DNA of 64,000 nucleotides from Fervidobacterium gondwanense DSM 13020 (GTDB lineage Bacteria; Thermotogota; Thermotogae; Thermotogales; Fervidobacteriaceae), in assembly GCF_900143265.1 (NCBI RefSeq), contig NZ_FRDJ01000001.1, positions 248,001-312,000 on the forward strand, in the 5' to 3' direction. Both the position numbers and the translations under genes were made by a program. The notes beneath the pieces are model-generated. The model did no database searches. It saw only the letters and a list, made by a program, of their open reading frames with translations, and had not been told where the DNA came from. Shown piece after piece: positions 1 through 64,000 of the stretch (position 1 is the stretch's first letter; each line of letters begins with the position of its first letter).

Positions 1-26
1 GTGACTTCTCCGACAACTTCGTTCAC
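1..26 (-). CDS. Start of a minus-strand gene cut by the window edge
   Basis: Only the first eight codons are inside the window. They read GTG AAC GAA GTT GTC GGA GAA GTC, giving MNEVVGEV. A clear ribosome-binding site, GGAGGTG (35-41 on the plus strand as CACCTCC), lies 8 bases upstream of the GTG. It sits downstream of the BMP-type binding protein gene but beyond that gene's terminator. BMP operons usually continue with an ABC ATPase and permeases, so such a gene is a reasonable guess, but eight residues do not identify it. Confidence 0.4.
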
Positions 27-106
27 TATACGTCCACCTCCAAATCGTTATAAACATATCCGCTTTTCCGCTTTGACAAGCCAGCTTACAATCTGGCAAC
101 TGACTT

Positions 107-132
107 ATCAAAACGGGGGCATCCCGCCCCCG
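107..132 (-). terminator. Rho-independent terminator of the BMP gene
   Basis: Perfect 7-bp stem CGGGGGC (114-120) and GCCCCCG (126-132) with a 5-base loop. Reading the minus strand, it is followed by TTTTG, so it terminates transcription coming from the gene at 170-1270. A second weaker hairpin, GCCAG/CTGGC (80-97), lies just beyond it. Confidence 0.8.
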
Positions 133-169
133 GAAGATCAAAACTCGTCAAGCTTTAAAAACACGAAGA

Positions 170-1270
170 TTATTTTGGAAGCTTTACGCCCTTTACTGTA
201 AATGCCTTGAGCGCATCTTCTGAATCTGGAACTACTACTTTACCTTCTATAATGAGCTGCTTCAGGTAATCGAGTTCTTTTAATACATTTGGTGCAAGTT
301 TATCAACAATTTCCTTTGTGTATTTCATTTCTGACATCCTTACGCCTTGTTCCTTAAGGCCGAGATTCTTAACTCCACCTTTGAACTGGCCTGTGAATGC
401 CCACTTGACACCGTAGTATCCTGCCATGTCAACACCCTTCATCGCGCTTGTAAGAACAACTCCTGGTGCCATGTAGTCTTGGTCAACGTCAACACCGATT
501 GCGTAGTAAAGAGATTTACCTGCCAATGCATATTTCTTTATGTTTTCTAAGCCTTTACCTGCGAGTTTTTCTGATCTTTCCTTTGCTGCTTCGATAACAC
601 CATTACCGCAAGCTCCAGCTGCTGCAAAAATTATGTCAGCACCTTGTGAGAATTGTGAAACAGCGAGGTCTTTACCCTTCTTTGGATCGCTGAATTCATT
701 TGTGTAACCTCTTAAAATAGTTATTTTCTTTCCTTTGAGATCTGTGTAAGCCTTTATACCTGCTTCGTAACCGTATCTGAATCTTTCAACTGGAGGAATA
801 GCAATACCGCCTATGAAACCTACTTTTCCTGTTCTTGTCATCGCAGCTGCTATGTATCCAACTAAGAACGCTGATTCTTGTTCTTTGAAGAGGAAGTTGA
901 TAACGTTTGGAAGTTCTTTATCAAACGCTATATCGATTCCCGCAAAGTATACTGTTGGATACTGTTGTGCTACTTTCATGAGTGCATCTGTCATCATGAA
1001 TCCAACTGCGAATACTATACCACCATCTTTTTCTTTCATAACTTCTTCCGCTGCTTTTGTAAGGTTTGGTATGTAGTCTGACTGTTCTTGGGACATGATA
1101 ACCTTTGATTCAACCTTGAGTTCTTTCGCTGCCCTTTCGATACCGGCCCACGTGCCGTCGTTGAAAGACTTGTCGCCAAGTCCGCCCGTGTCAGTAACCA
1201 TAATAGCTTTGAATGAGAATCCAAGTGTCAGAACAACTGCCAAAAGTGCGAAAACCAAAAGTTTCTTCAT
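170..1270 (-). CDS. BMP family (Med/PnrA-like) ABC transporter substrate-binding protein
   Basis: 366 aa. Residues 1-19 form a signal peptide (MKKLLVFALLAVVL...). There is no lipobox cysteine, so the mature protein is free in the periplasm-like space or held by its signal. The mature part starts with the family motif DTGGLGDKSFND (about 27-38) and contains the two lobes of a periplasmic binding protein, with AAGACGNG near 225 and VDVDQD near 265. BMP/PnrA proteins usually bind nucleosides for an ABC importer; the ligand here is inferred from the family only. The ATG at 1270 is chosen because GGAGGGAGAG precedes it and the signal peptide begins there. The start overlaps the stop of the upstream membrane protein as ATGA, so the two are translationally coupled. 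Confidence 0.9.
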   Translation of the reverse strand: MKKLLVFALLAVVLTLGFSFKAIMVTDTGGLGDKSFNDGTWAGIERAAKELKVESKVIMSQEQSDYIPNLTKAAEEVMKEKDGGIVFAVGFMMTDALMKVAQQYPTVYFAGIDIAFDKELPNVINFLFKEQESAFLVGYIAAAMTRTGKVGFIGGIAIPPVERFRYGYEAGIKAYTDLKGKKITILRGYTNEFSDPKKGKDLAVSQFSQGADIIFAAAGACGNGVIEAAKERSEKLAGKGLENIKKYALAGKSLYYAIGVDVDQDYMAPGVVLTSAMKGVDMAGYYGVKWAFTGQFKGGVKNLGLKEQGVRMSEMKYTKEIVDKLAPNVLKELDYLKQLIIEGKVVVPDSEDALKAFTVKGVKLPK

Positions 1271-3147
1271 ACTCTCTCCCTCCTCCTTAGGATGTGGTTT
1301 TTGTACAGCCAGTAAATACCGAAACCTAATGACACTGCAAGAATGTATGGAACTAACCAATTAACATACATACTTATCGATGGTACACCAACTTGGATAA
1401 ATACTGTTTGTGTCTTTAACAACGTTAGCAGAGAAACTGCTACAGAGCCTATAAGTGGTACGAAAGCTTCCTCCCTTTTGAGTGCTGTTAAGAATAGTGC
1501 CAAAGCCAAGAGTATTGAAGCGGATAAGCCATAAAAGACTTTGTAAGTAGGAAGCAGCACGTACGAGGACTTCTTTGTTTTCGCAACAGTGTCAACCAAC
1601 ATCTTTGCGTGCGAACTTTGGAAATTCGACTCGATGAAATCTATGATGTAATTTCTGAAACCATCAGAGCCAACTGATGCGAATTTTGCAAAATCTTTTT
1701 CGAAAGCTCTTAAAAGTTTCTGCACTTTGGAAAATCTCTTCGATTCGAAGTATATGAAGTCTTCGATTTCCTTTTTGTGATCCTTTTCATCCGCTCCTAT
1801 ACTTTTTGCATATTGAATCCTTTTTTCAAAATTCTCTGGTACGAACAATTCTTCTGGGAGGTCAAAAGTGTCTATTTCCAAATCGCTTAACAGCGTACTG
1901 AACTTCGATACAGATTCGTTTACAATCGTATTATAATCTTTGAGTCTTATTTTTATAACAGAAAGGTCATCTTTGAAGATATCTTCAATTAAACTTCGGT
2001 AAAATGGCGAGTTTTCAAATTGTTCTTGCATCAATAAATCTCTTGTTGCAAACGATGGAATGAAAAGAACAACACCAAGAGCGAGGGAAAAAACAAAATA
2101 TACGTATTCCTTCTTGACTAAGAAATAGAAGAGAGAGAAAAATATGGCAATGGCAAGTACAATTCCATATATCATTCCATCGACTGTCGACTGAATGCTG
2201 AAGAACGTTCCTATGTATACAGTTTCAGCTGAAATCATTAATAAGAGAGGAATTTTTACGTTCTTGAATCCAAAGTACCAAACCAAGAATAATATAATGT
2301 ATGCAACCCATCTAAGCCAGAGATAATTAGCCTTGACAGGTGTTAGGCGAACAAATTCTTTCGCAATCTCATTTTTCAGACCAGCTATCAAACCAAATGT
2401 GCTTCTAAAAATTGTTCCACGTGTTCGCATTATCAGTGTTTCCGGGTCAAACTGTTCTGAATTTTGCTGAGCCTCGGTTATTATCTCTGAAATGCTCTTA
2501 ATTACTTCTGGTTCTTTGATAAGTAAAGCTATAACTTCCTCTTCTTCACCATTGTAGACTGGAGTATAAACGTAATCGCCGATTACGTTCTTTCTCAATT
2601 TTTGGAGTTCCTCAGGAATATGTTCTAAATTAATATCCGCACCAAACAAGTACGCTGAAAGATCCTGCGCGTAATTTCCAAAAGCTCCAACTATTCTGAA
2701 TTGATAATCATTAAAGAAGTCGTTGAAAATTGGGGAACTCTTTATCAATTCACTATCAAACTTTCTGTTGTTAAGTTTTGCTTCCCAGTAGGCAAGAAAC
2801 ATCGCTTTTGCTAACTTTTCCTCATCTGAAGATGCATTTTCGAATGGTTTCAAAGCTTCCAAGTAATCTCCTGTCTTTTTCGTTGTTTCGGTCTTTTCTT
2901 TGGAACCTACGAAATATATTTTGAAGAACCTGTAGAGAGGTAGATCTAAATTCACCAAAGAAGAGGTTTCTTTGTAATAATCAGAACTAACTGAAAGGTA
3001 CGACTTGTAAATCTCTGCTGCCTTCGAAATATCAAGTGCGAAGTTGAGATTTGCGAGTGAAACAAGTATCAGCAATGACACAAAAATAACGTAGGAAAAT
3101 CTTAGTGAGACTCCTTTACAAGCTCTCTTTTCAAATCCTTCTTTCAC
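1267..3147 (-). CDS. Unrecognised multi-pass membrane protein coupled to BMP protein
   Basis: 626 aa, not assigned to a known family. An N-terminal hydrophobic segment (about 17-37) looks like a signal or anchor. A mostly polar region of about 220 residues follows, then four hydrophobic helices (about 265-355). A second polar helical domain rich in Lys/Glu (about 360-515) comes next, and then three more helices up to the C-terminus, which ends in RRRERV. Two soluble domains between membrane bundles suggest a sensor, transporter accessory or ligand-presenting protein. The start is GTG at 3147 with GGAAGGTG upstream. Its stop overlaps the ATG of the BMP-type binding protein, so the two are expected to be made together. 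A role in the same uptake system is inferred from coupling alone. Confidence 0.75.
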   Translation of the reverse strand: MKEGFEKRACKGVSLRFSYVIFVSLLILVSLANLNFALDISKAAEIYKSYLSVSSDYYKETSSLVNLDLPLYRFFKIYFVGSKEKTETTKKTGDYLEALKPFENASSDEEKLAKAMFLAYWEAKLNNRKFDSELIKSSPIFNDFFNDYQFRIVGAFGNYAQDLSAYLFGADINLEHIPEELQKLRKNVIGDYVYTPVYNGEEEEVIALLIKEPEVIKSISEIITEAQQNSEQFDPETLIMRTRGTIFRSTFGLIAGLKNEIAKEFVRLTPVKANYLWLRWVAYIILFLVWYFGFKNVKIPLLLMISAETVYIGTFFSIQSTVDGMIYGIVLAIAIFFSLFYFLVKKEYVYFVFSLALGVVLFIPSFATRDLLMQEQFENSPFYRSLIEDIFKDDLSVIKIRLKDYNTIVNESVSKFSTLLSDLEIDTFDLPEELFVPENFEKRIQYAKSIGADEKDHKKEIEDFIYFESKRFSKVQKLLRAFEKDFAKFASVGSDGFRNYIIDFIESNFQSSHAKMLVDTVAKTKKSSYVLLPTYKVFYGLSASILLALALFLTALKREEAFVPLIGSVAVSLLTLLKTQTVFIQVGVPSISMYVNWLVPYILAVSLGFGIYWLYKNHILRRRERV

Positions 3148-3208
3148 TACCTACACCTTCCTTTTCTATGTATTAAATTTCATATTTTGTTCGGCTGTTA
3201 GCTCAACG

Positions 3209-3238
3209 ATTATATTATATCACATATGTTCTTTTCAA
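3209..3238 (-). promoter_or_regulatory. Promoter for the membrane protein-BMP operon
   Basis: On the minus strand TTGAAA (3233-3238) is followed after 18 bases by TATAAT (3209-3214). A second overlapping TATAAT occupies 3214-3219. Expected start of transcription is near 3202, giving a leader of about 55 bases to the GTG at 3147. Confidence 0.55.
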
Positions 3239-3257
3239 GTTAACTATTTACGTGATT

Positions 3258-3266
3258 TGTTATAAT
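3258..3266 (+). promoter_or_regulatory. Extended -10 box facing no gene
   Basis: TGtTATAAT on the plus strand, with no open reading frame of useful length behind it. It would start a transcript near 3273 that runs into the hairpin terminator at 3351-3368. See the candidate small RNA. Confidence 0.4.
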
Positions 3267-3272
3267 GAGTAG

Positions 3273-3378
3273 TAATGTATAGGTGAAATATCGAGCTTTT
3301 TGCAAATATAAGTTCAAAAACAGTAAAAAATCAATTTCCTCTAAAAATAATGGGGGCATGTGCCCCCAAACTTTTAAT
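3273..3378 (+). ncRNA. Candidate small RNA between promoter-like box and terminator
   Basis: About 105 bases of AT-rich sequence lie between an extended -10 element (3258-3266) and a strong palindromic terminator (3351-3368) that has T-rich sequence on both sides. No ribosome-binding site plus reading frame is visible: the ATG near 3274 stops after two codons. The 3' end would be antisense to the tail of the ferredoxin transcript. The promoter call rests on one motif, so this is a hypothesis. The hairpin is fully explained as the ferredoxin terminator as well. Confidence 0.3.
3343..3375. terminator. Bidirectional terminator downstream of ferredoxin
   Basis: Near-perfect palindrome TGGGGGCA..TGCCCCCA at 3351-3368. 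On the minus strand it is followed by TTATTTTTAG, so it ends the ferredoxin transcript. On the plus strand it is followed by AACTTTTAATTTT. Confidence 0.85.
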
Positions 3379-3403
3379 TTTCCGTCTTCGTTGTGTTTAA
3401 AAC

Positions 3404-3589
<186 letters not shown>

Positions 3590-3617
3590 TTAGCACCTCC
3601 TTTTCAAAATCAAAAGT

Positions 3618-3645
3618 ATTATAGCACAACTTTTTCTATTGGCAA
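3618..3645 (-). promoter_or_regulatory. Ferredoxin promoter
   Basis: Minus strand: TTGCCA (3640-3645), 16-base spacer, then TATAAT (3618-3623) preceded by TGc, an extended -10. Transcription would start near 3611, about 25 bases before the ATG. Confidence 0.6.
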
Positions 3646-3688
3646 ATGGTACTCATTACTCTACAAATTAAACACATAAAGAAAACGC

Positions 3689-5020
3689 TTACGAAGATGC
3701 ATTTCCCGCCTTCTTTTGGAGTTCAATTTCGATTAACTTCATGTGGCCAATCAATCTTTTATCTTCTTGCATTTTCTCTTCGATATTTTTCACAGCACTT
3801 ATAACCGCAGGGTGACTCTTGGAGAAAATTTCACCAACTTTTCTAGTCGACATACCGAATTTCCTCACCATCAAGTACATGCACAGCTGTCTAGCCATTG
3901 CAGTTTTCTTGTCTCTTGAATTCGAAACTAACTCTTCCTTGCTTACACCGAATATTTTAGATGCAGCATCTAATATGTCATGGTCTGTACTCCTTGTGTC
4001 CTCGATAAGTACGTCTTTAAGTATAGATTTAGCCGTTGAGACTGTAACCTCTCCATACATGCTCTTGTAAGCAATTAATTTGACAACGGCACCTTTCAAT
4101 ATTCTTATGCTTCCTTTTAGATGTCTTGCCACGTATTCAAGAACCTCATCTGGTACATCAGCTTTTTCTTCATCAACAATTTTCTTCGATATTTTGTACA
4201 TGGCTTCTTGCGATGGGGTCTTGATTTGAACAACTATTCCCATTTGGAAGCGTGAGATAACCCTGTCTTGGAATTCTTTGAGTTCTTTTGGAGATCTATC
4301 TGAGCAGACTATAATCTGTTTTCCTGATTCGTACAGAGTATTAAACGTGTGGAAGAGTTCTATCTGAACTCCTTTTTTTCCAGCAAGGAACTGAATATCG
4401 TCTATGACAAGTACGTCTATTTTTTTTCTATATCTCTCCCTAAATTCTTCCATGTTTCCTGTCTTCAGCTTTGTCACAAGTTCGTTCATAAAGCTTTCGC
4501 TTGTGAGATATGCATATCTCAGATCAGGGTTGTTTGAAAGCAAGTAATTGCCATAGGCCTGCACAAGGTGTGTCTTCCCCATCCCCGCCTCACTATGTAT
4601 AAATATCGGGTTGTAAGTCCCAGGTTTTTTCGCAGCTTCGAGCAATACATTATATGCAAATTGGTTGAATTCATCGACAACAAAGTTGTCAAAAGTGTAT
4701 TTTGGATTGAGCGGTGTTATCAAAACTGGTTTTTTTCTGACAAGTGCTACGTTGTCAGAAACAATCTCAGAGTTGTCAGAAAGGCTTATCGGTGCGTCAA
4801 CTATTTCATACGTTGCACCGGGACCAAGTACCTCACCGACAACTTTTCTCAATATCTTATCGAACTTTTTTTCGATATATCCTTTAATAAAGAGATTGCC
4901 CACCTCAAAAACAACGTGGTTCTCTTCTATTCTTTTGACAGAAAAATCAATAAACCAGTGTTCCCATTGCTGTCTGCTGACTTTTTCTTTTAACAAGGAG
5001 AGCAATTTTTCTTTGTTCAT
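3689..5020 (-). CDS. dnaA: Chromosomal replication initiator DnaA
   Basis: 443 aa AAA+ ATPase that binds DnaA boxes and opens the replication origin. Domain I (about 1-80) starts MNKEKLLSLLKEKVSRQQWEHWF. The linker is short. Domain III starts near YTFDNFVV (about 108) and has Walker A GMGKTH (near 147-152), Walker B VLVIDDIQFL and the sensor/arginine-finger region ISRFQMG. The C-terminal DNA-binding domain has the helix-turn-helix signature, here in the divergent form IFSKSHPAVISAV rather than the usual DHSTV. The ATG is preceded by GAGGTG. It lies directly upstream of ferredoxin, as I recall for T. maritima (TM0926/TM0927). dnaN is not adjacent. Confidence 0.97.
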   Translation of the reverse strand: MNKEKLLSLLKEKVSRQQWEHWFIDFSVKRIEENHVVFEVGNLFIKGYIEKKFDKILRKVVGEVLGPGATYEIVDAPISLSDNSEIVSDNVALVRKKPVLITPLNPKYTFDNFVVDEFNQFAYNVLLEAAKKPGTYNPIFIHSEAGMGKTHLVQAYGNYLLSNNPDLRYAYLTSESFMNELVTKLKTGNMEEFRERYRKKIDVLVIDDIQFLAGKKGVQIELFHTFNTLYESGKQIIVCSDRSPKELKEFQDRVISRFQMGIVVQIKTPSQEAMYKISKKIVDEEKADVPDEVLEYVARHLKGSIRILKGAVVKLIAYKSMYGEVTVSTAKSILKDVLIEDTRSTDHDILDAASKIFGVSKEELVSNSRDKKTAMARQLCMYLMVRKFGMSTRKVGEIFSKSHPAVISAVKNIEEKMQEDKRLIGHMKLIEIELQKKAGNASS

Positions 5021-5395
5021 AAAAACACCTCGAAGATTACATAAATTTAACTCATCAAAATGTATAAGGATGGGGCATTGAGTATTATCTCACAGGTGCG
5101 TGTTAAAATTCAAGACAAATTTTATGTTAACATATGAATGATATCTTCCTAATGAAAATGCCATATGACAATGTATTACGATTTTGTTTAACGCAGCTAA
5201 CTATATATGCTCCATCTTATCCGTATTGATATTTTGCAAATAGAAAATTAAACATAAAATGTTTCTATTTTCCGTTAGAGGGATTCATTCGCAGACGAAC
5301 TCTTGATTATGCTCAAGTATGCAATTGTATGCTCTGCTTTGCCTGACTTTATATCGTAAATCGAATACGCTATAATTATCTAAGGGGTGGGGTGT
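5021..5395. other. Divergent intergenic region dnaA / M55 peptidase
   Basis: 375 bases, AT-rich. It carries the possible dnaA promoter (5084-5113) and, on the plus strand, TATAAT at 5371-5376 followed by the ribosome-binding site AAGGGGTGG (5382-5390) of the peptidase gene. I looked for DnaA boxes (TTATNCACA or the Thermotoga 12-mer AAACCTACCACC) and found none. The closest string is TTATCTCACA at 5085, which has an inserted base. I see no hairpin terminator or RNA gene. Confidence 0.5.
5084..5113 (-). promoter_or_regulatory. Possible dnaA promoter
   Basis: Minus strand: TTGAAT (5108-5113), 18-base spacer, GATAAT (5084-5089). The predicted start near 5077 gives a leader of roughly 57 bases. 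Confidence 0.4.
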
Positions 5396-6223
5396 ATGAA
5401 AAGGATTTATATCTCTTTCGATTTCGAAGGACTTGCTGGTATAACAAGCTGGAGCGATGTCGATAAGAGGAGCCCTGATTACAAGAGAAAAGAAATGCTA
5501 ACTCAATTACGCGCATTTTTAAGTGGGCTTGGTGACTGTGAGATAACGCTTGTAGATTCTCATGCCAGTGGTGACAACATCCCTTGGGAAATAACAGATG
5601 AGTTTCCAAATGTAAATCTTGTAAGTGGTGGTATTAGACCTTACTATATGATGTACGGAATTGATAGTTCTTTTGATTTTGCCGTTTTCTTCGGCTATCA
5701 CGCCGGAATTGGAACGTTGAATGCAAATATGGATCACACTTATTCAAGTTCTTCCATACACAACATATGGATCAACGGAATAGCGATGAACGAAGCTTTA
5801 ATAAATGCAGCATACGCTGGGCTTTATGGTGTGCCTGTTGGATGTATTGTTGGGGATGACAAAGTTGTTGAGCAAACCAAACCATTGCTGAATAAGACGA
5901 TTTATATTCAAACCAAGACATCTATTGGACGACACAGCGCTATTATGAAGCCTATGAAGAATCTTCTTCAAGAAATAGAAGAAACAGCAAAGGTACTTTC
6001 AAAGAAAGAACGAAGCAACTTTGAGATTTTCACATTCAAATCGCCAGTAGAAATGCTTGTAGAGTTTTCTGACACGCTGAGAGCAGATTTAGTTTCATCA
6101 ATGCCACTTGTGGAAAGGTTAGATGGCAGAAGAGTAAGAATTATGAATGATGACTACAAGGTAATCTTTGAAGCGCTTCTCGCAATGACGTACATATGTG
6201 CTGCTGCTCGAATACTCATTTAA
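5396..6223 (+). CDS. M55 family D-aminopeptidase, DppA-like
   Basis: 275 aa zinc aminopeptidase. The family motif FDFEG (8-12) supplies Asp9 and Glu11. VDSHASGDN (about 59-67) supplies His. FGYHAG (about 104) and MDHTY...SSIHNIW supply further histidines, and NEALINAAYAG supplies the later Glu. This matches the ligands and catalytic His of Bacillus DppA, which releases N-terminal D-amino acids or acts on short peptides. The ATG at 5396 is chosen over the GTG at 5387 because the GTG lies inside the ribosome-binding site AAGGGGTGGGG. There is no signal peptide, so the protein is cytoplasmic. It precedes an acyl-phosphate forming transferase and carbamate kinase on the same strand, which fits amino-acid catabolism. 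Confidence 0.88.
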   Translation: MKRIYISFDFEGLAGITSWSDVDKRSPDYKRKEMLTQLRAFLSGLGDCEITLVDSHASGDNIPWEITDEFPNVNLVSGGIRPYYMMYGIDSSFDFAVFFGYHAGIGTLNANMDHTYSSSSIHNIWINGIAMNEALINAAYAGLYGVPVGCIVGDDKVVEQTKPLLNKTIYIQTKTSIGRHSAIMKPMKNLLQEIEETAKVLSKKERSNFEIFTFKSPVEMLVEFSDTLRADLVSSMPLVERLDGRRVRIMNDDYKVIFEALLAMTYICAAARILI

Positions 6224-6266
6224 CGAAATTATTTGCTAAGACTATACAACTTGGAGGTGTTGTTGA

Positions 6267-7148
6267 ATGCTTAGGAGCCTAAACGACATCATTGAGATGG
6301 CAAAGGGCAAGAATAAGGTAATTGCGATCGCTGGTGCTGAAGACAAAGAAGCTATAAAAGCTGTACATGAAGCTAGTGAGCTCGGCGTTTCCGCACTGTT
6401 GTTTGGTAAGAAGGAGATTATAGAGAAGAACCTGGCAGAAGTCGGCGCCGATTTTCCAATAATAGACTGCAGAACAGACGAGGAATCTTCAAAAGAAGCT
6501 GTGAAAGCTGTTGTCGAAGGAAGAGCGCACATAGTAATGAAAGGGCTCGTAAAGACTTCAACGCTTTTGAAAGCTGTTCTTGACAAAGAATGTGGCTTGA
6601 GAACTGATAGGTTGCTCTCACACGTTGCAGTCGTTGAAGTGCCTGGTGTGAATAGGTTGATCTTCATAACCGATGGCGGAATGGTTATTAAACCAACTTT
6701 GGAGCAGAAAGTTCAAATCATTGAAAATGCAGTTTCAGTGGCAAAAAAACTTGGATACGAGATGCCGAAAGTCGGGCTCATCGCTGCTGTTGAGACTGTA
6801 AACCCAGATATGCCTGAGACACTCGAAGCATCTGTAATTGCGAAGATGAATGAAAGGGGCCAGATTAAGAATTGTAAGATAGATGGGCCTCTCGGAATCG
6901 ACAACGCTTTGAGTGTCTACGCTGCGGAAGTAAAAGGTGTTAAGGGTGATGTTGCGGGACATGCTGATATATTGGTTGTTCCTGATATACACAGCGGAAA
7001 CTTCCTCGGAAAATCCGCTGTATATTTTGCAAACGGCAGAATTGCAGGTATAATAGCTGGAGCCAAAGCACCTGTAATCGTCATATCAAGAGCTGATACA
7101 AGCGATTCAAAGTTTGCTTCCATAGCTCTTGCTATCGCTCTTTCGTGA
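6267..7148 (+). CDS. ptb: Phosphate butyryltransferase-like (Ptb/Pta family) acyltransferase
   Basis: 293 aa, the usual size of phosphate butyryltransferase and close to a minimal phosphotransacetylase domain. The family converts acyl-CoA plus phosphate to acyl-phosphate plus CoA, feeding ATP formation by an acyl kinase. Family features are MKGLVKTSTLL (about 91-101), IFITDGGMVIKP (about 131-142) and, near the end, DGPLGIDNAL and VVPDIHSGNFLGKS. The start ATG follows TTGGAGGTG. It is normally paired with butyrate kinase. Here the next gene, 50 bases on, is carbamate kinase, and no butyrate kinase is in the window. The substrate may be butyryl-, isobutyryl- or another branched acyl-CoA from amino-acid fermentation; this is inferred. 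Confidence 0.85.
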   Translation: MLRSLNDIIEMAKGKNKVIAIAGAEDKEAIKAVHEASELGVSALLFGKKEIIEKNLAEVGADFPIIDCRTDEESSKEAVKAVVEGRAHIVMKGLVKTSTLLKAVLDKECGLRTDRLLSHVAVVEVPGVNRLIFITDGGMVIKPTLEQKVQIIENAVSVAKKLGYEMPKVGLIAAVETVNPDMPETLEASVIAKMNERGQIKNCKIDGPLGIDNALSVYAAEVKGVKGDVAGHADILVVPDIHSGNFLGKSAVYFANGRIAGIIAGAKAPVIVISRADTSDSKFASIALAIALS

Positions 7149-7198
7149 ACTGATATAATAATCTGATTGATAACCACAGAGTACACGGAGGTGTTTCG

Positions 7199-8134
7199 AT
7201 GAAAAAGTTGGCAGTTGTTGCAATAGGTGGTAACGCGGTAAACAGACCTGGTGAAGAAGCTACGGCGGAAAACATGATGAAGAATCTTTCAGAAACGGCG
7301 CACTTCTTGGTGTCGATGTTAGATGAATACGATATCGTAATAACTCATGGCAACGGTCCTCAAGTTGGCAATATACTCGTACAACAAGACCTCGCAAAAC
7401 ATGTTATACCACCATTCCCACTTGACGTTAATGATGCGCAAACACAAGGAAGTCTTGGTTACATGATAGCACTGACATTGGGCAACGAGCTTAGGAAAAA
7501 GAATATCGAAAGGCAGATTGCTGCAGTAGTAACGCAAATCGTTGTTGACAAGAACGACCCAGGTTTCCAAAAACCAAGTAAGCCGGTGGGACCGTTCTAT
7601 TCAAAAGAAGAGGCGGAGAAACTCCATCAAGAGAAAGGATGGATAATGAAAGAGGACGCTGGTCGTGGTTGGAGAAGAGTTGTTCCATCTCCAATTCCTC
7701 TTGATATAGTAGAGAAAGATGTCATAAAAACGTTGGTCGAAAAAGATGTTATCGTCATCGCAGCTGGTGGCGGAGGTATACCAGTCATTCAAGAAAATGG
7801 CGCGCTTAAGGGTGTCGAAGCGGTTATAGACAAAGACAGAGCAAGTGCACTTTTGGCAAAAGAGATCGAAGCGGATATATTGATAATACTTACAGGCGTT
7901 GAAAAGGTATGCGTAAACTTCAAAAAGCCAGATCAAAGAGAACTCGACCATCTGACAGTTGAAGAAGCAAAGAAATATCTTGATGAAGGACAGTTCCCAT
8001 CTGGAAGCATGGGTCCAAAGGTTGAAGCAGCTATCGATTTTGTGACCTCTACAGGTAGAGAATGTCTTATTACCGATATGGCTGTTCTCGATAAGGCTTT
8101 GAAAGGTCTTACAGGAACAAGAATAACAAAATAG
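7199..8134 (+). CDS. arcC: Carbamate kinase
   Basis: 311 aa amino-acid kinase fold enzyme catalysing carbamoyl phosphate + ADP to ATP + carbamate, or the reverse. Seen: N-terminal AIGGNAVNRPGE (about 8-19), THGNGPQVGN (about 49-58), PVGPFYSKEEA, the carbamate-kinase-specific RGWRRVVPSPIP, AAGGGGIPV, and IDKDRASALLA (the conserved Lys-Asp). Ends with GSMGPKVEAA. ATG at 7199 after CACGGAGGTG. It is the last gene before a strong terminator. With the M55 peptidase and Ptb-like enzyme upstream it may form a catabolic unit yielding ATP by substrate-level phosphorylation. arcA and arcB are not in the window. Confidence 0.95.
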   Translation: MKKLAVVAIGGNAVNRPGEEATAENMMKNLSETAHFLVSMLDEYDIVITHGNGPQVGNILVQQDLAKHVIPPFPLDVNDAQTQGSLGYMIALTLGNELRKKNIERQIAAVVTQIVVDKNDPGFQKPSKPVGPFYSKEEAEKLHQEKGWIMKEDAGRGWRRVVPSPIPLDIVEKDVIKTLVEKDVIVIAAGGGGIPVIQENGALKGVEAVIDKDRASALLAKEIEADILIILTGVEKVCVNFKKPDQRELDHLTVEEAKKYLDEGQFPSGSMGPKVEAAIDFVTSTGRECLITDMAVLDKALKGLTGTRITK

Positions 8135-8160
8135 TATGCTTAAGTAGACATTTTACAACT

Positions 8161-8200
8161 AAAAGCAGGGCAGGTTAGCACCTCCCTGCTTTTTTGTTTT
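8161..8200 (+). terminator. Terminator after arcC
   Basis: 10-bp perfect stem AAAAGCAGGG (8161-8170) and CCCTGCTTTT (8184-8193), extended inside by AGG/CCT, followed by TTTTTGTTTTG. The 210 bases beyond it up to rsmH are AT-rich and show only a short dyad, TATACT..AGTATA (8252-8265). Confidence 0.92.
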
Positions 8201-8383
8201 GTTCATCAAAATACCGTTAATCTCAAATGTAAACATTATGTTAAATTATACTATACTTCAGTATATATCTCATAAATGTCTGAAAATAGCATAAATACTA
8301 TATTTTCGAACGTATACTCAAATATATGAAAATTGCAATTTGCACACGATTTGTTCTACAATGTAGATAGGTTTTTTCTAATT

Positions 8384-9524
8384 AGCGGAGCGGAGTTGAG
8401 TACAGAAGATATGAATAGGCTGTATAGTGAGCGTCACATCCCGGTTTTGTTGAACGAAGTTGTTGACAACTTAGTGTGGAAGCCGGACGGGGTGTACGTA
8501 GATTGTACGGTAGGAGAAGGGGGACACACCCAAGCGATAGCGGAGCGGATAGCAGCAAGTGGTGGTAAAGTTATTGGTTTAGACGTTGATAGCGAAGTGT
8601 TGCAGATAGCGGAGCGAAATCTGGAAGCCCACCCGAATGTCCAGCTCTTTAAATTCTCCTACGTTGAATTGCCCGTCTTGCTGAACCTATTGCAAGTCCA
8701 TAAAGTTGATGGACTTCTTGTTGATTTAGGGGTGTCTACCTACCAGCTTAAAGCAGAAGGTAGAGGTTTTTCGTTTAACCAAGACGAACCTCTCGATATG
8801 AGGATGAACCTCGAAAATGACTTGACCGCCTATGATGTTGTTAATACCTACCCGGAAGAAAAATTAGCCGATATTATATATTCATATGGCGAAGAGAATT
8901 TTGCGCGCAGGATCGCACGCTCCATTGTGCAGAGTAGGCCTATACATACCACTCGAGAACTTGTTGAAGCGATAAGACGCGCTTTGCCATACAAGGAAAT
9001 TCATGGTAGAAAAAGGCATTTTGCAACAAAAACATTCCAAGCAATTCGAATAGAAGTGAATAAAGAACTGGAAAATATAACGAAGTTTTTGTCTTTTGCT
9101 CCAGACTTTTTGTCACACGGAGGAAAGCTTGCAATAATATCGTTCCATTCACTTGAAGATAGGCTTGTTAAGCATGCGTTTAAGGATGATCCGAGACTAA
9201 AACCATTGGGAGATTTCATTGCACCAAGCTTGGAAGAAATATCAGTTAATCCAAGATCCAGGAGTGCAAAACTCAGAATAGCGGAGAGGGTATAGAGGAT
9301 TATTTCTTAGAAAGCTTTTTGTTTTCTTTTGTTTATTGAGTGTTTAAGATTAAAAAAGAACTTTCAGCGGAGAGGGTGTTTCTGCCATCTTTGTTTTTCG
9401 GCAGAGATTTTGGGTACTTAATTAAGGAACATATCAGCGGAGCGAAGGGGGATATGTAGTATGACACTTGTCAGGAGCAAGCGGAGAGAAGAAGCTCTGG
9501 AAGGTTTGCGTGAGGAGCGAAGGG
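8384..9524 (+). repeat. Cluster of AGCGGAG motifs
   Basis: The heptamer AGCGGAG occurs at 8384, 8539, 8608, 9280, 9366, 9436 and 9480, with overlapping GCGGAG at 8390 and a related GGAGCGAAGGG at 9514. Longer versions are AGCGGAGCGGA (8384, 8539), AGCGGAGCGAA (8608, 9436) and AGCGGAGAGGG (9280, 9366). Copies lie before rsmH, inside it, between rsmH and the ftsL-like gene, and inside that gene. Two or three overlap ribosome-binding positions. For a 40% GC sequence only about one GCGGAG per 10 kb per strand is expected. Function unknown. Confidence 0.6.
8411..9295 (+). CDS. rsmH: 16S rRNA m4C1402 methyltransferase RsmH (MraW)
   Basis: 294 aa. It N4-methylates cytidine 1402 of 16S rRNA using S-adenosylmethionine. 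Seen: HIPVLLNEVVD near the N-terminus, SAM motif DCTVGEGGHTQAI (about 33-45), LLVDLGVSTYQLK, RGFSF...EPLDMRM, RRALPYKEIHGRKRHFATKTFQAIRI and ISFHSLEDR near the end, all RsmH hallmarks. The ATG at 8411 aligns with the N-terminus I recall for Thermotoga MraW (M....RHIPV). Its own ribosome-binding site is weak. A TTG at 8396, preceded by AGCGGAGCGGAG, would add five residues and is a real alternative. It leads the rsmH-ftsL-ftsI cell-wall cluster, which here lacks mraZ and mur genes. Confidence 0.95.
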   Translation: MNRLYSERHIPVLLNEVVDNLVWKPDGVYVDCTVGEGGHTQAIAERIAASGGKVIGLDVDSEVLQIAERNLEAHPNVQLFKFSYVELPVLLNLLQVHKVDGLLVDLGVSTYQLKAEGRGFSFNQDEPLDMRMNLENDLTAYDVVNTYPEEKLADIIYSYGEENFARRIARSIVQSRPIHTTRELVEAIRRALPYKEIHGRKRHFATKTFQAIRIEVNKELENITKFLSFAPDFLSHGGKLAIISFHSLEDRLVKHAFKDDPRLKPLGDFIAPSLEEISVNPRSRSAKLRIAERV

Positions 9525-9727
9525 TTCTCGTAACTTTCAAACTTGTTTTACCATGGGTTTTACTACTTTCACTTATTGTCGTAACTTATGCTCTAAACGT
9601 CAAGACAGCCGAACTTTCGAGGCAGGTTGAGATGTACAGGAAGAACTTAGGCGTTTTAGAAGAACAGACAGAGGCACTTGATGTACAGATCTCGAAATTA
9701 ATCTTAGGACGTGATGTGGTAAATTGA
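9461..9727 (+). CDS. FtsL-like small cell-division protein
   Basis: 88 aa. A basic N-terminal tail (about 1-25, RSKRREEALEGLREERR), one membrane helix (about 27-45, LVLPWVLLLSLIVVTYAL) and a predicted coiled coil (about 48-80, TAELSRQVEMYRKNLGVLEEQTEAL). This is the architecture of FtsL, the divisome protein that scaffolds FtsB and FtsQ. FtsL diverges too much for sequence identification, so the call rests on layout plus position between rsmH and ftsI, the standard location. ATG at 9461 after GCGAAGGGGG. Its TGA stop overlaps the TTG start of ftsI, so the two are translationally coupled. Confidence 0.8.
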   Translation: MTLVRSKRREEALEGLREERRVLVTFKLVLPWVLLLSLIVVTYALNVKTAELSRQVEMYRKNLGVLEEQTEALDVQISKLILGRDVVN

Positions 9728-11493
9728 GCAGACTTCGCTACAAACTCGTATTAGTCTTACTAACAGCATTTATATCGTTCTTAAATCTAAAGGTATATAT
9801 TAATATCTCGACTAATCAGTATGCCGTTAAGAGCGTTACGCCTGCTCTACGCGGGAGCATTTATGACTCACGTGGCCGATTGTTAGCCACTAGTGAGATA
9901 GTGTACACCGCATACCTTGATTTAGATTATCTAAGAAGTTTTGCCGGTAATGGTTTCAAAAAGGATCCGGATTTTGTAAAGATGCTCATGAATTTTGGAA
10001 TTGCTGAAAAGATTTCCGAACTCGACAGCAGAAAGATCTTGCGCCTTGGAAGTGTCCAAAAAAGGGAAGAGGCTATCAAAAAGATTCCAACCATATATTT
10101 AAAATTCGTCTCGATAGAGCCGGAAGAAAGGCGGAACAGTATTTCAGATTTTGGGCTTTCAATGATTATCGGAAAGACAGATCAAAGATATGGAATATCT
10201 GGAGTTGAAGCGTACTTTGACAAGATATTGAGACCTGTAAGAAACGGTATAGTCCAGATGAATTACTCAGGTTTCTTGGGTAGAAGAATAAACACTTTGT
10301 CCATCGATCCTCAAAATGGAAAGAATGTGCGGATTACAATAGATAGTGGTCTCCAACGCGAACTGTACAAGCTCGCCAGTGATTACAAGGAAAAGAAGCA
10401 AGCAACAGAAGTTGGAATACTCATAATGGAAAGTAAGACAGGTAAACTCCGCGTAGCACTCACCACTCAAAGTTGGCCCACATACTACATGGGTTATATC
10501 GAACCGGGTTCTACGATAAAACCTATCCTCTTTGCATCAGCTATAGAGCTTGGGTTGGTCAACAGCGATAGCCATTTCTACTGCCCGGGTTACGTTCAGC
10601 CAATTGAAGGTCTTGATCTGAAAATAAAAGACCTCGAGGTGCATAAGGACATTAACCTCTACGATGGTTTAGTCCATTCTTGTAATGTTGCCTCCGTTTT
10701 AACGGTTAAGAAGATAGTCGATACATTCGGTACCGAAAAATTGTACGAAGTCCTCTCGTCATTCGGCTTTGGAAAAGAAACCGGAATAGAGCTTTCAGGA
10801 GAGATACCTGGCAAACTGAATCCACCCGACAAGTGGTACAGAGCTGACTGGGCATTTATTGGTATAGGCCAATCGATAGGTGTTACACCAATTCAGCTGC
10901 TCGCGGCTTTTAATACGATCGTAAACGATGGCGAATATGTCCAGCCAACGTTAGACGATGAGAAGGTCCCAAACAAGAAAAGACTCCTTTCGAAAAACAC
11001 CACTAACATAGTTAAAAATATGCTTTTTGATGTCGTAGAGAAAGGTACAGGTATCAATGCGAGAATTGAGGGAATCAAGATATTGGGAAAGACGGGAACG
11101 GCTCAGAAGAATCAGAAGAAAGACGTTACAGCGATCTTTGTCGGGCAAGTGTATTTAGATATACCCTATACTGTAATGGTATGGGTTGATTCACCGCAGA
11201 GTGAGAAGCTAAGCAGTATAGTCGCTGCACCGTTTTTCAAAGATGTGGTACTGAAAATCAAAGAATTTCAGGATAAATATGAGAAGAAAAACATCAGCGA
11301 TTTTTCCTCTCTTCCGGATATGAAAGGCTGGACACTTAAACATGTAAATGAATTTTTGAAGTCAAGCACAACAACGGACATAGCAGTTCGAATTCATTCG
11401 CGTGGCCTATATGTTTCCAACTATACATTATCAACCACGAACGAAGCAACGGTTATCGACCTGTGGTTAACACCCACCCCACCAATAGATTAA
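9724..11493 (+). CDS. ftsI: Penicillin-binding protein 2/FtsI, septal transpeptidase
   Basis: 589 aa. One N-terminal membrane helix (about 6-24), then the class B PBP dimerisation domain beginning RGSIYDSRGRLLA (about 43-55), then the transpeptidase domain. The active-site triad of motifs is intact: SxxK at 263-266 (STIK), SxN at 319-321 (SCN) and KTG at 456-458. The C-terminus (about 525-589, LPDMKGWTLKHVNEFL...) resembles one PASTA repeat. It crosslinks septal peptidoglycan outside the cytoplasmic membrane. The start is TTG at 9724, overlapping the ftsL-like stop as TTGA, with AGGACGTGG-type sequence upstream. Confidence 0.94.
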   Translation: MSRLRYKLVLVLLTAFISFLNLKVYINISTNQYAVKSVTPALRGSIYDSRGRLLATSEIVYTAYLDLDYLRSFAGNGFKKDPDFVKMLMNFGIAEKISELDSRKILRLGSVQKREEAIKKIPTIYLKFVSIEPEERRNSISDFGLSMIIGKTDQRYGISGVEAYFDKILRPVRNGIVQMNYSGFLGRRINTLSIDPQNGKNVRITIDSGLQRELYKLASDYKEKKQATEVGILIMESKTGKLRVALTTQSWPTYYMGYIEPGSTIKPILFASAIELGLVNSDSHFYCPGYVQPIEGLDLKIKDLEVHKDINLYDGLVHSCNVASVLTVKKIVDTFGTEKLYEVLSSFGFGKETGIELSGEIPGKLNPPDKWYRADWAFIGIGQSIGVTPIQLLAAFNTIVNDGEYVQPTLDDEKVPNKKRLLSKNTTNIVKNMLFDVVEKGTGINARIEGIKILGKTGTAQKNQKKDVTAIFVGQVYLDIPYTVMVWVDSPQSEKLSSIVAAPFFKDVVLKIKEFQDKYEKKNISDFSSLPDMKGWTLKHVNEFLKSSTTTDIAVRIHSRGLYVSNYTLSTTNEATVIDLWLTPTPPID

Positions 11494-11634
11494 TAATGAC
11501 TTCTTGTTCATCAATATCTACGATTTACAAAATAGTTACACAATTTTCACCATGAAAATTCCTTATTTGATAAAATATCCAATGTATATTGCCGTAGATT
11601 GCAGGTAAAATAAAGTCCACTAAGGACGCCTGCA

Positions 11635-11724
11635 GGAGGCACAGAAGGTTGGAACTGCTCAGCACTTCATATAGTGTGGCAGTTTTTGTATCCTTCTGTA
11701 TGCCTCGAAAAGAGGCATTTTTTA
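11635..11724 (+). promoter_or_regulatory. Ribosomal protein L10 leader with terminator/antiterminator
   Basis: A long stem pairs GAGGCACAGAAGG (11636-11648) with CCTTCTGtaTGCCTC (11692-11706), enclosing an inner hairpin AACTGC..GCAGTT. The last part, ATGCCTC (11700-11706), can instead pair with GAGGCAT (11712-11718) to form a terminator followed by TTTTTTATTT. The two folds are mutually exclusive. This is the layout of the L10 leader family (Rfam L10_leader), in which the L10-L12 complex binds its own mRNA and controls rplJL expression. Confidence 0.85.
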
Positions 11725-11744
11725 TTTCTATGGGAGGTGAAGAT

Positions 11745-12287
11745 GTGCTTAGAAGACCTGAAAAGGAGCAGTTAGTTAGTGAATTGACAGAAGAGTTTAA
11801 AGGTGCTTCCTTGGTTCTTTTTACCGATTTCACAGGACTGAGCGTTGCACAGATGACCAAACTTAGAAGAGCTTTAAGAGAGAGGTTCGGAAACGACGCG
11901 AGGCTCACAGTTGTAAAGAACACACTTTTGAGAATGGCTCTTAAGGATGCAGAGTACGATGTTGAACACGAAAAAGTATTCTTCGGACCAACAGCTGTAC
12001 TCTACGTCAAAGCCGGTGACCCCGTTGAAGCTATAAAAGTTTTCTACAACTTCGTAAAAGAGAACAAGGGTACGCCTGTCTGCAAGGGATTGTATCTCGA
12101 GAAGAAGTTCTTCGCGGGCGAACAGCTTGAAGACCTTTCAAAGCTTCCTTCAAGAGAGCAGCTCCTCGCAATGGTCGTTGGTGGTATCCAAGGTCCAATC
12201 AGAGGGCTTGTCAATTCTCTCGCAGGTGTGCTTAGAAGTGTGCTTTACGCTCTTAACGCAATTAAGGAAAAGAAAGAAAATCAGTAA
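11745..12287 (+). CDS. rplJ: 50S ribosomal protein L10
   Basis: 180 aa. L10 anchors the L7/L12 stalk to the large ribosomal subunit. Seen: LRRPEKEQLVSELTEEFKGA, LVLFTDFTGLSVAQMTKLRRALRE, then TVVKNTLLRMAL, LPSREQLLAMVVGGIQGP and the C-terminal stalk helix that carries L12 dimers. The GTG at 11745 is chosen since AGGAGGTGAAGAT-like sequence (GGGAGGTGAAGAT) precedes it and homologues start there. Upstream in-frame codons back to 11649 lie inside the structured leader. The usual rplK-rplA pair is not upstream; ftsI is. Confidence 0.97.
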   Translation: MLRRPEKEQLVSELTEEFKGASLVLFTDFTGLSVAQMTKLRRALRERFGNDARLTVVKNTLLRMALKDAEYDVEHEKVFFGPTAVLYVKAGDPVEAIKVFYNFVKENKGTPVCKGLYLEKKFFAGEQLEDLSKLPSREQLLAMVVGGIQGPIRGLVNSLAGVLRSVLYALNAIKEKKENQ

Positions 12288-12343
12288 GTGGTAAGAAAAA
12301 TCAAACCTTAAGGAAGGTTCAAAACTTATAGGAGGTGTATATT

Positions 12344-12730
12344 ATGACATTGGAAGAACTCGTAAAAGCTATTGAGTCTTTGACGGTTGCAGAACTTGCG
12401 GAACTCGTTAAGATGCTCGAAGAAAGATTTGGCGTAAGCGCAGCAGCTCCAGTAATGGCAGCAATGCCAGTGGCAGCAGCGGCAGCACCAGCAGCGGCAG
12501 TAGAAGAAAAGGATACATTTGACGTTCTCCTCAAGAGCTTCGGTGCAAAGAAAGTCGAAGTCATCAAAGTTGTAAGAGAAATCACAGGACTTGGCCTTAA
12601 GGAAGCAAAAGACCTTGTTGAAAAAGCAGGCGCAGCAGATGCATTCATTAAACAGGGTGTAAAGAAGGAAGAAGCAGAAGACATCAAGAAGAAGATTACA
12701 GAAGTCGGCGGAGAAGTTGAAATAAAGTAA
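12344..12730 (+). CDS. rplL: 50S ribosomal protein L7/L12
   Basis: 128 aa. N-terminal dimerisation domain [32 protein letters not shown], an Ala/Pro/Met hinge (about 34-52), and the C-terminal factor-binding domain [37 protein letters not shown], ending in GGEVEIK. It recruits and stimulates translation factors. ATG at 12344 after AGGAGGTG. The GTG at 12335 lies inside that ribosome-binding site and is rejected as start. Confidence 0.98.
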
Positions 12731-12762
12731 CAGATTTTTCTAAACAAAGAATATTATGTATC

Positions 12763-12799
12763 AAACCCCGCACAAGACTGTACAGTGCGGGGTTTTTGT
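12763..12799 (+). terminator. Terminator/attenuator between rplL and rpoB
   Basis: 11-bp perfect stem AAACCCCGCAC (12763-12773) and GTGCGGGGTTT (12785-12795) followed by TTGTG. In other bacteria a leaky terminator at this place lowers rpoBC expression relative to rplJL. Partial read-through is likely but not shown by sequence. Confidence 0.85.
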
Positions 12800-13010
12800 G
12801 TTTTAATATATAATTGGCATATTATTGACCTCATAATCTGTGATTTCTGCCACAAGTAGTTCAGATATCGCTTAAAAACACAATCCTTGAAATTTGCCGT
12901 TCATAAGTAAGGCATTTTTTCTGACGGCTTTTTATTTTTTGAGCAATTCTTTTCCCCCTCAAAATGTAATTGCCAACCACTTACGTATCGACACTAAGGA
13001 AGAGGTGATC
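12800..13010 (+). other. Leader upstream of rpoB
   Basis: About 210 bases with no gene. GCC(GT) at 12896-12900 can pair weakly with GGC (12911-12913, then six T) or with ACGGC (12924-12928, then TTTTTATTTTTT). These are two short mutually exclusive hairpins with U-tracts, possibly a second attenuator; stems are only 4-5 bp. The ribosome-binding site of rpoB, GAAGAGGTGATC, closes the region. No clear promoter was identified. Confidence 0.35.
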
Positions 13011-16000
13011 GTGTTGAAAACCTATCAAGTTGGTAAGAGAACAAGGTATTCCTTCGGCAGGGTAGATGAGATTATTGAAGTCCCCGACCTCGTGGAAATC
13101 CAGCACAAATCCTTCAAGGAGCTCTTAGACAAGGGCATTTTGCGCATTCTCAAGAAGTTCAGTCCCATCACATCAGCAAAGACAGAAGGTCGACGCGAAA
13201 AAGGTTTTAGTCTCGAATTCGTTGGATTTCGTGTGGGAGAACCACTTCACTCTGTTGAGGAATGTAAACAGAGACTTTTAACATATGTTGCCCCATTCTA
13301 TGCAACAGTCCGCGTGACAGATCTTTCAACCGGTGAAATGCGTGAAGAGGAAGTTAGTCTCGGTAATTATCCAATCATGACCCAAAACCAAACATTTGTT
13401 ATAAATGGTGTTGAAAGAGTTGTGGTGAGCCAGCTCGTCAGGAGTCCTGGCGTGTACTTTGTAGAAGAGCCTACAAAGAACATCGGTTCGAAACCAATAT
13501 ATTTAGCTCACTTCTTGCCGGTAAGAGGTGTTTGGCTCGAAATATTACTCAACCTCAACGATGAAACGCTATACGCTCGAATAGATAGAAGAAAGAAACT
13601 GAATCTTTTCTTGGTTTTGAAGACCTTAGGTTACCAAAATGACTTGGATATTCTTTCGTTGTTCCCAAGCTACATAGATGTTGAAGATGACTATACTTTA
13701 AAACATTCCGAAGGAATAATCATTTTGGAAAATGTTGTTTCCAAATCAGGTGACATCCTTGCGGAAAAAGGTTCTATACTTACCCCTACACTTATAGATG
13801 TGTTGCGTGAACATGGAATAGATAAGATAAAAGTTGTTAACAAGTACATTTTTAAGACATATGCGAAACTGAAAGAACGCCTGAAAATGCCGTTAGAGGA
13901 AAATATAAGCGAGCTGAGGGCGTATATGGAAATATACAAGGAACTGCGCCCTGGCGAAGTATTCAGATACAATGCAGCCAAGTCTTACTGGAACAACCTT
14001 TACTTCAACGATGAGCGCTTTGAGTTGACAGAAGTCGGACGTTATAAGATGAACAAGAAACTTACAAATAGCTACAGAAAGTTCCTTGTAGAAATTGAAA
14101 ATAGATCCCCGAAGAGCGTTGAGAATATAGAGTACAACGAGAACTCCAATGCCTTGACACCGATGGATATAGTACTCGTTGTAAGAATGCTTCTTGATGT
14201 AGAGAAACATCCAGAAACTCTTGATACGAAAGACCATTTGGCGAATAAGAGAGTTAAAGATGTCGGTGAACTGATAGGCTCTGAATTTGAAAGAGCGTTC
14301 TCTAAGTCGGTCCACCAGATACAAGAAAAGCTTGCAACTTACACAAGCTTAGATAAGATTTCTATTCCAAGTCTTATAAACCTTAGAAATGTAATCGCTT
14401 CTTTGAACAGTTTCTTTGCCACGAATCCGCTGTCTCAGTTCATGGACCAAGTAAACCCGATCGCTGAATTGACACACAAAAGAAGGCTTACGGCTGTTGG
14501 TCCTGGCGGTTTGAAGAGAGAAAGGGCGAGGTTCGAAGTTCGTGACGTTCACCACTCGCATTATGGAAGAATGTGTCCGATCGAAACGCCAGAAGGTGGA
14601 AATATAGGTCTTATTACATCGCTTTCTGTTTATGCGACAACCGATAAGTTTGGTTTCTTGGTAACACCGTACAGACGCGTTGTGAACGGTAAGATTACAA
14701 ATGAAGTTGTCTATCTCGCAGCGGACGAAGAAGAAAATTACAAAATTGCATCATCAACAATTGCAAGAAATGATGAAGGCAACATTCTCCAAGAGAGAGT
14801 GCCGGTCAGGTACCTCGAAAAGATTGTCTACGTGCATAGAGACGAGGTTGAATTCGTCGATATTTCACCAAAACAAATCGTCAGCGTCACAACTGCTCTT
14901 ATTCCGTTCCTTGAACACGATGACGCTAACCGTGCCCTTATGGGTTCAAACATGCAAAGGCAGGCTGTTCCTCTCATAAAACCGCAAGCACCTCTCGTAG
15001 GAACTGGAATGGAATATCCTGCAGCTATCTACTCAGGACATGTGGTACTGGCGAAAAACGATGGAATAGTTAAAAAAGTCGACGGAAGGAAAATAATTGT
15101 CCACAGAACGGATGAAAACGGTAACCCAATGTACGATAGAAACGGTAACCCGGTTATAGATGAGTACACATTGTTGAAGTACGTGAGATCTAACCAAGAC
15201 ACATGCATCAACCAAAAACCTATAGTAGACGCTGGAGAGTTCGTCAAGAAGGGCACGCCGATAGCCGATGGCCCAGCGACAGATAACGGAGAACTTGCAC
15301 TCGGTAGGAACGTGTTAGTCGCGTTCTTGCCATGGGAAGGCTACAACTTTGAAGACGCTATACTCGTAAGCGAAGAGCTCCTTGAAGACGATGCATTCAC
15401 ATCTGTACACGTTGAAGTTTACGAAACAACGGCACGCGAAACGCGAGTCGGTCCAGAGGAAATAACCTCAGAAATACCCAACGTTTCAAAAGAAAACCTC
15501 AGAAATCTCGATGAGAACGGAATAATAAGGATAGGTGCTTACGTTGGTAAGCAGAAATACTTTACATCGCAAGACATCCTTGTTGGTAAAGTAACACCAA
15601 AAGGTGAAAGCGACGCAAGTCCTGAAGAAAAGATAATGAGATCCGTCTTCGGTGAAAAAGGTAAAGACGTTAAAGATTCTTCATTGAGAGTCCCACACGG
15701 CGTTGAAGGAAGAATCATTGGCGTTCACGTGTTCCATAAGGAAGAAGTTGGAGACTTAGGACCTGGTGTGAATACGCTTGTTAGAGTCTATCTGGCAACT
15801 AGGAAACCGCTTGACGTTGGTGATAAGCTCGCAGGTAGGCACGGTAACAAAGGTGTTGTATCGATGATATTACCGAAAGAAGACATGCCGTTCTTACCAG
15901 ACGGAACTCCGGTCCAAATAGTGCTCAGTCCACTTGGCGTTCCATCACGTATGAACATCGGTCAGGTGCTTGAGACATCTCTCGGTTGGCTTGCCAAGTT

Positions 16001-16562
16001 GACGAACAGGCACTTCGCGACGCCAGTGTTTGACGGTGCAAAAGAAGATCAAATTTTGCCTGAACTGTACAAAGTAAGGGAACAGCTCAACTTGCACCAT
16101 GGTGATGATCCAGCAAATCCTACGGGTAAGGTGATTTTGAGAGATGGAAGGACGGGTAAAGAATTCGATTCACCTGTGCTCGTCGGCTATATGTACATTA
16201 TGAAGCTCATACACATAGCAAGAGACAAGATACACGCACGCGCAACAGGTCCATACTCACTTATTCACCAACAACCACTCGGTGGTAAGGCTCAATTCGG
16301 TGGTCAAAGGTTCGGTGAAATGGAAGTTTGGGCACTTGAAGCTTACGGAGCATCCTACACGCTGAATGAAATGCTCACGGTAAAAAGTGATGATATCAGA
16401 GGTCGTACAGAAGTTTACAAGGCAATCATGAAAGGCAAGAACTTGCCAGAACCAGGATTGCCAGAAAGCTTCAAAGTTCTTGTCAGAGAATTGAAAGGTC
16501 TTGCTTTGGATGTGCGTGTCTACGATGAGCATGGAAATGAAATAGATGTCGAAAAGCTATAA
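13011..16562 (+). CDS. rpoB: RNA polymerase beta subunit
   Basis: 1183 aa. Starts [17 protein letters not shown], as expected for Thermotogae RpoB. Contains the rifampicin-pocket segment [24 protein letters not shown] (about 476-500), [24 protein letters not shown], the [13 protein letters not shown] motif with active-site lysines, and the C-terminal clamp anchor [24 protein letters not shown]. With RpoC it forms the catalytic core of transcription. The GTG at 13011 is used; the adjacent TTG at 13014 has slightly better spacing from GAGGTG. Residue 494 is Thr where Escherichia coli has Ser531. Shorter than most proteobacterial RpoB (about 1340). Confidence 0.97.
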
Positions 16563-16672
16563 TATATTGTTCAAAACACGAGTCTTTTAAAAGGCGCTTG
16601 TAAATAGTAACTTCTTAATCGGAAAGCGAACCGTTTAACTTTTTTACCCGACGTTAAGAGGAGGGAAAATGA

Positions 16673-19600
16673 ATGAGTTCTTCTTTTAAGAGAAAAATCG
16701 CAAAAGTGAAAGTTTCCGTAGCATCGCCCGATGTTGTCAGGATATGGTCAAGCGGAGAAGTTAAGAAAGCCGAGACGATCAATTACCGTACCTTTAAGCC
16801 AGAAAAAGAAGGTTTGTTCTGTGAAAGGATATTCGGACCTGTAAAAGACTACGAATGTGCTTGTGGAAAGTACAGCGGAAAGAAGTACGAAGGTACGGTT
16901 TGTGAAAAGTGTGGTGTAAGGGTCGAGTCAAAAGAAGCAAGAAGGAGAAGATTCGGTCATATAGAGCTTGCTGCACCTGTTACACACGTTTGGTATCTTA
17001 AAAACACCCCAAGTGTCATAGCGACACTTTTGGATATGACCGTAAAAGATATTGAAAACATAGTCTACTTTGGCAGCAGGCGTGTGAATGAAAGGGTCGT
17101 CATCGTAACCGATCCAAAAAATACGTTATTTGTCAAAGGTTCCATACTGAACCAAACGGAATACGAAATATATGCTAAAAAGTGGGATTTTGAAGTCTCG
17201 CCAGCATATATTGTCAAAGAACCAAGGACACCGCTTATCTCTGATATAGACGGGGAAGTCCACCTCAAGCACGAAAGAACGCACACAGACAGGGATTTAA
17301 CTTGGATCACAGTCAAGAACGTTATGCGAACTGAACTCAGGCTTTACACTGGTATGGAATTGAAAGTAAAAGACGGGGATTTTGTAAACCAAGGTGACGA
17401 GATAGTTCCAGAAAAGCACGTTAACGCAATATTTGCACCATTCGACGGAACAGTTGAAGTGGATCAGTTCTCAGAAAGTGTAACGATTAATCCTTTGCCA
17501 ACGAGTAAGAATACACCAATAACGTTCTCTTTACCTTATGGCGTAAGAGCTCTTGTCAAAAACGGAGATAAGGTAAAGAAAGGGCAGCAATTGACAACGG
17601 AAACGATACTGCCAAGGTTGATAGCACCTGTTTCCGGTACTATTAGATACAGTAAGCAACTCAATTTGAGGCCACTGGAAAATGGCTCGTATGAAGTTAT
17701 AACCACTGGTGAGCTGTACATAGAAAACGTTCAGCATACAAAGACCTATCCCGTCTTTGAAGGTGCTCTTGTCTACGTACAAGACGGTGAAACAGTAAGA
17801 GCTGGCGATGTACTGGCTGATAGATTCTTATTTGAAGATGAAAAATTAACGGCAGAGGAGTACAAGCTTTTCAGCCAGCACTACCATGGAATGTTCGTTG
17901 TTGAAGAGCAAATCGAAAACGATAAACCAATAATGGTAATTACACAAATAGACTCAGACGTTGCACAAGAAACAGGATTAACGAAAGGGCAGATAATTAC
18001 TCAACAGGACTACGAAGCATACAGCATGATATACCCTGGGAAGATAGAAGCAGAGACAGGTGCTGCCGCAATTAAGAAATTACTCCAACAGCTCGATCTC
18101 GAAGTGATGAAGGCAGAGATAGAGAACGAACTCAACAACATACCAAAGAGCAGTGTTAGGGCTAAGAAGTTATTGAAGAAATTGAAGATAGTGAAGGATC
18201 TTATCGACAGTGAAACGAAACCTGAATGGATGGTCCTCGAAGTCTTGCCAGTCGTTCCACCGGAAATCCGTCCGATGATTCAGATCGACGGTGGAAGGTT
18301 TGCAACGACTGACCTAAATGACCTTTACAGAAGAGTACTGATGAGAAACAACAGGCTCAGAAGATTGTATGAAATGAACGCACCTGAAGTTATAGTAAGA
18401 AACGAAAAGCGTATGCTTCAAGAAGCTGTCGATAATTTGATCTTCAATGGAAAGATAGGTAAGGCTTACGCAGATAGAAATGGCAGACCTTTAAAATCGC
18501 TCACAGACTTGATAAGAGGTAAGAAAGGTAGATTCAGAAGAAATCTCTTAGGTAAGCGTGTCGACTACTCCGGACGTGCTGTCATAGTCGTCGGTCCGCA
18601 CCTCAAGATACATGAGTGTGGTTTGCCAAAGAAGATGGCACTCGAGCTCTTTGAGCCATTTGTGATCGCAGAACTTTCAAAAGAAGAAAACGTTGAAGCA
18701 ACACAGACAAAAGTCAAGAAATACAGAAAAGAGCTCCAAAGAGAAGACCCGAAGGCTTGGGAAAAGCTCGAAAAAGTTATCCAAGGTAAGGTCGTCCTTC
18801 TCAACCGTGCTCCAACACTTCATAGAATGTCAATACAAGCCTTCGAACCGAAATTAATTGAAGGCAATGCTATACAGCTGCATCCGCTTGTATGTCCACC
18901 GTTTAACGCAGACTTCGATGGTGACCAGATGGCAGTCCACCTACCACTTTCACCTGCTGCACAAGCGGAAGCAAGGTTATTGATGCTTTCAAGGTACAAC
19001 ATAATCTCTCCAGCGCACGGAAAACCGATATCGATGCCAGGTAAGGATATCGTAGCTGGTGTTTACTACTTAACGATGGTCGGAAAAGACTACGACAAAA
19101 TTCAACCAGAAGAGATCAAATGGAAATTCGCAAGCTCCGAAGAAGCGGAAATAGCTTATGAATTTGGATATATAAAACTACACGAACCTTTACTAATTAA
19201 CATCGATGGCAAAGTAATAAAAACAACGTTTGGAAGGGTCATATTCAACGCCATATTGCCAGAAGAACTCAGAGACTACAACAAGACGATTGGTAAGAAC
19301 GGAATCAAGGATGTCGTGTACAAAACATTCAAAACGCACGGAATCGATAGAACAGCGGACTTGCTCGATGACATAAAAACTCTTGGTTTCCACTACGCAA
19401 CAGTATCCGGTCTTACTATAAGTTTGAAAGACTTCTTGATTTCGCCTAAGAAAGACGAAATAATAGGCGAAGCTATGAAGAAGATAGAAGAAATAGAAAG
19501 GCTCTACGAAGAAGGTCTTCTTAGCGATGATGAAAGATACAAGGAAACGATCAAGATTTGGACGAAGACTACGGATCTTGTCCAGGAAGAAACATACAAA

Positions 19601-21625
19601 TACCTCGGTGAGAATCCGTTCAACCCAGTATACATAATGGTCGATTCTGGAGCAAGAGGTAACAAAGACCAGCTTAAGCAGCTTTCAGGTATGCGCGGTC
19701 TTATGGCTGACCCATCAGGAAGAACGATCGAGATTCCAATTATCTCTAACTTCCGCGAAGGATTGTCAGTTCTTGAGTTCTTCATCAGTACGCACGGTGC
19801 AAGAAAGGGATCCGCAGACACGGCATTGAGGACAAGTTCTGCAGGATATCTTACAAGAAGGCTCGTGGATGTTGTTCAAAGTGTCGTCGTCTCACAACCT
19901 GACTGTGGTACTCACGAAGGCGTTAGAGCTTCCAAGATGAAGAGCTCTGACAACTTCGTAGTTGAAAAGATCGAAGACTTCATATTCGGCAGATTACTCG
20001 CAAAACCTGTTTATGATCCAGGTACGGGTGACGTACTCGTTAATCCTGAAACAGGAAAAGTGTATGTCAAAGATACTGTTATCTATGATGAAGATGCTAA
20101 GTTCCTTTCAAATTACAAGAAGCGCGTGCCAGTTGCTGAAGAAAGAATCTTAGATTTGACAAAGGTAGAATTGCCTGAGGTATATGCTGAGCTCGCAGAA
20201 GATGTCGATCTGGGTTCTGAAACGTTAGTTAGCGAAACAGAAATTGACTGGGAAGTAATAAAGAAACTTAGAGAAGCGAATGTAAAATCCGTAAAGATAA
20301 GACTCTATCCAATCGTTGGAAACGTCGTTGCAGAAGAAATCATATGGGATAAAGATAGAAAGAGACAATTAGCTGTTGAAGAGGAACAAATCGATTCGAA
20401 CCTTGCAAAATTGCTCGCAGAAAACAACATCGAAAGCATAGTTGTTAGGCCGGAGATATACGTCAGGTCACCACTTACATGTGAGTCAGAGCATGGCATT
20501 TGTGCTAAGTGTTACGGATTGGACCTTTCAAACCACAAAGTTGTGAACGTTGGCGAATCAGTAGGTATCATCGCTGCACAATCAATCGGTGAACCAGGTA
20601 CACAGCTCACAATGAGAACTTTCCACACTGGTGGTATCGCAACAACAGCAGACATCACGCAAGGTTTGCCAAGGGTCGAAGAGCTATTCGAAGCTCGAAA
20701 GAAGACAAAGGATCCAGAAGGTATATTCTCCAAAGTAAAAGGTACAGTTGTCGACATCTCTCAAGACGAACCAAAGAAGATATACGTACAAGACGAACTT
20801 GGATCCATACATGAATACGTTGTACCTTCAAGAGTGAGAATTAACGTAACCGTTGGGCAAAAAGTTCTCCCTGGTCAGTCACTTACAAGCGGCTCACTCA
20901 AGGTGAGAAGGATACTTGAAGAACTTGGTGTTGAAGACACAGCAACGTATCTGCTTAAAGAAATCAAGAAGGTTTACGTACAACAAGGTGTCGATATTCA
21001 CGACAAACACTTTGAGCTTATAATCAAACAGATGCTCAACAAGGTCGAAGTCATCGAGTCCGGTGACACCGACTTCTTGCCAGGTGATCTTGTGCCAATC
21101 GCTCTGATCAACAAAGTGAACAAGGAAATCATGGAAAACAACGCAAAGATAGAGCTTAACAGAAAGAGACTCATTGAAAAAACTATAGCAAGGCACATAT
21201 TAATAAAGAACGAAGAAGGCATTGTCGAAGAAATAGCCAAAGAAGGCGATGAGGTGACGGAAGAACTGCTCGAAAAACTCATCAACTTCGGAGTAAAAGA
21301 GGTTGTTGTACTAAACCATGACAAAGAGAAAGAAGTATACCAGATACTTCCAAAAGAAACAGCAAAATACAGAAGGAAATTGCTCAGAATCACACAAGCA
21401 TCGCTTGAATACGAAGGCTGGCTGAGTGCGGCAAGTTTCCAGCAGACACAACAGGTCCTTACCGATGCGGCAATCAAAGGTGCGTTAGACACGCTAAGAG
21501 GTCTCAAAGAAAACGTCATCGTAGGACAGCTGATACCAGCAGGTACAGGATTTGAAATCTTCGCAAACGTCCAGTATGAGGAAACACCAAGACATGCAAA
21601 AGAAGAAAAGGAAAAATTAGCATGA
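16673..21625 (+). CDS. rpoC: RNA polymerase beta-prime subunit
   Basis: 1650 aa, much longer than the 1400 aa of E. coli, as in other Thermotogae. N-terminal zinc site [20 protein letters not shown] (about 61-84). A large insertion of roughly 350 residues then separates it from the conserved core. Similar large insertions are known in Thermus and Thermotoga. The catalytic loop NADFDGD at 745-751 is intact. The second zinc site is [13 protein letters not shown], and the trigger-loop and jaw regions follow. ATG at 16673 after GAGGAGGG. An overlapping ATG at 16669 gives only a 6-codon frame. It is separated from rpoB by 110 bases with no terminator, so it is co-transcribed. Confidence 0.97.
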
Positions 21626-21672
21626 TTGACACAACAACTTTCGAAGAAATTTTAGAGCAAAAAATTAAAATT

Positions 21673-21706
21673 AAGCGGTACCCAGCAGGGTACCGCTTTT
21701 GCTCAT
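21673..21706. terminator. Terminator between rpoC and convergent queD
   Basis: 11-bp perfect stem AAGCGGTACCC (21673-21683) and GGGTACCGCTT (21688-21698) with loop AGCA, followed by TTGCTCATTTTC. On the minus strand it is followed by AATTTTAATTTT, so it can serve both converging operons. Confidence 0.9.
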
Positions 21707-22068
21707 TTTCTATAAATTACAAAAGAAGTTGGCGTTTCCCATAGTCTTATTTCTGAGAGTTTGTACCTTTCATTGCTCAGATGTGGTTCAAGCTTTTTCC
21801 ATATCCACTCAGCAATATTCTCGGCACTTGGCTGAGGGATTATCTCATTTATGTACGCATGGTCAAGATAGTTCAGCACTTCTCTCTTAACAATTTCCTT
21901 AAGCTCGACAAAATCAATTACCATACCCTCTCTGTCTTTTTCACCACACACCATGATTTGAAGTTTGTAAGTATGCCCATGCAATTTCTCACATTTTCCG
22001 TGATACTCAACTAAATTATGTGCAGCATCGAAAGTGAATTCTTTAACCACGCACAACATAATGTCCAT
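21703..22068 (-). CDS. queD: 6-carboxy-tetrahydropterin synthase (QueD/PTPS family)
   Basis: 121 aa. Converts dihydroneopterin triphosphate to 6-carboxy-tetrahydropterin, the first committed step toward queuosine. Zinc-binding histidines are in DAAHNL (about 14-19) and the LHGHTYKLQ motif (about 29-37). The nearby Cys26 fits the catalytic cysteine of the C-x3-HGH pattern. SAENIAEWIW and the final WETPTSFVIY are family features with the conserved Glu. The start is ATG 22068 or the in-frame ATG 22059; AAAGGGTGG upstream fits both imperfectly. It overlaps the end of the oxidoreductase gene by 26 bases. No other queuosine gene (queC, queE, queF) is in the window. Confidence 0.9.
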   Translation of the reverse strand: MDIMLCVVKEFTFDAAHNLVEYHGKCEKLHGHTYKLQIMVCGEKDREGMVIDFVELKEIVKREVLNYLDHAYINEIIPQPSAENIAEWIWKKLEPHLSNERYKLSEIRLWETPTSFVIYRK

Positions 22069-23143
22069 TCCACCCTTTCATTATGTTCGTATCGAACTCG
22101 AACGGGAATTTAACAGGTGCATTCTCAAGTGCCGATTTGTAAATTGCGAGGACTATCTCTACTGCCTTTCTTCCTTCTCTTCCCGGTATTTTCGGTTCCC
22201 TATTGTATACAATAGACTCGTAGAAGTCTCTGTAAAGCGGAACGTGTCCTGAACCGTAAACTGTGTCTGGATCGGGTAGTTCCATAAAAGGATGAGAATT
22301 TTCATCTGGGAATTTCCAGACTTGTATTCTATTTACAGCGAGCCCGCCTATAACAACGGTACCGTACTCGCCAAAGATAGACAACGTCTCTTCAAGATTG
22401 CGCGGGTAGATTGTCGATGTTCCTTCTATGATTCCAACACTGCCATTTTTGAACTTTATGATAGCACCGCCGAAGTCTTCAGCTTCAATGTACGGGTGCT
22501 GGAAGTTGCGAATAACACCGTAGACCTCTTCAATTTCACCACCGAGCATCCATTGTAGAAGGTCGATGTTGTGTGTGCATTGATTCATCAGAGAACCGCC
22601 ATCAAGTTGCCAAGTCCCCCTCCAGTTAGCCTGTTCATAATAATTCTTATCTCTATTCCAGCGTATATTTGCAATACCATAGTTTATCTTCCCAAAAGAC
22701 CCATTTTCGACCTTTTTCCTCAACTCTTGTATCGGAGGGTTAAACCTATTCTGGAAACACACTCCTAACTTCACATTCTTATTCTGTGCAGTTTCTATCA
22801 TCTCATCGATGTGCTTTGTCGACAAAGCCATAGGTTTCTCTACAAGTACGTTTATTCCTTTTTTGAGGAACTCCATCGAAATCTCGTAGTGATAACCGCT
22901 CTCCGTTGCTATCGCGACAAAATCTATCTCTTCATTATCTAATATCTTTGTATAATCGGTGTATATTCTTGGTTCGTATCCGAGAACATTCTTAACCTTC
23001 TCAGCGCACGCTTGCGCTTTTTCGGGTACGATATCACAAAAAGCAACAGCCTCAATGATATCAGCATTTTTCACTATCGCTTCGACATGTTTCGAAGAAC
23101 CTATCCTTCCGCATCCTATAAGCGCCATCTTTAGCTTTCTCAT
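22043..23143 (-). CDS. Gfo/Idh/MocA family NAD(P)-dependent oxidoreductase
   Basis: 366 aa. N-terminal Rossmann fold with GCGRIG (about 10-15) for NAD(P), FCDIVPEKA at the second strand, the family motif VLVEKPMAL (about 93-101) with its catalytic-site Lys, and the C-terminal alpha/beta domain beginning near GVCFQNRFNPP. NQCTHNIDLLQWMLG carries the conserved Asp and His. Members oxidise or reduce sugars, inositols or sugar nucleotides; the substrate cannot be read from sequence. ATG at 23143 follows GGAGGAAGGTGGAG. It has its own promoter and is first in the operon ahead of queD. Close coupling to a tetrahydropterin synthase is unusual and may be coincidental. Confidence 0.9.
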   Translation of the reverse strand: MRKLKMALIGCGRIGSSKHVEAIVKNADIIEAVAFCDIVPEKAQACAEKVKNVLGYEPRIYTDYTKILDNEEIDFVAIATESGYHYEISMEFLKKGINVLVEKPMALSTKHIDEMIETAQNKNVKLGVCFQNRFNPPIQELRKKVENGSFGKINYGIANIRWNRDKNYYEQANWRGTWQLDGGSLMNQCTHNIDLLQWMLGGEIEEVYGVIRNFQHPYIEAEDFGGAIIKFKNGSVGIIEGTSTIYPRNLEETLSIFGEYGTVVIGGLAVNRIQVWKFPDENSHPFMELPDPDTVYGSGHVPLYRDFYESIVYNREPKIPGREGRKAVEIVLAIYKSALENAPVKFPFEFDTNIMKGWNGHYVVRG

Positions 23144-23192
23144 TACTCCACCTTCCTCCAGTGCATACTCTCAGTGCATCTTTTCACGTTTT

Positions 23193-23209
23193 TTCATTCA
23201 CTGAATGAA
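23193..23209. repeat. Inverted repeat in the oxidoreductase leader
   Basis: TTCATTC (23193-23199), three bases, GAATGAA (23203-23209). It lies just downstream of the predicted transcription start (about 23215) of the Gfo/Idh gene, a classic operator position. A direct repeat GTGCAT at 23161 and 23175 lies closer to the start codon. Confidence 0.4.
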
Positions 23210-23221
23210 TTGATTAACTAA

Positions 23222-23249
23222 ATTATACCACAAAAGGCGGAGCGTTCAA
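23222..23249 (-). promoter_or_regulatory. Promoter of the Gfo/Idh-queD operon
   Basis: Minus strand: TTGAAC (23244-23249), 16-base spacer, TATAAT (23222-23227) preceded by TGg, an extended -10. The -35 box lies inside the stem-loop that terminates rsmG, so terminator and promoter share bases. Confidence 0.6.
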
Positions 23250-23283
23250 TATTCCAAACTTTGCTTTGAATAGCTCCGCCTTC
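23228..23283 (-). terminator. Terminator after rsmG
   Basis: 10-bp stem AAGGCGGAGC (23234-23243) and GCTCCGCCTT (23273-23282), with an inner TTCAA/TTGAA pairing. On the minus strand it is followed by TTGTGG after CCTTTT. Confidence 0.8.
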
Positions 23284-23302
23284 GATAATTTGTCGATTTT
23301 TA

Positions 23303-23944
23303 TTATCTTATCGGTCTTTTTTCTGGAATTCCAACCTTCCTTGGGTATTTCTCCGGAGTCTTATCAAATTTTTCAAACACAATTAGGAATCTGTCCTTAC
23401 CTTTTATAGTATATTTTCTCACTTCCGAGAGCTTGACGCCAAGTTCCTTCATTGCGTTCACAGATTGACCGAGTTCTTCCGTATACCCTGGACCTTTGTA
23501 CAGCAATATCTTTCCACCGACTTTTACATACGGAGCTGTTAATTCAAGTACCGTTGCTATTTTCGAGACAGCCCTCGAAACCGCGCTGTCAAAATATTCT
23601 CTGTACGGTCCTTTGTCCTTTAGTTCCTCAGCTCTTATGCACAAGAACTCCAAGTTCTCTATCTTTAGTTCTTCACATTTATTCTTTACGTATTCTATTT
23701 TCTTGCAGACACTATCTATCAAAAAGCCGGATGCTCCGAATTCTATGGCCAAAAATACACCGGGCACCCCACCACCAGTGCCAACGTCTATGAACTTCTG
23801 TCCCAAGTCCTCCGCCTTCATGGGAAGTGTTGAATCTATGTAGAGAAAATGATAAGCCTCTTCAAAATTATCGTACCCAACAAGATTTATTGGCGAACTA
23901 ATCAATGTTTCTATGTACCGTTTTACAAGCTCCTGCTTTTCCAT
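23303..23944 (-). CDS. rsmG: 16S rRNA m7G527 methyltransferase RsmG (GidB)
   Basis: 213 aa. Adds the N7-methyl group to G527 of 16S rRNA in the streptomycin-binding region. SAM-binding motif FIDVGTGGGVPGVFLAI (about 50-66), LIDSVCKKIEYV at the second strand, the SRAVSKIA segment, YKGPGY, and the typical C-terminal RKYTIKGKDRFLIVFEK plus YPRKVGIPEKRPI. The ATG at 23944 follows AAGGTGG. Its first 47 bases overlap the 3' end of the glycosyltransferase gene, which is long for an overlap and implies coupling. The usual gidA neighbour is absent. Confidence 0.95.
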   Translation of the reverse strand: MEKQELVKRYIETLISSPINLVGYDNFEEAYHFLYIDSTLPMKAEDLGQKFIDVGTGGGVPGVFLAIEFGASGFLIDSVCKKIEYVKNKCEELKIENLEFLCIRAEELKDKGPYREYFDSAVSRAVSKIATVLELTAPYVKVGGKILLYKGPGYTEELGQSVNAMKELGVKLSEVRKYTIKGKDRFLIVFEKFDKTPEKYPRKVGIPEKRPIR

Positions 23945-24641
23945 CGAGGACCACCTTAAAGTAGAATTTCATAACGTCAACGGGAACCCTTGAACGAGAA
24001 ATAGGCTCTGTGAGCCATCTATAAAACCATTCAAGTCTCATCTTCTGAAAAAAGACTGGTGCACGTTTTTTAACACCAGCAATGACATCAAAGCTTCCGC
24101 CAACACCCATTGCCAACTTAAAGGGTAGATGCATGTGCTGTGCAATCCACAATTCTTGCCTCGGTGCCCCCATACCGACGAAGAGCAAGTCTGGCTTCAA
24201 CTTTTGTATTTCTTTGGCTGGTGTTTGGTCTTCAAAATATCCGTGGTGATATCCTACGATCTTAACTCCGCGCTTTTTTAATATGTCAGCAGCTTTTTTC
24301 ACAACGTCAGGCTTTGCACCCAGAAGATAAACGGTCCAGTTCCTCTTAACAGCCTCATCGCAAAGGTAATCCATTGTATCTATTCCAGGAATCCTATCAC
24401 TTTTTATATTGCAGTGTTTCTTAATAGCCCAAACTATTCCAGCACCGTCTGGTAAATGGAAGTCCGCTTTTCTTAAGGCTTTCATGTAATCTGGAATCTG
24501 CTCGGCTCTCAAGAATATCTGGCTGTTCAGTGTGACTATGAAGAGCTTTTTACCATTCTCAATTTGTTCAATAAGGTAGTTCCTGACTTCATCAGCTTTT
24601 CCACAAAGTATGGGATAGTTGTAGAACTTAATCTCTGTCAA
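23898..24641 (-). CDS. WecG/TagA/CpsF family N-acetyl-hexosaminyl transferase
   Basis: 247 aa. The family transfers ManNAc or a related sugar from UDP to a lipid-linked GlcNAc during cell-surface polymer synthesis. Seen: IVTLNSQIF with the conserved Asn, FHLPDGAGIVWA with the catalytic Asp, IPGIDTMDYL, VYLLGAKPDVVKKAA, LLFVGMGAPRQELWI, and the C-terminal GVGGSFDVIAG...RAP....LEWFYRWLTEP. The last 30 residues are basic and could contact the membrane. It is the first gene of this minus operon. The start ATG has GGTGGTGAAAACTTG upstream. No other polysaccharide gene is close by. Confidence 0.92.
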   Translation of the reverse strand: MTEIKFYNYPILCGKADEVRNYLIEQIENGKKLFIVTLNSQIFLRAEQIPDYMKALRKADFHLPDGAGIVWAIKKHCNIKSDRIPGIDTMDYLCDEAVKRNWTVYLLGAKPDVVKKAADILKKRGVKIVGYHHGYFEDQTPAKEIQKLKPDLLFVGMGAPRQELWIAQHMHLPFKLAMGVGGSFDVIAGVKKRAPVFFQKMRLEWFYRWLTEPISRSRVPVDVMKFYFKVVLDGKAGACKTVHRNID

Positions 24642-24788
24642 GTTTTCACCACCGCTTATCTATGAAATACTGTAATTTCACAGTTTTTTTAGCCTTTAAT
24701 ACCAGTCTAAGTTATTTTACCATAAATTGTGAATGATTAAAAGAAAAAATAAAAAAGGAGATCAGTTTGTACTGACAGAAAATGAAGC

Positions 24789-24828
24789 CCCGCAAGCCAA
24801 TCTCCTTTAGAGGATTGGTAAGGGGCTT
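24789..24828 (+). repeat. Left-end hairpin of the TnpB element
   Basis: Two-part stem: AGCCCC (24786-24791) with GGGGCT (24822-24827), and inside it CCAATC (24797-24802) with GATTGG (24813-24818). The inner 22 bases match the right-end hairpin at 26103-26124 at 18 positions. Confidence 0.7.
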
Positions 24829-24847
24829 AATTAATGAGCAATACCTT

Positions 24848-24856
24848 TGGTATAAT
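24848..24856 (+). promoter_or_regulatory. Extended -10 box upstream of tnpB
   Basis: TGgTATAAT, 25 bases before the tnpB ATG; no good -35 is seen. The ribosome-binding site is AGAAGGTGAG. Confidence 0.45.
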
Positions 24857-24880
24857 TCTTGTAGAAGGTGAGAACAAGGA

Positions 24881-26098
24881 ATGTCGGAATGCCATGTTAG
24901 AACATACAAGTTGGCTGTTCCGTCTGAGCTAAATGCCATCTGTGAAAGACTAAACAAAGAAGCAGCAAGAATATACAACAAAACCATGTCGTTAATCAGA
25001 AAAGTTAAAAATAAAAAAGGCTTTTGGCTTTCAGAAGGCACTGTTCAAAAGTATATCCTTAGATGGTACGAAGGCATCGATATGCATACTCACTCAAAGC
25101 AAGCTATAATGCAAAGGTATTTCCAAGCTTTGAGGAGCTATTTTGCAAACATCAAATCAAATCCAAATGCTAAACCACCTTACAAACGAAGAAGATACGT
25201 TCCATTCGTTTGGAAGTCGACAGCAATCAAGCTATTAGAAGATGGAACACTCAGACTGTCTATGGGCGGGAAAGCTGAGCCATTGGAGATTAAAACAAAC
25301 CTGTTGCCAAGCACAATTATCAAACAAGCAACGCTTGTGTACGATTCTTGTAGGTATTATCTCCACCTTGCGATAGAGGTGGAGAAGCAAGAGCAGGCAG
25401 GCTCGAAGGTAATGGCTGTAGACCTTGGAGTACTCCGTCCCATCACAACTTTCGATGGTGAGCAAGTTGTTATCTACAGCGGTGGTGCACTTAACAGTGT
25501 TCTGAGATATCGCAACAAAGAATATGCCAAATTTCAGCAGATGCTCAGTAAATGCAAAGAAGGTTCGAAACGATACAAGAAACTCAACAGAGCTAAAAGG
25601 AATATGCTCAGAAAGACAAGCAACCAAATAAAAGACATCATGCACAAAATCACGAGCCATTTCATAGGGATGTGTCTTAAGAAAAACGTTGGAACTATCG
25701 TACTTGGCGAATTAACAAATATACGTGAGAATGTAGAAGGAAACGACAATGCGAGGCAAAAGATTCACCAGTGGCAGTTTAGGAAACTAACGCAGATGAT
25801 TGAGCATAAAGCTGAGTTATTTGGCATCTCAGTTATCAAAATCTCAGAAGCATACACAAGCAAGACATGTCCAGTTTGCGGAACACAGAATAAGCCAAAT
25901 GGAAGAAACTACAGATGTCAATCTTGTGGCTTTGAATACCATCGGGACGGAGTAGGAGCGATAAATATCTACAAAAGGTATCTGGGAGACATCCCAGTAG
26001 TTGAGAGATTGGCCTCCTCCGTGGGTGTAAGATACAATCCACACCTACGTGGCCATGAGTTTAACACGAGCCCATGGAGGGTAGCCATGAGCTACTAA
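24881..26098 (+). CDS. tnpB: RNA-guided endonuclease TnpB (IS605 OrfB)
   Basis: 405 aa, typical TnpB length. The RuvC-like active site is complete: Asp181 (VMAVDLGVLRP), Glu277 (IVLGELTNI) and Asp356 (YHRDGVGAINIYKR). The zinc finger is complete: C330-C333 (CPVCG) and C346-C349 (CQSCG). The N-terminal half carries the basic RNA- and DNA-binding domain (KPPYKRRRYVPF). TnpB proteins use an RNA made from the 3' end of their own element to cut DNA next to a short motif and so keep the element at its site. All catalytic residues being present suggests a functional nuclease. ATG at 24881 after GAAGGTGAGAACAAGG. Confidence 0.95.
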   Translation: MSECHVRTYKLAVPSELNAICERLNKEAARIYNKTMSLIRKVKNKKGFWLSEGTVQKYILRWYEGIDMHTHSKQAIMQRYFQALRSYFANIKSNPNAKPPYKRRRYVPFVWKSTAIKLLEDGTLRLSMGGKAEPLEIKTNLLPSTIIKQATLVYDSCRYYLHLAIEVEKQEQAGSKVMAVDLGVLRPITTFDGEQVVIYSGGALNSVLRYRNKEYAKFQQMLSKCKEGSKRYKKLNRAKRNMLRKTSNQIKDIMHKITSHFIGMCLKKNVGTIVLGELTNIRENVEGNDNARQKIHQWQFRKLTQMIEHKAELFGISVIKISEAYTSKTCPVCGTQNKPNGRNYRCQSCGFEYHRDGVGAINIYKRYLGDIPVVERLASSVGVRYNPHLRGHEFNTSPWRVAMSY

Positions 26099-26136
26099 GA
26101 ATCCCATCCCCTTCAGGGGATTGGGAGTGGGTCAAC
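25985..26136 (+). ncRNA. Probable omega RNA (reRNA) of TnpB
   Basis: By analogy with characterised TnpB systems the guide RNA scaffold spans the end of tnpB and the right end of the element. A strong hairpin TCCC.TCCCC/GGGGA.GGGA is present at 26102-26126, just before the presumed end. The guide would be the flanking bases from about 26137 onward. Extent is inferred; no promoter is visible. Confidence 0.4.
26103..26124 (+). repeat. Right-end hairpin of the TnpB element
   Basis: CCCATCCCC, TTCA loop, GGGGATtGG. It is an imperfect direct copy of the left-end hairpin (18 of 22 bases). Confidence 0.75.
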
Positions 26137-26156
26137 TCCTGCGCTTGTTCCTCAAC

Positions 26157-26241
26157 TGGTGCCGAGGGCGGGATTTGAACCCGCACGGGAAACCCCACAT
26201 GATCCTGAGTCATGCGCGTCTGCCAATTCCGCCACCTCGGC
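26157..26241 (-). tRNA. tRNA-Leu (anticodon CAG)
   Basis: 85 bases including an encoded CCA. Acceptor stem GCCGAGG/CCTCGGC, D-arm GCGGAATTGGCAGACGC, anticodon stem CATGA/TCATG with loop CTCAGGA (anticodon CAG), a long variable arm (GGGGTTTCCC type) of class II tRNAs, T-arm GCGGGTTCAAATCCCGC, discriminator A. Reads CUG codons. Confidence 0.97.
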
Positions 26242-26281
26242 ATAACCATCGGCATAATCAAAATCTGATTTTTGCACAAGT

Positions 26282-26309
26282 ATTATATCACGAATATCGT
26301 TATTTTCAA
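26282..26309 (-). promoter_or_regulatory. Promoter of tRNA-Leu
   Basis: Minus strand: TTGAAA (26304-26309), 16-base spacer, TATAAT (26282-26287) preceded by TGa. Predicted start near 26275, leaving about 34 bases of 5' trailer to be removed by RNase P. Confidence 0.65.
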
Positions 26310-26350
26310 GTCTTGAATGTATTAACAGCTATAACGTTGTTGATAGCTCT

Positions 26351-26860
26351 CTAAGGTTCGAGAAGCCCGACAATTATTTTAAAATTCCCTCCATAGTACT
26401 GACCTTCTAAGTAAAGTTTGTCTCTCATTTTCATGCCTGGTGGGTCTGGAACATAGAACCTCAACACTGCAAATATACCTTTTGAAATGTCTTGAAATTG
26501 AGTAAAATCCGTTAAATAACCAATCTGAGCGAAGATTTGTTTTGTAGTAAAGCCAATAACCGGACCGTAGATGACTGAAAAGTCATTAGCGGAAATGTTG
26601 TAAGTTCCAAAGATGAATGGACCTACTTTAAACCCGACTTCTGTGCTGAAGTAAACACCGCCTATGATATTCCATGAGTTATTTATTAGGTAGTCAGCAT
26701 TTAGCGAAAATGTCTCGTCTTCAATTCCGATCCGAAGTGTCCAGCTGTTTGCCGTTCCGTACACAAAACCTGCACCAAAATTGAAGTATCCAAAACTTAG
26801 CGAAGATAGAAGTATTGCGATAAGTAGTGATATAATCTTGAAGTTTCTTACAGCTTTCAA
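26351..26860 (-). CDS. Exported beta-rich protein of unknown function
   Basis: 169 aa, no family recognised. Signal peptide about 1-23 (KIISLLIAILLSSLSFG). The mature part alternates aromatic, glycine and polar residues in short strands (FNFGAGFVYGTANSWTLRIGIEDETFSLNADY, NIIGGVYFSTEVGFKVGPF, SVIYGPVIGFTTKQIFAQIGYL), as in a small outer-membrane beta-barrel. It could sit in the toga. The start is TTG at 26860 with GGGGGGATGAACA upstream; the nearby ATG at 26867 is in another frame and gives no export signal. It follows a LolA-like gene by 35 bases, which fits an envelope unit. Confidence 0.65.
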   Translation of the reverse strand: MKAVRNFKIISLLIAILLSSLSFGYFNFGAGFVYGTANSWTLRIGIEDETFSLNADYLINNSWNIIGGVYFSTEVGFKVGPFIFGTYNISANDFSVIYGPVIGFTTKQIFAQIGYLTDFTQFQDISKGIFAVLRFYVPDPPGMKMRDKLYLEGQYYGGNFKIIVGLLEP

Positions 26861-26895
26861 TGTTCATCCCCCCGTCAACATCAATTATGCTCCAC

Positions 26896-27540
26896 TTAAT
26901 TGCTCACGTCGAATTTTGGAAATTCCATAGTTATCTTTTCATCGCTTTTGTCGTTGACTATTTCTATCTTTTTCGGTAGAGATCTTTCTATGTAAAGTTT
27001 CACGGTTATGGGCTGGACTCCGAACCTCGCAAGGACTGCAGCGTTCTTCGGCTTGAATTCAATATGTCCTTCCTTTTGCATTGTTTCGAACAGAGGTGAT
27101 GACAAGAAATCGGTAATTGATGTTAAGAGATCCCCAACTTGCTGTGAACTGAGCGATGCATCTCTCAGCTCTTCAGTCGAAGAGAATTTCTTGTATGAGT
27201 ACGTGACCTTTTTCGATATGATGTCATAGTTAATTACTATGTCTTCAAATACTTTTGGGCTTTTGATATAAAATGTGAAAATCTCAAGATTTTTCACCTT
27301 CAAATCGAAGGTGATTTCAATTTTCTTCCTTTGTTGTCCGTCCTGCACATCAAATGTCAGAATAGTTGAAATGAAGTAGTTTCTGCTACCGGATATTTTC
27401 TCTATAAAATCGTAAACACTTATGGATAAATCATTCACAGAACTTTTGGAATTCGTTTGTGCAAAAGCAAACTCAACCATTACGAGAAAAGTTATTGAGA
27501 TGATAAGAATAGTCACTGTCCTGATGAATTTGATACACAT
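26896..27540 (-). CDS. Exported LolA-like protein (tentative)
   Basis: 214 aa. Signal peptide about 1-27 ending AFAQ. The rest is a single domain of beta strands that fits the open-barrel fold of LolA/LolB-type lipoprotein or lipid carriers: DFIEKISGSRNYFISTILTFDV, IEITFDLKVKNLEIFTFYIKSP, then a late FGVQPITVKLYIERSLPKKIEIVN strand pair. Identity is suggested by length, export signal and strand pattern, not by a diagnostic motif. It precedes a small putative barrel protein and follows an LCP-family gene, consistent with envelope assembly. Could equally be an unrelated periplasmic protein. Confidence 0.55.
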   Translation of the reverse strand: MCIKFIRTVTILIISITFLVMVEFAFAQTNSKSSVNDLSISVYDFIEKISGSRNYFISTILTFDVQDGQQRKKIEITFDLKVKNLEIFTFYIKSPKVFEDIVINYDIISKKVTYSYKKFSSTEELRDASLSSQQVGDLLTSITDFLSSPLFETMQKEGHIEFKPKNAAVLARFGVQPITVKLYIERSLPKKIEIVNDKSDEKITMEFPKFDVSN

Positions 27541-27597
27541 CGCCTAATTAACACCGCCTTATTAATCTACTTTCAGTATGCTTCTTGCACTGGCTTT

Positions 27598-28773
27598 TCA
27601 TTTGAGTATTATCAAGAAATCGATTGGAAAGACTATTTTCTTCCCTTGTTTTGTGAGTTCTCCAATTATGGTTATGTATTTACTTACGTATTCGATATTG
27701 TTTTCCACGTAGACTACATTGAATTTTTTGTCAGGGAAGACCTGAGAAAGCATTTGGTCAATGTATTCGTCAAGGGATTCTTTTTTTGTTAGCACGAAAA
27801 CCGTATCTTTTCTAATGTCAACGTCTACGCCTTCGTAGAAAATGTTATTCGGTTGGTATCCTTTTGACTTGAACAGTTCTTCTATCCTCTTGCTTTCACT
27901 TGCCGTTCTTTGGGAAGAATTGTTTATCACATAGAAACGGTATTTTTCCTCTAATTTTTTATCACCTGACGAAAAACTTGCTATGTAGTCTTTGTGCTTT
28001 GATTCATCGATGTACAAGTTGCCGTCATCACCTATGAAATACGGAAATGGCACGGTGTCTATCTTGAAGTTCGTTTTTACCTTGGAGAATATATAGACGA
28101 CCTCGCCTATGTCCATGTTAAACTCAGTTCTTTTTCTGATTTCCCTGTAAAGCTCAGTTAACGAGAAAACATTTTTATTCAATGCTTTCTGAGCCAATTT
28201 TTCTATGATCACTCTTTGTTTATCTAACCTTCCGATGTCACCTTCCGCCGTTTTTCTAAATCTGAGATAGGCAAGAAGCTCTTTCCCTTTCATTTTGTAG
28301 TACCCGGGTGAAAAGTTTATTTCCAATCCTTGTGCGGCATCTTTGTAATACATCGGTCTGTCGACAAAAACCTCGATAGGTCCGAGCTCGTCACCCAGAA
28401 ATTTGAATATTTCGTAATCTACGATGAAGTGTCTTTTAATTTCTAAACCTGTCAATTTCTCAATTCTTTCAGTAAACTTCTCAATTCCTTCAGATTGATA
28501 ATAAGCGTTTATTTTCTTACCATCTACGATAAGGTCTCGCGGTATGCTGGACATAAGCATTTTTTTATTCTCGAGATCTATGCTTGCAACAAGTATGACA
28601 TCGGTCCTTCTTGTTCTCCCAATGTCTTTGTCAAGCCCGAGAACAAGTATATTCACCGGATCTTCCGTTTGGATAAAGAAAATGCGTATGAAGACCTCTA
28701 TCCAAATCGCCGATACAAAGAGAGCGGCGGCAATACCTGTGAAGATAATAAAGACATAAAGCACGTTCTTCAT
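27598..28773 (-). CDS. LytR-CpsA-Psr (LCP) family protein with LytR_C domain
   Basis: 391 aa. N-terminal membrane helix (about 7-32), then the LCP domain: NILVLGLDKDIGRTRRTDVILVASID (about 41-66), SSIPRDLIV with the conserved Arg and Asp, ELLAYLRFRKTAEGDIGRLDKQRVI with the Arg-rich pyrophosphate pocket. The C-terminal region (about 285-391), starting YRFYVINNSSQRTASESKRIEELFKSKGY, is a LytR_C domain. LCP enzymes transfer glycopolymers from lipid carrier to peptidoglycan or other acceptors on the outer face of the membrane. Stop is one base from the hpt stop-to-start junction, so it is co-transcribed with hpt. Confidence 0.9.
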   Translation of the reverse strand: MKNVLYVFIIFTGIAAALFVSAIWIEVFIRIFFIQTEDPVNILVLGLDKDIGRTRRTDVILVASIDLENKKMLMSSIPRDLIVDGKKINAYYQSEGIEKFTERIEKLTGLEIKRHFIVDYEIFKFLGDELGPIEVFVDRPMYYKDAAQGLEINFSPGYYKMKGKELLAYLRFRKTAEGDIGRLDKQRVIIEKLAQKALNKNVFSLTELYREIRKRTEFNMDIGEVVYIFSKVKTNFKIDTVPFPYFIGDDGNLYIDESKHKDYIASFSSGDKKLEEKYRFYVINNSSQRTASESKRIEELFKSKGYQPNNIFYEGVDVDIRKDTVFVLTKKESLDEYIDQMLSQVFPDKKFNVVYVENNIEYVSKYITIIGELTKQGKKIVFPIDFLIILK

Positions 28774-28774
28774 T

Positions 28775-29296
28775 TTACTTGATTTCCCCTTTTACCCACC
28801 CTATGTAAGGAAGATTTCTGTATTTTTCGTTGTAGTCGAGTCCATAACCGATAACAAATTTATCCTCAATCTCGAATCCAACAAATTCGGGTTTAACCTG
28901 CGGATTTCTTCCAAGCTTCTTTAGCAATGTTACTACTTTCAAATCGGCTGGTCTGTATCTTCTCAGGTAATCCAATATGTAAGAGAGTGTAAGTCCAGTG
29001 TCGAGGATATCTTCCACAACTATGACGTGCCTTCCTTCTATCGGCTCGTCTATCCAACTCTTCACCCTTATTCTACCCGTTGAAGAAACACCTGAATAGC
29101 TCGAAACTTGGATAAAAGAATATTCTACATTCAAGTCTATATTCTGAACAAGCTCACTGAAGAAGTGGATTGAGCCCTTAAGCACACACACTGCATGGAG
29201 TGTGTCGGTCTTATCTTTGTAGTAGTCCGTAATTTCTTTACCGAGTTGTTTGATCCGTTCGTTAAGTTGCTCTTTTGATATCATAACTTCTATCAA
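28775..29296 (-). CDS. hpt: Hypoxanthine phosphoribosyltransferase
   Basis: 173 aa. Purine salvage: hypoxanthine or guanine plus PRPP to IMP or GMP. The PRPP-binding motif VVEDILDTGLTLSYIL (about 96-111) is intact. CVLKGSIHFFSELV and the C-terminal FVIGYGLDYNEKYRNLPYIG are typical of the family. The ribosome-binding site AGGAGGGG lies 6 bases before a TTG at 29296, which is therefore the likely start (MIEVMISKEQL). The in-frame ATG at 29284 would be 18 bases away and is less likely. Confidence 0.95.
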   Translation of the reverse strand: MIEVMISKEQLNERIKQLGKEITDYYKDKTDTLHAVCVLKGSIHFFSELVQNIDLNVEYSFIQVSSYSGVSSTGRIRVKSWIDEPIEGRHVIVVEDILDTGLTLSYILDYLRRYRPADLKVVTLLKKLGRNPQVKPEFVGFEIEDKFVIGYGLDYNEKYRNLPYIGWVKGEIK

Positions 29297-29341
29297 ATAA
29301 ATCCCCTCCTAAGGATTGATTGATTTCTTTCTCTTCTTTCC

Positions 29342-30406
29342 CTATTTTTCAATTACCCCAGCGCAGATAACTCTTGGACTATCGTAAAAAACCGCAATCT
29401 GACCAGGAGTTACAGCAAAGGCGGGTTCTTCAAATTGGACGTAAAGTTTATCATTTTCTACAGTCACAGTACATTTTATCTCATTAAATTTCTTTCTTAT
29501 CTTCACCGTTGCCTCGAACTTTTCTGGCAGTTCTTCGTAGGCATTAACGTTTGAAACAACCATATCCTTTTCATAAACCTCATCTAACGGTGTGGCAAGA
29601 ATAAAGTTTCCTTCCACGTTCTTTGATTTTATGTACAACCTACCCCCTGTGGCAATTCCAAATTTTCTTTGACCAATCGTGTAAAATGGCAGTCCTTCAT
29701 GCTTTCCAATTATTTTACCATCCGTTGTAATTATATTTCCCGGCTGAACTCTTATACCATTGTCTTCAAAAAAGCCCTTCAAGTCGTTGTCTGGCAGGAA
29801 ACACAAGTCCTGAGAGTCTATTTTCTGCGCAACATGGATGCCTTGTTCTTGCGCTATTCTTCTTATCTCATCTTTTGAGTAATTGCCATTTGGGAGCAAA
29901 ATTCTTGAAAGTTTTTCTTTTCTTATAGACGCAAGGAAGTAAGACTGGTCCTTGCTTTCATCAACCGCTTTGTAAAGCTTCCCGTCGATTATCCTTGCAT
30001 AGTGACCTGAGGCAACGTAGTCCATTCCGTCCGATAATGCAACATCCATCACAGCACCGAATTTTATGTAGTCGTTACAAAAAAAACATGGGTTTGGTGT
30101 CTTTCCGGCGAGATTTTCGTTGATGAAATAGTCTATGATCTTCTCTCTGAAAGTGTCCTCTATGTGAACTATCTTAAATGGCACGTTGAATTTTTTCGCA
30201 ATTAACTGTGCATCGTAAGTATCGGATGGACTGCAGCAGACTTTGTGCTTAATTTGTTTAGTCAAATAGAGTTGATCGCTAACTGTTTTCATGTGGTATG
30301 CCGTAACATCAAAGCCTTCTTTTAAAAGCAAGTAGAGTGCTACAGCGCTATCTACACCACCGCTGAGAAGTATACCGACTTTTTTTCCATTGTTTATATT
30401 GTTCAA
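29342..30406 (-). CDS. mnmA: tRNA 2-thiouridylase MnmA
   Basis: About 354 aa. Thiolates U34 of tRNA Lys, Glu and Gln using persulfide sulfur and ATP. PP-loop SGGVDSAVA (about 15-23), CCSPSDTYDAQ, catalytic first cysteine in TPNPCFFCN, DQSYFLASI, and the second cysteine in SQDLCFLPD. The C-terminal beta-barrel domain ends RVICAGVIEK. The start is probably TTG at 30406, which overlaps the Rrf2 stop as TTGA and is 9 bases from GAGGTG. A GTG at 30418 would add four residues. Coupling to an Rrf2 regulator resembles the iscR/cymR-iscS-mnmA sulfur operons of Firmicutes, but iscS is absent here. Confidence 0.95.
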   Translation of the reverse strand: MNNINNGKKVGILLSGGVDSAVALYLLLKEGFDVTAYHMKTVSDQLYLTKQIKHKVCCSPSDTYDAQLIAKKFNVPFKIVHIEDTFREKIIDYFINENLAGKTPNPCFFCNDYIKFGAVMDVALSDGMDYVASGHYARIIDGKLYKAVDESKDQSYFLASIRKEKLSRILLPNGNYSKDEIRRIAQEQGIHVAQKIDSQDLCFLPDNDLKGFFEDNGIRVQPGNIITTDGKIIGKHEGLPFYTIGQRKFGIATGGRLYIKSKNVEGNFILATPLDEVYEKDMVVSNVNAYEELPEKFEATVKIRKKFNEIKCTVTVENDKLYVQFEEPAFAVTPGQIAVFYDSPRVICAGVIEK

Positions 30407-30831
30407 ACAAGATTGCACCTCGCTTTGTAATCTTCTATTAGGTTTTTCAACTTAATGCTTTTGAGAGTCCCTTCCATCTGTTCAAGGACAACTTCCCATA
30501 TTCTATTCACCGTACAAGCTTCTGGTGTTGTTTCATCTTCGTCTACGTTTACAAAACATTTTATCGCATCAGTAGGGTTGTCGACAGCAGCTACTATGTC
30601 GTAAACTGTTATATCATCTATGCTTTTCGAAAGTTCGTATCCACCGCCTCTGCCACGATAAGCACGTAATATCCCGTTCCGAGCTAAGTCTGCTAAAATC
30701 TTTTCTGCAAATTCGAGTGGCAATTTCGCTCGGCACTTTTTAACAATTTCGCGTGCGTTAACACGCTTGTTTTCAAGGCTTATCAATATCATTATCTTTA
30801 TAGCGTACTCACTCTTCATTGTGATTGCCAT
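30403..30831 (-). CDS. Rrf2 family transcriptional regulator
   Basis: 142 aa. Winged helix-turn-helix: KSEYAIKIMILISL (helix 1), VNAREIVKKC...PLEFAEKILADLARNGIL, and the wing AYRGRGGGYELSKSIDDITVYDIVAAVD. Rrf2 proteins such as IscR, CymR and NsrR sense Fe-S clusters, cysteine or NO. Cysteines follow the wing (KCFVNVDEDETTPEAC), but only two are present with a 13-residue gap, not the three of IscR. An Fe-S cluster is therefore possible but not proven. The ATG at 30831 follows GGAGG by 6 bases; an earlier TTG abuts that site. It is coupled to mnmA, so it may control sulfur use. Confidence 0.88.
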   Translation of the reverse strand: MAITMKSEYAIKIMILISLENKRVNAREIVKKCRAKLPLEFAEKILADLARNGILRAYRGRGGGYELSKSIDDITVYDIVAAVDNPTDAIKCFVNVDEDETTPEACTVNRIWEVVLEQMEGTLKSIKLKNLIEDYKARCNLV

Positions 30832-30856
30832 ATTCAACCTCCGTGATCACACTTTC

Positions 30857-32290
30857 TTATCTGTTCGTGACAGGATTAATTACATATACAGGATGTGGGG
30901 TTATTCCCTGACTCAACGCAAGTCTAACATCGCTTACGTACACGTCTATCCTATTACCCTTGATCGCACTTCCAGTATCTTCGGCTATAAATACCGTATT
31001 TGCAAGTGTCGGTATGTAAACAAGTGAACCGAGCGGTATGACAGCTGGGTCAACTGCTATCGACAAGAATTGCTGAGGTACTCGTCCGTTCCTCGCTATC
31101 CTGAACGTTGGGTGCATCGGAACTTTCCCGTCATCCCACTCAGAATAGAATGTGACGGTGAAGACACCTTTATACTCCGTGAATAGCCTTAACGGGTCTC
31201 TAGGCTCGCCTTCTATGTATAATTCAAAATGAAATACATCCAGACACTGCCCCAATGGTTTATCGTTTGATATAAATGTTCCTGTCTTGAGCGACGTGTT
31301 CACTCCACTGTACACAGCCATAATCATGTTGCCGTGGTCAACTGTCACAGTATTATTCTCAACTTTGAGAACTTTTCCAGGTAATATCGGGTATATATCC
31401 TTGCCACGTGCGTAAATGTCCATGCCTATTTGCCTTATTCCGTTCTTATCTTGTCCATGGTACGAGAGAATATCGGCTGGATTAATTTTCACAGGCACTT
31501 TCACGTACGATTTCGGATCATTTACGGGAATCTTTACCACCTGTCCAACAGCTAATTTCGATGGGTCGGCAATATTATTTAATTCTACAAGAGAACTCAA
31601 ATTGACCTTGTAGGCTGATGCAATTGAACTAAGTGTATCACCAGACTTCACAATGTAGTAAATGTAGCCGGTATCAAGTTTTAAAAGTGATACGGGATCT
31701 AAGTTTTGAATTGTGGCTTTTATTTCGCTGATTTGCTGCTGGAGCTGTTTCAAAAATTCTACGTCGCTTTGATTGATCTGCGTTGGGATACTCTGCTGTA
31801 CGTTCCTCAACTGCGAACTGAGAGCATCTAAATCTTTACGAACAACATCGATTTGCTTTAATTGACTCTCCAACGTCGCAACTTTGTTCTGTATCGACGT
31901 CTGGGTTTTTGAAATTTTGTCTAAATCGCTCTTTATCGATGTTAGGTTCTTTTCCAAGTCGGATACTTTCGTGCTTGTTTTTGTTAGTTCTTGGTCGTAC
32001 GATTTTACCGAATTGCTAATGGAAGTCACAGTTTGCTCGAGTTTTGCAACTTTTGAATCCACATTTTTGATTTCTTGCTTAATCTCTTGCTGATCGCTGG
32101 GTTGAGGTTGTGGTTTTGTGCTTGAACGCTCGAGTTTATCGACCTTCTCCTGTATATCATCGATCCTCATCGAAAGCTCAAGATAATTCCCGATTGGAAG
32201 ACAAGAGTTAAGCATCAATAAAATAGCAATTACAATAAGAAAAGAGATTTTAGTAAACAAAGAGTTTCCTATCCTTTTATTTCTTGCCAT
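30857..32290 (-). CDS. Lipoprotein with coiled coil, LysM, LytM-like and 3D domains
   Basis: 477 aa. Signal peptide with lipobox LNSC, lipidated Cys30. A long coiled coil (about 38-205) follows, rich in KLEQTVTSI-type heptads. Next are a LysM peptidoglycan-binding domain (about 210-254, YYIVKSGDTLSSIASAYKV), a LytM/M23-like domain (about 275-370) and a 3D domain (about 385-470, with the aspartates AVDP, AEDTGSAIKG and RIDVYV). The M23 part retains DHGNMIMAVYSGV and FHFELYIEG. It reads QIGMD where HxGxD is expected and VFHFE where HxHFE is expected, so it has lost a zinc ligand and the catalytic His. It is probably a wall-binding scaffold or hydrolase activator, with the 3D domain as possible lytic transglycosylase. 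Confidence 0.85.
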   Translation of the reverse strand: MARNKRIGNSLFTKISFLIVIAILLMLNSCLPIGNYLELSMRIDDIQEKVDKLERSSTKPQPQPSDQQEIKQEIKNVDSKVAKLEQTVTSISNSVKSYDQELTKTSTKVSDLEKNLTSIKSDLDKISKTQTSIQNKVATLESQLKQIDVVRKDLDALSSQLRNVQQSIPTQINQSDVEFLKQLQQQISEIKATIQNLDPVSLLKLDTGYIYYIVKSGDTLSSIASAYKVNLSSLVELNNIADPSKLAVGQVVKIPVNDPKSYVKVPVKINPADILSYHGQDKNGIRQIGMDIYARGKDIYPILPGKVLKVENNTVTVDHGNMIMAVYSGVNTSLKTGTFISNDKPLGQCLDVFHFELYIEGEPRDPLRLFTEYKGVFTVTFYSEWDDGKVPMHPTFRIARNGRVPQQFLSIAVDPAVIPLGSLVYIPTLANTVFIAEDTGSAIKGNRIDVYVSDVRLALSQGITPHPVYVINPVTNR

Positions 32291-32940
32291 CTATCTCTCC
32301 CTGCCTTGACATAGAAAGAATTCGAGTTTTTGTATTTAGTAACCAACATTGAAAACCATTTTCGAGCTTCCTCCATCTTTCCGAACCTCGCTGAAAGCTC
32401 TCCAAGATAAAAGAGTATCATGGGTTCTTTCTCTGTATCTATGTACGAGTGCATGAAGCATTCTTCGAAACTCGCCAATGCTTTTGCAAGAGCTTTTAGT
32501 TCGTTTTCGGAATCGGAAAGTTCTCTGTAGAGCCAGCCTATTCTCAAATACAGTTCTGCAACTCTGCAGATCTGCTTCTTGGCTTTGTAAAAAAGCGTGC
32601 CGAGCGCACATGAAAGTATCGCGGTTCTGTGATCACGTTCTTTTGAAAATTGTACATCCTTTGGAACTTTCAATTCGTTTTGTATCTTCCTGATCTCTTC
32701 CATGTAAATTGGCGAGATGTTGTTTTCAAAGTCCGATTCAAGTGCAGAATAATGACAATTTTCGCAAGTTACTACTGAGTACAGCATTGGATTAATTCCT
32801 TCGTAATTCGGCTTCATATCAGGATCATAATTTTTTACCCTGACTCTGTCAGTTATTACTTTTTTGGTTGTCACGATACTTCCACAAGCTGGGCAGGTGT
32901 ACTTCTTATCCCACAGCTGAGGTACCTGTGTCTGATCCAT
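32269..32940 (-). CDS. DUF2225 protein: zinc ribbon plus TPR-like helices
   Basis: 223 aa from the ATG at 32940. The N-terminus has CPACG (about 16-20) and, after a loop, CENCHYSA (about 60-67), four cysteines for one zinc. The rest is helical with TPR-like pairs (YLRIGWLYRELSD, ALASFEECFM, FYLGELSARFGKMEEARKWF). DUF2225 proteins are common in Firmicutes and Thermotogae and have no established function. AGGAG precedes the chosen ATG by 9 bases; ATGs further upstream are inside ftsY without a site. It overlaps ftsY by 35 bases and the LysM lipoprotein by 22, so all three are translationally linked. Confidence 0.85.
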   Translation of the reverse strand: MDQTQVPQLWDKKYTCPACGSIVTTKKVITDRVRVKNYDPDMKPNYEGINPMLYSVVTCENCHYSALESDFENNISPIYMEEIRKIQNELKVPKDVQFSKERDHRTAILSCALGTLFYKAKKQICRVAELYLRIGWLYRELSDSENELKALAKALASFEECFMHSYIDTEKEPMILFYLGELSARFGKMEEARKWFSMLVTKYKNSNSFYVKAGRDRWQEIKG

Positions 32941-33835
32941 CGCTTTCATCTCCTGACATGAGAGCTTCGACAAAGTCTCTGGGGTCAAAAGGTTTCAAAT
33001 CTTCAATACCTTCTCCTACGCCAATAAACTTTATCGGTATACCGAGTTCTTTAGCTATCGCAATAGCTATACCACCCTTTGCTGTTCCATCGAGTTTTGT
33101 AAGAACTATGCCTGTCACGTTTACAACCTCTTTGAAAATCTTTGCTTGCTGAAGTCCATTTTGTCCGGTTACCGCATCCATCACCAATAGAACTTCGTGT
33201 GGAGCATCTGGCACCAATTTTTGAACAACTCTGTTGACCTTTTGGAGTTCGTCCATAAGATGCTTCTTATTATGCAATCTTCCAGCCGTGTCTAAGATCA
33301 CAACATCTTTTCCTTTACTAATTGCGTGATTCACAGCATCGTACGCGACAGCACCTGCGTCTGCACCTTCCATGTGTGCAATGAAAGTCGCACCACTTCT
33401 ATCTGCCCAAACTTTGAGTTGATCAATAGCCGCTGCTCTGAATGTATCACAAGCCCCGACTACCACTTGCTTACCTTCGCTTTTGAATATATGCGCCAAC
33501 TTACCACATGTCGTCGTCTTACCCGAACCGTTCACTCCAACCATACTTATGACGAAAGGTTTAGTCTGCGGTATGTTAAGGTTATTGTCCTTTGAAAGTA
33601 TCTCAACGAGTATTTCTTTAAGTGCTCTGAATGCATCCTCAGGCTTCATTTCTTCAAGTCTTTCCAGTATATACTCCGTCGCCTCAACACCTACATCTGC
33701 TAATATCAATAACTCTTCTATTTCCTCGCGAGTTTCCTTGTCAAACTTTTTGATCTTCAAAATCTGTCCTATTTTATTAAAAAACGTATCTCTACTCTTC
33801 TTTAATCCTTCTTTCAGCTTATCAAAAAATCCCAT
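32906..33835 (-). CDS. ftsY: Signal recognition particle receptor FtsY
   Basis: 309 aa. GTPase that docks SRP-ribosome complexes at the membrane. Short N-terminal amphipathic helix MGFFDKLKEGLKKSRDTF instead of the long acidic A domain of E. coli. N domain to about 95, then G1 GVNGSGKTTT, CDTFRAAAIDQL, the DTAGRLHNKKHLMDEL switch, TKLDGTAKGG and the closing GVGEGIEDLKPFDPRDFVEAL. The C-terminus has an acidic Ser/Asp tail. The ATG at 33835 follows AAGGAGG; 16 upstream in-frame codons are ignored. Confidence 0.96.
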   Translation of the reverse strand: MGFFDKLKEGLKKSRDTFFNKIGQILKIKKFDKETREEIEELLILADVGVEATEYILERLEEMKPEDAFRALKEILVEILSKDNNLNIPQTKPFVISMVGVNGSGKTTTCGKLAHIFKSEGKQVVVGACDTFRAAAIDQLKVWADRSGATFIAHMEGADAGAVAYDAVNHAISKGKDVVILDTAGRLHNKKHLMDELQKVNRVVQKLVPDAPHEVLLVMDAVTGQNGLQQAKIFKEVVNVTGIVLTKLDGTAKGGIAIAIAKELGIPIKFIGVGEGIEDLKPFDPRDFVEALMSGDESDGSDTGTSAVG

Positions 33836-33864
33836 ACTTAACCTCCTTAGTTCGTTCTTTTGAA

Positions 33865-34662
33865 CTAAACTAAATCTATACAAGCAAAGATTAAACCATT
33901 CTTCTTGCTCACTATGACTCTGTCAAAATTAATTCCCTCTTTATTTAATCGCTCCAGTAACCCATCCTTTGCAAGCGTTTTTATCACGACTCTTTTCTTA
34001 GCTATCCTTATCAATTCGTTCACTGTCGTTCCATCTATTGTATCGTAACTTGCCAAAGGACGTATGGGATTGAGTGCGGAGCTCTCAAAAACGGGATTTT
34101 CGAACATAGGATCGCAATAGACTATATCGTAACTTCTATCAGGTTGCTTTTTTACAAACTCTTTCATGTCTTCATTAAATAAGACAATCCTTTTCAACGC
34201 TCTGTTGATCCACTCTTCTTTTGATTTGTAATTTGCAATTCCGTAAGAAACGACACGGTATATATGTTCAGATACTTCCGTACCGACGACCTGACTCACG
34301 AAATTGGCTATAAACACAGCATCCATTCCGAGCCCGAATGTACCGTCGTAGACTATATCTGTACTCTCTGGTCTTAAGGCTTCGAGGAGAAAATCTCGTC
34401 CTTCCCTTTTATAATTTTCCATCCTTATTTTCGAAATCCCTGGATGAAAGAACAACTTTTGGCCATCTATAACAACACTCAGGTTCTTATTGCTGTCTAC
34501 TACGTAATACATCTTTAGCGTACCATCTTTCAGTCTCTCGGATATATGACGTCTGTTGTAATACGGAACATTAAACTTTGCGGACAACTCTTTAGCAAGC
34601 TCAACAGTTTCCTTAGAGGCGTTGTGTGAAGTCGTGATTACAATACTAACGCCGTTTTCCAT
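33865..34662 (-). CDS. RsmJ-like SAM-dependent methyltransferase
   Basis: 265 aa from the ATG at 34662 (276 from ATG 34695). The C-terminal two thirds form a class I methyltransferase: VYDGTFGLGMDAVFIANF (SAM motif I), VVGTEVSEHIYRVV, and YCDPMFENP, followed by KRVVIKT. The DPMF motif and the RVV(I/V)K strand match RsmJ, which makes m2G1516 in 16S rRNA. The N-terminus (SIVITTSHNASKETVELAKELS) is a separate small alpha/beta segment. Substrate is inferred; RNA is most likely. Neither start has an ideal ribosome-binding site (AAGGGA 12 bases, or GGAGGT 14 bases away). Confidence 0.75.
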   Translation of the reverse strand: MENGVSIVITTSHNASKETVELAKELSAKFNVPYYNRRHISERLKDGTLKMYYVVDSNKNLSVVIDGQKLFFHPGISKIRMENYKREGRDFLLEALRPESTDIVYDGTFGLGMDAVFIANFVSQVVGTEVSEHIYRVVSYGIANYKSKEEWINRALKRIVLFNEDMKEFVKKQPDRSYDIVYCDPMFENPVFESSALNPIRPLASYDTIDGTTVNELIRIAKKRVVIKTLAKDGLLERLNKEGINFDRVIVSKKNGLIFACIDLV

Positions 34663-34669
34663 TACGTGA

Positions 34670-34990
34670 TTAATTCCCTTGTGTGCTTGTTCCATCTGTT
34701 GTGTCTGTTACCTCCTTGTTCTCTTCACGGTTTCCGTTTTGGTTTTCATTCCTCTCGTTTTCCATATTATTTTCAACAATTCTTTGGAGTTTCTCTATCA
34801 TTTTTTCGAGTTCCTTGTACTGCCTTCTTTCCTGTTCATACGCATTTTTCAGTGTTTCGTATTCTTTCGACAGTGCTTTGTATCGCAAATAGCTCGTCAT
34901 AAAATACGACAAGAAAACAACAACAAGCACTATATACGAAATTACAAGAATGTTAATCTCTTTCTTTTTCGGTTTTTCTCTGATTTTCAT
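34670..34990 (-). CDS. FtsB/DivIC-like membrane coiled-coil protein
   Basis: 106 aa. A basic cytoplasmic tail (KIREKPKKKE), one membrane helix (about 12-33, INILVISYIVLVVVFLSYFM), a coiled coil (about 38-75, YETLKNAYEQERRQYKELEKMIEKLQRIVENN) and a low-complexity Asn/Glu/Thr tail. The layout is that of FtsB/DivIC septum initiators, but the short conserved motif after the coiled coil is not obvious, so the name is tentative. ATG at 34990 is 6 bases after GGGGTG; the GTG within that site (34999) is rejected. It lies near minD and minE in a run of division and envelope genes. Confidence 0.65.
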   Translation of the reverse strand: MKIREKPKKKEINILVISYIVLVVVFLSYFMTSYLRYKALSKEYETLKNAYEQERRQYKELEKMIEKLQRIVENNMENERNENQNGNREENKEVTDTTDGTSTQGN

Positions 34991-35026
34991 ACGAGGCACC
35001 CCGTCGAAAAAAGAAAAAATCTTTAC

Positions 35027-35770
35027 TTACTGTCCCGATAAATCTACTATTTCTCCATCCTTATCAGTATTCTGCGGGACTGGTATCGTTTTTTGATTAC
35101 CAGAACTTTCAAAAGTGTAGGTTTTCCCTTTCTCTCCAATAAAAACACACTGGTATTTTCCATCGATATTCTCTGATATAAGCCTGTAACCCTTTTCATT
35201 GTCAAAAACGTCTACATAATCGCGCTTTGAAGTTATAACAGTAAATTTGTATCCTTTGGAATAAGGGACAACAGTTAGCATCCCCTCATCAGAATCTGTT
35301 GAGAAATCAAAGATCATGTAAAATTTTCCTTCAGATAGTGGGAAACTTTTTTCAAACTCGAAAGATACACTAGATGAAGCAGCCGTAAAAGTCGTATCGG
35401 TGCTATAAGTTATTGTGAGGCTACTTGAGATTCCTATACTTCCAGTAGGTTGAGTAATAATATTAATATTATCCTCTATAGGTTTGTTGAACAAGTCGTT
35501 AAGATCTTTTCTTGGTACTTCTCGTTTTAGAGCTGATCCAACAAAAAATTTTGCCGAAAAAGAACCTTTGTAGCTCACTTCTGCTGCTGTTGATAAATTC
35601 AAATCTTCTACCATCTTCTTCGGCATGCCGTTTATATATACCCATACTGTGTAGGTCACATTTCCGCTGCCCGATACTATATTGCTTAGCAAAAAAGCAC
35701 AACTTGAGAGGAATATAGAAATGATTACTATAACTAACAGCGTAACACTAAACATGATCGATAATCTCAA
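35027..35770 (-). CDS. Lipoprotein of unknown function
   Basis: 247 aa. Signal sequence with lipobox FLSSC (lipidated Cys about 24). The remainder is beta-rich with Ser/Thr runs (SIGISSSLTITYSTDTTFTAASSS) and an Ig-like pattern of strands; no family recognised. It likely sits on the outer face of a membrane. The start is TTG at 35770, 5-6 bases after GGGGGA; the ATG at 35755 would remove part of the signal. It lies directly downstream of minE, 29 bases away. Confidence 0.7.
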   Translation of the reverse strand: MRLSIMFSVTLLVIVIISIFLSSCAFLLSNIVSGSGNVTYTVWVYINGMPKKMVEDLNLSTAAEVSYKGSFSAKFFVGSALKREVPRKDLNDLFNKPIEDNINIITQPTGSIGISSSLTITYSTDTTFTAASSSVSFEFEKSFPLSEGKFYMIFDFSTDSDEGMLTVVPYSKGYKFTVITSKRDYVDVFDNEKGYRLISENIDGKYQCVFIGEKGKTYTFESSGNQKTIPVPQNTDKDGEIVDLSGQ

Positions 35771-35799
35771 TAAAATCCCCCGCCTATGTACTTAATCGC

Positions 35800-36075
35800 T
35801 TACTTGAAGTTGACATTAGTCACAATTACTACATAACCATTCTGTTCATGGTAATCCACTCTGACTTTTTCAGGTGGGATGTTGAACCTTCTCGAAATCG
35901 TCTCGATAACGGCGTACTTAATCTCTTCGGAATTGGCTTGGAATTCCTCTATCGGTATTCTCTGGACGAATTCTCTTCTTCTTGTAAGCATCGTCTGTAA
36001 TCTTTCGGCGGCTTCTTCCTTTGGTGATTTAGTGTTCTTATGCTTTTTCTTTTTGAATATATCTACGATCCACAT
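35800..36075 (-). CDS. minE: Cell division topological specificity factor MinE
   Basis: 91 aa. N-terminal membrane-targeting helix MWIVDIFKKKK, then the MinD-activating region AAERLQTMLTRRREFVQRI, and the C-terminal dimerisation domain EEIKYAVIETISRRFNIPPEKVRVDYHEQNGYVVIVTNV. It drives MinD ATP hydrolysis and pole-to-pole movement so that Z rings form at mid-cell. ATG at 36075, 5 bases after GAGGTGAT; two in-frame GTGs just upstream lie in or against that site. The minD stop is 5 bases upstream. minC is not in the window. Confidence 0.93.
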   Translation of the reverse strand: MWIVDIFKKKKHKNTKSPKEEAAERLQTMLTRRREFVQRIPIEEFQANSEEIKYAVIETISRRFNIPPEKVRVDYHEQNGYVVIVTNVNFK

Positions 36076-36080
36076 CACTA

Positions 36081-36902
36081 TCACCTCTTCTTAAACATCG
36101 AAAGCAACGAAGAAATGAATCCCTTTGAGACTCCCTTTAAATCTTCATCGATGGGAATCTCTTCCCCCTTCACCCGCTTAACGATGTTTTCAAAACTTTT
36201 ACCGATTACAACGCCATCTTCCAATACCGCTGGAATACCTTTGTTGGTTGCAACGATAACTTCTTCGGAATCCGGGATGACTCCTATCAACCTCATTGCC
36301 AAAGCCTTTTCAACGTCCGTCTTATCAAGCATATCTCCACGTTTTGCCATGTGAATCTTGAATTTGTTGAGAACTATGTACATTCTGTCTTCGGTAAAAC
36401 CATAGTTTTCCAAGAGCCCTATAACTCTGTCAGCATCCGATATAGCAGGTAATTCCGGTGTTGTAACTATGAATGCCGCCTCCGCTGGTGCCACGGAATT
36501 TCTAAAACCTCTTTCGATACCAGCCGGTGAGTCAATAAGTATGTAATCAAAATCATCGTATAACTCTTGAACAATCCGCTTCATATCTTCTGGAGAAATC
36601 ATTTCTTTAGTGGCAACTTGAGAAGCTGCTAATAAATACAGATTCTTTAGCTGCTTATGTTTTACCAGTGCTTCTTTTGCAGATACTGTCCCGTTTACAA
36701 CGTCAAACGACGTGTATATAATCCTGTTTTCAAGTCCGAGTACCACATCTAAGTTTTTGAGCCCTATGTCCGCGTCGATCAGACACACCCTTTCCCCCAT
36801 CTTCGCCAGTGTACAGCCGAGATTGGAGGTGAATGTGGTCTTACCAACCCCGCCCTTTCCAGATGTTACGACAAACACTTTTGGTCTCATTCCGTTCGCC
36901 AC
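36081..36902 (-). CDS. minD: Septum site-determining ATPase MinD
   Basis: 273 aa from the GTG at 36902. ParA/MinD ATPase with deviant Walker A SGKGGVGKTTF, LIDADIGLKNLDVVLGL (switch I), DYILIDSPAGIERGF (Walker B) and the C-terminal amphipathic membrane-targeting helix SSLLSMFKKR. It binds the membrane with ATP and carries MinC. The GTG at 36902 is preceded by AAAGGGGTGGGG. Alternatives are ATG 36932, which overlaps the prfB stop but has only a weak site, and ATG 36890. Confidence 0.95.
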   Translation of the reverse strand: MANGMRPKVFVVTSGKGGVGKTTFTSNLGCTLAKMGERVCLIDADIGLKNLDVVLGLENRIIYTSFDVVNGTVSAKEALVKHKQLKNLYLLAASQVATKEMISPEDMKRIVQELYDDFDYILIDSPAGIERGFRNSVAPAEAAFIVTTPELPAISDADRVIGLLENYGFTEDRMYIVLNKFKIHMAKRGDMLDKTDVEKALAMRLIGVIPDSEEVIVATNKGIPAVLEDGVVIGKSFENIVKRVKGEEIPIDEDLKGVSKGFISSLLSMFKKR

Positions 36903-36924
36903 AAACCCCACCCCTTTGGATTCC

Positions 36925-38034
36925 TTATTCATTTATCCCAAGCTTTGCGTAGTAAACAAGTTCGCTTTCAATGAATATATCAATTTCTCCGTCCATGACA
37001 GCTTCGATGTTTCCAGTTTCAACATCGGTTCTGTGGTCCTTAACCATCGTGTACGGCTGAAACACGTAGGATCTAATCTGGTTACCCCAGCTGATGTCTC
37101 TGAGTTCTCCTTGAATCTGCTCTATCTGTTTCCTACGCTTTTCAATCTCAAGCTGATAAAGCCTTGCTTTAAGCATCTTCATAGCTGTTTCTCTATTTTG
37201 GAGCTGCGATCTTTCAGTTTGACACGTTACAACGATACCAGTTGGGATATGTGTAATTCTTATTGCGGATTCTGTTTTGTTGACGTACTGTCCGCCAGCT
37301 CCACTCGCTCTGTAAGTATCAACCCTTATGTCTTCAGGTCTGACTTCTATATCTATATCGTCCTCTATCTCAGGTAACACGTTGACAGATGCGAAAGAAG
37401 TATGCCTTCTTTTGTTCGCGTCGAATGGTGAAATTCGAACAAGCCTGTGGACACCCCGCTCATGCTTCAAATACCCGTAAGCGAAATCGCCTTTTATGTA
37501 GAGCGTCGCACTCTTTATACCAGCTTCTTCACCTTCTTGATAATCCACTATTTCAACTGAATAACCCTTCTTCTCAGCCCAGCGCATGTACATGCGCAAT
37601 AGCATAGATGCCCAGTCCTGCGATTCCGTACCGCCAGCACCTGGGTGGATAGAAAGGTATGCGTTTGAACCATCGAATTTCCCATTCAGGATGAGTTCGA
37701 GTTCGAACTCTCTAATCTTTTTCGAGACTTCTTCAATAATCTCGTCCAAATGTTCTTCCATTGAAGGATCCTCTTCAGCAAGTTCTATGCCGACTTCGAT
37801 ATCATCAAACAAGTTCTTTATCTTCTCCATGTCTTCGATGATCTTTCTTATCCTTTGAATCTCCCTGTTGACTTGCTGTGCTTTCTTCTGGTCGCTCCAA
37901 AAGTCAGGCTTCAGGCTCTCTTCTTCCAACTCTTTGAGTTTTTCTCTCTTATCTTCCGGATGGAAGACTTCGATGATGTCATCGTACTTCTTCTTGAGTT
38001 CTTCGATTCGTTGTTTCTGCTCGTAAGTAATCAC
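36925..38034 (-). CDS. prfB: Peptide chain release factor 2
   Basis: 369 aa, one uninterrupted frame. It recognises UGA and UAA; the codon-reading tripeptide SPF is in RLVRISPFDANKRRHTSF and the catalytic GGQ in RASGAGGQYVNKTESAIRI. N-terminal helical domain starts MITYEQKQRIEELKKKYDDI. Many bacteria need a programmed +1 frameshift at an internal UGA near codon 26; here there is none, so the autoregulatory frameshift is absent. GTG start at 38034 with GAGAGGTG 6 bases upstream. The 3' end overlaps the longer possible minD frame by 8 bases. Confidence 0.97.
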   Translation of the reverse strand: MITYEQKQRIEELKKKYDDIIEVFHPEDKREKLKELEEESLKPDFWSDQKKAQQVNREIQRIRKIIEDMEKIKNLFDDIEVGIELAEEDPSMEEHLDEIIEEVSKKIREFELELILNGKFDGSNAYLSIHPGAGGTESQDWASMLLRMYMRWAEKKGYSVEIVDYQEGEEAGIKSATLYIKGDFAYGYLKHERGVHRLVRISPFDANKRRHTSFASVNVLPEIEDDIDIEVRPEDIRVDTYRASGAGGQYVNKTESAIRITHIPTGIVVTCQTERSQLQNRETAMKMLKARLYQLEIEKRRKQIEQIQGELRDISWGNQIRSYVFQPYTMVKDHRTDVETGNIEAVMDGEIDIFIESELVYYAKLGINE

Positions 38035-38101
38035 AAGTTACACCTCTCTTCAAACCGTATCTTTCTTATTTAATCATCTTTCTAATCGTACATTTAACAA
38101 A

Positions 38102-39055
38102 CTACATACTACTCCATATCATATATCCTATGAACAACATCATTCCTATAATTGTTCCGATAACTATCTCTTTCTTGTAAGTGTAGACACTTCTGTCTAA
38201 GGATGTCTGTGCTACTCGTTCTTCTGTAGCTATACCATCTGATAACAAAACTTTGACGGTATATAGACCGTCAGCCTTACCTTGTCCGTCCCAATTAATT
38301 TGTGTTGTTCCGGCACCAACTTTTATTGATTTCTCATATACAATTATACCAGATGGATCGAGAATTTGAATACTGCCAGTTGCCGGTCTTGAAGAGTATA
38401 TTTTGATAACACATTCATCTTCGTGCCAGTCGCCATTGGGTGAGAATTTATCCATTACAACCAGTTCAAGCTTGAAAGGAACAGGCTTAAACTCGAGCCA
38501 GACAGGTGTTTCTTTCGCGTAAAGCACGTTCACTGTTTGCTTCTGGTCGGCAAAGCCTGGGCAAGTAAATATCAGTTCCTGATTTCCGAGGGGTGCCAAA
38601 ACCTTTTCACCGTTCTTTTCAACTGTTCCGAGCAACTTGCCACTCGTTGTGTAAACCGAAACGGGATATACATTTGAAAAGACTGTGACTTCACCCAGTC
38701 TTGTAGAAGGGACATAGACTATTCGTGGAGTCTTTTCTACACGGAAGTAGTATCTGTCATAAATCACGTATTTGTTGGAAGTAACTACCCAGACTGTGTG
38801 GTATCCTTCAGTGCTGAATCGGACAACCAATCTGCCAAACGAATCCGTTGTCCCTGCGTAAGTTCCGTCGATATACACCGCAGAAAACGGTTCGTCGGTA
38901 TATATGACAACAGAGTAATCTGGCAGGTCACCCAAGGAAATAGCCGGCACATTTCCAAATCCTATTATGATTTGAAATGAAATTTCTGCGAGTCCAAAAG
39001 AAGTTACTAATAGCAACAAAAATACTAGAGATATTTTTGAAAGCCTGATTTTCAT
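38102..39055 (-). CDS. Exported protein with PEGA-like and FlgD-like Ig domains
   Basis: 317 aa. Signal peptide about 1-24 (ISLVFLLLLVTSFGLA). Then PEGA-like beta repeats (YSVVIYTDEPFSAVYIDGTYAGTTDSFGRL; a second near VTVFSNVYPVSVYTTSGKLLGTV). An FSPNGD motif near 213, as found in CHU_C and FlgD-type Ig modules, leads into TTQINWDGQGKADGLYTVKVLLSDG, a FlgD Ig-like strand pattern. One C-terminal membrane helix (about 295-315) anchors it with the bulk outside. Possible surface or flagellar scaffold; the actual role is unknown. ATG at 39055 is 7 bases after AGGAGGGG, in preference to the ATG at 39079, which overlaps the upstream gene's stop. Confidence 0.75.
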   Translation of the reverse strand: MKIRLSKISLVFLLLLVTSFGLAEISFQIIIGFGNVPAISLGDLPDYSVVIYTDEPFSAVYIDGTYAGTTDSFGRLVVRFSTEGYHTVWVVTSNKYVIYDRYYFRVEKTPRIVYVPSTRLGEVTVFSNVYPVSVYTTSGKLLGTVEKNGEKVLAPLGNQELIFTCPGFADQKQTVNVLYAKETPVWLEFKPVPFKLELVVMDKFSPNGDWHEDECVIKIYSSRPATGSIQILDPSGIIVYEKSIKVGAGTTQINWDGQGKADGLYTVKVLLSDGIATEERVAQTSLDRSVYTYKKEIVIGTIIGMMLFIGYMIWSSM

Positions 39056-39078
39056 GTCAACCCCTCCTTTGAGAAACA

Positions 39079-39417
39079 TTACTTTTCCAATCCCAGCTGG
39101 ATAAAAGCAAGCACTTCAGCAACAGCTACATAAAGTTTTGTTGGTATCGGCTCGAGTACTTCGAGTTTGAAAAGTTCTTTCACAAGCTCTTCTGATTTTA
39201 CGATTGGAACATTGCTCTCCTCAGCTTTCTTGATTATAAGCTCTGCTAAGTGACATTTGCCTTTTGCAACCACAAAGGGTACGTAATCCTTTCCCGGTTG
39301 ATATCTCAGAGCAACAGCAAGTTTCTTGGTGCATTCTTGGTTGCTTTTCTTCGCGTCTGAATCAATAGAACCGAAAGTGTCGAAGTTATCGAAGTTATCA
39401 AACATAGGTTCCGTCAT
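39079..39417 (-). CDS. FlhB C-terminal-like protein (YlqH/FhlB type)
   Basis: 112 aa. The N-terminus is a short acidic repeat (FDNFDNFDTF). Residues about 30-110 match the cytoplasmic domain of the flagellar export gate protein FlhB: KKLAVALRYQPGKDYVPFVVAKG, AELIIKKAEESNVPIV, and IPTKLYVAVAEVLAFIQL. It lacks the NPTH autocleavage site and all membrane helices of FlhB, as in Bacillus YlqH. It is thought to substitute for or compete with the FlhB C-terminus in switching export substrate. ATG at 39417 after AAAGGGATGG. It overlaps the FliK-like gene by 20 bases, the same pairing as ylqG-ylqH. Confidence 0.85.
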   Translation of the reverse strand: MTEPMFDNFDNFDTFGSIDSDAKKSNQECTKKLAVALRYQPGKDYVPFVVAKGKCHLAELIIKKAEESNVPIVKSEELVKELFKLEVLEPIPTKLYVAVAEVLAFIQLGLEK

Positions 39418-40129
39418 CCATCCCTTTAAGTTTTATGTGTACCTGTCGAAATACTCTCTTCAACCTTCTTTCTAACTGCTCAACTCCATCCGGTATTTTT
39501 TCAAAATACAAAGTTAGGTTCTGACCATCAGTTTTGGCAAATATGTGGTTACCAACAACAAATACTTCGAACGTTCCTAATTCGCGGTCTACGAATACCA
39601 AACCTTCATTAATAATTAGACCATATCTCCCAGACAGAATGTTCAAATACTTTTCGAACTCAGCGTACTTATCGGCCTTATCTGAATTATCAGCATGATT
39701 TCCAGGAAATAATATACCTGTTCCACCGATAACTTCTCCTGAATCACTTCTTCTGCCTATTCTTTCATTAAGTAGTGATTTGAATCTTGTCAGCAATTTC
39801 TTGTCAATGTCTCTTCTCTTAGATACCTCTTCAAGAAAAAGGCCTATTGCAATAGCTAATCTGTTTTTCACATGTTCGTTCCAAATTTCTTGACTAGCTA
39901 AGAGTTCTTCTGCCATTTGCACGAACTTCACACTTGGCAGCTCGTTGAATTCGTAAGGCTTCTTTGCGACTACCTTTGCAAAGTAGTCACCGCTTCCAAA
40001 ATTTTTTAGCTCGAGCTTCGTACCCTCTTTTGGAGGTCTTTTATCACTCTTGATTATATATTCACCATCTTGGGTTCTGACCTTTACATATTTTCCATAA
40101 GATTCAAGAACGTAGCCGAATATTTTCAC
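39398..40129 (-). CDS. FliK-like (YlqG-type) protein, tentative
   Basis: 243 aa, no diagnostic motif. The N-terminal 55 residues are a small beta domain (IFGYVLESYGKYVKVRTQDGEYIIKS...). The middle is helical (SVKFVQMAEELLASQEIWNEH...). The C-terminal part (about 165-235) has strands and a final amphipathic helix (GTFEVFVVGNHIFAKTDGQNLTLYFEKIPDGVEQLERRLKRVF) that resembles the C-terminal domain of hook-length protein FliK. The FlhB-C-like partner overlapping its end supports this. Without other flagellar genes nearby it remains a proposal. Confidence 0.5.
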   Translation of the reverse strand: MKIFGYVLESYGKYVKVRTQDGEYIIKSDKRPPKEGTKLELKNFGSGDYFAKVVAKKPYEFNELPSVKFVQMAEELLASQEIWNEHVKNRLAIAIGLFLEEVSKRRDIDKKLLTRFKSLLNERIGRRSDSGEVIGGTGILFPGNHADNSDKADKYAEFEKYLNILSGRYGLIINEGLVFVDRELGTFEVFVVGNHIFAKTDGQNLTLYFEKIPDGVEQLERRLKRVFRQVHIKLKGMDDGTYV

Positions 40130-40161
40130 ATAAATTCACCTTTCTGAATACAAAGGATCAA

Positions 40162-42921
40162 TTAAGTTTTCAACACAGTACTCCGTGTATTTACTAATTC
40201 ATCGATGTCCATAAAGAATATATACGTGTCTTCCTTCTCGTTGTATATGTACCTTGGCGACAGCTCTTCGAAGTGTGCTTTCTTAAATTTTACCACCAAA
40301 CCAACGTCGGATATCGTTGCTTTTGAAACGTTCTTGTTCCACAACATGACTCTCAGATATGCGTACTTTATTAAATTATTAACACTTACAGGCAACTTGC
40401 CGAACCTGTCGACAAGTTCCTCTTGTATGTCAGTAAGTTCCTCTTCAGTGATTGCCGACGCTATCCTTCTGTAAAATCTCATTCTCTCAAATGGATCATA
40501 TATGTAGCTCTCTGGTATGACTATACTATCAGGTATACCTTCGATTTCTGTATCGATTTTGCTTTGAATATTACCGCTCACTTCCTCGACAGCTTCATTA
40601 AGAAGGTCTAAGTAGTATTTTAAGCCGAGGTCGTTTATGTAGCCGTGCTGTTCAAGTCCGAATATCGCACCAACTCCACGAATTTCCATGTCTTTCATCG
40701 CTATCTTCATACCACTTCCTGGTCCTTGATAAGACTTTATTGCGTACAACCTTTCCAAAACCTTATCGTTGACATGTTTTGGGTGCAAAAAGTAGGCGAA
40801 CGCCAATTTATCGCTCCTACCTACCCTGCCACGTAATTGGTATAGCTGAGCCAAGCCATATCTGTGCGCATCGTCTACTATCAACGTATTTGCATCAGGT
40901 ACATCAATACCATTCTCAACAATAGTGGTACACAATAGAACATCAGCATGCTTGTGATAGAACGCATCTATAACCTTTTTCATTTCACTCTTTGTCTGTT
41001 GTCCATGAGCTATTACTATCGATACTTCGGGTATGAGCTCTTTAAGCTTTTCATATACGCTGTAAATCGTATTAACGCGGTTGTGGACGTATATAACTTG
41101 TCCGCCCCTTCCGACTTCCCTAAGGATTGCGAGTTTTACTATCCTCTCGTCGTAAGGACCTATATGAACTTGTATTTCTTTTCGTCCAAGCGGTGGGGTC
41201 TTTATTTCTGATAGATCTTTTAGATTGGAAAGTGCCATATGTAACGTTCTTGGAATCGGCGTTGCACTCATCGAAAGAACATTGACGTTCACGCGAAGCT
41301 TTTTGAACTTTTCCTTTTGCTCAACACCGAACTTCTGTTCTTCGTCAATGACAACAAGCCCCAAATCTGCAAATTTTATATCCTTCAAAATGCTATGAGT
41401 ACCGATCAACACATCTATTCTACCTTCTTTTACACCCTTCAGTATTTCCTCTCGTTCCCTTTTAGTCGAAAATCTGTTGAGTAGTGCTACTTTTATACCA
41501 AAAGGCTCAAATCTTGCCGATATGTTGTCGTAATGCTGTTTTGCGAGAATCGTAGTTGGAGCTAAAAGAGCTGCCTGTTTTCCCGAAGCAACAGCTCTAA
41601 ATATCGCTCGTATCGCAACTTCTGTCTTACCGTATCCAGCATCTCCGACAAGGAGTCTGTCCATAGGCTTTTCACTCTCGAGGTCTTCAAAAACTTCTCG
41701 TATAGCATTGAGCTGGTCAGGAGTTTCTATAAACGGGAAAGTCTTTGCGAATTCCTCTTCAAGCTCTGCTTCGCCAGGAAGTGATACGCCTGTAATTGTA
41801 TTTCTAACGTGTTGGAGCAACACGAGTTCTCGGACGAGCTCTTCGATGTTCCTTTTGGCTCTTTCGACTTTTCTCGACCAAGTTCCCTTCTTTAATGAGT
41901 CAAGTTTTACGTTGATCTCATCACCTACATATTTTTCAACAAGGTCTATGCGCTCTATCGGCACGTAAAGTATGGAGTCTGCAAAATTGAGCACCAGAAA
42001 TTCTCTCTGTTTTCCGTTCGCATCCACCTTTTTGATTTCGTTGAACCGTGCAATGCCGTATTTTCTGTGGACAACTAAATCACCGACTTGCAGTTCATCT
42101 TCAGAAAGAATAGGCACTGAGAGGTACTCTTCTTCGGTAGGTTTAACTTGGACTTTCTGGAGTGGTTGAGATGGATACGCCTGAGCTTTTGAAATTACTT
42201 CCTCATAATCAAATATCCCATATTTCTTGTAATTAAAGAGCCTTTCTGCATCGGAAAGTCCCTCGAGAGACTTTCTCAATTCCCTTTCGAAAGACGAGAA
42301 GTGCTCAATTACAGACCTTCTATCAGTAGTATACAGCTGAACATCATAGTCAAGAAAGGTGCCGCTGACGTATTTGCCTGTTAGTTGTTCATCGACTGGC
42401 TCGAGAGGATTTTCTCTATCTTCGTATACAAATTCTCTTGCAGGTAAAATCAGAGCTGATTCAAGGCTCACTTCACTTCTTTGCGTTTTCAGGTCAAATC
42501 TGCGTATATCTTCGATTATATTTCCGTACAATTCTATCCTTGTAGGTATGTTGTTCGGTCCAAGGTAGTCAATTATTTCTCCCCTTATTGAGAATGTCCC
42601 GCCCTCTCTGACGTTGAAGACCCGCTCATATCCAAGCCTCGAAAATAGATTCTCGAGGTCTGGCACTTCATCGCCGATTTTGAAAGTGTAGATTTCGTTT
42701 TTGAAAACTTCAGGCGGCATTATGTAATGTAATAAAGACCTCAGTGTACAGACTGCTTTCAATTTGCCTTGGAGCGCCAAGTAAAGGGCGTAAATCCGGC
42801 GAGATCTGACATACCAAGAGGGTTTGAGATTTTCGTAGGGGAGCACATCGTAGTCGGGAATGTAATAATAACCTTCTATCTCACAATCTTTTTCCGTAGG
42901 AACTATTAAGATTTCGTTCAT
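40162..42921 (-). CDS. mfd: Transcription-repair coupling factor Mfd
   Basis: 919 aa, shorter than E. coli Mfd (1148) because the N-terminal UvrB-like region is trimmed, as in Thermotoga. It removes stalled RNA polymerase and recruits UvrA. Order: reduced UvrB-homology part (1-about 250), RNA polymerase-interacting domain starting VGDLVVHRKYGIARF, then the RecG-like translocase with Walker A GDAGYGKTE, DEEQ (VVIDEEQKFGVEQ), SATPIPRTLHMAL, VIYVHNRVNTI, TTIVENGIDVPDANT and QLRGRVGRSD, and the C-terminal TRCF domain. Walker A has Ala where Val is usual (GDVGYGKTE). The ATG at 42921 is taken from the frame. The next gene upstream ends 53 bases away. Confidence 0.96.
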   Translation of the reverse strand: MNEILIVPTEKDCEIEGYYYIPDYDVLPYENLKPSWYVRSRRIYALYLALQGKLKAVCTLRSLLHYIMPPEVFKNEIYTFKIGDEVPDLENLFSRLGYERVFNVREGGTFSIRGEIIDYLGPNNIPTRIELYGNIIEDIRRFDLKTQRSEVSLESALILPAREFVYEDRENPLEPVDEQLTGKYVSGTFLDYDVQLYTTDRRSVIEHFSSFERELRKSLEGLSDAERLFNYKKYGIFDYEEVISKAQAYPSQPLQKVQVKPTEEEYLSVPILSEDELQVGDLVVHRKYGIARFNEIKKVDANGKQREFLVLNFADSILYVPIERIDLVEKYVGDEINVKLDSLKKGTWSRKVERAKRNIEELVRELVLLQHVRNTITGVSLPGEAELEEEFAKTFPFIETPDQLNAIREVFEDLESEKPMDRLLVGDAGYGKTEVAIRAIFRAVASGKQAALLAPTTILAKQHYDNISARFEPFGIKVALLNRFSTKREREEILKGVKEGRIDVLIGTHSILKDIKFADLGLVVIDEEQKFGVEQKEKFKKLRVNVNVLSMSATPIPRTLHMALSNLKDLSEIKTPPLGRKEIQVHIGPYDERIVKLAILREVGRGGQVIYVHNRVNTIYSVYEKLKELIPEVSIVIAHGQQTKSEMKKVIDAFYHKHADVLLCTTIVENGIDVPDANTLIVDDAHRYGLAQLYQLRGRVGRSDKLAFAYFLHPKHVNDKVLERLYAIKSYQGPGSGMKIAMKDMEIRGVGAIFGLEQHGYINDLGLKYYLDLLNEAVEEVSGNIQSKIDTEIEGIPDSIVIPESYIYDPFERMRFYRRIASAITEEELTDIQEELVDRFGKLPVSVNNLIKYAYLRVMLWNKNVSKATISDVGLVVKFKKAHFEELSPRYIYNEKEDTYIFFMDIDELVNTRSTVLKT

Positions 42922-42974
42922 TAAATGATTCGCACACCTCCACGAAACGCACTAAGATTTTCTACGTTTTCAAG

Positions 42975-44246
42975 TTATATTCTTACAGGTTGTTCAAAGT
43001 CCATACCGGCGGTTCGAGTAGATTTGTTTGGATACAAGAATGTATATATGTCACTTGCGAGTAAATCCTTTTCAAACTGCCACAGATACAGTTCGCTATC
43101 CACGTCCCACAATCTCTTCTCTTCTGTTATATCCTTTTCTACGCCTTCAAGCACTTGTTTATATAACGAAGCGGTCGATATTATCGGTATAGATGAGTTC
43201 TTCTTAATCATCTTCAAAAGTTCTCTGCCTTTTTCATTAAATCCCAGCACTCTTAAATATTGAGGACCAAGTTCATTGCTTTTTTCAACGTGCTCTTTGT
43301 CCATTTCGAAGAGAACATGCAATATAGCGCGTCTAATTCTTGAGTATGTAAATCTTTTCGCTTTTACGAGCTCAACAAATTGTTGCAAATCGCCGGTCTC
43401 CCTTGCCGATTCGTAGAACCTCAAATCAAGTCCCTCGTTAAAACTGTATATCTTTTCAAAATCTTCCCTTTTCAACTTTCTAAAGAGTGCAATCACAAAT
43501 TCAAGATTCTCCCAAAAGACGGGTCCTCTTCCCGCTTGGAATTCCTCATGGATTACCTCGTACGTAAATTTCGGCATGGCTTCTTTGGAAGTTTCGAAAA
43601 GTCCCTCTTTAATTGCTTTTCGTATAGCACTTGCTGAAGAAAACTTCCCTCTGAACGTTTCGTCGTTGTAATCCGCGCCTATTCGGTTTATCACGTGAGG
43701 TGTTATATTGCTGTTGTATCTGATCAGCGCTTTGATATACTCTATTCCAAGTATATCGTTCGACTTTGAAAGTTTGTTGACATCTTTATCGAGGACATCC
43801 ATTAACGCATATTTCCTCGCATTCGGATACGAATAGCCCAATTTCAATTGTTTCTTAAATGCAACTTCGAATTCCGGAGTCTGGTACGTAAGTAAATGTG
43901 CAACTCTTTTCAAAAAGTCTATATCCCCACTCTCACTTCCAAATACTATGTCCGTGACAACCCCCGTCTTGTGAAGGATACCAACTGATCCAAGCGCAAA
44001 GCCTCCGGCATCTTGGACGGCATAAATTGTCGGTAACTCGAACACGACGTCTACCCCGTGCATCAGGGCAATCTTCGCACGGGCGAATTTGTTAACTATC
44101 GCAGGTTCACCGCGCTGGCAAAAATTGCCGCTCATCACCGCGACTACGTAATCCGGATTAACAAGCCTTATCGATTCGTTCAAGTGATGAAGATGTCCGT
44201 AATGGAACGGATTGTACTCAACGACCAATCCCAAAACTTTCGGCAC
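42975..44246 (-). CDS. tmcAL: tRNA(Met) cytidine acetate ligase TmcAL
   Basis: 423 aa. ATP- and acetate-dependent enzyme that makes N4-acetylcytidine at the wobble position of elongator tRNA-Met. Nucleotidyltransferase signature GLVVEYNPFHYGHLHHL (about 6-22), VVAVMSGNFCQRGEPAIVNKFARA (about 34-57), VFELPTIYAVQDAGGFALG, GSESGD, and SNDILGIEYIKAL. GTG start at 44246, sharing one base with the stop of the upstream membrane protein (TAGTG), so translation is coupled. Confidence 0.94.
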   Translation of the reverse strand: MPKVLGLVVEYNPFHYGHLHHLNESIRLVNPDYVVAVMSGNFCQRGEPAIVNKFARAKIALMHGVDVVFELPTIYAVQDAGGFALGSVGILHKTGVVTDIVFGSESGDIDFLKRVAHLLTYQTPEFEVAFKKQLKLGYSYPNARKYALMDVLDKDVNKLSKSNDILGIEYIKALIRYNSNITPHVINRIGADYNDETFRGKFSSASAIRKAIKEGLFETSKEAMPKFTYEVIHEEFQAGRGPVFWENLEFVIALFRKLKREDFEKIYSFNEGLDLRFYESARETGDLQQFVELVKAKRFTYSRIRRAILHVLFEMDKEHVEKSNELGPQYLRVLGFNEKGRELLKMIKKNSSIPIISTASLYKQVLEGVEKDITEEKRLWDVDSELYLWQFEKDLLASDIYTFLYPNKSTRTAGMDFEQPVRI

Positions 44247-44776
44247 TATTCCTCAAACTCCTTTTTCATTATTGTGTACTGCAGTATGAAGAGTATAAGA
44301 TTGTAAGCAAAATACACAGCTGATAAGTACATCATCTCAACTGTGTTTCCATGGTCTTTCAAAAGGTCCAGCCCTATCCACGTGGGACCAAAGAACGCAA
44401 GTTTGTAAACTTGGACGCCAACTGATATTCCTGATGATATGAAAGCTAAAATTATAAACAGTGAAGAATTACCACCAACCGCTTTAGAATAAGGATAAAG
44501 GCTCATAAAGAAGCCACTGACAGTGATCATAACTAATATGAAGAGTAAGAAGCGCGAACCGAGAAAAGTAAGTCCAGTCAGGTTAGAGACTATAGGGGAA
44601 ATATACATCACAGCAAAATATACGGCGAGCGATATGAACCCAAAGACGAAAGTTAAGAACCCGACTAATATAACGAAATAAAATTCAAAATTATGTTCAG
44701 CACCCCTTTTCTTTTGAATGCCTGATGCCACTGGATTTTGCTTCTCCTTATGTTCAAACTGACTCTGCCTTATCAA
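44246..44776 (-). CDS. Four-helix membrane protein of unknown function
   Basis: About 176 aa. A polar basic N-terminus of roughly 35 residues, then four hydrophobic segments (about 34-60, 74-95, 106-124 and 148-170). No family recognised. The start is uncertain. A GTG at 44806 lies only 5 bases from an extended -10 box and would be at or before the transcription start. The in-frame TTG at 44776 is 8 bases after AAGGGGG and fits better. It is first in the minus-strand run leading to tmcAL. Confidence 0.65.
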   Translation of the reverse strand: MIRQSQFEHKEKQNPVASGIQKKRGAEHNFEFYFVILVGFLTFVFGFISLAVYFAVMYISPIVSNLTGLTFLGSRFLLFILVMITVSGFFMSLYPYSKAVGGNSSLFIILAFISSGISVGVQVYKLAFFGPTWIGLDLLKDHGNTVEMMYLSAVYFAYNLILFILQYTIMKKEFEE

Positions 44777-44810
44777 TCCAATTACCCCCTTCTTCTTTCT
44801 GTTCACTTAA

Positions 44811-44819
44811 ATTATACCA
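44811..44819 (-). promoter_or_regulatory. Extended -10 for the membrane protein-tmcAL operon
   Basis: Minus strand TGgTATAAT. A TTGATA lies 20 bases upstream, too far for a normal -35. Predicted start near 44804. Confidence 0.5.
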
Positions 44820-44915
44820 GATTTATCCTAATCGGTCTATCAATAACAATTATTAGCTTGCTTTGATATACTCTTTCTTGCTTCCAAATACAGTACTTTA
44901 TACTTTTTACAAGCG

Positions 44916-44924
44916 TGCTATAAT
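44916..44924 (+). promoter_or_regulatory. Extended -10 for the carboxyltransferase operon
   Basis: TGcTATAAT, with a weak TTTATA 16 bases upstream. Predicted start near 44931, about 47 bases before the ATG at 44978. Confidence 0.5.
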
Positions 44925-44977
44925 TAATTTGAAACGTGAAAACTTATTTTATATTGCTTCTTCAAGAGGTGAAACAG

Positions 44978-46369
44978 ATGCCAATATTATCAATGTTCAC
45001 AGACACAACTTTCAGGGATGGACACCAGTCGCTTATAGCCACAAGAATGCGAACAGAAGATATACTCGGAATAATTGAAGAAGTTGATAGTCTCGGTTTT
45101 CAAGCGCTCGAAGTTTGGGGCGGAGCAACTTTCGATGTTTGTGTCAGGTTTTTAAACGAAGACCCTTGGGAAAGATTGAGGCTTATAAAGAAAAAGCTAA
45201 AAAACGGCAAAGCCCAAATGCTACTGCGTGGGCAGAACTTGGTTGGATACAGGCACTACGCTGATGATGTTGTCGAATTGTTTGTAAAAAAAGCGGTAGA
45301 GAATGGCGTTCAGGTAATGAGGATTTTTGATGCTCTCAACGATATTAGGAATTTGGAAAAGAGCATTGAGGTTGCCTTAAAATGTGGGGCACACGTCCAG
45401 GGTGCGATATCTTACACCGTAAGTCCATTTCACACAGTAGAGTACTTCGTAAATTATGCAGAGCAGTTGGTTGAACGTGGAGTCCATTCACTCTGTATAA
45501 AAGACATGGCTGGGCTGCTAACACCAAAAGTAGCGGGCGAACTTGTTAGCGCCCTGAAAAAGAGATTCGATTTGCCTTTGGAAGTACATTCACATGCCAC
45601 TGCTGGTCTTGGAGAACTCGCCTACCTCGCGGCTATACAAGCGGGTGCGGATATCATAGACACTGCGTTTTCACCATTCGGAATGACGACAAGCCAACCT
45701 GCATTTGAGCCGATATATTATTCTTGGAATGAATACAGACCACTTCCTGAGATAGATTGGCACAAAGTGGACAGAATCGTAAAGTATCTAACAGATGTTC
45801 GAAATAAATATGATGCGTACGATGTAAAGATGTACAGCATTGATCACAGAGTGATTACTTCACAAGTTCCGGGTGGTATGTACTCTAACTTAGTTAAGCA
45901 ACTGTCTGAACAGAAGATGTTAAACAAATTGGATGATGTATTAAGAGAAATTCCGCGCGTGCGTGCAGACCTTGGTTATCCGCCACTTGTAACGCCAACG
46001 AGCCAAATTGTGGGAGTTCAAGCTGTGCTCAATGTAATAACAGGTGAAAGATACGCTAAGGTCACCAGGGAAGTAAAGGATTACGTGAAAGGACTTTACG
46101 GAAAACCACCAGCGAAGATCGATGAAGATCTTGCAAAGAAAATACTCGGCGATGAAAAACCGATTGAAGGACGCCCAGCTGATTATATAGAACCAGAACT
46201 TGAAAAGAGGAAAGGTGAAATTGGGCTACTTGCAGAGAATGATGAAGAGCTTTTGATATACGCTATACTGGGCGAAGTCGGAAAGCAATATCTGAAGAAA
46301 AAATACGAAGAAAAATTATACATCGACTGGAACTTGGTTGAGAAGTTTGAAGGGGGTTACCCTGTTTGA
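44978..46369 (+). CDS. Biotin-dependent carboxyltransferase subunit (OadA/PycB/5S type)
   Basis: 463 aa. Catalytic carboxyltransferase barrel starting FTDTTFRDGHQSL (metal Asp and substrate-binding residues), RGQNLVGYRHYADD, MRIFDALND, SLCIKDMAGLLTP with the carbamylated-Lys-type region, and VHSHATAGL (metal histidines). The PYC_OADA domain follows to the end. There is no C-terminal biotinyl domain and no MKM motif, so a separate biotin carrier is needed; none is in the window. It could be oxaloacetate decarboxylase alpha, pyruvate carboxylase subunit B or the 5S subunit of methylmalonyl-CoA transcarboxylase. The last is suggested by mutase downstream. ATG at 44978 is 6 bases after AGAGGTG. 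Confidence 0.85.
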   Translation: MPILSMFTDTTFRDGHQSLIATRMRTEDILGIIEEVDSLGFQALEVWGGATFDVCVRFLNEDPWERLRLIKKKLKNGKAQMLLRGQNLVGYRHYADDVVELFVKKAVENGVQVMRIFDALNDIRNLEKSIEVALKCGAHVQGAISYTVSPFHTVEYFVNYAEQLVERGVHSLCIKDMAGLLTPKVAGELVSALKKRFDLPLEVHSHATAGLGELAYLAAIQAGADIIDTAFSPFGMTTSQPAFEPIYYSWNEYRPLPEIDWHKVDRIVKYLTDVRNKYDAYDVKMYSIDHRVITSQVPGGMYSNLVKQLSEQKMLNKLDDVLREIPRVRADLGYPPLVTPTSQIVGVQAVLNVITGERYAKVTREVKDYVKGLYGKPPAKIDEDLAKKILGDEKPIEGRPADYIEPELEKRKGEIGLLAENDEELLIYAILGEVGKQYLKKKYEEKLYIDWNLVEKFEGGYPV

Positions 46370-47172
46370 TAGTCGGTCTTGGAAACGATATAGTGGACAT
46401 CTCGCGTGTTCAAGTTGACTTAGCAAAAAGAATTCTCACTCCGAGAGAGAAAGGGAACAAAAACAGAATTACTGAACAGTACGTTGCGGGTAGATTCGCA
46501 TTGAAAGAAAGCTACTTTAAAGCTCTCGGAACAGGTCTTAATGGAAATTCGTTTCAAGATATTTCTTTTCTCAACAGGAATGACGGGAGCCTCTATTGTG
46601 TGATTCATAGGTATAGACATGCAAAACACGGGGCATATAATTACATACACACAACGCTGTCTCACGATAAATTCGCAGTAGCCGAAATAATATTAGAAAA
46701 GGTCGAAGGAAAAGTTTTTGTAGGCATCGGGACAAATCTTGGAGACAGAAAGAAAAACATACAAGAAGCCATCGAAAGAATTGGAAAGGTAGCGAGCGTA
46801 ATCTCAACTTCCGATGTTATAGAAACCGAACCTTACGGTAAGACAGATCAACCGAATTTCCTAAATTGCGTAATAGAGATAAGCACTGCCCTATCACCGG
46901 AAGAGCTTTTAGATGCTCTGCTGAACATTGAGAAAGAGATGGGAAGAGTTAGAAATGAAAAATGGGGACCAAGAATTATAGATTTAGATATATTGTTTTA
47001 CGGTAATATAATTGTGGAAAGTGAAAAATTGAGAATTCCGCACTACGATTTTGAAAACAGGATTTTCTTCGTAAAACCGATGGCCCAGATCGCTCCTGAC
47101 TATATACATCCAATAAGCCTCAGGAAGGTTACGGAAATACTTGAAAGTCTTGAAAAATGGAATGTGGAGTGA
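46366..47172 (+). CDS. Fusion of holo-ACP synthase (AcpS) and HPPK (FolK)
   Basis: 268 aa in one frame. Residues 1-about 112 are AcpS: IVGLGNDIVDISRV with Asp8, RFALKESYFKALGTGL with Glu48, and a C-terminal SHDKFAVAEIIL. It would load phosphopantetheine from CoA onto acyl carrier protein. Residues from about 116 are 6-hydroxymethyl-7,8-dihydropterin pyrophosphokinase: VFVGIGTNLGDR, IETEPYGKTDQPNFLNCVIEI, EKEMGRVRNEKWGPRIIDLDILFYG (GPRIIDLD at 201-208) and IPHYDFENRIFFVKPMAQI. Both sets of key residues are present. The two reactions are in unrelated pathways. TTG start at 46366 overlapping the upstream stop as TTGA, 8 bases after GGGGGT. Confidence 0.92.
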   Translation: MIVGLGNDIVDISRVQVDLAKRILTPREKGNKNRITEQYVAGRFALKESYFKALGTGLNGNSFQDISFLNRNDGSLYCVIHRYRHAKHGAYNYIHTTLSHDKFAVAEIILEKVEGKVFVGIGTNLGDRKKNIQEAIERIGKVASVISTSDVIETEPYGKTDQPNFLNCVIEISTALSPEELLDALLNIEKEMGRVRNEKWGPRIIDLDILFYGNIIVESEKLRIPHYDFENRIFFVKPMAQIAPDYIHPISLRKVTEILESLEKWNVE

Positions 47173-47176
47173 TACT

Positions 47177-47476
47177 ATGGCAAACAGTGGAGAGAAGGAC
47201 ATATTGAATATCGAAGCTCAGATAGATGAAGCGATAGAGAAAGAAGACTACGAGAAACTGAATCAGTTACTCGATGAGAGAGAAAAGCTCCTTTCGAAGT
47301 TATCGAGCGAAGAGTTGATAGAGATATACAAGCGAGACGAGGAGCGGAAGAAAAAACTCGAGCAGAAACTCAATGAATTTAAAGAAATGGCGCTAAAGAC
47401 CATCGAGGGTGAAAAAATGATGAGATCCTATCTGACGGTTGAAGATAAGGGGAGCAGCATAGACAGGAAAGGTTGA
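47177..47476 (+). CDS. Small coiled-coil protein
   Basis: 99 aa, highly charged and almost wholly helical (Glu and Lys dominate). DEAIEKEDYEKLNQLLDEREKLLSKL and KRDEERKKKLEQKLNEFKEMAL form two amphipathic helices. It resembles FliT-type or other small helical chaperones in size and pattern, but there is no diagnostic motif. No signal, no membrane helix. ATG at 47177 after GGAGTGATACT; the stop of the AcpS-FolK gene is 4 bases upstream. Confidence 0.7.
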   Translation: MANSGEKDILNIEAQIDEAIEKEDYEKLNQLLDEREKLLSKLSSEELIEIYKRDEERKKKLEQKLNEFKEMALKTIEGEKMMRSYLTVEDKGSSIDRKG

Positions 47477-47519
47477 GTAAAGATTAAATTTTTTAAATCG
47501 AAGCGAAGGGGGAGTTGGA

Positions 47520-49184
47520 ATGAACGAAAGATTTGTAAAGGCAAAAGCAAAATACGAAGATGTTGTTGCAAAATCGGTAGCAAAGGTACCTGAAAGAAAA
47601 CCAACTTTTACTTCAACGTCCGGTTATGAAATCAAGAGGCTCTACACTCCAGAGGATATAGAACACATAGATTACGTGGAAGAAATCGGATTCCCCGGTG
47701 AATATCCTTACACACGCGGTGTTCAGCCAACAATGTACAGGGCAAGGCACTGGACGATGCGCCAGTATGCAGGCTTTGGAACTGCCGAAGAATCGAATAA
47801 GAGGTATAAGTACCTCCTCCAACAAGGACAGACAGGACTTTCGGTTGCATTCGATTTGCCAACTCAAATTGGATACGACTCAGATGACCCAATGGCTGAA
47901 GGTGAAGTTGGTAAAGTCGGCGTTGCAATAGACTCGCTTGAGGACATGGAGATACTGTTCGATGGTATTCCACTTGACCAAGTCAGTACTTCCATGACAA
48001 TAAATAGCACGGCGATGATTCTGCTCTCAATGTACATAGCCGTCGCGGAAAAACAAGGAGTATCGCAAGACAAACTGAGCGGTACGATACAGAACGATAT
48101 ACTCAAAGAATACATAGCAAGGGGAACATATATTTATCCACCTGAACCATCTATGAGGCTTATAACAAACATCTTTGAATACTGCTCGAAGTACATGCCG
48201 AAGTGGAATCCGATAAGCATAAGTGGGTATCATATAAGGGAAGCCGGTTCAAGCGCAGTACAAGAAGTTGCGTTCACACTTGCTGATGCTATAGCGTACG
48301 TAGACACAGCAATAAAGGCTGGGCTTGATCCAAACGTCTTTGGAAAAAGATTGTCTTTCTTCTTTGCAGCACATAACAACTTCCTTGAAGAGATAGCAAA
48401 ATTCCGTGCAGCGAGAAGACTATGGGCAAAGATAATGAAGAAAAGATTCGGTGTGACTGATCCAGAGGCATTGAAGTTGAGATTCCATACACAAACCGGC
48501 GGTTCTACACTCACAGCTCAACAACCACTTAACAATGTAATCCGCGTCACGATACAAGCACTCGCAGCCGTTTTGGGTGGCACTCAGTCGCTCCACACAA
48601 ACAGCTACGACGAAGCTCTCGGACTCCCAACGGAAGAATCCGCAAGAATCGCTTTAAGAACGCAACAAATAATCGCTTACGAATCGGGTGTTGCGGACAC
48701 GATCGACCCACTCGCCGGTTCTTACGTAATAGAAGCAATGACGAGCGAAATTGAAAAGAGAGCGATGGAGTATATCGAGAAGATAGATCAGATGGGTGGA
48801 ATGATAAAGGCAATTGAGACTGGATACGTACAGAAAGAGATCCACGAAAGCGCTTACAAGCACCAACTTGCAGTTGAAAAAGGTGAAGAGATAATAGTTG
48901 GTGTGAACAAATTCCAAATAAACGAAGACTTGAAACAAAAAGAAGTGCTCAAGGTAGATCCAGAGCTTGAAAGAAAGCAAAAAGAACGAGTTAAGAAGCT
49001 CAAAGAGAGAAGAGACAACGAAAAAGTGAAGAAGATTCTTAACAAGATAAAAGAAGTTGCGCAGACCGATGAAAATCTCTTCCCGTACGTTCTCGAAGCT
49101 GTTAAATCGTACGCAACCGTTGGTGAGATAAGCAACGCACTGAGGGAAGTATTTGGAGAATACACAGAGACTGTAATCATCTGA
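47520..49184 (+). CDS. Methylmalonyl-CoA mutase catalytic subunit, without B12 domain
   Basis: 554 aa. Adenosylcobalamin-dependent mutase barrel, converting methylmalonyl-CoA and succinyl-CoA. [28 protein letters not shown] holds Tyr83, the residue that is Tyr in methylmalonyl-CoA mutases, Phe in isobutyryl-CoA mutases and Ile in hydroxyisobutyryl-CoA mutases. Also seen: [29 protein letters not shown] with His238, and [20 protein letters not shown]. There is no C-terminal DxHxxG cobalamin-binding domain. A separate small subunit is required and is not in the window. ATG at 47520 after GAAGGGGGAGTTGGA. Confidence 0.92.
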
Positions 49185-49220
49185 TAAATTGAAACACAAT
49201 TGAAAAGGAGGGCGATAGAT

Positions 49221-50096
49221 ATGGAAAAAGGAACATGGGAAATCAAGAAGGGATTTGCGGAAATGTTCAAAGGTGGCGTCATTATGGACGTCACAACAGC
49301 TGAGCAGGCAAAGATCGCAGAAGAAGCAGGAGCGGTTGCCGTCATGGCACTTGAAAGAGTTCCTGCAGACATCAGAAAAGCCGGCGGCGTTGCGAGAATG
49401 GCAAGCATTGCCAAAATAAAGGAGATAATGGAAGCAGTTTCCATCCCTGTCATGGCAAAGGTAAGGATTGGACACATCGCAGAGGCACGTATCCTCGAAG
49501 CTCTCGGTGTTGACTTCATAGACGAGTCTGAAGTTCTAACGCCTGCAGATGACAAATACCACATAAACAAGCATGAATTCAAAGTCCCGTTTGTTTGCGG
49601 TGCAAGAAACCTTGGCGAGGCACTGAGAAGGATCGCAGAAGGCGCAGCGATGATAAGAACAAAAGGTGAAGCTGGTACCGGTAACGTCGTGGAAGCTGTC
49701 AAACACATGAGAACAGTGATGGCAGAGATTAGAAAAGTCCAGAACTTGCCATACGAAGAAATAGTAACGTATGCAAAAGAAATAGGCGCACCTGTAGAAC
49801 TCGTGCAACAAGTGAAAGAACTCGGAAGACTACCGGTTGTGAACTTCGCAGCTGGCGGCGTCGCCACGCCTGCTGACGCTGCACTCATGATGATGCTCGG
49901 TGCAGATGGTGTTTTCGTTGGTAGCGGTATATTCAAATCAAAAGACCCAATGAAGATGGCAAAATCGATAGTTATGGCAGTCACGTACTGGAACGACCCA
50001 GAGATGCTCTTGAAGATATCAGAAGACATCGGCGAACCAATGGAAGGTTTGGAAATTGAAACGTTAGAAGTAAGGCTCCAAGAAAGAGGTTGGTAA
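49221..50096 (+). CDS. pdxS: Pyridoxal 5'-phosphate synthase PdxS
   Basis: 291 aa barrel that makes PLP from ribose 5-phosphate, glyceraldehyde 3-phosphate and ammonia. [34 protein letters not shown] near the N-terminus, the catalytic lysines in VMAKVRIGH and [15 protein letters not shown], and the phosphate site [20 protein letters not shown] plus [11 protein letters not shown] at 49221, 8 bases after GGAGGG; seven upstream in-frame codons are ignored. Very highly conserved. pdxT follows after 3 bases. Confidence 0.97.
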
Positions 50097-50099
50097 GAA

Positions 50100-50675
50100 A
50101 TGGTAATAGGGGTATCAGGCATACAAGGTGATTTTAGAGAACACAAATGGGCGATAGAAAAGCTCGGGGTCGAAACATACGTCGTACGAACTCCAGAAGA
50201 CCTGGAGAAAGTTGATGGGCTTATCATACCAGGTGGAGAATCTACAACTATGATCCGCATAATGAAGCGCATAGGGCTTTTCGATGCACTGAAAGAAAAG
50301 ATTTTGAAAGGTTTTCCAGTATACGGAACTTGTGCTGGACTTATAGTCTTGGCCAAAGAAATAGAGAATTACCCGCAAGAGTCCTTAGGGGTAATCAACA
50401 TCAAAGTGAGGAGAAATGCATACGGACGGCAAGTAGACAGCTTTGACGAAATGGTAGAAATCAAAGGTTTTGACAGACCTTTCAAAGCGATATTCATCCG
50501 CGCTCCAAGGGTTGAAGAGTGGGGAAATGAAGTTGAAACATTGGCTTTCTTAGACAAGCACCCAATTATGCTCAGGCAAAAAAACGTGCTCGTCACATCG
50601 TTCCACCCAGAGCTAACAGACGACACAAGAGTACATGAATACTTCTTAAGTATGGTTAAGGAGTACAGGAAATAA
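50100..50675 (+). CDS. pdxT: PdxT glutaminase subunit of PLP synthase
   Basis: 191 aa class I glutamine amidotransferase that feeds ammonia to Pdx[13 protein letters not shown] at the N-terminus, [11 protein letters not shown] (about 40-50), nucleophile Cys in [11 protein letters not shown], and the His/Glu pair in [11 protein letters not shown]. The usual length. ATG at 50100 with its ribosome-binding site (AAGAGGTTGG) in the end of pdxS. Followed by a strong terminator, so this operon ends here. Confidence 0.96.
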
Positions 50676-50707
50676 GCATATTTATCGAGAATTTATAAAA
50701 AATTCAC

Positions 50708-50736
50708 AAGGGGCGAACAATTCGCCCCTTTTTTGT
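50708..50736 (+). terminator. Terminator after pdxT
   Basis: 10-bp perfect stem AAGGGGCGAA (50708-50717), loop CAA, TTCGCCCCTT (50721-50730), then TTTTG. Confidence 0.93.
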
Positions 50737-51073
50737 TTGAAGAATACTAGATTGAACGCAATTTTGTTTTTAAAAACAATTTTGCTATAATACAGGTGGT
50801 TAGTCGCCCAAAATTTCAAGTGTTGTCTCACCATCCAGAAAAACGAATATGAACGATTTGGAGGATATTTTCGAAGATATCAATTAATTTAGATTATATT
50901 TGTCCAATTTTTCTATTTGACACATTTGTTGTGTCTGGTAGAATATTAAAGAAAAAATGGAGTATTTTTGTCTATTTTGGCACAAGAACAATAATGCAAG
51001 TCTTGCGATCTTGTTCATTTTTATATTCAATACTTTGTGAAAAAAATATCATCTATTAAAGGGAGGGATGTGC
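50737..51073 (+). other. Leader region of the Mbx-type operon
   Basis: About 335 bases with two promoter candidates and no gene. Distal: TTGTTT (50764-50769), 16 bases, TGc-TATAAT (50786-50791). Proximal: TTGACA (50917-50922), 16 bases, TAGAAT (50939-50944). Between them is a 12-codon frame (ATG at 50850, MNDLEDIFEDIN) of doubtful meaning. Downstream of the proximal start a weak hairpin GAACAA/TTGTTC (50986-51016) precedes ATTTTTAT. The ribosome-binding site AGGGAGGG ends the region. Confidence 0.5.
50917..50944 (+). promoter_or_regulatory. Proximal promoter of the Mbx-type operon
   Basis: TTGACA, 16-base spacer, TAGAAT. Predicted start near 50951, giving a leader of about 120 bases. Confidence 0.55.
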
Positions 51074-51553
51074 GTGAATTTTTCGGTACTCATTGTTACT
51101 TTTTTCACATGGTTGTTGTTAACGTGGTCCCTTGATGTTCAAGAGGTTATTGTTGGATTAGTGGTATCGTTTGCTATTTCCATTATTTTCAAACGCTACT
51201 ACAACATCAAGTTCAACGCCAAGTTCGTACCCGGACTTTTCAAGTTTTTCTTTGTTTACATACCGGTTTTCGTTTGGGAGATGCTGAAAGCAAATTTTGA
51301 CGTCGCTTCAAGAGTGTTGGACAGTAAAGTACGTGTTAAACCGGGGTTTGTTAGAGTTAAGACATCTTTGAAGGGTGATATTGCCAAATTGACGCTCGCC
51401 AATTCGATAACCCTAACACCAGGAACGATTGCTGTTGACATGAAAGATGACGAGCTTTACGTACACTGGATAGAAGTTGGAGGTACCGATGAGAACTCAA
51501 AACGCACGTTTTATGGTAGACTTGAAAGGTTCTTGAAGGGGGTGTACGAATGA
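51074..51553 (+). CDS. Mrp antiporter subunit E-like (MbxA-type)
   Basis: 159 aa. Two to three membrane helices in the first 70 residues (SVLIVTFFTWLLLTWSL; VIVGLVVSFAISIIF; LFKFFFVYIPVFVWEMLKANFDV). The MnhE signature VKPGFVRVKTSLKGDIAKLTLANSITLTPGTIAVD follows, with the C-terminal cytoplasmic domain. First subunit of the Na+/H+ antiporter-like half of the complex. GTG at 51074 is chosen: GGAGGG is 6 bases upstream, while the ATG at 51068 abuts that site. Overlaps the next gene as ATGA. Confidence 0.9.
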   Translation: MNFSVLIVTFFTWLLLTWSLDVQEVIVGLVVSFAISIIFKRYYNIKFNAKFVPGLFKFFFVYIPVFVWEMLKANFDVASRVLDSKVRVKPGFVRVKTSLKGDIAKLTLANSITLTPGTIAVDMKDDELYVHWIEVGGTDENSKRTFYGRLERFLKGVYE

Positions 51554-51843
51554 GTGGCTCTCTTTTAATCGATTTAATTGTCTTTGGATTCACTGGACTC
51601 GGTATTTTCTTAACGCTCATCAGGTTCTTGCTCGGTCCAACGAGTTTCGAAAGATTGGTCGCTGTGGATATGATGAACGTCATGTTCATAGGCGTTCTAG
51701 TTATGATTGCGTACATATTCAAGAACAATATGTACATGGATATTGCTTTGCTATACGGTTTACTCACTTTTATCGAGACTTTAGTCTTTGCTCGCTATCT
51801 TGAAAATCGGGCAGCAAAGACTGCGGACGGTGATAAGAGATGA
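51550..51843 (+). CDS. Mrp antiporter subunit F-like
   Basis: 97 aa with three membrane helices (about 6-24, 34-55, 60-82). The MnhF signature is RFLLGPTSFERLVAVDMMNVMFIGVLVMIAYIF, then DIALLYGLLTFIETLVFARYLE. Overlaps subunit E and subunit G genes by 4 bases each. Confidence 0.92.
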   Translation: MSGSLLIDLIVFGFTGLGIFLTLIRFLLGPTSFERLVAVDMMNVMFIGVLVMIAYIFKNNMYMDIALLYGLLTFIETLVFARYLENRAAKTADGDKR

Positions 51844-52214
51844 CTGAGATAATAAGAGAAATCGTAGGCTATACGCTCACCGCGCTTGGTGCGTTTTTCT
51901 ATTTCCTTGCAGGTTTAGGTTTGATTAGAATGCCGGATGTTTATACAAAGCTCCAAGCTTCAACAAAGGCAACGACTCTCGGAACCTTTTCTATCGCGCT
52001 TGGGATAGGTATTCTCAATCCAGAATTCTTCGGAAAGTCGATTATATTAATCGCCTTCGTAGCCCTAACAAACCCTGTTGCATCATCTGTAATGATTCGA
52101 GCAGCTTACAAAAACAACGCACCCGCATGCAAAGAGACTTGTATTGATGAAATAGCAGAACTAAAAAACAATGCGGTAGAAAAAGCTGTTACGGGTGGTG
52201 AGGGCAATGAGTAA
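51840..52214 (+). CDS. Mrp antiporter subunit G-like
   Basis: 124 aa with three membrane helices. MnhG signature FFYFLAGLGLIRMPDVYTKLQASTKATTLGTFSIALGI and VALTNPVASSVMIRAAYKNN. The C-terminal 30 residues are polar. Starts within the end of the F-like gene (ATGA) and overlaps the next start. Confidence 0.93.
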   Translation: MTEIIREIVGYTLTALGAFFYFLAGLGLIRMPDVYTKLQASTKATTLGTFSIALGIGILNPEFFGKSIILIAFVALTNPVASSVMIRAAYKNNAPACKETCIDEIAELKNNAVEKAVTGGEGNE

Positions 52215-52521
52215 TTTGAAAGAGTTTTTAACAAGTTTAGAGCTCATCGATTATGTATCTTATTTGGTCGGCGGATTGATGGTAGTCTTTGGAATCTTTG
52301 CCGTTGAAGCAAAAAAGATATTCGATTCATTGCTTGCACTTTCTGCTTTAAGCATGTTGTCAGTATTGATATTTGTCGTATTGAAAGCACCAGATGTAGC
52401 AATCACGGAAGCGGCAGTTGGTTCAGGACTTGCAAGTGCTGTGATGATTTTTGCACTATTTAGAATTAGCAATCCGGAAAATAAACGAGGCAATAAGAAC
52501 AAGGCAGGTGAGGAAGAATGA
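52207..52521 (+). CDS. MbhD-like membrane subunit (DUF4040)
   Basis: 104 aa. Three membrane helices; the conserved core IFAVEAKKIFDSLLALSALSMLSVLIFVVLKAPDVAITEAAVGSGLASAVMIFALF matches the MbhD/MnhA-C-terminal family with its APDVA(I/L)TEA motif. Polar Lys/Asn-rich tail. ATG at 52207 overlaps the G-like stop by 8 bases; GGTGAGGG lies upstream. Overlaps the next gene as ATGA. Confidence 0.9.
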   Translation: MSNLKEFLTSLELIDYVSYLVGGLMVVFGIFAVEAKKIFDSLLALSALSMLSVLIFVVLKAPDVAITEAAVGSGLASAVMIFALFRISNPENKRGNKNKAGEEE

Positions 52522-53237
52522 GGCGCATATGGGCAATCCTGCTTTCAGCTGTATTTTTATACTTCTTCTTCACAGTCTATGCTCCAACTCTTCCTGAGTT
52601 TGGCATGTTTGACATGTATAGGAGAGTTTCGTTTGATTATATAAGCAAATCAACGACAAAAGAGTACTCACCTGTGGAATTTAAGAAGTCATCCAACCTT
52701 GAAGAAGGCAGTGCAAATGTTGTCACTTCAATTGTTGTGAACTACCGTTCTTTCGACACGCTTGGAGAAGTCACTGTACTATTCACAGCAGCACTTGGTG
52801 TCGGTTTGCTCGCATCCTACAAGAAAAGAAGAATAGAGTTCGAAAACCACAACGTTCTTTCAACCGCAACAGGTATAGTGTTACCGATAATTTTACTCTT
52901 CGGGGCTTACATCTTTATACACGGGCACCTCACACCCGGTGGTGGATTTCCAGGCGGTACGATAATTGGGCTTGGAGTTCTGTTGTTAATTCTTGGAAGA
53001 ACGGACTTCAAAGTATCCGAAGTGGCTAAGTACACAGAAGGTGTAGCAGGTGCCGGGTACGTTCTCGTTGGATTGGTAGGAATAGCTTTGGCAGGAACGT
53101 TTTTGGCAAATTTCCTCCCAACAGGTACGGTAGGATACTTGTTCAGCGCAGGCGTTGTGCCGATAGTCTATACTCTGATAGGCTTCAAGGTTGGAGCAGA
53201 GCTTTCGAATATAATTTCAGAAATGAGGGAGGGATAA
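52518..53237 (+). CDS. Fused MbhE- and MbhF/MnhB-like subunit
   Basis: 239 aa. The N-terminal part (about 1-108) has one helix, a soluble loop and then SANVVTSIVVNYRSFDTLGEVTVLFTAALGVGLL, the MbhE signature. The C-terminal part (about 112-239) is MnhB/MbhF: LSTATGIVLPIILLFGAYIFIHGHLTPGGGFPGGTIIGLGVLLLIL. In Pyrococcus Mbh these are two genes; in mrp operons MrpB stands alone. Five or six helices in total. Overlaps the gene before it as ATGA. Confidence 0.88.
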   Translation: MRRIWAILLSAVFLYFFFTVYAPTLPEFGMFDMYRRVSFDYISKSTTKEYSPVEFKKSSNLEEGSANVVTSIVVNYRSFDTLGEVTVLFTAALGVGLLASYKKRRIEFENHNVLSTATGIVLPIILLFGAYIFIHGHLTPGGGFPGGTIIGLGVLLLILGRTDFKVSEVAKYTEGVAGAGYVLVGLVGIALAGTFLANFLPTGTVGYLFSAGVVPIVYTLIGFKVGAELSNIISEMREG

Positions 53238-53240
53238 GAT

Positions 53241-53585
53241 ATGCTTTACTACATCTCGTTTGTCCTCTTTGGCATAGGTCTTTATGGAATCATCTCCCAA
53301 AAGAACCTTTTTAAACAGCTTGTATCTTTGACAATAATTGATACCGCTGTCAATATTTTCATTGTCTCGCTCGGCTATCTCAAAGGTGCGGAGGCTCCTA
53401 TCTACTCTGTGATAACTCCTGTCGCAAATTTCGTTGATCCTCTCCCGCAAGCGCTCGTCCTTACAGCAATAGTTATCGGCGTTGGAACTTTAGCTCTTGG
53501 TGCAATGCTTTTAGTACACATCAACGAAGAATACGGCTCTGTTGACCCAGATGAAATTCGCGCAGCAAAGGAAGTGATAGAATGA
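53241..53585 (+). CDS. NuoK/MnhC-like membrane subunit
   Basis: 114 aa, three membrane helices. MnhC/NuoK pattern: IGLYGIISQKNLFKQLVSLTIIDTAVNIFIVSLGYL, then PLPQALVLTAIVIGVGTLALGAMLLV with the conserved DPLPQALVLTAIVI motif. Ends DEIRAAKEVIE. ATG after GGAGGGATAAG; overlaps the first antiporter-like gene as ATGA. Confidence 0.94.
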   Translation: MLYYISFVLFGIGLYGIISQKNLFKQLVSLTIIDTAVNIFIVSLGYLKGAEAPIYSVITPVANFVDPLPQALVLTAIVIGVGTLALGAMLLVHINEEYGSVDPDEIRAAKEVIE

Positions 53586-54958
53586 TTACTTTGCTAATTG
53601 CTGTCCCTCTTGCCCTCGCTTTTGCTACGGTAGCCTTTCCAAAGGCAAGCAAGTACATCTTACCAATCGCCCTTATATTTAATCTAGTTTTGCTTTTCGG
53701 ATTCTTGAAGCCAGGCACGTTGGTTCAAGTTGGTAATTGGCCCGCTGCTTATGGTATAGCACTTTTGCTTGATAATGTGAATTATCCATTCCTTTTATTC
53801 GTGAATATCCTTTTGCTTGCAATATCACTCACCGCAGATTTTAAAGAAAAGCATGGGATTTTGCTCCTTGTGCTTACAGCATCGTTAAATGGGCTGTTGC
53901 TCACAGGTGATTTCTTTAACTCATTTGTGTTCCTTGAAATCATATCCGCAATAGCTTACATACTTGCAGCTGAAAAGAAAAACTCTTATGCAGCGTTCAA
54001 GTACCTCATTTTCGGTGCTGTTGCAGGAACCCTTTATTTGATAGGTGCAGTAACAGTGTACGTCTATGCAGGTACTTTGAATATGGGATATGCAAGTTTC
54101 ATCGTTGCACCACAGTATATGGAAATTGCCGGCATTTTCATGCTCTTGGCTCTATTGATAGAGTTGAAAGTCCTTCCTCTTGGACTTTGGGCACCCGATG
54201 TGTATTCAAATGGTTCTTCTCTAACACCTGTTGTGCTCGGAACGGCTGTCACCGCTTCGATTTTCTACCTTTTCGCGAGGATTTTCTTTACAATAACACT
54301 TCCTGTCAGATTTGAATTGGTCTTCATCCTTTCAACGATTTCAATCATCGTAGCTCAGTTGGCTGCCTTAAAACAGAAAAATCTTGGAAGAGCACTTGCT
54401 TACATGGCAATAGCTGGTGCAAGCACGGTAGTGGCAGCACTGTCTGCCGCAGTTCATGGAGAGGATACACTACTTTCAGCTGCTTTCTTTTATCTCTTTG
54501 CCGATGTTGTATCAGTATTCGTGCTCTTCTCAATTTTCGCTTACTTGTCACACAAGGGCTTTAAAGGAAACACCACAGTAGGTTTGGCATTTACAATCGC
54601 TTCACTTTCGATAATAGGATTACCTCTCACAGCTGGATTCTGGGCGAAAATCAACCTACTTCAATCACTCTTTGAGATGAATAATTTAATTCTTCCTGCT
54701 GTATTATTAATTTCAACAGTCATAGAGGCTGGTTATCTCATCAAGTGGAACGTTGAGCTGTGGTACAAAGACCAAGAAGAACAAGAAGATGAAAGCTACA
54801 TACCATTTGGTACGCAGCTTGTTGTGCTACTCTTAGCTCTTGTACTTATCATCGTAGGTTTCATGCCACAGCTAATCACAGACAAGACTCACAGCATAGC
54901 TACGTCGTTAACAGATTTCAGAACCTACTTCGATACTCTCCTGAAAGGAGGTATGTGA
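53582..54958 (+). CDS. Antiporter-like subunit (MrpD/NuoL-N type), first copy
   Basis: 458 aa, about 13-14 membrane helices. It matches the proton- or ion-translocating subunits MrpA/MrpD/NuoL/M/N: LLTGDFFNSFVFLEIISAIAYILAAEKKNSYAAFKYLIFGAVAGTLYLIGA contains the TM5 glutamate and the following conserved helix. LLIELKVLPLGLWAPDVYSNGSSLTPVVLG contains the TM7 lysine and substrate loop. TAGFWAKINLLQSLF is the late discontinuous helix. Corresponds to MbxH. Start ATG overlaps the previous stop; the end overlaps the second copy's ribosome-binding site. Confidence 0.93.
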   Translation: MITLLIAVPLALAFATVAFPKASKYILPIALIFNLVLLFGFLKPGTLVQVGNWPAAYGIALLLDNVNYPFLLFVNILLLAISLTADFKEKHGILLLVLTASLNGLLLTGDFFNSFVFLEIISAIAYILAAEKKNSYAAFKYLIFGAVAGTLYLIGAVTVYVYAGTLNMGYASFIVAPQYMEIAGIFMLLALLIELKVLPLGLWAPDVYSNGSSLTPVVLGTAVTASIFYLFARIFFTITLPVRFELVFILSTISIIVAQLAALKQKNLGRALAYMAIAGASTVVAALSAAVHGEDTLLSAAFFYLFADVVSVFVLFSIFAYLSHKGFKGNTTVGLAFTIASLSIIGLPLTAGFWAKINLLQSLFEMNNLILPAVLLISTVIEAGYLIKWNVELWYKDQEEQEDESYIPFGTQLVVLLLALVLIIVGFMPQLITDKTHSIATSLTDFRTYFDTLLKGGM

Positions 54959-54960
54959 CA

Positions 54961-56775
54961 ATGCAAAATCTGATACTATACTTGGCTGTCGGAGCACTCG
55001 GAAGTTACTTACTTTCCAAAATAGCTAAGCAGATAGGGCCTGTTATATTGTTCGCTCTCTCGATATTCGCTTTGTACATCCTTTGGGGTATGCCAACAGG
55101 AACGGTTGAAGGACTATTTGGCCTTGAAGGTATGTTGAAATACACCGCTTTGGCAAAATACTTCTCAATAGTGTCGCTTATAGTATTTGCATCTTTCGGT
55201 TTCTTCAATATCTCGTGGATCAGCAAGACAAAAAATCCGAGTGCATTTAACGCTCTTTCGATACTCACATTACTTGGCACACTCGGTGTTTTCTTCTCTT
55301 CTAATTTACTCGCATTATACATATTCTGGGAAATCGCCGTTCTTGGTTCGTTGTTCATAGTGCCGATGGGAAAAGAGGAATCTCGTAAGGCAACTATATG
55401 GTATATCGTGATAAGCTCGATAGGTACATACATGTTCCTTTACGGAGTGTTCATGCTGTATGCAAAATATTCAACTTTTGACATATTTGAAATCGCTCAG
55501 TACTTGCCAAACGAATCACTTGGATTCAGATGGACAGTAGTACTTCTGATGCTTGGTGCTGGTATTGCAAAGAGCGGTATATTCCCGCTCCATACATGGC
55601 TGAGGAACGTGCACGGAAACGCACCCGATACGTTCAGTGCAGTACTTTCCGGTCAGCTTGTGAAGATGGGGTCTTACTTGCTCGCTCTGGTTTTAAGCGT
55701 ATTTCCAATCGCTAATATGTTCTCTGAATTTTACAATGGGATAAATATTCTCTCTTACTTGTTGGTCTGGCTTGGTAATATATCGATCCTCATAGGAACG
55801 CTTATGGCCATAAAGCAGAACGATATGAAGATGCTCATAGCGTACTCGACAGTGGCAAACGGTGGTTACATACTTATAGGTCTTGCCACGCTCCATCAAG
55901 TCGGATACGCAGGTGGACTCTTCCACGTTGTAAACCACGCCCTTGCCGCAACTATGATATTCCTTTCATTTGCGGCGGTTACATATAGAACAGGTACAAC
56001 CAAGATCGACGAACTCGGTGGATTAATCCACAGGATGCCGGTCACGTTCGTTACATATTTGGTGGGAATCATCTCGCTTGCAGGTATTCCACCAACAAGC
56101 GGATTCATATCAAAATGGATGATATTCCAAAGCTTAGTGTCAAAGGGTATGTTCGTAACAGAACTTTTCGTATTCGTTGGTAGCATCGGTTCGTTCTTGT
56201 ACGTTTTTAGGCCTCTTGCAGGCGTATTCCTCGGGCAATTGAAGAGTAAACACAAAGATGTTAAAGAAGTGCCAGTAATTATGCAAATTCCTATGATCAT
56301 CCTCACAGCTTTAACCGTGCTCTGGGGTATATTCCCGCAACAAGTTTTGACATGGATAACCGATGTACAGAAGGAATTTGGCATGAAGCCTTTTGAATTC
56401 GAAGGCACGGTCTTAAAGACAAGTTTGGGATACTGGGACACATGGGTAGTCTTCGTGATGTTTGCAGTCGGTTTCATAATCGCAGCAATAATCTACATAC
56501 TCATGCCAAAAGGCAAGAGGATACCGCTTGAAGATCAGTATACATCTGGTGAGTTCTTGCACAACTATGATCTGTACCATTATGCTGGTAAATTCTATGC
56601 CTTCCTCGAAAGAGAATACGAAGGTCATCCTTCATTCGAAGATTGGTACCTGTCTATAGTTAACGTGCTTAAGGCTATCGGAAAAGGTGTCGACTATCTT
56701 GCAAGACGCACAGCCTCGGCGTACCTTTTCTGGACTGCTTTGGTTGTTCTGTTGATAATGTGGTGGAGGTGGTAA
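54961..56775 (+). CDS. Antiporter-like subunit (MrpD/NuoL type), second copy
   Basis: 604 aa, about 14 helices plus a long C-terminal extension. SSNLLALYIFWEIAVLGSLFIV holds the TM5 glutamate; GAGIAKSGIFPLHTWLRNVHGNAPDTFSAVLSG is the TM7-8 signature; FHVVNHALAATMIFLSFAAVTY and SLAGIPPTSGFISKWMIF follow. The last 110 residues hold a cytoplasmic loop and a final helix (YLFWTALVVLLIMWWRW). Two such subunits side by side mark Mbx/Mbs-type complexes, not the single MbhH of Mbh. ATG at 54961 lies 8 bases after AGGAGGT; the GTG at 54955 is too close to it. Confidence 0.93.
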   Translation: MQNLILYLAVGALGSYLLSKIAKQIGPVILFALSIFALYILWGMPTGTVEGLFGLEGMLKYTALAKYFSIVSLIVFASFGFFNISWISKTKNPSAFNALSILTLLGTLGVFFSSNLLALYIFWEIAVLGSLFIVPMGKEESRKATIWYIVISSIGTYMFLYGVFMLYAKYSTFDIFEIAQYLPNESLGFRWTVVLLMLGAGIAKSGIFPLHTWLRNVHGNAPDTFSAVLSGQLVKMGSYLLALVLSVFPIANMFSEFYNGINILSYLLVWLGNISILIGTLMAIKQNDMKMLIAYSTVANGGYILIGLATLHQVGYAGGLFHVVNHALAATMIFLSFAAVTYRTGTTKIDELGGLIHRMPVTFVTYLVGIISLAGIPPTSGFISKWMIFQSLVSKGMFVTELFVFVGSIGSFLYVFRPLAGVFLGQLKSKHKDVKEVPVIMQIPMIILTALTVLWGIFPQQVLTWITDVQKEFGMKPFEFEGTVLKTSLGYWDTWVVFVMFAVGFIIAAIIYILMPKGKRIPLEDQYTSGEFLHNYDLYHYAGKFYAFLEREYEGHPSFEDWYLSIVNVLKAIGKGVDYLARRTASAYLFWTALVVLLIMWWRW

Positions 56776-56778
56776 GAC

Positions 56779-57666
56779 ATGGCTATGACGATAGCAAGAG
56801 TTGCAGGAGTATTGTTTACAGCCTTCTTCTTTGGCCTGACATTTGAGGGGCTTGGAAGAAAAATTACAGCGCGTATACAAAGAAGATACGGACCACCTTG
56901 GTATCAGAACTTTATAGACGTCTTCAAAACTTTGACAAAGCACGGATGGACTCATGGCTGGATATTTGACTTCGGCGTGCTTATGGCTCTCGGTGGAGTC
57001 ATTGCAACGCTCTCATTTGTTCCACTTGGAAACTTAGTTGCGTTCCCTGGATTGGATAATTTCTTCGTCATAGCTTACTTATTCACAGTCGGTGCACTCG
57101 GTATGGCGATGGGAATGGTTGGTACTGGCAACCCGTGGGCGTCCATAGGTGTGGCAAGAGCGCTAACACTCATGCTCGGTTACGAAGTGCCATATCTTAT
57201 AGTTATCACAACACTTATGTACTTCTACAAAACTGGAAACATATCAAACATCGTAGCAGCTCAGAATGGTACATGGAATCTCTTCAAATTCCCGATAGGT
57301 GCACTTGTGGCGTTCATATCGCTCCAAGGTATGCTCGGCAAAGAACCGTTCGAAGCACCGATAGCACCAGCTGAAATCGCATCCGGTCCTATGGTTGAGC
57401 TCTCAGCAAAATACATGGGATTGCTGATGCTCATGAATACATTCATGGAATTCGTCGAGATAAGCTTGTTCGTAGACTTCTTCCTTGGCGGCGGAAATTA
57501 CATAGAATTCTTGCTCAAATATTTCGTAGTCTGGGCTCTTGCAGTAATGATTTCAACGGTGCTCCCAAGATTTAGGATAGAACAAGCCGTTGCGTTTTAC
57601 TGGACTGTACCAATCCTGCTTGCATTCTTGCAGGTTTTCTTAGTAGTCAATGGCTGGGTGTTTTGA
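56779..57666 (+). CDS. NuoH/MbhM-like membrane anchor subunit
   Basis: 295 aa, eight membrane helices. Signature of complex I subunit H: TFEGLGRKITARIQRRYGPPWYQNFIDVFKTLTK near the N-terminus (the quinone-site RIQRRxGP region), and EPFEAPIAPAEIASGPMVELSAKYMGLLML (the EAEQE-like acidic loop, here PFEAPIAPAEIASGP). It connects the membrane arm to the peripheral NuoB/D-like module. ATG at 56779, three bases after the previous stop, with GTGGAGGTGG upstream. Confidence 0.94.
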   Translation: MAMTIARVAGVLFTAFFFGLTFEGLGRKITARIQRRYGPPWYQNFIDVFKTLTKHGWTHGWIFDFGVLMALGGVIATLSFVPLGNLVAFPGLDNFFVIAYLFTVGALGMAMGMVGTGNPWASIGVARALTLMLGYEVPYLIVITTLMYFYKTGNISNIVAAQNGTWNLFKFPIGALVAFISLQGMLGKEPFEAPIAPAEIASGPMVELSAKYMGLLMLMNTFMEFVEISLFVDFFLGGGNYIEFLLKYFVVWALAVMISTVLPRFRIEQAVAFYWTVPILLAFLQVFLVVNGWVF

Positions 57667-57701
57667 TAATTACTGAGTAGATGTGTGCGGAGGTGAAATT
57701 G

Positions 57702-58247
57702 ATGGCTCAGATAGATGAAAGAAGCGTGTGGGAAAAGATAGCAGACCAACTCAGAAGCAGATCCATGTGGATGCTCCATTATTGTACTGGTTGTGGTGCT
57801 GTAGAGTTGCCACCTTCCATGACCTCAAGGTTCGACATGGAAAGACTTGGCATGGGACCTATGGCAACGCCAAGACAAGCGGATATATTCTTGATAACAG
57901 GATATCTCAGCGCAAAAACACTTAGAAGGGTAATTTACACATACGAAAAGATGGCAGATCCAAAGTACGTAATCGGATTTGGCTCGTGTACTATCAACGG
58001 CGGTATATATTATGATTCTTATTCAACGATAAACAGGTTAGACTACTACCTTCCTGTCGATTTGTACATCGCAGGTTGTATGCCAAGACCGGAAGCCATT
58101 TTGAACGCATTTAACACACTTATGGAAATGATTAGAAAAGGCGAAGCGAACGGCTGGAAGAAGTACAAGGAAAATTACGAGTGGTACAAACAGAATCAAC
58201 TGCGCAGTCTCGGTGAGGTGATCGTCCATGACCAATTCCACGAATAA
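57702..58247 (+). CDS. NuoB/MbhJ-like [4Fe-4S] subunit
   Basis: 181 aa. Holds the proximal cluster nearest the catalytic site. Four cysteines match the NuoB/hydrogenase small subunit pattern: C28 and C31 (YCTGCGAVE), C96 (GFGSCTI) and C126 (AGCMPRPEA). The conserved GMGPMATPRQADIFLITG strand is present. The spacing CxxC differs from the adjacent CC of NuoB, as in hydrogenase-type small subunits. ATG at 57702 is 6 bases after GGAGGTG, with the seven upstream codons ignored. Overlaps the NuoC-like gene by 20 bases. Confidence 0.95.
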   Translation: MAQIDERSVWEKIADQLRSRSMWMLHYCTGCGAVELPPSMTSRFDMERLGMGPMATPRQADIFLITGYLSAKTLRRVIYTYEKMADPKYVIGFGSCTINGGIYYDSYSTINRLDYYLPVDLYIAGCMPRPEAILNAFNTLMEMIRKGEANGWKKYKENYEWYKQNQLRSLGEVIVHDQFHE

Positions 58248-58788
58248 TGTGGCTAATGTTTCTGAAGTAATCGAAAAAGCAAAGAGTCTTTTCAATATCG
58301 AAGTAGAGCAGATAGATGCAAAGCAGTACAAATTTGTAGCAGCAAACGACAAAACGATACCTCTTTTGGCTCACTTAAAGGAAGCAGGATATTCGCATCT
58401 ATCAATACTAACTTGCGTTGACTGGATAGAAGAAAAGAAATTCGAGCTTGTGTATATTTTATTCAACTGGTCGAATGGGGTAACTTTCCTCGTCTCAACG
58501 TTCGTTGATAGGGACAAGCCGATATTCTACACAGTCAAAGATATGTGGCCTGTAGCTGAGTACTATGAACGAGACGTGCACGAGTTCTTCGGTGTTGAGT
58601 TCGAAGGAAATGAAAGGTGCAAGTTGCCGATGATTTTAGAAGTCTGGAACGATTTACCACCTCTCAGAAAAGACTTTGACCCTCTGAAATATTCAAAAGA
58701 TCACTATCCAGACAGGATGTACGAAAAAGACGTTATTCACGAAGCAAAGATAATAAGGGAAGATATAAGAGGTGATATAAATGGGTGA
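58228..58788 (+). CDS. NuoC/MbhK-like subunit
   Basis: 186 aa. About 80 N-terminal residues are variable; the core YSHLSILTCVDWIEEKKFELVYILFNW and the 30-kDa subunit signature VKDMWPVAEYYERDVHEFFGVEFEGNERCKLPMILEVWNDLPPLRKDFDP are clear. It packs against NuoD. ATG at 58228 with GGTGATCGTCC upstream; its end overlaps the NuoD-like start by 8 bases. Confidence 0.94.
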   Translation: MTNSTNNVANVSEVIEKAKSLFNIEVEQIDAKQYKFVAANDKTIPLLAHLKEAGYSHLSILTCVDWIEEKKFELVYILFNWSNGVTFLVSTFVDRDKPIFYTVKDMWPVAEYYERDVHEFFGVEFEGNERCKLPMILEVWNDLPPLRKDFDPLKYSKDHYPDRMYEKDVIHEAKIIREDIRGDING

Positions 58789-59884
58789 AGTAAAACTGTT
58801 TTTTGGTCCAAATCACCCTGGTATGCACGGTAATTTCAGCGTGCATATGTACGTTGAAGGTGACATCGTTGTAAAGGCAAGACCGCTTCCAGGATTTTTG
58901 CACAGAGGTTTTGAAAAACTCATGGAAAGAAGGCTTTGGTATCAGAACCTTGCACTTATTCCAAGGATATGCGTTCCAGAACCAGACATCAACGAAGCAT
59001 GTTATGCTATGGCTATAGAGAAGATAGCAAAAGTAGAAGTACCAGAAAGGGCTCAATGGATAAGGATGTTGGTGCTTGAACTTGCAAGGATAGCAAACCA
59101 TCTGTGGTCATTCGGTGGTATCGGTGGACCAACTGGCATGTACACGAGCATGTTCTGGTCAGTGAGCGATAGAGATAAAGTCCTCGATATATTTGAGGAA
59201 CTTTCTGGCGCAAGGATTTACCACATGTATATAATCCCTGGCGGTGTGAGAAAAGACCTCCCACCGAGACTTGAAGAGAAGATACATCAATTGATGGATT
59301 ATCTCGAAGAAAGAATGCCGGAATATGAGACGTTTATACTAAAGAACAGAATACTCCACACACGTCTAAGAGGAATAGCCAAAATTGATACGGAAACGTG
59401 TTTGAAGCTCGGTGTTACCGGTATCGGACTGCGCGCAACCGGTGTGCCGTATGATATACGAAAAATCGACCCGTACCTGTTCTACGACAAAGTGGAATTC
59501 GAAGTGCCAACGGCAACTGAAGGAGATGCGTTGGCAAGAATCAGCCTGAAACCAAAAGAAATTAGGCAGAGTATAAGAATTATCAGGCAAGTGCTTGAGA
59601 AAATGCCATCAGGACCTGTGAATACGAAGATATCTGATGGTAGTGGTTTGAGAATAAGAGTTCCAAAAGGCATGGCATACGCAAGGGTCGAATCAACACG
59701 CGGTGAATACGGCTACTTGGTTGTTTCAAATGGCGGAGAAACGCCTTACCGCGTAGCTGTTAGGGGAGCATCTTATCCTCAAGGACTGTACGGTGTTGAG
59801 CACCTATTGCCCGGTACGCGAATAGATGACGTTCCAATCTGGCTTGACACTATGGGTGTTTGCGCACCTGAAATCGATCGATAA
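58781..59884 (+). CDS. NuoD/MbxL-like catalytic subunit lacking two Ni ligands
   Basis: 367 aa, homologous to NuoD and the large subunit of group 4 [NiFe] hydrogenases. FFGPNHPGMHGNFSVHMYVEGD and GFLHRGFEKLMERR are typical. The N-terminal Ni site RxCxxC reads R-I-C64-V-P-E67, and the C-terminal DPCxxC reads D-T-M358-G-V-C361. One cysteine of each pair is kept and the other lost. That is the state reported for Mbx/Mbs of Pyrococcus and argues against hydrogenase activity. It also lacks a cleavable C-terminal peptide: only six residues follow C361. ATG at 58781 after GAGGTGATATAA. Confidence 0.94.
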   Translation: MGEVKLFFGPNHPGMHGNFSVHMYVEGDIVVKARPLPGFLHRGFEKLMERRLWYQNLALIPRICVPEPDINEACYAMAIEKIAKVEVPERAQWIRMLVLELARIANHLWSFGGIGGPTGMYTSMFWSVSDRDKVLDIFEELSGARIYHMYIIPGGVRKDLPPRLEEKIHQLMDYLEERMPEYETFILKNRILHTRLRGIAKIDTETCLKLGVTGIGLRATGVPYDIRKIDPYLFYDKVEFEVPTATEGDALARISLKPKEIRQSIRIIRQVLEKMPSGPVNTKISDGSGLRIRVPKGMAYARVESTRGEYGYLVVSNGGETPYRVAVRGASYPQGLYGVEHLLPGTRIDDVPIWLDTMGVCAPEIDR

Positions 59885-59900
59885 TCGGGAGGTGCTGATG

Positions 59901-61766
59901 ATGGAAATCAAAGATAAAGGACCTCAGAAGAGCTTCTTCGCTCCACTGCTTGGTTGGAAGAACCTGTTTGAAAAGCCAGTTACAATTAAAGTGCCAAAGG
60001 TGTATAGAGAAGCAGCACCAAGGTACAGGGGTTTTCACATAAATGACTGGGAGAAATGTATCGGTTGTGGCACTTGTGCGAAGATATGTCCAACGGATGC
60101 AATAACGATGGTCGAAGTACCAGATATGAAAGAAGAATACGGAATGAAACCTCAGAGGCCATCTATAGACTATGGAAGATGTAGCTTCTGTGCGATGTGT
60201 GTCGATATATGTACAACTGGCTCGTTGCAGATGACAAGAGAATATATCTTCGTCTCTCCAAATCCAGAGGATTTCTATTATGCACCAACCGAGAAGGGTA
60301 TATTGAAGAAAGAGCCTGAGGAAATAAAGGTTGGCTGGACAAGGGACGAGGATAGCGAATTGCTTGATCTTGACAGGATCGTTCCAGAGCATATGCCAGC
60401 TGAAGAGAGATCTAACTCCTTTGTCGAATTTGTTAAGGCATACAGTAAAGAACAAGCAATCGCCGAGGCTGCAAGATGTGTCGAGTGTGCGATATGTGTG
60501 GACAGATGTCCCGAACACATGCAGATACCACAATACATTAAGGCCATCTGGAAAGACGATTTGCAGGATGCACTGAAATGGCTCCTCAAAGGCGTTGAAG
60601 ACCAGAAGAACTTTGGTGCAAACCCGTTCTCAGGAGTATGTGGAAGAGTTTGTACGCACAGATGTGAGGAAGTATGTTCTATCGGACACAGAGGTGAAGC
60701 AATAGCAATAAGGTGGCTGAAAAGGTACATAACAGACAACGTTCCTGCAGAAAAATGGCACGAGATTGTCAAATTTGATTCACCAAAGCAGAACAAGAAG
60801 GTAGCGATCGTTGGTAGCGGTCCTGCCGGCCTTTCGGCTGCGTACTTCCTATCATCGATGGGTTATGAGGTTGATGTTTACGAAGCGATGAACAGGCCAG
60901 GCGGCGTGATGAGATACGGAATACCAAGATACAGATTACCAGATGAAGCGCTCGATAAAGATATCGCATTTATAGAATCACTGGGTGTAAGAATACTGAC
61001 AGGTGTAGCTGTTGGAAAGGACATAACATTTGAAGAGCTCAAAAACAGATACGATGCGATATTTATATCGACTGGTTTGACGCTTGGCAGATCGACAAAA
61101 ATTCCAGGTTCCGACCATCCAAATGTCGTCCAAGCTCTGCCTCTTTTAAGAGAAATAAGGGACTATTTGAGAGGCGAAGGATCCGAGCCAAAGATAGCCA
61201 AGCGTGTTGTGGTCATTGGTGGTGGTAATGTCGCGATGGACATTGCAAGGAGTATGGCAAGACTCCAGAAGATGAAATTTGGAGAAGTTCATGTCACGGT
61301 CACGTGTCTTGAGAGAACACACGAAGAAATGCCAGCCGATATGGAAGAAATAGAAGAAGCAATTGAAGAAGGTGTCAAAATCTGCCCAGGCTGGGGTCCA
61401 AGAAAGGTTATCTTCGATGACAAAGACAACATCAAAGGAATTGAATGTGTGAAGTGTACAGAAGTGTTTGACGAGAACAAAAGGTTTAACCCGAAATTCG
61501 ACGAATCCCAATTGCAATACTACGATGGCGACATGATAATCGAAGCGATCGGTCAGGCACCAGATTATTCGTACTTGCCAGAAGAATGGAAGCAGAAGAT
61601 ACAGTTCGTCGGTCCAAGAATTTTGACAAACAATTTAAGACAAACTGCTATTCCATGGCTATTCGCAGGTGGTGACATCGTAAACGGTCCTGATATAATC
61701 CACGGTGTTGCTGACGGATACTGGGCTGCACGCGGTATTGACCAGTACCTAAGAGAACAAAAATAA
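59901..61766 (+). CDS. NuoI-like ferredoxin module fused to GltD/NfnB-type flavoprotein
   Basis: 621 aa. Residues 1-about 150 are a NuoI/MbxN-like subunit with two [4Fe-4S] motifs: C53-C56-C59-C63 (CIGCGTCAKICP) and C94-C97-C100-C104. From about 175 a GltD/NfnB-type unit begins: C193-C196-C199-C203, a second cysteine set CGRVCTHRCEEVC, the FAD fold VGSGPAGLSAAYF (Gly305 region), GRSTKIPG, and the NAD(P) fold IGGGNVAMDIARSM (Gly440 region), ending GDIVNGPDIIHGVADGYWAARGI. Thus the membrane complex carries its own pyridine nucleotide site. ATG 59901, 6 bases after GGAGGTG; ATG 59898 is possible. Confidence 0.93.
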   Translation: MEIKDKGPQKSFFAPLLGWKNLFEKPVTIKVPKVYREAAPRYRGFHINDWEKCIGCGTCAKICPTDAITMVEVPDMKEEYGMKPQRPSIDYGRCSFCAMCVDICTTGSLQMTREYIFVSPNPEDFYYAPTEKGILKKEPEEIKVGWTRDEDSELLDLDRIVPEHMPAEERSNSFVEFVKAYSKEQAIAEAARCVECAICVDRCPEHMQIPQYIKAIWKDDLQDALKWLLKGVEDQKNFGANPFSGVCGRVCTHRCEEVCSIGHRGEAIAIRWLKRYITDNVPAEKWHEIVKFDSPKQNKKVAIVGSGPAGLSAAYFLSSMGYEVDVYEAMNRPGGVMRYGIPRYRLPDEALDKDIAFIESLGVRILTGVAVGKDITFEELKNRYDAIFISTGLTLGRSTKIPGSDHPNVVQALPLLREIRDYLRGEGSEPKIAKRVVVIGGGNVAMDIARSMARLQKMKFGEVHVTVTCLERTHEEMPADMEEIEEAIEEGVKICPGWGPRKVIFDDKDNIKGIECVKCTEVFDENKRFNPKFDESQLQYYDGDMIIEAIGQAPDYSYLPEEWKQKIQFVGPRILTNNLRQTAIPWLFAGGDIVNGPDIIHGVADGYWAARGIDQYLREQK

Positions 61767-61797
61767 CAAGGCACGTAAATATGAAAGGGGGGGCAGT

Positions 61798-62283
61798 ATG
61801 TACGACATATTGAAACTCGCAGAGCAGTTTGAAATAGAGGGCTATAAATTCTACACCGCAAAAAAAGAAGAAGTGAAAAGCAAACATGTCTCAGACATCT
61901 TTGACTACCTTGCGCAGATGGAAAAAGAGCATACGGAATTCATAAGAAGACTTGTAAAGACACTTGAAGAAGGCAGGGAAGTCGAGGCAATCGAGATGCA
62001 AGACTCAAGCTATTTCAAATCAAGATACGAAGGTCAAAAGATTCAAGAAACATCACAAGAAGACGATATTGCAGATTTGGCTGTTCTCAGGATGGCTTAC
62101 CTTATAGAAAAAGATTTCATGGAATTCTATAAGAAAGCTGCTGATAATGAGAAAAATGAAAGTGTCAGGAAGGTGTTGGTGCTCTTGCAAGATTGGGAAG
62201 AAGGTCATAAGAGAATTATAGAAGAGCAGATGAAGGCGATAATTGAAAGGAACAATCTTGAATTGGGATTTTATCCATTTTAG
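61798..62283 (+). CDS. Ferritin-like (erythrin-type) diiron protein
   Basis: 161 aa, four-helix bundle. Diiron ligands fit two ExxH-type repeats: Glu in FEIEGYKFY (about 13), EKEHTEF (about 41-47), EKDFMEFY (about 105-112) and EEGHKRI (about 138-144). It resembles the erythrin domain of rubrerythrin but has no rubredoxin cysteines. Likely role: peroxide reduction or iron handling. It lies 31 bases after the flavoprotein fusion, with AAAGGGGGGG before its ATG, and is the last gene of the operon, which would link it to protection of the Fe-S complex. Confidence 0.85.
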   Translation: MYDILKLAEQFEIEGYKFYTAKKEEVKSKHVSDIFDYLAQMEKEHTEFIRRLVKTLEEGREVEAIEMQDSSYFKSRYEGQKIQETSQEDDIADLAVLRMAYLIEKDFMEFYKKAADNEKNESVRKVLVLLQDWEEGHKRIIEEQMKAIIERNNLELGFYPF

Positions 62284-62307
62284 TTTAAAACTCAAAATTG
62301 ATTTGTT

Positions 62308-62343
62308 GGGCCGAGCAAAGTTGCTCGGTCCTTTTTATTTTTC
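62308..62343 (+). terminator. Terminator of the Mbx-type operon
   Basis: 10-bp stem GGGCCGAGCA (62308-62317) and TGCTCGGTCC (62322-62331) with one G-U pair, loop AAGT, followed by TTTTTATTTTTC. Confidence 0.92.
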
Positions 62344-62752
62344 TGAAATATATAACTTCCATGCAAATTCCAACATCTAAGACGTGTCTGAAACACACCT
62401 ATTTTTACAGTTACTGACAACAAATGTAACTTGTCGTTTATCATTTCACAAAGTGCAATGAAAAAATACAATAGTCATTTATTCATGACTATTCGTGAAC
62501 TCCCCTTCAAAACGAATGAATTTATGCTAAAAATACAAATAACTCATATATACGTCAAAAAACGTCTAAAACTACTTATAGATGTCAAAATACAGACTTT
62601 CAAAAACCTTCCACGTTTGGTATATAATGTAAAAAAATATTCAGTAAGTTTAACAAAGGTAACACAGCACTATATTTTGCAAATGTTGTTTTTCACTCAT
62701 TAAGTTTTTAGGATTGCTAAATCTTTCAACTCTTTCAAAGGGAGGGGTAGTT
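62344..62752 (+). other. Intergenic control region upstream of LivJ-type genes
   Basis: About 410 AT-rich bases, no convincing gene. It contains a perfect 9-bp inverted repeat at 62470-62493. Three similar words, ACGTCAAAA, ACGTCTAAAA and ATGTCAAAA, lie at about 62554-62590. A TATAAT at 62623-62628 has TTTCAA 19 bases before it. The ribosome-binding site GGGAGGGG lies just before the GTG. A 90-codon frame at 62431-62703 lacks a ribosome-binding site and has a composition unlike the real genes. Confidence 0.5.
62470..62493. repeat. Perfect inverted repeat, candidate operator
   Basis: AATAGTCAT (62470-62478), TTATTC, ATGACTATT (62485-62493). No U-tract follows, so a protein-binding site is as likely as a terminator. 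It lies about 130 bases upstream of the candidate -10 box. Confidence 0.5.
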
Positions 62753-63865
62753 GTGAGGAAAGTTCTGCTGTTTGTATTGCTCATCTTAACGGTTTTCACG
62801 TTCTCAGCCATCAGGATAGGTGTTTTTGAACCACTAACAGGTGCTTTTGCTGCCGGAGGTCAGCTCACGCTCAAAGGTATTAGACTCGCCAACGAGATGT
62901 TCCCAACCGTACTCAACCAAAAGGTAGAGCTGATAGTCTTAGACAACAAGACCGACAAAGTGGAAGCAGCAAACGCTGTGACAAGGCTCATCCAAGTCTA
63001 CAACGTCAGTGCGATTATCGGAAGTTACGGAAGTTCATTAGCAATCCCAGGAAGCGAAGTTGCAAACAAGATGAAAGTTCCTATGATGGGTTGTTCACCA
63101 ACGAACCCACTCGTGACAAAAGATAAGGAATATGCATTCCGAGTTTGTTTCATTGACCCATTCCAAGGTACTGTGATGGCAAAATTCGCTGTTGAAACTC
63201 TCAAAGCAAAGACTGCTTACATCCTCCAAGACATCTCATCTGACTACTCTGTCGGACTTGCTCACTACTTCAGAAATGCATTCATACAATTTACTGGAAA
63301 TTCAAAGTCGATACTTGGAGTAGCTTCTTACCAAGGTGGAGACCAGGACTTCACAGCTCAGCTCACGTTAGCAAAAGCTAAGAATCCAGATGTTCTATTC
63401 ATACCAGCTGGTTCTTACGGAGATGCCGCACTTATAATGAAACAAGCAAGAGAAATGGGTATCAAGGCAACTTTCTTAGGTGGAGATACTTGGGAAGTTC
63501 CTGAAATCATCGAAGTTGGCGGAGACGCTGTCGAAGGCGCATATTTCAGCACGCACTTTGACGAAAAGGCTATGACAACAGAGATGACAAAGAAATTCGT
63601 TGAAGCTTACAGGAAGAAATACAACGAAGAACCAAGTGCGTTCGCAGCTCTTGGTTTTGATGCTTACCTCGTTATTCTTGACGCAATAACAAGAGCAAAA
63701 TCAGCAAAACCAGAAGATATTAAGAACGCATTAGCACAGACAAAGAACTTCCAAGGTGCAACTGGCTCTATAACGTTTGACGAAAACGGAGACGCAGTTA
63801 AAGACGCAATAGTTAAGAAGATAGAAAACGGTAAGTTCAAGTTGGTAAGTATTGTAAAACCATAA
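62753..63865 (+). CDS. Branched-chain amino-acid-type ABC substrate-binding protein
   Basis: 370 aa. Signal peptide about 1-20 (KVLLFVLLILTVFTFSA). Mature part is a Peripla_BP_6/LivJ protein: IRIGVFEPLTGAFAAGGQLTLKGIRLANEM, ELIVLDNKTDKVEAANAVTRLI, AIIGSYGSSLAIPGSEVANKMKVPMMGCSPTNP, then FRVCFIDPFQGTVMAKFA. The later lobe includes FIPAGSYGDAALIMKQARE and AALGFDAYLVILDAI. It binds amino acids (Leu, Ile, Val) or related compounds for a LivFGHM-type importer. GTG at 62753, 6 bases after GGGAGGGG; 13 earlier in-frame codons are ignored. No lipobox. A related gene follows. Confidence 0.93.
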   Translation: MRKVLLFVLLILTVFTFSAIRIGVFEPLTGAFAAGGQLTLKGIRLANEMFPTVLNQKVELIVLDNKTDKVEAANAVTRLIQVYNVSAIIGSYGSSLAIPGSEVANKMKVPMMGCSPTNPLVTKDKEYAFRVCFIDPFQGTVMAKFAVETLKAKTAYILQDISSDYSVGLAHYFRNAFIQFTGNSKSILGVASYQGGDQDFTAQLTLAKAKNPDVLFIPAGSYGDAALIMKQAREMGIKATFLGGDTWEVPEIIEVGGDAVEGAYFSTHFDEKAMTTEMTKKFVEAYRKKYNEEPSAFAALGFDAYLVILDAITRAKSAKPEDIKNALAQTKNFQGATGSITFDENGDAVKDAIVKKIENGKFKLVSIVKP

Positions 63866-63906
63866 TAATGCTATTTAAATCCCATACTGTATAAGAGGTG
63901 ATTGGC

Positions 63907-64000
63907 ATGAGAAAATATCTGCTTTTTATCATTATGATTTTGAGTTTATCTATAGCCTTTGCAGCAAATGAAATTGTGATAGGGGTAACGCAACCGCTAA
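63907..64000 (+). CDS. Second LivJ-type binding protein, cut by window end
   Basis: First 31 codons only: a signal peptide MRKYLLFIIMILSLSIAFA and the start of a mature domain ANEIVIGVTQPL, closely parallel to IRIGVFEPLTG in the upstream gene. ATG at 63907 after AAGAGGTGATTGGC, 41 bases downstream of the first gene with no terminator between. A tandem paralogue is the best reading. Confidence 0.8.
   Translation, partial: MRKYLLFIIMILSLSIAFAANEIVIGVTQPL

Follow-up and report, generated by a model that had tools for sequence, protein, structure and literature searches.

A nickel-free Mbx/MBS-family complex with a fused, predicted NAD(H)-type flavoprotein in Fervidobacterium gondwanense

The large subunit MbxL, encoded in the window (the 64,000-nucleotide stretch of the Fervidobacterium gondwanense DSM 13020 genome that was analysed), is by its sequence a core subunit of the Mbx/MBS family, a nickel-free relative of the membrane hydrogenases. 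The family, the gene order, the motif identities and the lack of nickel machinery were observed directly. For the Thermotogota-type Mbx as a whole we favor, at slightly better than even confidence, a role as an ion-pumping NAD(H)/ferredoxin:sulfane-sulfur oxidoreductase, complex-I-like and nickel-free, with an NAD(H) module of its own. Mbx is one of the major candidates for conserving energy in Thermotogota, and this reading shifts the emphasis away from the two leftover nickel-site cysteines of MbxL, toward MbxJ and the flavoprotein fusion.

The Mbx operon (51068-61766) is of the Mrp type and complete, and a ferritin/rubrerythrin-like gene stands next to it. The genes are as follows.

51068..51553 (+), MrpE-like subunit (Pfam PF01899, 6.5e-41)
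51550..51843 (+), MrpF-like subunit (Pfam PF04066)
51840..52214 (+), MrpG-like subunit (Pfam PF03334)
52195..52521 (+), MbxD, MbhD-like (Pfam PF13244, 1.5e-16)
52518..53237 (+), MbhE-like and MnhB-like domains in a single protein (Pfam PF20501 and PF04039)
53241..53585 (+), MbxG, MnhC/NuoK-like (Pfam PF00420)
53582..54958 (+), MbxH, antiporter-like (Pfam PF00361; alignment with 6u8y_H)
54955..56775 (+), MbxH', antiporter-like (NCBIfam PRK08668; alignment with 6u8y_X)
56779..57666 (+), MbxM, NuoH-like membrane anchor (Pfam PF00146, 9.2e-56)
57681..58247 (+), MbxJ, proximal [4Fe-4S] subunit with a short MBS-type CTGC motif (alignment with 6u8y_J)
58228..58788 (+), MbxK, NuoC-like (Pfam PF00329)
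58781..59884 (+), MbxL, ATG start, 367 aa, NuoD family; C64 and C361 kept, E67 and E364 in the other two nickel-ligand places
59898..61766 (+), MbxN fused to an NfnB/GltD-type flavoprotein (Pfam, PDB, AlphaFold, Foldseek and residue survey)
61798..62283 (+), ferritin/rubrerythrin-like protein (Pfam PF02915, 3.6e-14), found after Mbx in many lineages

Many Thermotogota have the ferritin/rubrerythrin-like gene 3' of the Mbx operon, as do the gammaproteobacterial loci L081, L108, L113, L125 and L133. Gene neighbours in gammaproteobacteria and Halanaerobium were uninformative as to the electron acceptor, the ferritin-like gene alone recurring. Upstream in the window, carboxyltransferase-like and methylmalonyl-CoA-mutase-like proteins were recognized by eye at 44936-49184, close to the PdxS/PdxT-like genes and Mbx that follow them, and the mutase-PdxS gene order is preserved in the same-genus locus L057. 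A single ORF at 46366-47172, likewise read by eye, combines an AcpS-like (holo-ACP synthase) N-terminus with a FolK-like (HPPK) C-terminus.

To locate the nickel-site residues, MbxL was aligned with two true [NiFe] Mbh-type (group 4) large subunits from other Thermotogota genomes (L052 and L055; motifs RICGIC and VDPCYCC). C64 fell on the first cysteine of motif 1 (RxCxxC) and C361 on the first cysteine (DPC) of motif 2; the lost partners are therefore positions 67 and 364, both glutamate. The initial annotation had reported one cysteine kept from each CxxC pair, C64 and C361, with E67 in place of a lost one and exactly half of the ligands remaining, and in all of this it was correct, the count being two of four. 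However, M358, which it had named as the second lost ligand, lies three residues upstream of motif 2 at no ligand position, and the real lost position is E364. MbxL ends at R367; L052 and L055 continue for about 40 residues, an extension that we take to be of the kind cleaved after nickel insertion.

C64 was found in 125 of 126 Mbx loci, and so was C361; this set is redundant, some genomes being present twice, and holds 113 distinct sequences. Residue 67 was acidic (Glu or Asp) in all 126 loci and residue 364 in 123. With such conservation across the aligned loci, the half-ligand pattern is not a product of chance. Both cysteines align with C85 and C385 of Pyrococcus furiosus MbsL (numbering checked), the two that remain there of the four nickel-ligand cysteines (PMC7684303), so the likeness to MBS drawn at the outset agrees with the published subunit. 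Since the half-set is published for MBS and is common to 125 of 126 loci, the window holds an ordinary Fervidobacterium Mbx. MbxL is 89% identical to its counterpart in Fervidobacterium sp. UBA5837, and identity reaches 96% in other genomes of the genus.

The family assignment, also made in the initial annotation, was borne out by both homology and phylogeny. Over its full length the best solved homologue of MbxL was 6u8y_L of MBS (E=4e-109), against 4e-74 for complex I and 8e-40 for MBH. In the tree all Mbx rows, MbxL included, grouped with MBS in one clade of 52 rows (support 100/99), which is separate from both NuoD and [NiFe] Mbh. A few of the tree's long branches come together, but its Mbx/NuoD/Mbh split is consistent with the pairwise scores. 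A half set of nickel cysteines, the short J-subunit motif and an Mrp-type module with two antiporter-like subunits and MbxM go together with this placement. MbxL is the only PF00346 protein of the genome (99% complete, 2.15 Mb). In the same genome HypD gave no match, although the control profiles did, and no NiFeSe large subunit was found over the cut-off. The complex is therefore no hydrogenase, as had been proposed. Four [FeFe]-hydrogenase domains were detected instead, and RnfC is present. The two glutamates and the lack of a C-terminal maturation extension set MbxL apart from group 4 [NiFe] enzymes. Of the quinone-site pair of complex I, the equivalent of His38 is retained in MbxL as H16 and is lost in MBS, while the Tyr87 position is V65, a substitution found in 126 of 126 Mbx loci.

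The weight that the initial annotation had laid on the half-set of cysteines was not supported. In P. furiosus MBS, catalysis has been assigned to the three-Cys proximal cluster of MbsJ, and mutants of MbsJ C25 and of MbsL C85 and C385 retained polysulfide activity (PMC7684303). A natural triple mutant was found on a deep Thermotogota MAG contig (L038; G002:C276, 2031-4180), in which C64, C361 and the equivalent of MbxJ C35 are all lost, the MbxL motifs reading RINVMD and IAAPEVD, and the three MbxJ cluster ligands and the fused flavoprotein are intact. Because the MbsL mutants are active and L038 does without both cysteines, the half-set is probably not the clue to catalysis. C64 and C361 are probably a family mark that is dispensable for catalysis.

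MbxJ aligned with MbsJ (6u8y_J) over 164 aa without a gap, with all four cysteines matched: C35 corresponds to MbsJ C25, and C38, C103 and C133 correspond to the cluster ligands C28, C93 and C123. Where the two can be matched, MbxJ has three residues fewer than MbhJ, and the shortened J-subunit motif is the feature that opens the proximal cluster of MBS (PMC7684303). From this alignment we infer a three-Cys coordination of the MbxJ cluster. Polysulfide, one of the acceptors left open in the initial annotation, is thus plausible for the bacterial complex by extension from MbxJ.

The other acceptor considered at the outset was NAD(P), reached through the fused flavoprotein. Residues 1-140 of the fused protein represent MbxN with two ferredoxin-type [4Fe-4S] motifs (C54-C105), and the remainder consists of a Fer4_20 double-cluster domain (C194-C260) and FAD and NAD(H) domains, with K275, R346 and L471-E472 as the residues of interest. 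The predicted fold of the flavoprotein is that of NfnB/GltD (AlphaFold2, mean pLDDT 90.3, pTM 0.85), and the first-ranked Foldseek match was 5jca_L (NfnB), with 37% identity and a TM score, normalised to the target, of 0.89. In NfnB two conserved arginines bind the extra phosphate of NADP (PMC6405883). Residues of the nucleotide site were sorted by motif classification. We assumed that the arginine pair of NfnB lies at the YRR motif, a placement made from knowledge of the Rossmann fold and of FprA/adrenodoxin reductase. In the fused flavoprotein of the window this place is occupied by L471-E472. Of the 113 fused copies that could be read at this site, 104 have the acidic Leu-Glu form and eight (Mesoaciditoga-type and WOR-3-type loci) have YRR; the two NfnB copies of the genome itself keep YRR. 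Enzymes that use NAD(H) are usually recognizable by an acidic residue at the place of the NADP-phosphate arginines.

The glutamate ligand of the cluster beside FAD in NfnB was located by homology, at 'LERF'. It is present in all NfnB and is replaced by lysine, Lys275 in the window, in 116 of 116 fused copies, while the arginine that contacts N5 (R346) is invariant. Lys275 aligns with Lys residue 170 of 9bov_A, the residue having been read in 9bov_A and not in the 8oh5_C row. In StnC, Lys170 coordinates the cluster beside FAD, and this FAD was assigned as non-bifurcating and feeds a [4Fe-4S] chain (PMC10482914). The window protein therefore carries the lysine fourth ligand of StnC and lacks both the phosphate-binding arginine pair and the glutamate ligand of NfnB. 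Judged by these residues, the flavoprotein of the fusion appears to be of the NAD(H) type and not to bifurcate, so that 'NAD(P)' narrows to NAD(H): the link to a nicotinamide nucleotide stands, and the NADP(H) part does not. Moreover, the NAD(H) site is more likely a donor or entry site than a terminal acceptor linked to the pump.

MbxN is fused to the flavoprotein in each of the 15 Thermotogota loci whose flank was long enough to show it, and most of the other bacterial loci have the fusion too. MbxN is unfused in Thermoanaerobacter, Caloramator, Clostridium tepidiprofundi and one DHVE2 archaeon. In the Mesoaciditoga-type loci L074 (11106-14200), L077, L082 and L129, a second, separate NfnB-like gene lies downstream of the fused gene; the fused copies of L077, L082 and L129 carry the NADP-type YRR, and the fused gene of L074 appears truncated.

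Of the 98 Thermotogota genomes searched, 59 to 70 have Mbx, depending on whether a deeper group at 49-54% is included; no Mbx was found in the 10 genomes of a family (f2, which may be Pseudothermotoga) that belongs to the order of Fervidobacterium. The same fused design is present in Firmicutes, Spirochaetota and chemosynthetic gammaproteobacterial symbionts. The two [NiFe] subunits used as alignment references (L052, 9911-11128; L055, 3875-5095; family f8) are genuine four-Cys Mbh-type proteins accompanied by Mrp modules, and the genome that holds L052 (G019) has Mbx too. Three further group-4-like large subunits of Thermotogota are not Mbx: L053 (9145-10200) and L056 (256-1317) have no nickel-site cysteine and L054 (9123-10121) has one; we presume that they may belong to Ehr-type complexes.

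The antiporter-like subunits were compared with their MBS counterparts. In MbxH' all five pump residues listed for MbsH' (6u8y_X) are intact: E126, K206, K237, H324 and K387. In MbxH the central lysine (MbsH K250 in 6u8y_H) is replaced by alanine and H330 by tyrosine. Thermotogota, Firmicutes and Spirochaetota lack this lysine; gammaproteobacteria, P. furiosus MBS and the loci L098 and L115 have it. Loss of the Lys and His residues could mean fewer ions pumped per electron pair and hence a reaction of lower energy. A link between lysine loss and the flavin fusion was considered and found no support, the unfused L134, L136 and L137 also lacking the lysine and the fused L115 having it. Lysine loss does not follow the fusion, so no firm conclusion on pumping stoichiometry was drawn.

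The cofactor use, NAD(H) preference, electron path, acceptor and pumping that we infer for the NAD(H)/ferredoxin:sulfane-sulfur oxidoreductase would combine as follows. Electrons from NADH would enter through the fused FAD and pass to two [4Fe-4S] clusters, and/or reduced ferredoxin would deliver them at MbxN; from the MbxN [4Fe-4S] clusters they would run in a linear chain to the proximal cluster of MbxJ. Since this cluster would be held by three cysteines only, its open iron could bind and split sulfane sulfur (polysulfide), as has been shown at the open proximal cluster of P. furiosus MBS (PMC7684303). Sulfur reduction would power the MbxM/MbxH' pump and the Mrp-type Na+/H+ module, and C64 and C361 of MbxL would be a conserved remnant beside the MbxJ cluster, not the catalytic site. 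In favor of sulfane sulfur, mbxA of Thermotoga maritima was up-regulated 4.36-fold with S0; however, T. maritima membrane fractions produced no H2S with reduced ferredoxin (assayed at 40 C) or NAD(P)H (PMC9431562). The step from NADH to polysulfide yields little driving force, H16 is kept in MbxL though its equivalent is lost in MBS, and the unfused Thermoanaerobacter/Caloramator group indicates that the Mbx family can do without the flavin module; all three points count against this scheme.

The main rival is an ion-pumping ferredoxin:NAD(P)+ oxidoreductase, in which ferredoxin would enter at MbxN, NAD(P)+ would be reduced at the fused FAD and the MbxJ/L chamber would relay only a conformational change. 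The nucleotide-binding flavoprotein, fused in almost every bacterial Mbx locus found, would suit such a route, Mbx has been termed a ferredoxin:NADP oxidoreductase (PMC4596419), and the absence of sulfur reduction by T. maritima membranes would be accounted for. Nevertheless, this would put both redox sites into the hydrophilic arm: the chamber linked to the pump would have no electron acceptor and the MBS-type three-ligand cluster no role. The nucleotide site, besides, is not NADP-type. With RnfC in the genome, Rnf probably serves ferredoxin:NAD+ and the route would be duplicated. We regard this reading as unlikely, though a serious contender.

Reverse electron transfer driven by sulfide or polysulfide, with the ion gradient spent on making NADH from reduced sulfur, is improbable for the complex in general and would be likeliest in sulfur-oxidising gammaproteobacteria with the fused form. 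Records of Thiodiazotropha, Chromatiaceae, Sedimenticola and Parasulfuritortus do contain a fused NAD(H)-type Mbx, and the putative Mrp-Mbx of the Riftia symbiont (Endoriftia) shares neighbours with rTCA genes, the direction being left open in that paper (PMC11636981). Fervidobacterium, however, is a fermenter that must dispose of electrons, so the reverse direction is unlikely in this organism. Electron bifurcation, in which the fused flavin would split NAD(P)H electrons between ferredoxin and the MbxJ site, is very improbable: the NfnB fold and the invariant R346 would allow it, but it is disfavoured by the invariant Lys275, found as in StnC where NfnB has glutamate, and the StnC FAD was assigned as non-bifurcating despite the same N5-contacting arginine (PMC10482914). 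A [NiFe] hydrogenase or a quinone reductase can hardly be credited, since remote homology to both families and the match of H16 to His38 are outweighed by the two missing nickel ligands, the missing C-terminal extension and HypD, the valine at the Tyr87 site and the MBS-type proximal-cluster motif.

Earlier papers have described both the half-ligand subunit and bacterial MBS-type complexes, those of Thermotogota among them (PMC7684303, PMC9431562, PMC10356935). Of more interest is the NAD(H) prediction for the fused flavin subunit; in the open-access papers searched, no discussion was found of its nucleotide site, of the lysine ligand or of the triple cysteine loss. The prediction of an NAD(H) site, a non-bifurcating flavin and an open proximal cluster is testable and contradicts the older 'ferredoxin:NADP oxidoreductase' label.

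Among known systems, P. furiosus MBS (PDB 6u8y; PMC7684303) resembles the window's complex in its Mrp-type membrane arm, the proximal-cluster motif of MbsJ, C85/C385 and the full-length match to MbxL, whereas MbsN has no flavoprotein fusion, the His38 equivalent is lost and MbsH keeps the K250 that MbxH has lost. The MBX of T. maritima, of the same phylum and family, has been reported as a 13-subunit MBS homologue (PMC9431562). NfnB (NfnL) of NfnAB (PDB 5jca, 4ylf) shares the flavoprotein fold, FAD, two [4Fe-4S] sites and the N5-contacting arginine, but the window copy has Leu-Glu for the NADP-phosphate arginine pair, and lysine for the cluster glutamate, and its operon encodes no NfnA partner. 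In the Sporomusa Stn transhydrogenase (PDB 8oh5; PMC10482914), StnC has the same lysine as fourth ligand beside an FAD that feeds a [4Fe-4S] chain; however, StnC works with NADPH and passes electrons to a bifurcating FMN in StnB, whereas the chain of the window would lead to MbxJ. Complex I (NuoD/Nqo4) is alike in overall arm architecture and in the NuoD fold, and differs in having no nickel-site cysteines and a tandem cysteine on its proximal cluster; its NuoEFG module has a GltD/NfnB-type module in its place in the Mbx of the window. It is possible, although we would not expect it, that Mbx with the fused flavin module represents a second NADH-linked complex I, put together independently of the first, in which a GltD/StnC-type arm on an MBS pump replaces NuoEFG to give a reversible NAD(H):polysulfide ion pump, running toward sulfide in Thermotogota and in reverse, from sulfide to NADH, in sulfur-oxidising symbionts.
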